A stretch of DNA of 28,075 nucleotides from a virus. Every line of letters begins with the position of its first letter. Positions within the stretch are counted from its first letter, which is position 1. The notes under the pieces were generated by a model. The model was not told the origin of the DNA, did not search any database, and was given only the letters and a program-made list of their open reading frames with translations. Shown piece by piece: positions 1 to 28,075 of this stretch. Where the stretch lies: positions 1 to 28,075 of the IMG/VR virus record IMGVR_UViG_3300047481_002797. One strand, 5' to 3'. Both the position numbers and the translations under genes were made by a program.

Positions 1-537
1 TAGCACACCGGTGCCTGATCCACCCAGCCTAGGTGTGAACACGTCGCGATCCACTCCGCGTGTCCAGGCCACTATGTCACCATCGAAGTCCTGGTTCCTG
101 AGTTCCTGGACCATGGTGTCCGTGGTCGTGAGCACACGGCCAGCGTGCCGATGGAACCAGCGTATGTAACTCCAGGTGATGGCTTCGGGCACGCCTACCA
201 ACTGATGTATGGCCTCAGGAAAGCGAGTGTGATAAGCAGTATTGTAGCGAAGACCATGTTTTGAAAGATATTTTCTAGCAAACAGACCCAGAGGACCTTC
301 TGTGGCGATGTGGATATGATCCGCACCAGCCGCCTCAATCTTCGGGCCGATCTCCCGGGGAACGGCAATCTTGAGTTCGTTGTAGCCAGGACAATCAAAG
401 TAGCGGAAGTCCCCGGGAGTAATGTAAACAATGCGATATCCCGCCAGAATCGCACACGCTTCAATGTTCTTGTAGGTAGTGACCACGCCATTGATCTGCT
501 CCGGTAGGTTGTCTGTGATGATCAGGATGGTCGTCAT
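1..537 (-). CDS. GT4-family glycosyltransferase, GDP-mannose-dependent alpha-mannosyltransferase-like (partial)
   Basis: Open frame on the minus strand that runs off the left edge of the window, so only about the first 179 residues are present. The N-terminus reads MTTILIITDNLPEQINGVV, the usual start of the acceptor-binding Rossmann domain of GT-B glycosyltransferases. It is followed by HIHIATEGPLGLFARKY and YNTAYHTRFPEA, which match the family of bacterial GDP-mannose-dependent alpha-mannosyltransferases acting on glycolipids. The later segment VAWTRGVDRDVFTP is the inter-domain signature of GT4 enzymes. The C-terminal nucleotide-sugar domain lies outside the window. The ATG overlaps the TGA of the upstream PAP2 gene (TGATG on the minus strand), so translation is probably coupled. 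In context it probably adds a sugar to a lipid or envelope glycan; the real donor and acceptor are not determined by the sequence. Confidence 0.88.
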   Translation of the reverse strand, partial: MTTILIITDNLPEQINGVVTTYKNIEACAILAGYRIVYITPGDFRYFDCPGYNELKIAVPREIGPKIEAAGADHIHIATEGPLGLFARKYLSKHGLRYNTAYHTRFPEAIHQLVGVPEAITWSYIRWFHRHAGRVLTTTDTMVQELRNQDFDGDIVAWTRGVDRDVFTPRLGGSGTGVL

Positions 538-1055
538 CACCAGGTCCTGGTATAGCGTGCTTGCACAGAATCCCCTTCCAAGGCCAAGGTCAGACTGGAT
601 CTGTCGCGCGGCGTGGCGGTCAACCAACTGCTACCTATGCCCACCGCGGCACCACCTATCACATCTCGCCAATAGTGCCTGCGGGCATGCACACGGCTGT
701 AGCCAACAAAACCAGCAGCCAAGTAGTGTGGCCAGGCCTCTTCCCAACCATATCTGCGATGCAGGAAAGCCGCTCCCTGGAAAGCGGCCGAGGTATGTCC
801 GCTGGGGAAACTGAGATTGCCACCATCGGGCCTGGTTTGATCGGTGGCCAGTTTCAGAGACTGCGTGGCCAGCATGTTGGTCACGATGCCGGTGCCGGCC
901 TGCCTTACACCTTCGCTGTCACCGAGGCCGTGGGCACGTCCCAACGCAAAGGCCGGGATGCCGATCTGCAACCAATCGCCCGCGGTGCGTATGGCATCGG
1001 CCCGTACGGGCAGGCAAAACATCAACAGCACTAAACCTAAAAAGAATGTGGTCAT
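537..1055 (-). CDS. PAP2-family phosphatase with signal peptide
   Basis: A 172-residue protein with a hydrophobic N-terminal segment (about residues 4-20), probably a signal peptide or anchor. It carries all three PAP2 acid phosphatase motifs in order: KLATDQTRP (KX6RP), PSGH in FPSGHTSAA, and SRVHARRHYWRD (SRX5HX3D). The family removes phosphate from lipid phosphates such as undecaprenyl pyrophosphate or phosphatidic acid, usually at the periplasmic face. The protein is short and soluble-looking compared with integral PAP2 lipid phosphatases, and resembles class A acid phosphatase-like periplasmic members. Its ATG overlaps the stop of the small upstream gene (ATGA) and its TGA overlaps the ATG of the downstream glycosyltransferase, so it is the third gene of a coupled operon. 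The substrate is inferred only as an envelope lipid phosphate. Confidence 0.9.
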   Translation of the reverse strand: MTTFFLGLVLLMFCLPVRADAIRTAGDWLQIGIPAFALGRAHGLGDSEGVRQAGTGIVTNMLATQSLKLATDQTRPDGGNLSFPSGHTSAAFQGAAFLHRRYGWEEAWPHYLAAGFVGYSRVHARRHYWRDVIGGAAVGIGSSWLTATPRDRSSLTLALEGDSVQARYTRTW

Positions 1056-1237
1056 GGTCTCGCTCCTGGGTTAGATTCACATCTGGTTTCTATCTTGAAA
1101 CTGCCAAACTTGAGCCAGGAGGTGACTCCGGCTCGGGCCCGCTCGCATTGTGCTTCATTCTCCATGGGTATGCGCACCCATCCTGGTACATCAGAGGGGT
1201 TGTTGATGTGTACCGATATTATCACGAGTATCCACAT
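1052..1237 (-). CDS. Small conserved phage-type protein, unknown function
   Basis: A 61-residue frame between the phosphoesterase and PAP2 genes. Its ATG lies inside the 3' end of the phosphoesterase gene (47-bp overlap), with AGGA about 8 nt upstream, and its TGA overlaps the PAP2 ATG (ATGA). The N-terminus is hydrophobic (MWILVIISVHINN), followed by a small folded-looking part with GWVRIPMENEAQC and KIETRCE. This has the style of small phage proteins that place a few hydrophobic strands before an acidic helix. Without this frame there would be an unexplained 135-bp gap in an otherwise fully coupled operon, which supports its reality. No function is recognised. Confidence 0.7.
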   Translation of the reverse strand: MWILVIISVHINNPSDVPGWVRIPMENEAQCERARAGVTSWLKFGSFKIETRCESNPGARP

Positions 1238-1988
1238 CGTCTTTTTCCTGGGTCCATGTCACTATCTGCCAGCGTCCGTCGTGATGCTCCACCAGGGCGG
1301 TACAGGATTCCACCCAGTCGCCGTCGTTCATGTATGCTACCCCGTCTATTTGTTTGATCTCGGCATGATGTATGTGCCCGCAGATCACACCGTCGAACCC
1401 ACGCTTCTTGCAGTATGCGGCCAAGTTACGCTCAAACTGGAACATGAAGTCCACGGCTTTCTTTACTCTGTGTTTGAGATATTTGCTCAAGGACCAGTAG
1501 CCAAATCCCATGCGTCGGCGGATCCAATTGAACTGTGTGTTGAGCCTCAAAACCATGTCATAGGCACCATCGCCCAACCAACTCAACCAAGGTGCCACCC
1601 TGGTGATTCCGTCGAACATGTCACCGTGCGTGACTAGGTAGTGGCGGCCATCTCGGCCGATGTGTTCGGCTTGGTTGGCTATCTCTATCAGACCAAAGCC
1701 GATGCCATAAGGTATCATGGGTCTCAGGAACTCGTCATGATTGCCGGCTATGAATACCACCCGGGTGCCGCGTTTGGCATGGCCCAGCACCCTGCGGACC
1801 AGGTTGGTATGGCTCTGTTTCCACCGCCATTTGTTGCGTTGGATCTTCCAGGCGTCGATGATGTCACCTACCAGATACAGGGTGTCGCATGTGTTGTGCT
1901 TGAGGAAATTGTTGAGGGCTTCGGCCTTGCAGTCTCGGGTGCCGAGATGAACGTCTGAGATGAAGATGCTTCGATAAGTTCTCGTCAT
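1191..1988 (-). CDS. LpxH-like UDP-2,3-diacylglucosamine diphosphatase family metallophosphoesterase
   Basis: A 265-residue calcineurin-like phosphoesterase. The metal-binding motifs appear in order: DVHLG (residues 12-16), GDIID, GNHDE, HGD and GHIHH. The layout, including YLVGDIIDAWKIQ and the insertion around FNWIRRRMGFGYWSL, matches the LpxH-like/UDP-2,3-diacylglucosamine diphosphatase group. Members of that group release UMP from UDP-diacylglucosamine in lipid A synthesis, but many relatives act on other substrates. It is the first gene of the minus-strand operon with a PAP2 phosphatase and a glycosyltransferase, so an envelope lipid role is likely. The ATG has only 5 nt between it and a weak late-promoter-like CTAAATA on the minus strand, so the message may be nearly leaderless. 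Whether it is a true LpxH is uncertain. Confidence 0.9.
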   Translation of the reverse strand: MTRTYRSIFISDVHLGTRDCKAEALNNFLKHNTCDTLYLVGDIIDAWKIQRNKWRWKQSHTNLVRRVLGHAKRGTRVVFIAGNHDEFLRPMIPYGIGFGLIEIANQAEHIGRDGRHYLVTHGDMFDGITRVAPWLSWLGDGAYDMVLRLNTQFNWIRRRMGFGYWSLSKYLKHRVKKAVDFMFQFERNLAAYCKKRGFDGVICGHIHHAEIKQIDGVAYMNDGDWVESCTALVEHHDGRWQIVTWTQEKDDVDTRDNIGTHQQPL

Positions 1989-2046
1989 ATCTGTATTTAG
2001 GTTGATCGTGCAGTGCCAAAACGGCAGTTATGACCAAATAATGACA

Positions 2047-2075
2047 TTGACTTGTAAATATCTATTTGTTATATT
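2047..2075 (+). promoter_or_regulatory. Sigma70-type promoter for tRNA(CAT)
   Basis: TTGACT (2047-2052), a 17-nt spacer and TATATT (2070-2075). The predicted transcription start falls at or just before the first base of the tRNA at 2084, so the tRNA would need little or no 5' leader removal. Confidence 0.7.
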
Positions 2076-2083
2076 AGTCTAAT

Positions 2084-2160
2084 GGGCTGGTAGCTTAGTG
2101 TCCTAAAGCAGCGTTCTCATAAAGCGTTGATCCTGGGTTAGAATCCCAGACAGCCCACCA
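2084..2160 (+). tRNA. tRNA with CAT anticodon (Met or Ile2)
   Basis: A full cloverleaf of 77 nt with encoded CCA. The acceptor arms GGGCTGG and ACAGCCC pair except at the last position. The anticodon arm is GCGTT-CTCATAA-AGCGT with anticodon CAT. The T arm is CTGGG-TTAGAAT-CCCAG, in which the usual C56 of the TTCGA loop is A; that is unusual because C56 normally contacts G19 of the D loop. CAT may be elongator Met, or Ile2 after lysidine modification; the sequence alone does not decide. Confidence 0.9.
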
Positions 2161-2186
2161 TTTTTGATATTACTGACAAACACATT

Positions 2187-3122
2187 TTGGATCCTACAAA
2201 AAAGATATACATAGATTTCCAAGGCGGCAGCCATGGCAATTATCTGGAGTTCGTGTGCAATCGATTCTTGGCTGGGATACCAACGGCCGCGGCATTGCCT
2301 TTCAATCTCTTTAACGCCGCCCACGAAAAACAATATCTCGCAGACCCACTATTCAAATGCAATCACTTCACCACCTATGGTATAACGCTGACCAATGAAA
2401 CAGTGATATCTATCCATATCGAACCTGACGATCTTTTGCCTCTGCAGTGTGTGAGTTTGCTTCGTGCGGGTGATTATAATATCCAGCCGGAACAATTGGA
2501 AATCGATACCTATCACAAACTTTCCAATGTCCATTATCAATGTGTTTTAGACAATCTCGTCGCTGCTTTCTTCAACGAGCAAGATGTATTTGCAGCATAT
2601 AGGGCCATAGCAGATCCCAGTTGGCCAAAAATAAAATGCATCGCGGATTACTATACCTTGCCTGAGCACATCCGTCAAGAATGTGAACAGCAACATGGAT
2701 TCAGCATTCTGACATTAGACTCGGATCATCCCCATTGTCCAAGAGATATACTGATTGAATTTTTCCAGATTGGGTTTTTGAACCCAGCAGAACAGGGCTT
2801 TATCAAAGCACAGGAATCAAAGATACACACAGACTGCAAGATTTACGAATTTCCGTTTGGATGTTTCTATCAAGAAGATAAATTCATGCAAGAAATGGCC
2901 GATCTGTCTGATTTTTTGAAGATGCCATTCATGGCAGACCACAAAGATTTTGTCGATCTGCATCGAAAATTTCTTGTGCGACAGGTTTACAAAGATATCA
3001 AAAAAAACTGCGATAACCTGGTTGATCTCTTGGTGCAAAATACGGCTGTTGATTTGCCTGTGCTGGATGTCATACAAGAAGCCTATATCCGGGCAATGCT
3101 GATCCAACGGAAGACACAATAA
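2187..3122 (+). CDS. Conserved phage-type protein of unknown function, amidinotransferase neighbour
   Basis: A 311-residue frame starting at a TTG, since no in-frame ATG precedes the conserved-looking beginning YIDFQGGSHGNYLEF. The start is uncertain; ATT at 2184 is an alternative. The GSHGNYLE turn after a beta strand recalls nucleotide- or PAPS-binding loops of sulfotransferase-like proteins, and the C-terminal half is helical with paired aromatic residues, but I cannot assign a family with confidence. Its TAA is followed at once by the ATG of the amidinotransferase, so the two are co-transcribed and probably work together. There is no signal peptide or membrane segment. What is seen is a long, well-formed phage gene; function is not known. 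Confidence 0.8.
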   Translation: MDPTKKIYIDFQGGSHGNYLEFVCNRFLAGIPTAAALPFNLFNAAHEKQYLADPLFKCNHFTTYGITLTNETVISIHIEPDDLLPLQCVSLLRAGDYNIQPEQLEIDTYHKLSNVHYQCVLDNLVAAFFNEQDVFAAYRAIADPSWPKIKCIADYYTLPEHIRQECEQQHGFSILTLDSDHPHCPRDILIEFFQIGFLNPAEQGFIKAQESKIHTDCKIYEFPFGCFYQEDKFMQEMADLSDFLKMPFMADHKDFVDLHRKFLVRQVYKDIKKNCDNLVDLLVQNTAVDLPVLDVIQEAYIRAMLIQRKTQ

Positions 3123-4265
3123 ATGTCCAAATACAGTGTTTACCAACATTGGGATCCTCTCCGGGCCTGCGTAGTGGGACAATCGTATCCACCAGAATTC
3201 TATAAATGGATCAAAAACACCAGAGTAAGAAATCTATTTGAAAAAATCGCCGTAGAGACCGAAGAAGATTATCAGGCGATCATACGCAAACTAAACGAAT
3301 TTGGTGTGCAGACTTTTAGACCTCTGTTGCCCCACAATGCCTTTATCGATGGGAGATATCTGCCGCCGCCCATGACACCAAGAGATTGTATGGTCATGAT
3401 TGGTGATAGGTTCTACAAGGGATATCAGTTAGATTTTGCAAAATTTTACGACAACGTTAAAGACCCCACTTGGCCAAAATGTGATAGTTTTGACCAGTTC
3501 AACCAATTGCCCATCGAAATACAGACTGAATGTCGAGAACTACACAGTCTTGACAAATATCTACAATTCTATTCATCTTATGACCATATCTTCGAACATA
3601 TCAGACAGCAAGGCAATGTGGTAAAATCAAGCCTGGGTAATTTTACCAACGGGGCTTATGTCAGCCGTGTGGGTCGAGATTTGTATTTTGGCACAACAGA
3701 ATATGGGCAGAACACCGAGCAGTATCAAGAATTACTGGATCAAGAATTCACGGACACTCGCAATCACATTGTTGATACAGGTGGGCACAGTGATGGCACC
3801 TACTGTCCTGTATGTCCAGGGTTGATTATCAGCCTAAATGATGTGCCTACATATTCAGATACTTTTCCAGGCTGGGAGGTGGTTTATCTTCCAGAACAAA
3901 GTTGGTCGAAAGTCAAACCATTCTTGCATCTCAAGGAAAAAAACAGTGGAAAATGGTGGATTCCGGGATTTGAATATGATAATGCCGTAATTGAAACTGT
4001 GGAAACATGGTTATCGCATTGGACTGGATATGTACAAGAAACAGTGTTTGATGTTAATATGCTGATCGTCGACCCAAAAAATGTGATGGTTTTCAACGAA
4101 AATTCCAAAGTTTTCGATGCACTAGATCGTCATGGTATCACGCCACACGTGACACCATTTAGGCACCGATACTTTTGGGATGGTGGTATACATTGTGTAA
4201 CATTAGATCTCGATCGAGAGGGACAGATGCAGGATTTTTTCCCCGAAAGATCCAGAATCGTTTGA
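3123..4265 (+). CDS. Amidinotransferase (glycine/inosamine-phosphate amidinotransferase family)
   Basis: A 380-residue protein of usual length for the L-arginine:X amidinotransferase family. The start [15 protein letters not shown] matches the conserved first strand and loop. The central catalytic segment is [14 protein letters not shown], with the His and Asp of the HxD triad part, and the C-terminal nucleophile segment is [14 protein letters not shown], with the catalytic Cys in GGxHC. Enzymes of this family move the amidino group of arginine to an amine (glycine, inosamine phosphate, or intermediates of guanidino natural products) through a Cys-amidino intermediate. The acceptor cannot be read from the sequence. 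It follows the 2187 gene without a gap and precedes the groES late-type promoter. Confidence 0.9.
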
Positions 4266-4284
4266 CACAGCGGTATCAATCCTG

Positions 4285-4292
4285 TATAAATA
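4285..4292 (+). promoter_or_regulatory. T4-type late promoter motif upstream of groES
   Basis: A perfect TATAAATA, the core of T4-type late promoters recognised by gp55-like sigma factors. Transcription would begin near 4300, giving a groES leader of about 60 nt that contains a small hairpin (CAGTGCCC/GGGACTG). Confidence 0.65.
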
Positions 4293-4357
4293 TAGTTTGC
4301 TCAGTGCCCATTGGGACTGCGCAAATTTTCTTGCTTAACCTAAAGGAGAAAAACGCA

Positions 4358-6297
<1,940 letters not shown>

Positions 6298-6299
6298 AA

Positions 6300-6328
6300 C
6301 AAAAAGGGAGGCTGGTCCTCCCTTTTTT
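6300..6328 (+). terminator. Rho-independent terminator after groEL
   Basis: Stem AAAGGGAGG / CCTCCCTTT around CTGGT, followed by a T run at 6323-6328, directly after the groEL stop. The flanking A run makes it able to work in both directions. Confidence 0.88.
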
Positions 6329-6352
6329 GTCGCTATGGAAGCTACCGGACAC

Positions 6353-6700
6353 ATGGATCTTGATATCTGCCAGTGCTGGTGGCTGACAGAAAAAGTGCGT
6401 GGGGACGAGGGGTACGCACAAAATCTCTACGCGGCCATGTGCAACCAGGCATGGCAATATCAGGATGTATGGACGGTATTGACAGATAAAATCTGGTCAT
6501 GTTCCTGGCGCACAGCCGGGGCCATAGTGGCCGACATCCGCGGCGAAGGCGACTACATGGATTGGTACTGTTCAGGCAGCCTAGGCAATCCGGACAATCA
6601 TGGGCAAACACCCGAGCGATATGTGTACGAAGGCTATGTCACAGACGAGATCCGACACGATCTGGCCGAAATCGGCTGGCACCCAGTGGTTGACCAATAA
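6353..6700 (+). CDS. Phage protein of unknown function
   Basis: A small cytosolic protein of about 115 residues, rich in Trp, Cys and acidic residues (DICQCWWLTEKVRGDEG near the start, HPVVDQ at the end). An earlier ATG at 6335 is in frame but follows the terminator T run directly and lacks a ribosome site; GGAAG upstream favours 6353. No known domain is recognised. The last codons (GTTGACCAATAA) also form the -35 box of the next promoter. Confidence 0.75.
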   Translation: MDLDICQCWWLTEKVRGDEGYAQNLYAAMCNQAWQYQDVWTVLTDKIWSCSWRTAGAIVADIRGEGDYMDWYCSGSLGNPDNHGQTPERYVYEGYVTDEIRHDLAEIGWHPVVDQ

Positions 6701-6719
6701 ATCAAGCCTGCTTTATAAT
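6690..6719 (+). promoter_or_regulatory. Sigma70-type promoter, GGTTGACCA class
   Basis: TTGACC (6690-6695) in a GGTTGACCA context, an 18-nt spacer and TATAAT (6714-6719). The -35 box lies in the last codons of the preceding gene. The same GGTTGACCA box occurs at 10570, 21736, 21961 and 26107. Confidence 0.8.
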
Positions 6720-6746
6720 TTGAAAACTGTCGAAGAAAGGCGTCAT

Positions 6747-7001
6747 ATGCAAAATATCCGTGGCTTTTTCGCTTGGATGTTCCGTGGTTGGTATCGTGAT
6801 ATCACCTTCTGGGGCATGATCATCGGTATGGCTGCATTTGTCAACATGTGGTTGGACGGTGATATTGTCACCGCTTGGCTCTTACTGTCTGTGGGCTTGG
6901 CCCTGATCATGTTTGATCTGATCTGGCGCTTCCTGCGCTGGCAGTACAGTGTCTATACCATGGAACGCGATCGTGTGGCCCGTGAACTGGAAAGGAAATA
7001 A
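6747..7001 (+). CDS. Small membrane protein, unknown function
   Basis: An 84-residue protein with two clear hydrophobic segments: about residues 20-35 (ITFWGMIIGMAAFVNMW) and 40-60 (VTAWLLLSVGLALIMFDLIW). They are followed by an aromatic and basic tail (RFLRWQYSVYTMERDRVARE). The positive-inside pattern suggests both ends in the cytoplasm. It has a GAAAGG ribosome site and the TATAAT box at 6714 lies 27 nt before its start. The stop is followed by the next ATG after one base. No family is recognised. Confidence 0.8.
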   Translation: MQNIRGFFAWMFRGWYRDITFWGMIIGMAAFVNMWLDGDIVTAWLLLSVGLALIMFDLIWRFLRWQYSVYTMERDRVARELERK

Positions 7002-7002
7002 C

Positions 7003-7959
7003 ATGGCGACCCGTAAACAGAAACAAGAGCTCATTGATACTTTAAAATTTACTCCCACGCCGGTGCGCATCCAGCTCTATGGCTACGGCGGAGAATGCTA
7101 CATTGGTTCGATCAGCAGAGAGCAGTATGAGTTCTTCAAGGCCAAGAAAATCGACATAGATCAGTACACCCACTCCTGGGACGAAAACGGCATGTGGGAT
7201 GATGTGCCAGACGACATGCGACCTTTCACTCCCGGCAGTCCCTATGAATGCGATGATCTGTTCCATGGCACCGGTGCTACCATGGACAGCGGCAGTTATA
7301 TCACGGTGGAAGAAGTTGACTCTGGCCAGGAACTGTGGAAATCGGATCTGGACATCGCTAACCTCGAAGGTCAAGGTGTGACAGTTGATCTCGTGGATGA
7401 CTGTGACAGCGTGGATTGGCCGGATGGCCGGATAGTGTTCTGGGGTGGCCAGGGAGAGAAGGGCTGTTTTTTCGACGGTGAGATCACGCTCCGTGCACCG
7501 TTCGATCCTGCCCGACTGCGCATCACTTACGGCAACGGCGACGATTGGTACCTCTGTTCCGGCGTTGAATATGACGGCGAGGACGTGGAGGGCACGGACG
7601 GTTACTCCACCACGGGCAAGTGGGCCGAAGGCAAGTTCTGGATCGCAGGTGGAGAGAAAGTGTACGAGGGTGTGGAGCGCCGCGAAGACGGCGACGAAGA
7701 AGAGGATGTAGAGGTCTTGGACGGCGAAGAGATGCAGGCCCAAGAGGCCATCGACTCGGGTCCCGACATGTGGGAAGGCATCCCACTCACACCTTGGTGG
7801 CCTGCCAGCCAAGTTCCTGTGTTGGAAGGTGAATACGAAGTTATCGTTGGTACCTGGCCCTTTCCGCTACGAGCCCATTGGGATGGCGTGCTGTGGAAAC
7901 AGGGCGACCAAACCGTGATAATCAACCAATGGCGGGGACTGAGTCAACCCGCTGAGTAA
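7003..7959 (+). CDS. Acidic phage protein of unknown function
   Basis: A 318-residue protein. The start at 7003 (AAAGGAAATAACATG) is preferred over an earlier in-frame ATG inside the upstream gene. It begins with a basic stretch (MATRKQKQELIDTL), continues with VRIQLYGYGGECYIGSI, then a long beta-rich, strongly acidic body with a run of Glu/Asp near residue 235, and ends in a Trp-rich part (PLTPWWPAS, GTWPFPLRAHWDGVLW). No catalytic motif, signal peptide or membrane segment is seen. The acidity and Trp content suggest a protein-binding or DNA-mimic-like role, but this is a guess. It is the last gene of the unit starting at promoter 6690. Confidence 0.82.
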   Translation: MATRKQKQELIDTLKFTPTPVRIQLYGYGGECYIGSISREQYEFFKAKKIDIDQYTHSWDENGMWDDVPDDMRPFTPGSPYECDDLFHGTGATMDSGSYITVEEVDSGQELWKSDLDIANLEGQGVTVDLVDDCDSVDWPDGRIVFWGGQGEKGCFFDGEITLRAPFDPARLRITYGNGDDWYLCSGVEYDGEDVEGTDGYSTTGKWAEGKFWIAGGEKVYEGVERREDGDEEEDVEVLDGEEMQAQEAIDSGPDMWEGIPLTPWWPASQVPVLEGEYEVIVGTWPFPLRAHWDGVLWKQGDQTVIINQWRGLSQPAE

Positions 7960-7981
7960 AGAGCAACCAGCGCAAGTTTGG

Positions 7982-7989
7982 TATAAATA
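7982..7989 (+). promoter_or_regulatory. T4-type late promoter motif directly before GIY-YIG gene
   Basis: A perfect TATAAATA ending 5 nt before the ATG at 7995. T4 late transcripts start roughly 6 nt after this box, so the message would begin at or next to the start codon (leaderless). Confidence 0.6.
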
Positions 7990-7994
7990 AATGT

Positions 7995-8687
7995 ATGACA
8001 ATACCTTATACATATTTGATTGGTTGGAACCATTTAGATCGATGGTATTATGGAGTAAAATTTTCTAAGCACTGCTCTCCAAACGATTTTTGGGTGACCT
8101 ATAAAACCTCATCAGATCTTGTTAAAAAATTTGTAATCGAACATGGCGATCCTGATATTCGTGCAATCAGAAAAACATTTTGTAAAGCAGAAGATGCTGT
8201 CAAACACGAAGACAAAATTTTACGAAGAATAAAGGCAATTGAGAGTGCTCGTTGGTTAAATCAGAATCGAAGCGGTATAGAATTTTTCCGTAATGGCCCT
8301 TGTAGTCAAGATCATAAAAACAAAATTAGTCTAAGTAAAAAAGGAAAACCAAATAAGCATCAGGGCCAAACTTTTATCTCGGAAGAAACATATAAAAAAA
8401 TAGGACAATCAAACAGCCAAAATCTTAAAGGTAGAAAAAAAGGATCACTCAGTGAAGTACACAAAGTCAAAATAAGTGAAGGTATAAGAAAACGCAACAA
8501 AATGATTCCGCGGCCGCCTTCCTCATTGGAAAAAAAAGTCAAAATTAGTCAATCAATGAAGGGCAATATTCCGTGGAATAAAGGTAAAAAAGGAATAAGC
8601 GAATCCACAAGACAGAAGATTCGCGAGAAGGCTCTTGAAAGAGAAGCCAAAAAAAGACAACAGAACGCGGCAGGTGACACTGCCTAG
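7995..8687 (+). CDS. GIY-YIG homing endonuclease with NUMOD3 repeats
   Basis: A 230-residue protein whose N-terminus carries the GIY-YIG-type pattern (PYTYLIGWNHLDRWYYGVKF), followed by helices with the conserved Arg and Glu positions in the DIRAIRKTF and HEDKILRR regions. The C-terminal half holds several NUMOD3 DNA-binding repeats (KISLSKKGKPN, KIGQSNSQNLKGRKKG, KISQSMKGNIPWNKGKKG). These are typical of free-standing homing endonucleases of T4-like phages. The gene is clearly more AT-rich than its neighbours, as expected for a mobile gene. No intron boundary is evident around it. Confidence 0.9.
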   Translation: MTIPYTYLIGWNHLDRWYYGVKFSKHCSPNDFWVTYKTSSDLVKKFVIEHGDPDIRAIRKTFCKAEDAVKHEDKILRRIKAIESARWLNQNRSGIEFFRNGPCSQDHKNKISLSKKGKPNKHQGQTFISEETYKKIGQSNSQNLKGRKKGSLSEVHKVKISEGIRKRNKMIPRPPSSLEKKVKISQSMKGNIPWNKGKKGISESTRQKIREKALEREAKKRQQNAAGDTA

Positions 8688-8990
8688 TGTGATCCACACG
8701 ATGAAGTGATCTAGTCAATCACGGATGGTACGGTTCAAACCTAAACCGCGCTGGCAATGCGACAACGGGCCTGTGGCGAGCGGAGGTTCCTACTGCCTTA
8801 TCCATCTGCAAGGATGGAGTTTTACCTGCTGAGGGCCCACAGAGGCGATGGCTGTCTGTGCAAGTCTAACCAGGTGTAGTAGGTCGAAAAATAAGGACAC
8901 CGCGACGGAGCTGTCAGAGCAGTTTTTTTCCTATTGTGTTAGGCTATGGTGCCCATAGGAAAAAAGTAACGAGATTTAACACAAAATACA
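8688..8990 (+). ncRNA. GC-rich structured non-coding stretch, candidate RNA
   Basis: No credible protein gene is seen. The stretch contains several local helices: GTGTG/CACAC (8687-8699), GTGAT/ATCAC (8706-8722), CCATC/GATGG (8802-8817) and CACAGA/TCTGTG (8838-8860). Longer-range pairs such as CTGTGG/CCACAG are also possible. It ends in a weak CTGT/GCAG hairpin followed by T7 (8923-8929). The base composition differs sharply from the AT-rich endonuclease before it. I do not recognise RNase P, SRP or 6S signatures. It could be an RNA gene, an intron relic linked to the endonuclease, or a leader. Confidence 0.4.
8924..8965. repeat. Perfect inverted repeat, hairpin
   Basis: An 11-bp arm (TTTTTTCCTAT, 8924-8934) is repeated inverted at 8955-8965, with a 20-nt loop. 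The leading T run follows a small GC hairpin, so the element could end transcription of the RNA region on the plus strand and form a terminator-like structure on the other strand. Confidence 0.7.
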
Positions 8991-9020
8991 TTGACTCTAT
9001 GATATATACTCGTGTATAGT
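8991..9020 (+). promoter_or_regulatory. Sigma70-type promoter for ahpC-ahpD
   Basis: TTGACT (8991-8996), an 18-nt spacer and TATAGT (9015-9020), about 57 nt upstream of the ahpC ATG. I see no clear OxyR-like site. Confidence 0.65.
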
Positions 9021-9076
9021 AGAAACACTGAGACATAGGGTCTCAAATCTCCCAAACCAAAAGGAAACCAAAACCT

Positions 9077-9634
9077 ATGAAAACAGTAGGCGAAAAGATT
9101 GAACCATTTGTGGTGACAGGTGTGAATCCTGGATCAGACAAGTTTTTTGACATCACCGAGCAGAGTTTTGCAGGCAAATGGAAGGTCATCGTATTCTACC
9201 CCAAAGACTTCACATTCGTGTGCCCCACTGAGATAGTGGCCTACGACAAGCTGTTCCAAGACTTTGAGGACCGCGATGCCGTGTTGCTCACAGGTAGTAC
9301 TGATAACGAGTTCTGCAAACTGGGCTGGCAGGCCTCGCACGAAGACCTGAAGAAAATACGCCATATCCAGTTCGCTGACACACAGCGTGGCGAACTCAGC
9401 CTCGTGAATCAGCTGGGAGTATTCTTCGCTCCTGCAGGTGCCGCCCTCCGTGCCACCTTCATCATCGATCCCGAAGGCGTGATCCAGCATGTCACAGTGA
9501 ACAACCTCAATGTGGGCCGCAGTGCCGAAGAGACGCTCCGTGTGTTGGATGCTGTCCAGACCGGTGAACTGTGCGAGTGCAATCGCCAGGTAGGTGCTGA
9601 CACCCTGGAAACCAAGCGACTCAAGGCGGCCTGA
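9077..9634 (+). CDS. ahpC: AhpC-type peroxiredoxin
   Basis: A 185-residue typical 2-Cys peroxiredoxin. The peroxidatic Cys is in YPKDFTFVCPTEI (about residues 41-53), the conserved Arg side of the active site is in ALRATFIIDPEG, and the resolving Cys lies in the C-terminal GELCECNRQ segment. It reduces hydrogen peroxide, organic hydroperoxides and peroxynitrite. The start follows an AAAGGAAA ribosome site. It is directly followed by ahpD, with the next ATG 2 nt after the stop, matching the AhpC-AhpD arrangement in which AhpD recycles AhpC instead of AhpF. A host-derived metabolic gene is unusual here and could protect infected cells or phage proteins from oxidative damage. Confidence 0.93.
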   Translation: MKTVGEKIEPFVVTGVNPGSDKFFDITEQSFAGKWKVIVFYPKDFTFVCPTEIVAYDKLFQDFEDRDAVLLTGSTDNEFCKLGWQASHEDLKKIRHIQFADTQRGELSLVNQLGVFFAPAGAALRATFIIDPEGVIQHVTVNNLNVGRSAEETLRVLDAVQTGELCECNRQVGADTLETKRLKAA

Positions 9635-9636
9635 TC

Positions 9637-10149
9637 ATGCAGTGGGTCGATCAGCTCAAAGAAGGCCTGCCTGACTATGCCAAAGATACTCGCTTGAACA
9701 TCGATGCGGTGGTCAAGCGCAGTACCTTGGCCACAGAAGAAGCAGAAGCAGTGGCCTTGGCCGCTGTGTTCGCCACGGGCAATACCCGACTGTGGACCTG
9801 GATCCAGAGCCAGCTAGCCGATCAAAGGGAAGCCGAGGCTGCTATCACTGCCGCTAGTTTGATGGCCATGAACAATGTGTGGTATCCATATATCGAGATG
9901 GTGGATGATGCCAATCTCGCAGGTCTGCCTGCCCAGCTAAGGATGAACGCCATCGCCACGCACGGTGGTACTACCCGGGCCCGCTTCGAAGCCTATAGCC
10001 TGGCAGCATCAATCGTGGGCCGGTGCCATTTCTGTGTGAAGGCGCATTATGATACCTTGAAGACGGAAGGTTACTATGTGGAACAGCTGAGAGACATCGG
10101 TCGCATCGCGGCTGTCATGACCGCGGTAAGCCGTGTGATGGCTGCATAA
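9637..10149 (+). CDS. ahpD: AhpD-like alkylhydroperoxidase / carboxymuconolactone decarboxylase-fold protein
   Basis: A 170-residue all-helical protein with the AhpD redox motif CHFCVKAHYDTLKTEG (CxxC followed by H), located near residues 132-146. The conserved helix with MAMNNVWYPYIEM lies upstream, as in AhpD. In bacteria with AhpC-AhpD pairs, AhpD passes electrons from lipoylated proteins to AhpC. The 2-nt spacing from ahpC supports a joint function. Its stop codon is overlapped by the CATAAATA late motif that precedes tmRNA-1. Confidence 0.9.
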   Translation: MQWVDQLKEGLPDYAKDTRLNIDAVVKRSTLATEEAEAVALAAVFATGNTRLWTWIQSQLADQREAEAAITAASLMAMNNVWYPYIEMVDDANLAGLPAQLRMNAIATHGGTTRARFEAYSLAASIVGRCHFCVKAHYDTLKTEGYYVEQLRDIGRIAAVMTAVSRVMAA

Positions 10150-10152
10150 ATA
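10145..10152 (+). promoter_or_regulatory. Late promoter-like motif before tmRNA-1
   Basis: CATAAATA, one base from the T4-type late consensus, overlapping the ahpD stop. The predicted start near 10158 agrees with the probable 5' side of the tmRNA acceptor piece. Confidence 0.45.
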
Positions 10153-10157
10153 ACAAG

Positions 10158-10231
10158 GCAGTAAAACATTGTTGTATGAAGCGAGTGGAACAACGGGCAA
10201 GACAGGGGTTCGATTCCCCTCTGGTCCACCA
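10158..10231 (+). ncRNA. ssrA: tmRNA-1 acceptor piece (permuted two-piece tmRNA)
   Basis: The 3' (acceptor) half of a circularly permuted tmRNA, encoded before the coding half. It contains a T arm (AGGGG-TTCGATT-CCCCT), the acceptor strand CTGGTCC, discriminator A and encoded CCA ending at 10231. CTGGTCC pairs over all seven positions (one G-U) with GGGCCAG at 10378-10384. TGTTGT (10170-10175) pairs with ACAACA (10420-10425) of the coding piece, a P2-like helix joining the two pieces. There is no D or anticodon arm, so this is not a tRNA. The 5' boundary is estimated. Permuted two-piece tmRNA is known from alpha-proteobacteria, some cyanobacteria and some beta-proteobacteria. Confidence 0.88.
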
Positions 10232-10245
10232 TAAGGAGACTGACA

Positions 10246-10365
10246 ATGCTAGAAACTCTATTTTGGTTGGCGATAGGTGCTTTCATAGGTTGGAATTTCC
10301 CCCAACCCGAATTCGCTAAAAGTATCCAGGCTCGAGTGATAGATATGTTTAGTAAAAAATCTTAG
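10246..10365 (+). CDS. Small membrane-anchored protein encoded inside the tmRNA-1 intervening segment
   Basis: A 39-residue frame with a strong ribosome site (AAGGAG, 8 nt upstream) immediately after the CCA of the acceptor piece; it stops 12 nt before the coding piece. The N-terminal half is hydrophobic (LFWLAIGAFIGWNF), followed by an amphipathic basic helix (FAKSIQARVIDMFSKKS). This is like the very small single-pass membrane proteins found in many T4-like phages. In known permuted tmRNA genes the intervening segment is short and is cut out during maturation; here it is long enough to carry a gene. Function is unknown. Confidence 0.75.
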   Translation: MLETLFWLAIGAFIGWNFPQPEFAKSIQARVIDMFSKKS

Positions 10366-10377
10366 TCTCTTTATGAT

Positions 10378-10533
10378 GGGCCAGCCATGGTATCGATTGA
10401 CGGCACAGTACACTAGTGGACAACAGGTCAGGCGAAGGACCTAATCCTAGCAAAACCACAAACGCCAACGACAGCGTTTACGCACTGGCCGCTTGAGCCT
10501 GCTGAGGGTGGAAGCCCAAGAAACAGAACTTCC
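10378..10533 (+). ncRNA. ssrA: tmRNA-1 coding piece, tag ANDSVYALAA
   Basis: It begins GGGCCAGCCATGGTATCGA, the 5' acceptor strand and D-loop-like part. The P2 strand ACAACA (10420-10425) and a PK1-like hairpin AGGTC/GACCT around AGGCGAAG follow. The tag frame is GCC AAC GAC AGC GTT TAC GCA CTG GCC GCT TGA (10464-10496), giving ANDSVYALAA. The ALAA end is the standard ClpXP degradation signal, and the AND start binds SspB in proteobacteria. A GGAAG/CTTCC hairpin and a terminator follow. The 3' end of the mature piece is set just before the terminator and is approximate. Confidence 0.92.
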
Positions 10534-10562
10534 AAAAACCCTGCTTCTGGCAGGGTTTTTCT
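10534..10562 (+). terminator. Rho-independent terminator after tmRNA-1
   Basis: Stem CCCTGC (10539-10544) / GCAGGG (10550-10555) around TTCTG, with an upstream A run and downstream T run. Confidence 0.88.
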
Positions 10563-10569
10563 TGATTGA

Positions 10570-10600
10570 GGTTGACCAGTATAAATAAAACCAGTACAAT
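10570..10600 (+). promoter_or_regulatory. Overlapping sigma70-type and late promoters
   Basis: GGTTGACCA (10570-10578), with TTGACC as the -35 box, a 17-nt spacer and TACAAT (10595-10600) form a sigma70-type promoter. A perfect T4-type late box TATAAATA lies at 10580-10587 inside its spacer. The two would be used at different stages and exclude each other in space. Confidence 0.65.
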
Positions 10601-10607
10601 AGCGACT

Positions 10608-10706
10608 ATGATGAACTCTTATCAATACTATCTTGAAACAACGACCACAGGCCAGACATGGCTGTGCGAGCGTCTATGCCTGGATATTGGCGGAGGGTCT
10701 GAGTAG
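10608..10706 (+). CDS. Possible 32-residue peptide
   Basis: A short frame opening MMNSYQYYLETTTTGQTW and ending at 10706, just after the double promoter. No good ribosome site is visible, and it may simply be part of a leader. A terminator follows at 10734. Confidence 0.35.
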   Translation: MMNSYQYYLETTTTGQTWLCERLCLDIGGGSE

Positions 10707-10733
10707 CGATTGCGGCAGTTTCAATCTCGACAG

Positions 10734-10761
10734 ACCCTGGACTCGACACCCAGGGTTTTTT
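10734..10761 (+). terminator. Rho-independent terminator
   Basis: ACCCTGG (10734-10740) pairs with CCAGGGT (10750-10756) around ACTCGACAC, followed by a T run. Confidence 0.85.
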
Positions 10762-10778
10762 ATTTTATAAGGGATACA

Positions 10779-10952
10779 ATGACGAAAGAATGTGAATTTG
10801 GATGTGAGTGTGACACAGTCACAGAGTTTGGGCCTTTTGATACAGTGCTGGATCCACCGGATCTCGAGCGCCTGATCCGAGAAAAGATGGCCAGGGCCCG
10901 ACGATTGGTCGAACTCCGAGACAAGATAGGTGGTCAGTTCGAGACGGACTGA
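10779..10952 (+). CDS. Small acidic protein with helical C-terminus
   Basis: A 57-residue frame with ATG at 10779 and a weak AAGGG site upstream. The N-terminus is Cys- and Glu-rich (MTKECEFGCECDTVTEFG, three Cys in eight residues), possibly a metal-binding knuckle. The rest is a charged helix (LERLIREKMARARRLVELRD) suited to a coiled coil or nucleic acid contact. Codon pattern and composition look genuine. No family is recognised. Confidence 0.6.
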   Translation: MTKECEFGCECDTVTEFGPFDTVLDPPDLERLIREKMARARRLVELRDKIGGQFETD

Positions 10953-10956
10953 CACA

Positions 10957-11220
10957 CCCAGCGCCAGACACGCAACGAGGGCTAGATGCGGCGCTATACA
11001 AAAAGCACTAACGGGCGGACAGCGAACATGGAAGATCGGCGATCCCGATCCGGTAAGACCGCTGGGCAGGACACGATCCTGTCATATGGTGGCCACATCA
11101 GTGGCACCATATTTGAACACATTACTCTCTGAACAACGAGCATTCACGGAGAGGACACGATAACGCTCGACACAATCGAGGCTGCACGGTCGCCGACTCA
11201 GTAGTGTGTTCAAATATGGT
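10957..11220 (+). ncRNA. Highly structured RNA region upstream of tRNA cluster
   Basis: No protein gene is evident. Helices visible by eye are: CCCAGCG (10957-10963) with CGCTGGG (11060-11066), AGCGCC with GGCGCT inside it, CAGGA/TCCTG (about 11066-11080), ATGGTG-CCAC/GTGG-CACCAT (about 11086-11110), a perfect 16-bp long-range pair (11106-11121 with 11205-11220), and inside the latter CTCTC/GAGAG and CTCGA/TCGAG hairpins. Some helices exclude each other (11106-11110 is used twice), which suggests alternative folds. Ornate phage RNAs beside tRNAs, such as GOLLD, are known; I cannot confirm membership by eye. Confidence 0.5.
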
Positions 11221-11306
11221 TCCTGTTCCCCGCGATGGTCTGTAAAACCGTTGCCTTCAATATGCGGGGTGGCGGCAGTTAGGTTCGATTCCCTGATCAT
11301 CCACCA
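11221..11306 (+). tRNA. tRNA-like element, possible tRNA-Tyr(GTA), atypical
   Basis: A perfect anticodon-type arm ATGGT-CTGTAAA-ACCGT (anticodon GTA), a long variable region as in tRNA-Tyr, a T-loop TTCGATT and a terminal CCACCA ending at 11306. However, the T stem pairs properly only if one extra C is ignored, and no 5' strand matching the acceptor ATCATCC, nor a proper D arm, is found just upstream. It may be a degenerate tRNA, a tRNA interrupted by the structured region, or the tRNA-like end of that RNA. The 5' limit is arbitrary. Confidence 0.35.
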
Positions 11307-11313
11307 GTTTCAT

Positions 11314-11391
11314 GCACCGTTCGTCTAGCTGGTCAAGGACATCTCCCTTTCACGGAGAAGATCAGGGGTTCGAATCCCCTACGGTGTACCA
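11314..11391 (+). tRNA. tRNA-Glu(TTC)
   Basis: Acceptor GCACCGT/ACGGTGT, anticodon arm TCTCC-CTTTCAC-GGAGA, T arm GGGG-TTCGAAT-CCCC, encoded CCA. Regular class I cloverleaf. Confidence 0.95.
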
Positions 11392-11397
11392 GTTCTA

Positions 11398-11472
11398 GGT
11401 GCCAAAGTGTTCATGGACGCACACGAGCCTGTCACGCTGGAAGAAGGGGATCGTTACCCCTTGGCACCGCCA
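11398..11472 (+). tRNA. tRNA-Asp(GTC)
   Basis: Acceptor GGTGCCA/TGGCACC, discriminator G as expected for Asp, encoded CCA. The anticodon arm CGAGC-CTGTCAC-GCTGG has one mismatch. The T loop is ATCGTTA, so the usual T54 is A. Confidence 0.85.
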
Positions 11473-11477
11473 TCTAT

Positions 11478-11568
11478 GCTCCGGCAGCTCTCGGTAGAGC
11501 AGGCCGTCTTATAAGCGGTTTGGGTAGATAACCCCCAGGTCCAGGTTCGACTCCTGGCCGGAGCACCA
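11478..11568 (+). tRNA. tRNA with TAT anticodon (Ile, AUA) and a long variable arm
   Basis: Perfect acceptor GCTCCGG/CCGGAGC with ACCA, T arm CCAGG-TTCGACT-CCTGG and anticodon arm GCCGT-CTTATAA-GCGGT. The anticodon reads TAT (codon AUA, Ile). The variable region is about 21 nt with a TTGGG/CCCCA-type stem, a class II feature normally limited to Leu, Ser and Tyr. The identity is therefore uncertain. Confidence 0.8.
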
Positions 11569-11575
11569 AGTTCTT

Positions 11576-11651
11576 TCTCCGCTAGTTCATGTTGGCAGAA
11601 TGTCGGTCTCCAAAACCGAAGAGGGCGGATCGTCACCGTCGCGGAGAGCCA
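11576..11651 (+). tRNA. tRNA-Trp(CCA)
   Basis: Acceptor TCTCCGC/GCGGAGA, discriminator G, encoded CCA; anticodon arm TCGGT-CTCCAAA-ACCGA. Confidence 0.92.
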
Positions 11652-11671
11652 ATAATATAAGTGAAGTTCTT

Positions 11672-11756
11672 GCTGGAGTCCCATAGCGGCAATTGGACTT
11701 GCCTTGTAAGCAAGCGGGTAAAACCTCCGTGAGTTCGAGTCTCACCTCCAGCACCA
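11672..11756 (+). tRNA. tRNA-Thr(TGT) with an enlarged variable region
   Basis: Perfect acceptor GCTGGAG/CTCCAGC with ACCA, anticodon arm CTTGC-CTTGTAA-GCAAG (TGT, codon ACA), T arm GTGAG-TTCGAGT-CTCAC. The variable region is about 14 nt and the D arm is TCC/GGA-based, both class II-like and unusual for Thr. Confidence 0.82.
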
Positions 11757-11779
11757 TTTTTATTGTTTCGCGCCACTAT

Positions 11780-11787
11780 CATAAATA
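11780..11787 (+). promoter_or_regulatory. Late promoter-like motif before HNH gene
   Basis: CATAAATA followed by an A-rich stretch and AAGGAG before the HNH start codon. Confidence 0.45.
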
Positions 11788-11802
11788 AAATAAAAGGAGT
11801 TA

Positions 11803-12420
11803 GTGGTGCAAAACTATTCAAAGGCAATAGCCGTTAAATTAGGTGCAGAAAAAAGTAAAATTACTTCTGCTCAAAAACTTCAAGAAAGAATTAAGAAATA
11901 TCTAGAAAATCCGTGTATGTGCAAAAATTGCCAGACGGTATTAGATTATAGTAAGCGTCATAAAATTTTTTGCACCAGTAGTTGTTCAGCAACACATAAT
12001 AATTTAAAAAGAGGTCGTAGAACTACTCCCAAAGAATGGTCCTGCGTAAATTGCGGAAAAGAATATTCGGTGTATAACTGGAAAATTGGAAAATATTGTA
12101 ACATTCAGTGCCAACAAGATTACCAATATAAAGAAAGAATAAAAAAATGGTTAGAGGAAGGTATTTCTTGGAATCTACAAATTCCGGCATGGGCTAAAAA
12201 ACACCTTTCAGATACCAGAGGTTATGCCTGTGAAGTATGTGGCATATCCGATTGGAACAGTAAAACATTATCGCTTGAATGCGATCACATTGATGGACAT
12301 CACGCAAATAATCACCCATCAAACTTAAGGTTAATTTGTCCAAATTGTCATAGCCAAACAGAAACTTATAAGGCTAAAAACAAAGGCAAAGGAAGAGAAA
12401 AAAGAAGATCAGTTAATTAA
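11803..12420 (+). CDS. HNH homing endonuclease with zinc-binding Cys pairs
   Basis: A 205-residue protein starting at GTG (11803, or GTG 11806) behind AAGGAG. The C-terminal HNH domain reads CEVCGISDW, then LECDHIDGHHANNHPSNL and LRLICPNCHSQ, with two CxxC pairs around the catalytic DH and N. Two further Cys clusters upstream (CKNCQTVLDY and FCTSSC; CVNCGKEYSV and YCNIQC) are probably zinc fingers for DNA binding. The gene is AT-rich and sits between tRNA-Thr and the next tRNA, splitting the tRNA cluster. This is a common place for free-standing homing endonucleases of T4-like phages. Confidence 0.92.
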   Translation: MVQNYSKAIAVKLGAEKSKITSAQKLQERIKKYLENPCMCKNCQTVLDYSKRHKIFCTSSCSATHNNLKRGRRTTPKEWSCVNCGKEYSVYNWKIGKYCNIQCQQDYQYKERIKKWLEEGISWNLQIPAWAKKHLSDTRGYACEVCGISDWNSKTLSLECDHIDGHHANNHPSNLRLICPNCHSQTETYKAKNKGKGREKRRSVN

Positions 12421-12428
12421 AAATTACA

Positions 12429-12502
12429 TGCGGGATATTGAAATGGTATCATGGAGGTCTCATAAGCCTCCGTTCCTGGTTCGACTCCGGGTCCCGCTAC
12501 CA
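12429..12502 (+). tRNA. tRNA with CAT anticodon (Met or Ile2)
   Basis: Acceptor TGCGGGA/TCCCGCT pairs at six of seven positions; the 1-72 pair is a T-T mismatch, a feature that recalls initiator tRNAs, although the anticodon stem GAGGT-CTCATAA-GCCTC lacks the three initiator G-C pairs. Encoded CCA at 12500-12502. Confidence 0.87.
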
Positions 12503-12509
12503 AACACAT

Positions 12510-12586
12510 TGTCCAGTAGCTCAGTTGGTAGTAGCGACGGTCTGTTAAACCGTAGGTCGCTGGTTCGAGGCCAGCCTGGACAGCCA
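12510..12586 (+). tRNA. tRNA-Asn(GTT)
   Basis: Acceptor TGTCCAG/CTGGACA, discriminator G, CCA; anticodon arm ACGGT-CTGTTAA-ACCGT; D arm GCTCAGTTGGTAGTAGC. Confidence 0.94.
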
Positions 12587-12593
12587 ATATCAT

Positions 12594-12671
12594 AGTGAGG
12601 TGGCCGAGTGGTCCAAGGCAACTGCCTGCAAAGCAGCACAACCGTGGGTTCGAATCCCACCCTCACTTCCA
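12594..12671 (+). tRNA. tRNA-Cys(GCA)
   Basis: Acceptor AGTGAGG/CCTCACT, discriminator T as in Cys tRNAs, CCA; anticodon loop CTGCAAA on a CTGC/GCAG stem; T arm GTGGG-TTCGAAT-CCCAC. Confidence 0.88.
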
Positions 12672-12676
12672 CGATC

Positions 12677-12751
12677 GGGGATGTAGTGCTAATGGGAACA
12701 CACCTGTTTTGCAAGCAGGAATTGAGAGTTCGATTCTCTCCATCTCCACCA
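12677..12751 (+). tRNA. tRNA-Ala(TGC)
   Basis: Acceptor GGGGATG/CATCTCC with a G-T wobble at the third pair (not the G3-U70 position seen in a Watson-Crick frame for other tRNAs, but the Ala identity pair), ACCA end; anticodon arm CCTGT-TTTGCAA-GCAGG. Confidence 0.92.
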
Positions 12752-12756
12752 AGCTA

Positions 12757-12830
12757 GCGGCGGTAGTATAATGGTATTATGACAGCCTTCCAAGCTGATG
12801 ACAGGGGTTCGATTCCCTCTACCCGCTCCA
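12757..12830 (+). tRNA. tRNA-Gly(TCC) with a flawed acceptor stem
   Basis: Typical tRNA-Gly body (GTATAATGGTATTATG, anticodon arm CAGC-CTTCCAA-GCTG, T arm with TTCGATT) and TCCA end. The 5' acceptor strand GCGGCGG does not pair cleanly with TACCCGC: four pairs form, then mismatches, unless CG is bulged. Confidence 0.88.
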
Positions 12831-12834
12831 GATT

Positions 12835-12909
12835 CTGCCCGTCGTATAATGGACAATACACGAGTCTTCTAAACTTGGAATGGGAGTTCGATCCTCTCCG
12901 GGCGGGCCA
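12835..12909 (+). tRNA. tRNA-Arg(TCT)
   Basis: Acceptor CTGCCCG/CGGGCGG, discriminator G, CCA; anticodon arm CGAGT-CTTCTAA-ACTTG; T loop TTCGATC. It would read AGA, a codon often favoured by AT-richer phage genes. Confidence 0.9.
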
Positions 12910-12916
12910 AACACCG

Positions 12917-12945
12917 TTGACACATAGTTTTGAATATGTTAAACT
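12917..12945 (+). promoter_or_regulatory. Sigma70-type promoter for the rpoZ-like gene
   Basis: TTGACA (12917-12922), a 17-nt spacer and TAAACT (12940-12945), 27 nt before the start codon. Confidence 0.75.
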
Positions 12946-12972
12946 TTATGATACACACCAAAGGAGCAAGCA

Positions 12973-13209
12973 ATGGCACGGATATCCAGCGAAATAGCCG
13001 CTCAAAAAGTCGGCAGATATGATCTCATCCTCATCGGTGCTCGTAGAGCGCGTGAACTCAATCGCGGCTGGCGCTCCACAGTGACAGGAGACAACGGCAT
13101 AGTGGTCACTGCCATAAGGGAGATCGAAGCCGGCCACATCGGTAGAGACTATCTCTTGAGGCCGCCAAATCTGGATCGCAGAGAGCGGCCGCCTGAATCG
13201 GATCGATGA
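12973..13209 (+). CDS. rpoZ: RNA polymerase omega subunit-like protein
   Basis: A 78-residue protein with AAGGAG before the ATG. MARISSEIAAQKVGRYDLIL, then ARRARELNRGW and VVTAIREIEAGHIG, match the order of bacterial omega: an N-terminal helix, the conserved RFDLVLIAARRARQL-type helix and the VTALREI helix. Omega holds the beta' subunit and forms part of the ppGpp site 1 in proteobacteria. The C-terminal tail (DRRERPPESDR) is charged and unlike a typical host tail. It has its own sigma70-type promoter, so it is probably made early or in mid infection. It could replace host omega in the polymerase; this is inference. Confidence 0.82.
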   Translation: MARISSEIAAQKVGRYDLILIGARRARELNRGWRSTVTGDNGIVVTAIREIEAGHIGRDYLLRPPNLDRRERPPESDR

Positions 13210-13396
13210 TCCACGGTCAAGCCTGTGAGAGAAAGTGGACTAGCCATCCGTCCCAACTGTGAGGGAAGCACTCCCACCCCGGGCCTCTGTAGCCGCGATA
13301 GGCCGCGCTCCTTGGCATGGAGATGAACACGCATCAGGGGATCGCGAGGCTGGGTTGGTAGCCCAGCAAAGGCCGGTTCAGCCGGCATCGTGGATC
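13208..13396 (+). ncRNA. Structured non-coding region closed by an 8-bp stem
   Basis: GATCCACG (13208-13215) pairs with CGTGGATC (13389-13396), closing a 189-nt region just after the rpoZ-like stop. Inside are strong hairpins: GCTGGG/CCCAGC (about 13349-13367), GCCGG/CCGGC (about 13371-13386), and GC-rich pairs around CCCGGGCCTC and GGCCGCG. No protein frame with phage-like codon pattern is seen on either strand. It could be a 3' UTR structure, an independent RNA or a processing platform. The rest of the gene-free stretch up to 13491 shows nothing I can name. Confidence 0.5.
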
Positions 13397-13491
13397 TTAA
13401 ACATATCACAGTAGGCTTGACCATGGGTCAACGGTGATGCCGTAACGCGCCTTGTAAGCCAGCCTCTCACCGCCATGACATATATACAGAA

Positions 13492-13564
13492 CATGGATCA
13501 ACAGCGATGTAAGGGCCTGCAACGCCCGCAGGTGTGTTAGAAACACCGACCTCTCGCTGCCATG
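13492..13564 (+). repeat. 73-nt structured element, copy 1
   Basis: Identical over all 73 nt to the element at 15681-15753, with identity ending exactly at the inverted ends CATGG and CCATG. Internal helices: CAGCGA/TCGCTG directly inside the terminal stem, GGGC/GCCC whose loop CTGC can pair with the following GCAG (a compact pseudoknot), and GGTGT-GTTAGAA-ACACC, which looks like an anticodon arm. There is no T arm, so it is not a tRNA. Likely a small RNA or a miniature mobile element. Confidence 0.85.
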
Positions 13565-13592
13565 TTCATCTATCGGCGCTGGAAAAACTGCG

Positions 13593-13600
13593 TATAAATA
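13593..13600 (+). promoter_or_regulatory. T4-type late promoter motif before 2OG oxygenase gene
   Basis: A perfect TATAAATA ending 8 nt before the ATG at 13609, so the transcript would have almost no leader. Confidence 0.6.
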
Positions 13601-13608
13601 TTTGCCAC

Positions 13609-14340
13609 ATGACAAAAACCTTTAGAGATTTTGACACTCGCTCACAATTTATCGAGTATCTGGGCCTGTATCCAAAGCGTCCTGCTGATTACAAAGATTT
13701 CGTGAAGATACACACCATTCCGGTTGAACACTTTCAATCTGAACTGCAGGACATTTTGGCCAATATCAACGTGGTGGAAAAAACCTGGAACGATCAAAGC
13801 ATCAACGCGATAGAGCGATCAGTGGCCAAGAAGGGTCAGCGGCAGTTAGACATCATGCAGGCACAGCGCCGTGAAAAATTGCAGGCAGGGTATGCACCAG
13901 ATCAACCCATGTACAGGATCAAGAACTGCGGTGCTGACAGTGTGTTCTCCGCTTTGGCGCAGCATCTAGGTCTTGATCATGGTCTGGCAAGATATCATGT
14001 GCAGTTTCCGGGCGAAGTCACGGCGTGGCACACCGATATTTTCAGCCCCAGTCATGAATTTCTAGCCGATGATGCAGATCCCATGGATGATGCATCTGTG
14101 GGAAAGGACAACAACATAAGGCGAGTGCTGATAGCCTTGCAACCCTGGCAACAGGGACACATGATGCAGTTTGGAAGAACTTTCTGGTTTGACTGGCGTG
14201 CTGGAGATGTGATCAGTTGGGATTATGGTGTGCCTCATGGCAGCGCCAACATGGGTTATCAACCCAGGATCTCGGTCAGTATCACAGGCAAGATTACCGA
14301 TCGATTTATCGCACTCAATCATGACGCAAGAAAAATTTGA
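13609..14340 (+). CDS. 2OG-Fe(II) oxygenase / aspartyl-asparaginyl hydroxylase-like protein
   Basis: A 243-residue protein. The start at 13609 is chosen because the late promoter and the 73-nt repeat lie before it, although the frame is open earlier. The jelly-roll core shows WHTDIFSP (HxD iron ligands, about residue 140), then RRVLIALQPWQQGHMMQFG, WRAGDVISWDYGVPHGSANMG (distal His, about residue 208) and RISVSITG (2-oxoglutarate-binding Arg). This is the pattern of small Fe(II)/2-oxoglutarate hydroxylases in T4-like phages. Substrates of such phage enzymes are mostly unknown. It overlaps the next small gene by 20 nt and belongs to the cassette between the 73-nt repeats. Confidence 0.8.
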   Translation: MTKTFRDFDTRSQFIEYLGLYPKRPADYKDFVKIHTIPVEHFQSELQDILANINVVEKTWNDQSINAIERSVAKKGQRQLDIMQAQRREKLQAGYAPDQPMYRIKNCGADSVFSALAQHLGLDHGLARYHVQFPGEVTAWHTDIFSPSHEFLADDADPMDDASVGKDNNIRRVLIALQPWQQGHMMQFGRTFWFDWRAGDVISWDYGVPHGSANMGYQPRISVSITGKITDRFIALNHDARKI

Positions 14341-14563
14341 CAACATCGAAAGGTTGTGGGCGGTCAAAGTCATCGTAGAAGCGGCCAACAACAAGTGTCA
14401 AGAGTTATGCGCTGACACAGCATCTGTACCAGCACAGCCTGTGTTGGATATCATGCACTTGGTGGCCGATGCCACAGCCAAGGCAGCTCACATGAGATGG
14501 ACCAATGCCGACGGTCTGTATCATGCAGTAGAAATCTATGTGCAGGCCATCAAAAACATATGA
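14321..14563 (+). CDS. Small helical protein, unknown function
   Basis: An 80-residue, mostly helical protein (MTQEKFDNIERLWAVKVIVE near the start, VLDIMHLVADATAKAA in the middle). The start at 14321 lies within the end of the oxygenase gene; the stop overlaps the ATG of the PP-loop gene (ATGA), so the three genes are translationally coupled. It may be an adaptor between the oxygenase and the PP-loop enzyme. No family is recognised. Confidence 0.72.
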   Translation: MTQEKFDNIERLWAVKVIVEAANNKCQELCADTASVPAQPVLDIMHLVADATAKAAHMRWTNADGLYHAVEIYVQAIKNI

Positions 14564-15666
14564 GTTTTTTCTCATTTAACACCCAGATTTTTAAATGGTA
14601 TCTCAAAGCCAAGTTCAAAAACAACCTTGCCAGCGAACACGATTTTGGCTCTGATCAATATAAAAAACTGCACCAAATCAATCGCTGCTTTTCATCTAGG
14701 CCCTGGGGCATGCAACACGACATTTCTGGTCATGTGCTCCACCCCTTTGATATCAAGACCAAAACAGCGTATGAATTCTGCATCGAACTACAAACATTTG
14801 GTGATATATGTATGAATACCGCACAAACAATATCTAACACAACAGACCGCATCATAGCAGTGTTTTGGAGCGGTGGTATCGATAGCACGGCAGCCTTGGT
14901 TGCTTTGTTGCAAACTATTCCAAGGCAACAACTGGTGATAATTTGTAATCAAGCAAGCATCGATGAATTTCCTAGTTTTTATGAACACAAGATCAAAGAT
15001 CGTGTCAAGGTAATCAGTCCAAGGCTATATTCACAACACTATCGAGATTTTTTTTCTGTGAGCGGGGACGGTGGTGACACTGTGTGGGGAGTACTCGACG
15101 ACAGCTTTTGGCAATCAAGTAGCCACAAAATAAATCTGCCGTGGCAGGATTGCATTGATCAAAACGTGATGCCCGATCTAGACTTTGTGCAAGAATTCTG
15201 CACATGGAGCGGCAGAGAAATAAAAAGTTGGTTGGAACTAAGAGTATGGTTTTATCTCTGTTGTAAATGGCAGGACAAATGCATGCGTCTATATCAACTC
15301 AGGCGCGGCCTTTCTCCTGAGGACGCTGTGCCTTTCTATGACATAGACAGATCGTTTCAGAATTGGACCATGAACAATCTTGATATCATTATTGGCGACA
15401 AATGGATCGACTACAAAATACCCGCGAAAGAATTCATATTCCGATATCATAAAGATGCTGATTATCTGAAGTACAAAAGCAAAGTGAATTCTGGATATTT
15501 GGATAGTGATCTGGTAATACAATCAAACTTGCAGTCTTACCATCGCATAGCAGTAAATGAAGATTTCGTAGACTTTACATTACCGAGCTGGCCTTTCATT
15601 GATTATCACGAGATTGAAGACTTCAACGATGAATATCACCTGATTCCCAAACGCTTTTTGCAATAA
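14560..15666 (+). CDS. PP-loop (N-type) ATP pyrophosphatase-like protein
   Basis: A 368-residue protein. The PP-loop motif SGGIDSTAALVALL follows the strand RIIAVFW (about residues 97-115). Enzymes with this fold activate a carboxylate, carbonyl or tRNA base with ATP, releasing AMP and pyrophosphate (asparagine synthetase, GMP synthetase, QueC, TilS and others). The N-terminal 90 residues do not look like a glutaminase domain, so an external amine or a different chemistry is likely. The C-terminal part has many aromatic residues (DFTLPSWPFIDYHE). It shares the architecture of the second PP-loop protein at 20555. Last gene of the cassette between the 73-nt repeats. Confidence 0.8.
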   Translation: MSFFSFNTQIFKWYLKAKFKNNLASEHDFGSDQYKKLHQINRCFSSRPWGMQHDISGHVLHPFDIKTKTAYEFCIELQTFGDICMNTAQTISNTTDRIIAVFWSGGIDSTAALVALLQTIPRQQLVIICNQASIDEFPSFYEHKIKDRVKVISPRLYSQHYRDFFSVSGDGGDTVWGVLDDSFWQSSSHKINLPWQDCIDQNVMPDLDFVQEFCTWSGREIKSWLELRVWFYLCCKWQDKCMRLYQLRRGLSPEDAVPFYDIDRSFQNWTMNNLDIIIGDKWIDYKIPAKEFIFRYHKDADYLKYKSKVNSGYLDSDLVIQSNLQSYHRIAVNEDFVDFTLPSWPFIDYHEIEDFNDEYHLIPKRFLQ

Positions 15667-15680
15667 TTTGCAACAAATTT

Positions 15681-15753
15681 CATGGATCAACAGCGATGTA
15701 AGGGCCTGCAACGCCCGCAGGTGTGTTAGAAACACCGACCTCTCGCTGCCATG
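15681..15753 (+). repeat. 73-nt structured element, copy 2
   Basis: An exact second copy of the element at 13492-13564, 2,189 bp downstream in the same direction. Flanks on both sides differ completely from copy 1, so the element itself, not a larger segment, is what is repeated. It lies between the PP-loop stop and the next small gene. Confidence 0.85.
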
Positions 15754-15771
15754 CCTCGACAGGAGACAGAA

Positions 15772-15933
15772 ATGAGCATCAAAGGACTGAAAGAAGCGCT
15801 AGCCCGTAAACGGGCACAACAAAACCCCGACGCCAAGACCACGGAAGGTGCCGAAACAAAGATCACCGCCACCGCACCAGTGCGGGTAGGTGGTAGCAAG
15901 CCGCAGAAAAAAGCCGCGGGTCGCGGTCGATGA
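15772..15933 (+). CDS. Small basic protein, unknown function
   Basis: A 53-residue Lys/Arg/Ala-rich protein (MSIKGLKEALARKRAQQN at the start, KPQKKAAGRGR at the end) with GGAG before the ATG at 15772; an earlier ATG at 15751 lies in the repeat element. It is disordered-looking and could bind nucleic acid. The stop overlaps the start of the nucleotidase gene (ATGA). Confidence 0.7.
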   Translation: MSIKGLKEALARKRAQQNPDAKTTEGAETKITATAPVRVGGSKPQKKAAGRGR

Positions 15934-16418
15934 TCACGATCTACCTAGACATGGACGGTGTGGTGGCCGATTTCGATGCCACGGTCCAGGCCATACTGGG
16001 GAGAGACTCCAGGGTGGATCAGAGATACCCTGAATCGGAATGGGCCCGCATGCGATCACACCAACGCATCTACCGCGATCTGCCTTTGTGCATGGACGCC
16101 AATCTACTAGTAGATGGAGTGAGAGATCTGGCTCATCGACATGGCCTGCGTGTGCTTTTCCTGACCGCGGTACCCAAAGACAATGATTTTCCTTGGGCGT
16201 TCACAGACAAGATCTCATGGGCACAGCGATACTTTCCCGACATTCCTGTATGGTTTGGTCCCTACAGCGAAGACAAACAAGTGCGGTCCAGGCCCGACGA
16301 CATCCTGATCGATGATCGTGTCAGCAACATCACACAATGGCGTGACCGCGGGGGCTATGCGATCCTGTACACCGGTCAAGCACAACCAGTCCTAGACGAA
16401 CTGTCTCTGTTGTTTTAA
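15930..16418 (+). CDS. HAD-family 5'(3')-deoxyribonucleotidase
   Basis: A 162-residue HAD hydrolase. Motif I is DMDGVVADF (residues 7-15, nucleophile Asp and acid/base Asp), motif II is FLTAVP, and the C-terminal metal motif is DDILIDDR. Size and motif style match the NT5C-type 5'-nucleotidases found in many phages, which dephosphorylate (deoxy)nucleoside monophosphates and affect nucleotide pools. Coupled by ATGA overlap to the small basic gene. Confidence 0.87.
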   Translation: MITIYLDMDGVVADFDATVQAILGRDSRVDQRYPESEWARMRSHQRIYRDLPLCMDANLLVDGVRDLAHRHGLRVLFLTAVPKDNDFPWAFTDKISWAQRYFPDIPVWFGPYSEDKQVRSRPDDILIDDRVSNITQWRDRGGYAILYTGQAQPVLDELSLLF

Positions 16419-16435
16419 ATCAAAGAAAGGAGGGC

Positions 16436-17044
16436 ATGATGCCAGCAGTATGGTTAGTATCAGACACACACTTTGGTCACGCTGGTGTGTGCCGCTTCAC
16501 CCGAGACGACGGCACCAAGCTGCGACCATGGGACGATCCCGCGGAGATGGACGAAGCCATGGTCGAGGCTTGGAATTATCGTGTGAAGCCCACGGACAAA
16601 GTGTACCACTTGGGTGATGCTGTTATCAACCGTAAATCCTTGCGGACTCTGCATCGCTTAAACGGAGACAAAGTGTTGATCCGTGGCAATCATGATATCT
16701 TCCGTGACGACGAGTACCGCACATACTTCCGTGAACTGCGGGCCTACCATGTGATGAACGGCATGATCCTGAGCCATATTCCTGTGCATGAGGCCAGCCT
16801 TGGTAGATTTGGGTGCAACATCCATGGACACTTGCATTACCAGCGGGTGAAGAAAGCTCGCGCAGTGGACACCCGCACCGGAGAAGTGTTGTATGGCACA
16901 GAGATCGATCCAAGGTACTTCAATGTGTCAGTGGAGCAATTGCCGGATTTTGCCCCCATGCTGTTTGAAGATGTGCTGAAAAGGATCCAGGAACAAGGCG
17001 GGCAGATTGGATTCCGCAACGGTAATGGTCCTATGGTGGACTGA
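16436..17044 (+). CDS. Calcineurin-like metallophosphoesterase
   Basis: A 202-residue protein behind a strong AAAGGAGG site. Metal motifs in order: SDTHFGH, HLGDAV, RGNHD, ILSHIPVH and NIHGHLHY. Phages commonly carry this short family; members act on phosphodiesters or nucleotides, with the substrate rarely known. It follows the nucleotidase by 17 nt, so both may act on nucleotides. A small gene begins 2 nt after its stop. Confidence 0.9.
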   Translation: MMPAVWLVSDTHFGHAGVCRFTRDDGTKLRPWDDPAEMDEAMVEAWNYRVKPTDKVYHLGDAVINRKSLRTLHRLNGDKVLIRGNHDIFRDDEYRTYFRELRAYHVMNGMILSHIPVHEASLGRFGCNIHGHLHYQRVKKARAVDTRTGEVLYGTEIDPRYFNVSVEQLPDFAPMLFEDVLKRIQEQGGQIGFRNGNGPMVD

Positions 17045-17046
17045 TC

Positions 17047-17205
17047 ATGAAACTTTGGGAAGCCACCGTGAGACAACCAGGACCTGGCACCACTGAGATA
17101 AAAGTCAGGATTGGAGCTGACACAGCCGAAGAAGCACGACGCCTGTTACAGCAATTACACGGACCAAGATCAGTGCCTTATCTGCCGCGACAGGTGCCGC
17201 AGTAG
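17047..17205 (+). CDS. Small protein, unknown function
   Basis: A 52-residue frame starting 2 nt after the phosphoesterase stop: MKLWEATVRQPGPGTTEIKV, then AEEARRLLQQLHG. The strand-strand-helix pattern is a common fold of short phage proteins that act on arrays of repeated amino-acid exposure, but no family is assigned. It ends right where the second tmRNA begins. Confidence 0.72.
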   Translation: MKLWEATVRQPGPGTTEIKVRIGADTAEEARRLLQQLHGPRSVPYLPRQVPQ

Positions 17206-17206
17206 T

Positions 17207-17280
17207 AAATAGCAGTATCGCTGTATGAAGCGAAGCAAAATGTGTTCTGGACCCGGGTTCGAATCCCGGCAGGTCCACCA
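17207..17280 (+). ncRNA. ssrA: tmRNA-2 acceptor piece (permuted two-piece tmRNA)
   Basis: T arm CCGGG-TTCGAAT-CCCGG, acceptor strand CAGGTCC, discriminator A and CCA ending at 17280. CAGGTCC pairs over seven positions (one G-U) with GGGCCTG at 17335-17341. CGCTGT (17219-17224) pairs with ACAGCG (17378-17383) of the coding piece; in tmRNA-1 the same helix is TGTTGT/ACAACA, so both strands changed together. The box TATGAAGCGA after this strand is shared by both tmRNAs. The intervening segment (17281-17334) is only 54 nt and codes for nothing. Confidence 0.88.
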
Positions 17281-17334
17281 AAAGCGCATCGGACTGGGAG
17301 TATTTTGTAAAAAGACCTCTGGTGTGCTTCTGAT

Positions 17335-17505
17335 GGGCCTGAACATGGTTTCGACAGGGCAAGGAGTAGTCAAGTGGACAGCGGGGTAGGCGATGACCCT
17401 AAATCAAGCAAAAAAGTAAACGCAAATGATGAGGTTTACACTCTAGCCGCTTGAGGTTAGACGAGGATTTCCGGGTGTTCCTTGTTTCCAAAACACCCGG
17501 GCCTA
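17335..17505 (+). ncRNA. ssrA: tmRNA-2 coding piece, tag ANDEVYTLAA
   Basis: It starts GGGCCTGAACATGGTTTCGA, closely parallel to tmRNA-1. P2 strand ACAGCG and a PK1-like hairpin GGGT/ACCC around AGGCGATG follow. The tag frame is GCA AAT GAT GAG GTT TAC ACT CTA GCC GCT TGA (17422-17454), giving ANDEVYTLAA. A 9-bp hairpin CCGGGTGTT/AACACCCGG (17471-17500) closes the piece; no T-run terminator is visible, so processing or read-through into 17528 is possible. The 3' end is approximate. Confidence 0.92.
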
Positions 17506-17527
17506 TACTTGCACACGGATTTTAACA

Positions 17528-17995
17528 ATGCACCGTATTGATTTTTACCTAGAACTACATTGGGTCAAACAAAGACCTGCTTTGGAGTTTACGGTGAACG
17601 GACATGTGTTGGAGCAGAACGTGCAGATCTTATCATCTGATCAATACGAAGAAAAAGCTGCTATCAAAACTCAGATCCCCGATCTGGAATCCACAAATGT
17701 GATCAACATACGGTTCTATGGTAAAAGTGATCAACTAGTCACCGAGCAAAGCGATCACTGGGTTGATATCAAAAACATAGCAATAGATGACGTGTTTGCT
17801 GATGCCATGCTTATCAACAGCGCGTTCCAACATCAAATGCCGGAGTATTGGGTCGCTGAAATGCTAACGCAAGGACATCGCATAGATTCTGTCTATCAGC
17901 CTGGTACCACTATGAGACTCAACGGATGCTTTTCTTGGCAGTTCAATCATCCATTCATACAACATAAATTACTAGATCTATGGTCACTGGATTGA
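17528..17995 (+). CDS. Beta-rich protein of unknown function
   Basis: A 155-residue protein beginning MHRIDFYLELHWVKQRP, with alternating strands (LEFTVNGHVLEQNVQIL, VINIRFYGKSDQL) and a middle DIKNIAIDDVFADAML. The strand pattern suggests a beta sandwich such as a carbohydrate-binding-like domain, but I cannot name the family. It overlaps the next gene by 16 nt, so it probably acts with the oxygenase-like protein. Confidence 0.75.
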   Translation: MHRIDFYLELHWVKQRPALEFTVNGHVLEQNVQILSSDQYEEKAAIKTQIPDLESTNVINIRFYGKSDQLVTEQSDHWVDIKNIAIDDVFADAMLINSAFQHQMPEYWVAEMLTQGHRIDSVYQPGTTMRLNGCFSWQFNHPFIQHKLLDLWSLD

Positions 17996-18714
17996 TACCA
18001 CCCACAGCATTCACACAACAATTTTTTGACATGGACTTTGAGTCCTATCAATACCTGCTGGATGATCTTGTGGATGGAGATCACCCATCCACGTGCGATC
18101 TGCCCGTGGTGCCCATAGAAGGGTTTGATCTTGATGCTTTGGACAGGATCTATCAATATTGCCGATCTGTCTGCAGTGGCGATTTCAAAACAGTAAAATC
18201 ACAAATTATGTACAGTGACTGGTGTTTCCAGCCAAGATCGCAGGGTTGGACAGAGATAGTGATCAAGGCACAGCCCATGTTGATTAAAGGCCGAGATTCT
18301 AATCTAGACTACAATCTTGAAGCAGATGCTGACAATCATCTGGGCGATCTGTGCCGGCAGCTTTTTCCGGATTGGTGGGATAGATTTTTCTCACTTAAGA
18401 TACTGAAGATGGCACCTGATGGTTGGGTAAATCCGCACAGAGATATCTATGTGGACAATTTTCGTTTGTGCAATTTTTGGATGCCACTGCATGATTTTCC
18501 TACCACGTTAAAAGTGTTTCCCATGGGATGGTTGGCTCACAGGCTTGGCAACATGTATCTTTTCAATCAACGCCGGTTCCCGCATGCTGTGAAAAATTCA
18601 GAACATGAAGATCGCATAGTGTTGGTCGGCAAATTCTATCAAGATCTAGTGCCTCAACAGATCGTGGAGTCATTCTTGATCAATAAAAAAAAGCATCTGC
18701 AGCAATGGCACTAA
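17980..18714 (+). CDS. 2OG-Fe(II) oxygenase / aspartyl-asparaginyl beta-hydroxylase-like protein
   Basis: A 244-residue protein. The C-terminal half shows the aspartyl/asparaginyl hydroxylase pattern: KMAPDGWVNPHRDIYVD (HxD ligands, about residue 151), CNFWMPLHDFPTTLKVF, LFNQRRFPHAVKNSEHEDRI (distal His and downstream Arg, about residues 200-208) and VLVGKF. The N-terminal half is specific to this group. Distinct in sequence from the oxygenases at 13609 and 18924. Substrate unknown. Confidence 0.75.
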   Translation: MVTGLIPPTAFTQQFFDMDFESYQYLLDDLVDGDHPSTCDLPVVPIEGFDLDALDRIYQYCRSVCSGDFKTVKSQIMYSDWCFQPRSQGWTEIVIKAQPMLIKGRDSNLDYNLEADADNHLGDLCRQLFPDWWDRFFSLKILKMAPDGWVNPHRDIYVDNFRLCNFWMPLHDFPTTLKVFPMGWLAHRLGNMYLFNQRRFPHAVKNSEHEDRIVLVGKFYQDLVPQQIVESFLINKKKHLQQWH

Positions 18715-18837
18715 TGCACTGCACACGGGATGTATGATGGGCTATCAAAATTAGATATCATGTAAGTACCTTGAATAAATATCTCAAGCAGCGCCGGTAT
18801 CATGCCGACGCCGGATCAAATCGACGCTTGACAGAGC

Positions 18838-18866
18838 AATGTCTTTACTGTATTATGGATACAGAA
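18838..18866 (+). promoter_or_regulatory. Sigma70-type promoter for 18924 gene set
   Basis: TTGACA (18838-18843), a 17-nt spacer and TATTAT (18861-18866). A late-like AATAAATA lies upstream at about 18774. Confidence 0.7.
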
Positions 18867-18923
18867 CGCCGTCCGTAAGTGAAATTGTTCACCAGCCCTC
18901 ATCAACAAACCTTTGGAGACACC

Positions 18924-19610
18924 ATGAACGAGGATTTCATGAATGCATTTACCTATCAATACGTTGATTTTCCACCTGTGCCAGAACAGTTCGTACAAGA
19001 AGCATTGTCGTTGCGTGACGCCGATTATTCTACCCGGCTAAATCAACACAACAGACAGGAAGAGATGAAATATCGTGATCGTGTTGTTAAAAATTTGGAT
19101 GGTTATATAGAAAAAGCCCCGTATACTGGTATGTATCATATTAGTGATGGTTTTCGGCAGTGGGTAAATCTTAACATTGGATTAGACTACGGACTATGTG
19201 GAGCATCGGTAACACAAGGTACCGCATGTAGAATGATGCCACATGTTGATTTTTATAGGAGTTTTATTCTAATGTATGTGGTGGACCTTGGTGGAGATGA
19301 AGTTGATACTGTATGGTATAAACAACGTGGAGATTACACAGCCTATCGACCTGATCTCAAATATAATTGGAATCAAGATTCTTGGATCAATGACTATTCG
19401 CAACTTGAGGAAATTGATCGTGTAAGAGCTCCTGCTAGGACCTGGATGTATTTCAATGGTGACATTTTGCATTCGGTTGAAAATATTGTTAGAACCAGAA
19501 TCAGCATTCAACTCAGTAGGAGCACCCCGCTAAACGATACTATCATGCAATGCAGTGATGTTAAACCTTTTAGGAAAGTTACCACGGAGAATGTCTATGA
19601 AGATTTTTAA
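18924..19610 (+). CDS. 2OG-Fe(II) oxygenase-like protein
   Basis: A 228-residue protein; the ATG at 18924 is chosen because GGAG lies just upstream, although the frame opens at 18879. The core shows MMPHVDFYRSFILMYVV (HxD, about residue 105) and WMYFNGDILHSVENIVRTRI (distal His and Arg, about residues 180-190), consistent with an Fe(II)/2-oxoglutarate oxygenase. The final codons overlap the start of the Bug-type gene by 14 nt. This and the following two genes are more AT-rich than the tRNA/groEL regions, a possible sign of separate origin. Confidence 0.7.
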   Translation: MNEDFMNAFTYQYVDFPPVPEQFVQEALSLRDADYSTRLNQHNRQEEMKYRDRVVKNLDGYIEKAPYTGMYHISDGFRQWVNLNIGLDYGLCGASVTQGTACRMMPHVDFYRSFILMYVVDLGGDEVDTVWYKQRGDYTAYRPDLKYNWNQDSWINDYSQLEEIDRVRAPARTWMYFNGDILHSVENIVRTRISIQLSRSTPLNDTIMQCSDVKPFRKVTTENVYEDF

Positions 19611-20553
19611 GTATTTTTTTTGTGTATTGTTTTTGTTCATGCCAGTCATGTCATGGGCCGAATCCTTGCCGGCCATGCCCGAAGAACTGAAGGGAAAAAT
19701 AATAACCATGCTGGTGCCATGGAATCCCGGCGGAGATACTGATTCTACCCAAAGATTCATAGTGGAACAAGTTAACAAAATTACTGGATTAAAAATTGTT
19801 GTTATCAACCGTGGTGGAGCACAAGGCATTATTGGGGCACGTGAATTAGCTGAATCCAAACCCAATGGCCTCACTATCATGGGCCATGCCAATGAAACTT
19901 TTGTGATCAATCCTGTATTGGAAAACACAGCAGTAGACTTGGCTCGTTTAAGTCCTGTAGCGATTTATGCTTTTACACCGCAGTTCATTTACACTGGCAG
20001 CGAATCAGGCATACGAAACATTAATGATATAGTGCGTGCAGCACGCGCTGACCCAAAGTTTGCCATTGGCTGCAATATCAAGCATCAATGCATGTATATC
20101 AGCCAATTCCTAGATCACTATGGTATCAAACCATATCAGGTGATGTTTAGAACCCCGGCGGAAATGGCCATAAGTGCCGCCAATGGGGATATCACAATAT
20201 TTGGTGCAGGAGCTACTAGCGGTGCTCCTTTTGTACAAAGTGGACGCATCCGAGCAGTGGCAGCGACATGGCCTAGCAAATTATCTGTGTATCCCGATGC
20301 AGAAGCTTTGGGATCAATCATTCCCGGTTACCGTGCCAATAATCTTCAAATGCTTTCGGTGCCAGCCGGGACACCTGCTCATATCATCCAATATTATAAC
20401 TTTGTATTTAGGGCAGCGATAAAATTGCCCGAAACAGTGAAACGTTTCTCGGAACTCAGCCTGGTACCTGTAGATCTGTCTGTGGCACAGGTAGAGCAAG
20501 AGCTAGGTAAAGAATTAGAAGTCATGAAAAATAATAAAAAATTTGCTCAGTAA
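19597..20553 (+). CDS. Bug/TctC-family periplasmic substrate-binding protein
   Basis: About 318 residues with a clear signal peptide (MKIFKYFFCVLFLFMPVMSW, cleaved near AES). The mature part shows Bug-family landmarks: MLVPWNPGGDTDSTQRF, VVINRGGAQGIIGARELA, DGYT-like PNGLTIMGHAN, and a C-terminal VAATWPSKLSVYPDAEAL-type segment. The family binds small carboxylates or similar compounds for tripartite tricarboxylate transporters and is greatly expanded in Burkholderiales. No TctA/TctB membrane part is nearby. The start at 19597 (ATG 19591 is an alternative) overlaps the upstream oxygenase gene. A secreted binding protein in a phage is unusual and suggests capture from a beta-proteobacterial host. 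Confidence 0.9.
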   Translation: MKIFKYFFCVLFLFMPVMSWAESLPAMPEELKGKIITMLVPWNPGGDTDSTQRFIVEQVNKITGLKIVVINRGGAQGIIGARELAESKPNGLTIMGHANETFVINPVLENTAVDLARLSPVAIYAFTPQFIYTGSESGIRNINDIVRAARADPKFAIGCNIKHQCMYISQFLDHYGIKPYQVMFRTPAEMAISAANGDITIFGAGATSGAPFVQSGRIRAVAATWPSKLSVYPDAEALGSIIPGYRANNLQMLSVPAGTPAHIIQYYNFVFRAAIKLPETVKRFSELSLVPVDLSVAQVEQELGKELEVMKNNKKFAQ

Positions 20554-20554
20554 A

Positions 20555-21694
20555 ATGCTGAACAATTGCCTACATCAAAAAAGATTTGGAGCATGGAAGA
20601 GCAACGGCAAAGATTATCATAACAAATTATCAGCAGTGATAGATGCAGTGAAATCTGGTCATTGGATACATTGGGATTTCAACGATGACATCTTTAGCAA
20701 ACACGATTGGAGCCGTGAACCTAAAGATTCTTTAACAACATTTTATGGTAATCGTGCTCGCACATTACGGGAAAGATATCAGCACATCGCGGTAGAATTC
20801 AGTGGTGGAGCCGACAGCTGGAATCTACTGTATCATTTCTGTCGTCAAGGATTACATGTAGATAGCGTGATTCATCGTTATGCTGAAGAAACCATAACAA
20901 CCCCCACCGATAAATCATCATCGAATCAATGGGCCGAAGGAAAATTACAAGCATGGCCAAGTTTCCAAAAATTGCTTGAATTGAATCCCAATCTCAAATG
21001 GCACACTTGGAACATCGTAGAACCAATCAAGCAAGGATGGCAGGCAGCAAACATAGATTTCAGTATACATAATAATTTCCATCCGGGAGGTATTTTAAAA
21101 ACACCAGATCTCGCTGAGCATAACCCATTTGGAATTCCCAACCATGAATCATCTGCCATGGTGTATGGAGTTGATAAACCCAATGTTGAATTCGCGGATG
21201 GAAAATTTTATTTGGTATTTTACGATAATCAGGTCATACTTCGCAGTGTTTTTGAACGCCAGTTTTTTGGTGTGGGAGTGCAAGATATCTTCTTTTACTG
21301 GGATCCAGACTGCGTTGACATGATGACAAAACAAGGTCATGTCATAATGAATTGGTTTCGCAAACATTCCAACATGATTAAATTTATAAATGATAGACCT
21401 ACCTACCTTAGCATCATCAATCCATTGATTTACCCTGATTATCATCCAATCTGGCAAAGCCAAAAACCCAAAGGACTATTCGCACAAACACATGAAAATT
21501 GGTTTATCAATAACAGTCATATAACTGGTTCCAAAAGATGGCATGATATCATGCATGATTATACAGCAATGCTAGAACATACGTTGATTGGTACAGAATA
21601 TTCAAAATACCTGCAACAAGATCACGATTTGCATGAAACATTTAAGGTATTAGCCAGTTGCCCCAGTCGAGCATACTATCTTGGTGATTTATAG
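20555..21694 (+). CDS. PP-loop ATP pyrophosphatase-like protein
   Basis: A 379-residue protein starting one base after the Bug stop. HIAVEFSGGADSWNLLYHF carries the PP-loop SGGxDS (about residue 82), after an N-terminal region with WIHWDFNDDIFSKHDWSREP. Later segments are Trp/His-rich. Like the 14560 protein it has no glutaminase domain. It is the last gene of the set that begins at the 18838 promoter (oxygenase, Bug, PP-loop). Confidence 0.8.
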   Translation: MLNNCLHQKRFGAWKSNGKDYHNKLSAVIDAVKSGHWIHWDFNDDIFSKHDWSREPKDSLTTFYGNRARTLRERYQHIAVEFSGGADSWNLLYHFCRQGLHVDSVIHRYAEETITTPTDKSSSNQWAEGKLQAWPSFQKLLELNPNLKWHTWNIVEPIKQGWQAANIDFSIHNNFHPGGILKTPDLAEHNPFGIPNHESSAMVYGVDKPNVEFADGKFYLVFYDNQVILRSVFERQFFGVGVQDIFFYWDPDCVDMMTKQGHVIMNWFRKHSNMIKFINDRPTYLSIINPLIYPDYHPIWQSQKPKGLFAQTHENWFINNSHITGSKRWHDIMHDYTAMLEHTLIGTEYSKYLQQDHDLHETFKVLASCPSRAYYLGDL

Positions 21695-21737
21695 TTCAAA
21701 TTTGGTAAGCATTCGCTTACATATTATCTAAGCAAGG

Positions 21738-21766
21738 TTGACCACTAAATCGCATAGTGGTATAAT
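21738..21766 (+). promoter_or_regulatory. Sigma70-type promoter, GGTTGACCA class
   Basis: TTGACC (21738-21743) in GGTTGACCA, a 17-nt spacer and a perfect TATAAT (21761-21766), upstream of the 55-residue gene. Confidence 0.85.
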
Positions 21767-21798
21767 ATGGACATTGTGTCAATCATACGAGCCCTACT

Positions 21799-21966
21799 AT
21801 GGATCGTACCTATCTAGCCTATTATCGCAGACGCACCATCCAGATACAGGCACTCAACTCTTACACCGCCCGTAATCTTGCCGCCATCCAATTTGGTGCC
21901 AGGAAATCCTATCAGGTGGCCGTGGTGTTGGCCGACCAGGCGGTTGACCCAGTCAGCACAGGTTGA
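21799..21966 (+). CDS. Small protein, unknown function
   Basis: A 55-residue frame reading MDRTYLAYYRRRTIQIQALN, then TARNLAAIQFGARKSYQVAV. It is basic and helical, placed 33 nt after a strong promoter but without a clear ribosome site. Its last codons form the -35 box of the next promoter. Confidence 0.65.
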   Translation: MDRTYLAYYRRRTIQIQALNSYTARNLAAIQFGARKSYQVAVVLADQAVDPVSTG

Positions 21967-21992
21967 CCATAAAACCCAATTTCGCTTACACT
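21963..21992 (+). promoter_or_regulatory. Sigma70-type promoter for moxR-like gene
   Basis: TTGACC (21963-21968) in GGTTGACCA, an 18-nt spacer and TACACT (21987-21992). The -35 box overlaps the TGA of the preceding gene. Confidence 0.7.
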
Positions 21993-22027
21993 ACAATTCC
22001 AATAATCAAACTAGAAAGGCATAGCCC

Positions 22028-23119
22028 ATGTCAGTAGAAAACCGCACCGTTACCGCGATTGGTGCCCGCCGAGCAGTAATGAAATGCTTTGCTAAAAAAC
22101 GTCCCATGTTCCTGTGGGGTCCTCCCGGAATCGGCAAGAGCGAAGTGGTAGCAGATATCACGGCCGAACTGGGTGGCTTCATGATCGATCTGAGACTGGG
22201 CCAGATGGACCCAACAGACATCCGTGGTATCCCGTTCTACAACAAGGAACTAGGCCGGATGGACTGGGCTCCGCCCATCGATCTGCCCGATGCGGAACTG
22301 GCCGGCCAGTATCCAATCGTGGTACTGTTCATGGATGAGATGAACTCTGCAGCTCCGGCGGTGCAGGCGGCAGCCTATCAGTTGGTGTTAAATCGTCGAA
22401 TCGGCAAGTACCGCTTGCCCGACAATGTGGTGATGATCGCCGCAGGCAATCGCGAATCAGACAAGGGTGTGACATACCGCATGCCTACGCCTTTGGCCAA
22501 TCGTTTCGTGCATGTAGAGATGCGTGCAGATTTTGCCACCTGGCAAGAGTGGGCGGTGCTTAACAACATCCACAAAGACGTGGTGGGTTATCTTTCATTC
22601 GCCAAACAGGACCTCTACGATTTCGACGCCAAGAGCTCTAGCCGTGCGTTTGCCACACCGCGTTCGTGGTGTTTCGTGAGCGAACTGTTAGAAGATGAAG
22701 ATCTCGATGATGCCACTGCCACAGATCTCATCGCCGGTACAGTAGGCGAGGGCCTGGCAGTGAAGTTCCAGGCCCATCGCCGGATCGCAGGTAAGTTACC
22801 TCGGCCCGAAGACATCTTAAGTGGAAAAGAAAAAGAACTGCAAGTCAAAGAAGTATCGGCCATGTACAGCCTGGTGATCAGCCTGTGTTATGAGCTCAAG
22901 GATGCCTTGGAAGTGCGCAAGGTCACAGATAAAGAGTTCCATGCTATGGCGGACAATTTCTTCGGCTACATGATGAAGAACTTCGAGACTGAGCTCGTGG
23001 TGATGGGGGCTCGTATTGCGCTCACAACCTACAACCTGCCGTTCCAACCCACCAAGCTCAAGAACTTCGACGAGTTCCACCAGCGATACGGCAAGTACAT
23101 CCTGCAGGCTAACTCCTAA
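22028..23119 (+). CDS. MoxR-type AAA+ ATPase
   Basis: A 363-residue AAA+ protein. Walker A is GPPGIGKSE (about residues 32-40), Walker B is VVLFMDEMN, sensor I is AAGNRES, and the arginine-bearing segment is [12 protein letters not shown]. MoxR ATPases act as chaperones with a von Willebrand factor A (VWA) partner to mature or activate other proteins; CobS-like relatives occur in T4-like phages. The natural partner here is the metallopeptidase-like/VWA protein at 26160. The C-terminal 130 residues are specific and perhaps contact that partner. Own GGTTGACCA-class promoter. Confidence 0.92.
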
Positions 23120-23162
23120 CAAATCAACGGGCGGGATCTATCGCGTGAGCGGACATAGGGCT

Positions 23163-23402
23163 ATGTCAGATCCCGCCCTGCTCACATCAGTTGTCCGGTT
23201 TGAGTTCCGACCATACAGCCATCAAGAAGTGCAAGATCTGTTGAGATCAGTCGCCCTGGATTTTGGTCCGCCGGGTGGTCGGCGACGATGGCAATTTGTC
23301 ACAGCTCAGACTCCTGATACACAAACTAATATCTGGATAATCGACTTTCAGTTCCGCGACACCAACGACGCCATCATGTTCAGCCTTAAATATCAGAAAT
23401 AA
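23163..23402 (+). CDS. Small phage protein, unknown function
   Basis: A 79-residue frame from ATG 23163 ([20 protein letters not shown]), in line after the MoxR gene. It has a beta-alpha-beta look: [38 protein letters not shown], then [14 protein letters not shown], where the last segment resembles an aromatic-rich strand-helix. Its 3' end overlaps the convergent radical SAM gene by 17 nt. Confidence 0.72.
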
Positions 23403-24522
23403 ACGCTCGCCAAGAGTTATCTCGCAATTGATCTCGCCGCGAAACTTTATCTATAAAAGCCTGCCATAACCTGGGATCATAGGCACTGTTGTGCAGTCTT
23501 TCTAAACAACTTTGCACAAATGTCCTTACATTGGACGACGAAGATCCGTCCAACAAGTATTGGAGATTGGTCAGTGCGATATCTTTTTGCCTGGATGGAA
23601 GATTAGTTAAATGCAAGTAATCAGGTGACGTAAGTGCATCCATGGTCAGAAAAAGTTTTTTGTGGTCGCACCATCTGACTATACCTTCCAAACTAGATAT
23701 GTTGAGGTTTTGTACGACACAATGCACAGTGGCCTTCACATTTGGCAATAACAGCAAACGATCAACATTATCCTGGATCTCAGACCAACATGCAGGATAT
23801 CTCATATATTCTAATAATGGTCCCACGGCATCCAGACTGAACATGATACTTACTAGACCAAATTTGGCAAACACGGTTTTCCATCGTTCATCAAATCGGG
23901 TGCCATTGGTGGTAATATGCAATAACATCAATCTCGCCTTAGATGCTGGAATCTCTTCTAGCACAGCCATTAATTTTTTGTTGACCATTGGTTCTCCACC
24001 TCTGACATTGAGCACTTTCAATTGCTTTATGTCCAAGATGTCTTTGAGGTGTGTATAGCCTAGGTCAGACCATTCTATATCTTTTTGAGTGATTTTATTG
24101 ATTTTCAACTTGACATTCTCGGCGAGAATCGCACTGCTGCTTTTTTCATCGCACATGAGGCATTTCAAGTTGCAGATATTGTCTATATCAATCTCGCAAT
24201 TTTTTATGCCAGCCTGATCGGTATCAACACCCAGAATCTCATATTCCTGTTTGGTGCGTTGTCGTAAACTAGCAAATCCTTGTTTTTCGTGAGACCAACA
24301 TTTGGCACAGCCGGCATGCGGTTGGTCATTTAACATATGATCTTGCACTTCTCGAAGATATCGTGAACTTTGCCATTGTATCAACGAATGCTGATTGATG
24401 TTCATTTTTTCAAACGCAGGAACAGCATGCATACAGCAGGGAGCATATTCACCGCTGGTTTTGACTTGCACGTGATGGAACGGTAATGCACAGAAAAACT
24501 TGTGATTTTTTAAATTTGGCAC
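23386..24522 (-). CDS. Radical SAM protein with N-terminal Cys-rich (twitch/SPASM-like) part
   Basis: About 378 residues. The radical SAM motif CNLKCLMC (CxxxCxxC, near residue 116) follows NCEIDIDNI. An N-terminal Cys-rich part ([22 protein letters not shown], shown here without further residues, then AGCAKCW) probably binds an auxiliary Fe-S cluster. The GGEP motif appears in [11 protein letters not shown]. Such proteins occur in T4-like phages, but the substrate is unknown; relatives modify peptides. The start is set at GTG 24522 after GAAGAA; ATG 24564 is the alternative with a 55-nt overlap. It overlaps the end of the upstream 24510 gene, so both are one operon. Confidence 0.85.
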
Positions 24523-25670
24523 AGTAAATTCTTCACAGATTGCAGGTCTGGATGCCGCGGCCATACTCTGTCAATGCGTCCATTGTTCCATAGTCTAAGA
24601 CATTTATCAAAATTGTCTACCAATTCGTCTACGATAATTTCTCGAAATCTACCAAAAAAATGTTTTTGGTTGTGTTGTAATACTTCTTGCATGTCAGCAA
24701 GCATATCGTTCAATTGATCCAAAGACTGGCTGCAAACTTTCTCTATCTGTGCTGAAATCATGTCCATTCTATACGAATCATCATCGACTAGATCGTACGT
24801 TTCATCGATCCATCTATCAAAGGTCTTGAATCCATAGGATTTCAGATATGCCAAATTTCCCGGAGCACCAACCAACACAAAAGGTCTTAAGCACACTATG
24901 GGTTGGAATATTTTTTCAGTGAGATGCAATTTTCTATGATAAAAGATACTTTCATTGACCACGTGTAAAAAACTTTGTTGCCACATCCTGTATTCGTGGA
25001 CTCCAAAATGAGCACTGAGGTCGCCGTTGACATCTTGGCGATCGATCCATCTTCTGGGGCTTGAATCTCGCTCGATCCATGCAGATATTATCTCTTTTTC
25101 TGCGTCAGTGAGATAGGTATTGGTATTTTGTAGTTCATTTAGACAATCCTGGCGATCTCCATGAAAACTGATCATGCCTTGATCAATCACCCCTCTTTGA
25201 TCTAATCTCGCTGCCATAGACATTCGATAAGACCTAGAACCAGTGACTAAATGATTGAGACTGCAAAACTTTTTGATGATAGGAGCACTGGTTTTGATGT
25301 ATCGCGAATCTCTGTACCAATTCATGGCAGCGAAACCATGATAAAAATAATACCAATCCAACAACACATGATCTTTACAGGCTTTTTTCTTGATGTCGGA
25401 AATTTCGCTGTTAGCCAGTATGCGAGGCCATTTGAACTGATTACCCCTTAATCCTTTGATCAATGCTGGATCATCACTTTGATAGATGGGTTCCTGATCA
25501 AAATGAAACAAGACTGCTGAACTGTCATCGGGATGCCACGGCATTTGGTCATATTCACATTTTACCAGTATATTGGTGGTTCCAAATGGATAGTAATATC
25601 TAACTGGCAGGTTGACTGGTTTGAGCAGATTTTCGTATAAAATCCAATAGAAGTTCTCGACAGATATCAT
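24510..25670 (-). CDS. Conserved phage-type protein, unknown function, partner of radical SAM gene
   Basis: About 386 residues from ATG 25670 (MISVENFYWILYENLLKPVN). The frame is open further upstream through the tandem repeat, but that extension is repeat-derived and unlikely to be translated. Segments such as VLFHFDQEPIYQSD, ILANSEISDIKKKACKDH and HEYRMWQQSFLHVVNESIFYHRKLHLTEKIFQPIVC are reminiscent of GT-B-like glycosyltransferases: the end of that stretch, ESIFYHRKLHLTEKIFQPI, resembles the nucleotide-sugar E-x7-E region. I regard a glycosyltransferase assignment as plausible but unproven. It is the first gene of a two-gene operon with the radical SAM enzyme. Confidence 0.75.
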   Translation of the reverse strand: MISVENFYWILYENLLKPVNLPVRYYYPFGTTNILVKCEYDQMPWHPDDSSAVLFHFDQEPIYQSDDPALIKGLRGNQFKWPRILANSEISDIKKKACKDHVLLDWYYFYHGFAAMNWYRDSRYIKTSAPIIKKFCSLNHLVTGSRSYRMSMAARLDQRGVIDQGMISFHGDRQDCLNELQNTNTYLTDAEKEIISAWIERDSSPRRWIDRQDVNGDLSAHFGVHEYRMWQQSFLHVVNESIFYHRKLHLTEKIFQPIVCLRPFVLVGAPGNLAYLKSYGFKTFDRWIDETYDLVDDDSYRMDMISAQIEKVCSQSLDQLNDMLADMQEVLQHNQKHFFGRFREIIVDELVDNFDKCLRLWNNGRIDRVWPRHPDLQSVKNLLCQI

Positions 25671-25692
25671 CTTTGTATGTATACTGCAGTGT

Positions 25693-25750
25693 TTGTGCTG
25701 ACAAAGTTTACACAGATCAAATTGTGCTGACAAAGTTTACACAGATCAAA
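25693..25750. repeat. Perfect 29-bp tandem duplication
   Basis: Units at 25693-25721 and 25722-25750 are identical and adjacent. They lie in the divergent intergenic region between the 24510-25670 gene and the 25724 gene, and the second unit holds the likely GTG start of the latter. 29 is not a multiple of 3, so the two copies are in different frames. Confidence 0.93.
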
Positions 25751-25915
25751 TACGAAATCATCAGACTAGATGGTCGATATACCTATCGAGATTTGTTTGG
25801 CTTCTGCATCAAGTATTCCAACCGCATGGCCGTAGATCACGGACCGTTACAGTTCAACAACGCCCTGGAATGGTTCCGCAATACCTATGGCTGGAGTGCC
25901 GAGCTACGAGATTAA
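25724..25915 (+). CDS. Small phage protein, unknown function
   Basis: A 63-residue frame from GTG 25724: MLTKFTQIKYEIIRLDGRYT, then DLFGFCIKYSNRMAVDHGPLQFN and ALEWFRNTYGWSAELRD. The compact strand-helix-helix pattern with GPLQFNNALEWF looks like a real conserved phage protein. The frame is open to 25673, but the extra part comes from the repeat. No function is known. Confidence 0.7.
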   Translation: MLTKFTQIKYEIIRLDGRYTYRDLFGFCIKYSNRMAVDHGPLQFNNALEWFRNTYGWSAELRD

Positions 25916-25921
25916 AGCAAA

Positions 25922-26122
25922 ATGCAGAAATGGGCCCAGCAGGCCACGGCGTGGATGGTCAGTCGGCAGAGGCAGAAAGCATCTGGTATTTTGGATGATC
26001 TTCCTGCGCACTGCAACCCTCATTGGTCCTGGACCTACGGCTACGATGAGCTCTGGATCTATGTTGCCAGCCAAAAAGAATTGGCTTTTTTCCAGTTGGC
26101 TCACCCGGTTGACCAAAAATAA
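25922..26122 (+). CDS. Small phage protein, unknown function
   Basis: A 66-residue frame, 6 nt after the previous stop: MQKWAQQATAWMVSRQRQKA, then HWSWTYGYDELWIYVASQKE and LAFFQLAHPVDQK. It is Trp-rich. The last codons encode VDQK and simultaneously form the GGTTGACCA -35 box, as in the 6353 gene. Confidence 0.72.
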   Translation: MQKWAQQATAWMVSRQRQKASGILDDLPAHCNPHWSWTYGYDELWIYVASQKELAFFQLAHPVDQK

Positions 26123-26137
26123 CAAATATCGTATAAT
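26109..26137 (+). promoter_or_regulatory. Sigma70-type promoter for VWA gene
   Basis: TTGACC (26109-26114) in GGTTGACCA, a 17-nt spacer and TATAAT (26132-26137), then AGGAGCG before the ATG at 26160. Confidence 0.85.
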
Positions 26138-26159
26138 AATTACAATATAGGAGCGATCT

Positions 26160-27437
26160 ATGACCACAGCAACACAAGATACCGCCAATCGAGACGATGC
26201 CAAACGCTTCGCCAACCTTATTGGGCCAATGGATACCAAACTGGATCGTGAAGTGCGCGAGATGCTGGTCACTGCCCGAGTGGGCATGTTGCTCCGCGCC
26301 AGTTTCTTCGGTAATCTGGCTACCAGGCTCAAATTGATCAACGCCGACGAATGGTGCGCCACAGCGGCTACCGATGGCAGGAACTTCTACTACAACAGCC
26401 GATTCATCAAGATGCTCAAACCCAAAGAGATCGAATTCCTGTTTGGACATGAGGTGCTACATTGCGTGTATGATCACTTCGGCCGCAGAGGTGACCGCGA
26501 TCCGCAGTTATGGAACATAGCCAATGACTTCTGTGTAAACGGTGACCTCAAGAAACATCGAGTGGGCGAGTTCATCACATCTGTGCCTTGCCTGTACGAT
26601 CAAAAATATGAAGGCAAGAGCTCAGAAGAGATCTATGACATCTTGTACGAAAACGCGGAAAAGATCTCCATAGATGACCTTGTGGACCGTATCTTAGATG
26701 AGCACCTGGAGGGGGATGGCGAAGGTGGTGGCTCGGGCAAAAATCAAGGCAATGGCAAAGGTCGACCAAATATCAGTGATGAGGAACGACAAAAGATCCG
26801 CGACGAGATAAAGGAAGCCATGCTTTCAGCGGCCCAGACCTGCGACGCAGGCAATTTGCCAGCAGGTATCAAACGCCTGATCCAGAATCTCACCGAACCC
26901 AAGATGAACTGGCGCGAATTGCTCCGCATGCAGTTAGAATCCACGATCAAGAGCGATTATACTTGGATACGATCGAGCCGCAAAGGTTGGCACCAAGATG
27001 CAGTGATGCCGGGCATGCGGAACACAGATGCCATCGACATCGCTGTCGGCATCGATATGTCTGGTTCGATCACAGATGCCCAGGGCCGAGACTTCCTGGC
27101 CGAAGTACAGGGCATCATGGAGGCGTTTGATTCATATCGCATCCATGTGGTATGCTTCGATACAGAAATCTACAATCCTCGACAGTTTGACAGCGATAAT
27201 CTGGAGGATATCACGGGCTACGAATTGTCCGGTGGTGGTGGCACAGATTTTGAGTGCGTGTTCAACTATCTCAAATCCAACGATATCGAACCCAAACGAC
27301 TGGTCATGTTCACAGACGGATATCCGTTTGGGTCATGGGGTGATGAAAACTTCTGTGATACAGTGTGGATCATCCATGGCAATCCCAATCCAGATCCCCC
27401 GTTTGGCGTGTGGGCCAAGTACGGCGACACTGACTGA
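26160..27437 (+). CDS. Metallopeptidase-like (DUF2201-type) protein with C-terminal VWA domain
   Basis: A 425-residue protein. The N-terminal domain has an HExxH zinc motif in FLFGHEVLHCVYDHFGRR (about residues 98-108), followed by NIANDFCVNGDL, as in putative metallopeptidase DUF2201. A Gly-rich linker lies near residues 185-202. The C-terminal VWA-like domain has the MIDAS sequence DIAVGIDMSGSITDAQ (DxSxS), GGGGTDFECVF and VMFTDGYP. Such proteins work with MoxR/CobS-type ATPases; the partner is the 22028 gene, driven by a promoter of the same class. A clear terminator follows. Confidence 0.9.
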   Translation: MTTATQDTANRDDAKRFANLIGPMDTKLDREVREMLVTARVGMLLRASFFGNLATRLKLINADEWCATAATDGRNFYYNSRFIKMLKPKEIEFLFGHEVLHCVYDHFGRRGDRDPQLWNIANDFCVNGDLKKHRVGEFITSVPCLYDQKYEGKSSEEIYDILYENAEKISIDDLVDRILDEHLEGDGEGGGSGKNQGNGKGRPNISDEERQKIRDEIKEAMLSAAQTCDAGNLPAGIKRLIQNLTEPKMNWRELLRMQLESTIKSDYTWIRSSRKGWHQDAVMPGMRNTDAIDIAVGIDMSGSITDAQGRDFLAEVQGIMEAFDSYRIHVVCFDTEIYNPRQFDSDNLEDITGYELSGGGGTDFECVFNYLKSNDIEPKRLVMFTDGYPFGSWGDENFCDTVWIIHGNPNPDPPFGVWAKYGDTD

Positions 27438-27453
27438 TTTCTCCAGAACCATC

Positions 27454-27489
27454 AAAAACCCTGGGCTTTTCCTAGCACAGGGTTTTTTT
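27454..27489 (+). terminator. Rho-independent terminator after VWA gene
   Basis: AAAAACCCTG (to 27463) pairs with CAGGGTTTTTTT (27478-27489), with a 14-nt loop and T run. Confidence 0.82.
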
Positions 27490-27506
27490 ATGGCGTAAAT
27501 ATCTAC

Positions 27507-27710
27507 ATGGAAAATCAACCCACGCAGTTATCGATCACTGATCTAGCAGTGCTCAAAAATGTCATCGATCTCGCCTGCTCACGCGGCGCGTTCCGTGCAC
27601 CAGAAATGAAGGCCGTGGGCGAAGTATATGACAAACTTTCCACATTCCTAGATACCGTGATCAAACAGGCCGAAGCGGAAATGCAGGGCCAACAAGGAGA
27701 ATCTAAGTGA
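27507..27710 (+). CDS. Small helical phage protein, unknown function
   Basis: A 67-residue, all-helical protein: MENQPTQLSITDLAVLKNVI, then GAFRAPEMKAVGEVYDKL and a Gln/Glu-rich end. A weak late-like GTAAATA lies 5 nt before the ATG. The stop overlaps the next gene start (GTGA). Proteins of this shape are common in T4-like phages; function is unknown. Confidence 0.8.
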   Translation: MENQPTQLSITDLAVLKNVIDLACSRGAFRAPEMKAVGEVYDKLSTFLDTVIKQAEAEMQGQQGESK

Positions 27711-28075
27711 TCAAACATATTGGAAAACACGGCGATCGCAAGGTGGCCATCGTATTCAGAGAGGTGCCGGGCGAAGAACACATGTGCCTGGTGGTGTACC
27801 CAGACGTGCTGCCCGTGGCCATGCACGACGCTATGATGAAAGTAATAGAGTCCGAACCCGGTCAGGCTGCAGAGAATCTAGGTGATGCCTTGTTCCGCAG
27901 CCTGTTCAATGATGGCAGGCCCATGCTACAAACCCTGCACGTGGAGGGCATGATCAAAAAAGTGCAGTGCCGCCAGGTCACTGTGACACCAACGGCCACC
28001 AGCCATGTGAATCTCGACGAGATGAACGGTATCATCCGCAAAATGAAGCTGGGTGAGGACGCAATAAGAGAAATG
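27707..28075 (+). CDS. Conserved phage-type protein, unknown function (partial)
   Basis: A frame starting at GTG 27707 behind AAGGAG and open at the right edge, with 123 codons seen: MIKHIGKHGDRKVAIVFREV, then EEHMCLVVYPDVLPVAMHDAMM and LGDALFRSLFNDGRPML. The pattern resembles a widespread small T4-like cyanophage/pelagiphage protein of unknown role. It is translationally coupled to the 27507 gene. The C-terminus lies outside the window. Confidence 0.8.
   Translation, partial: MIKHIGKHGDRKVAIVFREVPGEEHMCLVVYPDVLPVAMHDAMMKVIESEPGQAAENLGDALFRSLFNDGRPMLQTLHVEGMIKKVQCRQVTVTPTATSHVNLDEMNGIIRKMKLGEDAIREM

Follow-up and report, generated by a model that had tools for sequence, protein, structure and literature searches.

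Sequence comparison gives good support to the conclusion that small protein genes repeatedly occupy the intervening segment (IVS) of phage permuted tmRNAs, one such occupant being a 39-codon gene in the 28,075-nt viral contig from IMG/VR that was analysed here (the window). In the literature on two-piece tmRNAs this segment is treated as waste, whereas in many phages it carries genes.

A protein gene between the two pieces of tmRNA-1

The tmRNA that houses the gene (tmRNA-1) is called by ARAGORN at 10139-10587, and it matches the Rfam model RF04321 (tmRNA_permuted) with 120.1 bits, the gathering cut-off being 47. Its acceptor stem forms across both pieces with 7 of 7 pairs (GGGCCAG with CTGGTCC, the third pair being G-U), the T arm has 5 of 5 pairs, and the tag frame, ANDSVYALAA*, ends in the degradation signal. 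The order of acceptor piece, IVS and coding piece, the paired acceptor, the T arm and the ALAA end of the tag are those of the permuted two-piece tmRNAs described by RF04321 and RF01850; unlike these, the window tmRNA holds a protein gene in its IVS. The original prediction had placed a 39-codon frame with an AAGGAG site between the CCA end at 10231 and the GGG at 10378 with which the coding piece begins, and ARAGORN, Rfam and the sequence itself bear out both the coordinates and the description (Table 1). The frame fills 82% of the segment and starts 14 nt into it. The IVS of the other permuted tmRNA on the contig is 54 nt long and free of a frame, as had also been predicted; that tmRNA has the usual coding-piece motif and belongs to a different subtype.

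The unusual coding-piece motif of tmRNA-1, TGGTATCGATTGAC, and the presence of a second tmRNA on the same contig could be taken to mean that tmRNA-1 is a decaying copy in which the gene merely landed. We regard this as exceedingly improbable, since the seven acceptor pairs with their G-U third pair, the full T stem, the tag and the perfect 12-bp closing helix are all intact, and since the same coding-piece motif is found in four further tmRNAs (L401, L437, L499 and L594).

Table 1. Features of tmRNA-1 and its intervening segment in the window, with the second tmRNA for comparison
Feature	Position	Strand	Basis
Acceptor piece of tmRNA-1: T arm, acceptor 3' strand CTGGTCC, discriminator A, CCA	10139..10231	+	ARAGORN; RF04321 match from 10170; acceptor pairing
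Intervening segment (IVS), 146 nt, from acceptor piece to coding piece	10232..10377	+	ARAGORN, RF04321, acceptor pairing
IVS closing helix, 5' strand TAAGGAGACTGA, partner 10362-10373	10232..10243	+	RNA fold; register conserved over 206 IVSs
AAGGAG Shine-Dalgarno site within closing helix, 7 nt before ATG	10233..10238	+	Sequence; opening energies
39-aa gene MLETLFWLAIGAFIGWNFPQPEFAKSIQARVIDMFSKKS, ATG 10246, stop TAG 10363-10365 inside helix 3' strand	10246..10365	+	Homologues, purifying selection
IVS closing helix, 3' strand TTAGTCTCTTTA	10362..10373	+	RNA fold; conserved register
Unpaired TGAT closing the IVS, common to 163/206 IVSs	10374..10377	+	IVS comparison
Coding piece of tmRNA-1: 5' acceptor strand GGGCCAG, tag ANDSVYALAA* at 10464-10496	10378..10587	+	Sequence, ARAGORN, RF04321
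Terminator-like hairpin in tmRNA-1 coding piece, by eye	near 10537-10562	+	Sequence
Second permuted tmRNA, 54-nt IVS without frame, for comparison	17188..17545	+	ARAGORN, RF04321, acceptor pairing

The 39-codon gene belongs to a conserved phage protein family

The 39-aa gene has a homologue in Pelagibacter phage Mosig (CDS Mosig_00204, with 51% identity and E=1e-7), and homology, a conserved GAFIGWNFPQP core and purifying selection place it in an unnamed family of small phage proteins, MLETLFW. A degenerate DNA pattern for the GWNFPQP core fetched 120 viral stretches; searches with this pattern and with tblastn located the family at 120 of the loci then collected, most including the start and end of the gene, and a later tally gave 179 family matches outside any detected IVS, the loci being partly redundant and selected by the pattern. 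Compared with 114 homologues, the window gene has a median pS of 0.82 and a median pN of 0.22, and compared with the best-scoring homologue (L120) a pS of 0.78 and a pN of 0.07. These values indicate that the 39-codon frame is a real protein gene under strong purifying selection, and a chance frame is ruled out by the homologues and the selection together. The best PHROG match of the protein is weak (phrog_20849, E=0.014), and no phage record matched the locus in a blastn search. Hydropathy gives a weak indication of the membrane peptide that had been suggested (peak Kyte-Doolittle value of 1.3 over 17 residues).

A comparison of related phages had been proposed for the conservation of both the frame and its position in the tmRNA. 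The homologues and the pS and pN values show the frame to be conserved as a protein, but its position is not conserved, as among all homologues found the window copy alone sits in a tmRNA. The marine phages Melnitz and Mosig carry a permuted tmRNA as the window does, according to the tmRNA passages of PMC9004378, which report a riboswitch and no gene in the IVS; Mosig shares the small gene of the window, but there it lies ~29 kb from the tmRNA in the same genome. The frame is absent from the contigs, possibly fragments, of the closest relatives by AhpD (L126-L129). All the other homologues are located away from tmRNAs, so either the gene would have entered the IVS in the lineage of this phage, or IVS copies of it would be rare.

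Intervening segments carry many different small genes

Viral contigs were surveyed for permuted tmRNAs with DNA-pattern searches for several IVS lengths, in which the two pieces were placed by acceptor pairing and a TGGTNTCGA-type motif and the IVS sequence itself was not used. The survey yielded 219 distinct tmRNAs with 207 distinct IVSs; almost all of these come from viral contigs, and four stem from records of bacterial genomes or from their surroundings. A frame was counted as qualifying when it started within the first 26 nt and filled at least 70% of the segment. Such frames are present in 10 of 22 IVSs of 115-130 nt, 12 of 18 of 130-145 nt, 17 of 22 of 145-175 nt and 22 of 28 of 175-330 nt, whereas end-preserving shuffles of the same length classes qualify in 14, 11, 6.6 and 2.5% of cases, respectively. 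When related IVSs of at least 115 nt are grouped, 46 of 65 independent groups carry a frame. In 17 frame families, each represented by one pair, the pooled pS is 0.41 and the pooled pN 0.16, and changes are distributed over the three codon positions as 145/102/226, a pattern that indicates that the IVS frames are coding.

The frames represent ~38 protein families of roughly 30-83 aa, one or two of them doubtful (e.g. L222). Gene-bearing phage IVSs are marked by a frame that fills most of the segment and starts 9-15 nt after the CCA, and the window IVS has these features in its frame filling and start position, together with a helix over the ribosome-binding site. Other IVSs hold other genes, which rules out a one-off insertion in the window. 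One occupant (L369) is a PGDYG-type protein with a Pfam PGDYG match, found in 738 phage records, and another (L346) matches PHROG 13558 and is found in 56; most of the others gave no match in PHROGs, and several have no homologue among 50,697 phage records. Two frames are present per IVS in L142 and L377, and a 24-residue hydrophobic frame of the MNDDLTPLAIGVVVVLVVFAIVLL type is common to 11 short IVSs of 83-91 nt.

Several segments have other contents. Conserved long IVSs free of frames, perhaps structured RNAs, occur in L244, L288, L295 and L297 (119 nt) and in L258, L266 and L300 (115-117 nt). The IVSs of L307 and L217 apparently contain a tRNA or a fragment of one, with a T-arm-like stretch near the 3' end, and resemble the single case of a tRNA in an IVS in PMC11915505. 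The IVS of L442 includes another T-arm/acceptor-like stretch, which ends in CCACCA and is a possible trace of duplication.

The ends of the segment form a helix over the start site

The ends of the IVS form a helix of 10-12 bp, which in the window is a perfect 12 bp. Across 206 IVSs the first ten nucleotides pair with the ten that precede the last four in 93% of cases, as compared with 50-58% in neighbouring registers, and GC, CG, AT and TA pairs replace one another, with four or more pair types at several positions. Short IVSs that hold no gene have a helix of the same strength. It therefore belongs to the tmRNA and presumably serves processing first, and that it covers the start site may be incidental to this role.

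In the window the helix contains the entire AAGGAG site and the stop codon. The 5' strand in gene-bearing IVSs is often TAAGGA or a near relative, and 39 of 64 gene-bearing IVSs have a Shine-Dalgarno-like word within their first 12 nt, compared with 1 of 26 long non-coding and 2 of 64 short ones. The stop codon of gene-bearing IVSs is often part of the 3' strand or follows it directly; the TGA of the terminal TGAT serves as the stop in 13 families, and in 10 of 38 families there is no stop inside the IVS. With a folding model that leaves out ribosomes, proteins and kinetics, opening the start region of the window gene is predicted to cost 16.6 kcal/mol in the full precursor and 4.3 kcal/mol before the 3' strand has been made. 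The corresponding predicted medians, with one copy per family, are 10.0 kcal/mol (precursor) and 2.3 kcal/mol (nascent), and for 111 free-standing homologues of the window gene the predicted value is 2.5 kcal/mol.

These values bear on how the gene would be expressed. The original prediction held that processing cuts would release the IVS as a tiny mRNA that is then translated. Removal of the IVS from permuted tmRNAs by tRNA-processing enzymes is described in PMC11915505, and the frame and its ribosome site lie wholly within the segment; the part of this proposal that puts a true gene into a segment removed by processing is supported. The release of a ready mRNA is not supported, as the free IVS would retain the 12-bp helix that hides the AAGGAG site, and opening this site is predicted to be costly in the precursor; moreover, the 10 families without a stop in the IVS count against it, since the excised piece would there be a non-stop message. 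We consider translation from an excised mini-mRNA improbable. The start site is predicted to be accessible in the nascent RNA and poorly accessible in the precursor, which favours translation before helix closure over an excised message.

A simpler reading takes the segment to be a neutral parking place in which any sequence is tolerated between the paired ends, so that phages with compact genomes retain genes at this place, and the genes are translated normally, with no regulatory link to the tmRNA. The great diversity of the occupants agrees with it, as do the long non-coding IVSs, the tRNA-like inserts in some IVSs and the free-standing state of the window gene elsewhere. It accounts less well for the overlap of the start site with the closing helix in most families and for the strong drop in predicted access upon helix formation, which distinguishes the IVS genes from the free-standing homologues. 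Weighing both sides, we give this reading a real but minor chance.

A proposed conflict between translation and tmRNA maturation

The best joint explanation, which we think somewhat more probable than its negation, is a recurrent gene slot combined with a helix that makes translation and tmRNA maturation mutually exclusive. The anatomy is described above; from it and from the folding model we infer a mechanism in which the helix may act as a translation switch. The gene and the tmRNA would be transcribed as one precursor, and ribosomes would load onto the nascent RNA before the 3' strand of the helix exists. Once RNA polymerase has passed the end of the IVS, the helix would form and shut the start site, and in its closed form it would expose both tmRNA pieces to cutting by the tRNA-processing enzymes. 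While a ribosome is translating the frame, the helix would stay open and its closure would be delayed, such that expressing the gene and maturing the tmRNA would be mutually exclusive states of one transcript. A search of the + strand of the IVS found no promoter-like or terminator-like site. A single precursor, on which the original prediction was conditional, is therefore the simplest reading, the result being agreement and not proof. The homologues of the window gene live without a tmRNA, and coupling to it is therefore not needed for the function of the gene. The mechanism would set the translation of an RNA as a message against its folding into a functional RNA, a simple conflict that is open to testing.

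The families without a stop in the IVS suggest a further possibility, akin to the non-stop control of ArfA, in which their products would be tagged by the tmRNA itself and the peptide would accumulate only when trans-translation fails. The likeness lies in the absence of a stop from the processed piece in these 10 of 38 families (L274, L299, L303, L314 and L333 are examples of such IVSs), and in three families copies outside an IVS do have stops (L342 vs L300; L352 vs L445; L354 vs L390 and L267). The idea is inapplicable to the window gene, which ends on its own TAG and gives no indication of control by tagging. In an uncut precursor, moreover, the stop-less frames acquire a stop inside the coding piece, and the stop may have been lost simply because the helix strand is used as the 3' end. 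Even for the subset concerned, we judge such feedback very improbable. In L274 the IVS frame continues in frame across the coding piece into the tag (...KANEDSFVAERLAA*).

Beyond the mutually exclusive states proposed above, we tentatively entertain a broader picture, in which the disposable segment would be a standard gene slot of phages whose processing helix doubles as a translation switch, the transcript serving first as an mRNA and then as a rescue RNA, and the stop-less subset providing built-in substrates of the same tmRNA. This picture would more probably be wrong than right.

Occupants change within one tmRNA subtype

The motif TGGTATCGATTG marks the tmRNA-1 subtype, which comprises tmRNA-1 itself and the tmRNAs of L401, L437, L499 and L594. 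The IVSs of L401, L437 and L499 are 69-72 nt long and free of genes, that of the window holds the 39-aa gene, and that of L594 measures 494 nt and contains a 152-aa frame. The tmRNA thus stays while its occupants change, and the subtype offers natural swaps between an empty segment, one coding for 39 aa and one coding for 152 aa. The contig of L594 also has the small gene of the window at another place (L062). The permuted tmRNA of L594 (1003-1800) was not reported by ARAGORN, and its RF04321 score is below the cut-off; dozens of small phage proteins brought to light here are likely to be overlooked by gene callers and tmRNA finders.

Several occupants also adjoin a tmRNA in other contigs, and entry into the slot would therefore most likely occur by local rearrangement. 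Of 27 homologues of other families that lie outside an IVS, 13 are within 150 nt of a tmRNA on the same strand, mostly just upstream (examples are found in L300, L426, L373, L390 and L499); these 27 are the copies in loci with a detected tmRNA, which were fetched for their tmRNAs, with some bias as a result. One route would be a tandem duplication of the permuted tmRNA that leaves a gene flanked by the two copies, followed by loss of the inner pieces. In L177, a homologue 93% identical to the occupant of L368 lies downstream of an acceptor piece whose T loop is altered and upstream of a changed coding-piece motif; here the occupant was kept and the tmRNA has perhaps decayed.

Relation to known systems

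The precursor of a permuted tmRNA is cut into two pieces by tRNA-processing enzymes, as related in PMC11915505, a 2025 tmRNA survey that mentions a single IVS holding a tRNA gene and another holding a repetitive element; searches of its main text turned up no protein gene inside such a segment. More broadly, we found no published case of such a gene in the openly licensed literature, including passages of PMC11915505, PMC9004378 and PMC4131195, which is not proof of novelty. A close parallel is provided by the group I intron tmRNAs with a homing endonuclease, which, according to PMC11915505, likewise have a protein gene in a segment removed from the mature tmRNA. In those tmRNAs a self-splicing intron lies in the T loop and codes for the endonuclease, whereas in the window the segment lies between the two pieces and is cut by tRNA-processing enzymes, and the small proteins are unrelated.

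Bacterial genomes and the phage setting

In 299 Pseudomonadota genomes we found 89 permuted tmRNAs, about 2 of which have an IVS longer than 115 nt, the length being taken as match length minus 181, a value calibrated on the two tmRNAs of the window. Among 200 Burkholderiales, 9 were above the cut-off, and most of their IVSs are very short. The strict pattern for an IVS of ~115-175 nt gave three matches in 84,980 genomes, of which L387 alone has a frame; its family is also present in viral contigs. The rarity of long IVSs in bacterial permuted tmRNAs rules out a common bacterial feature. The large contigs with gene-bearing IVSs are phage-like, a terminase match being present in 8 of the 16 records tested.

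In the window, frames at 4175-6297 resemble GroES/GroEL and those at 9077-10149 an AhpC/AhpD-like pair, the names being taken from the sequence. The latter pair lies directly upstream of tmRNA-1, and such genes also adjoin the tmRNA in L211. By their sequence, frames at 11803-12420 and 7995-8687 resemble proteins of the homing-endonuclease type, the first of them being located inside a tRNA array.
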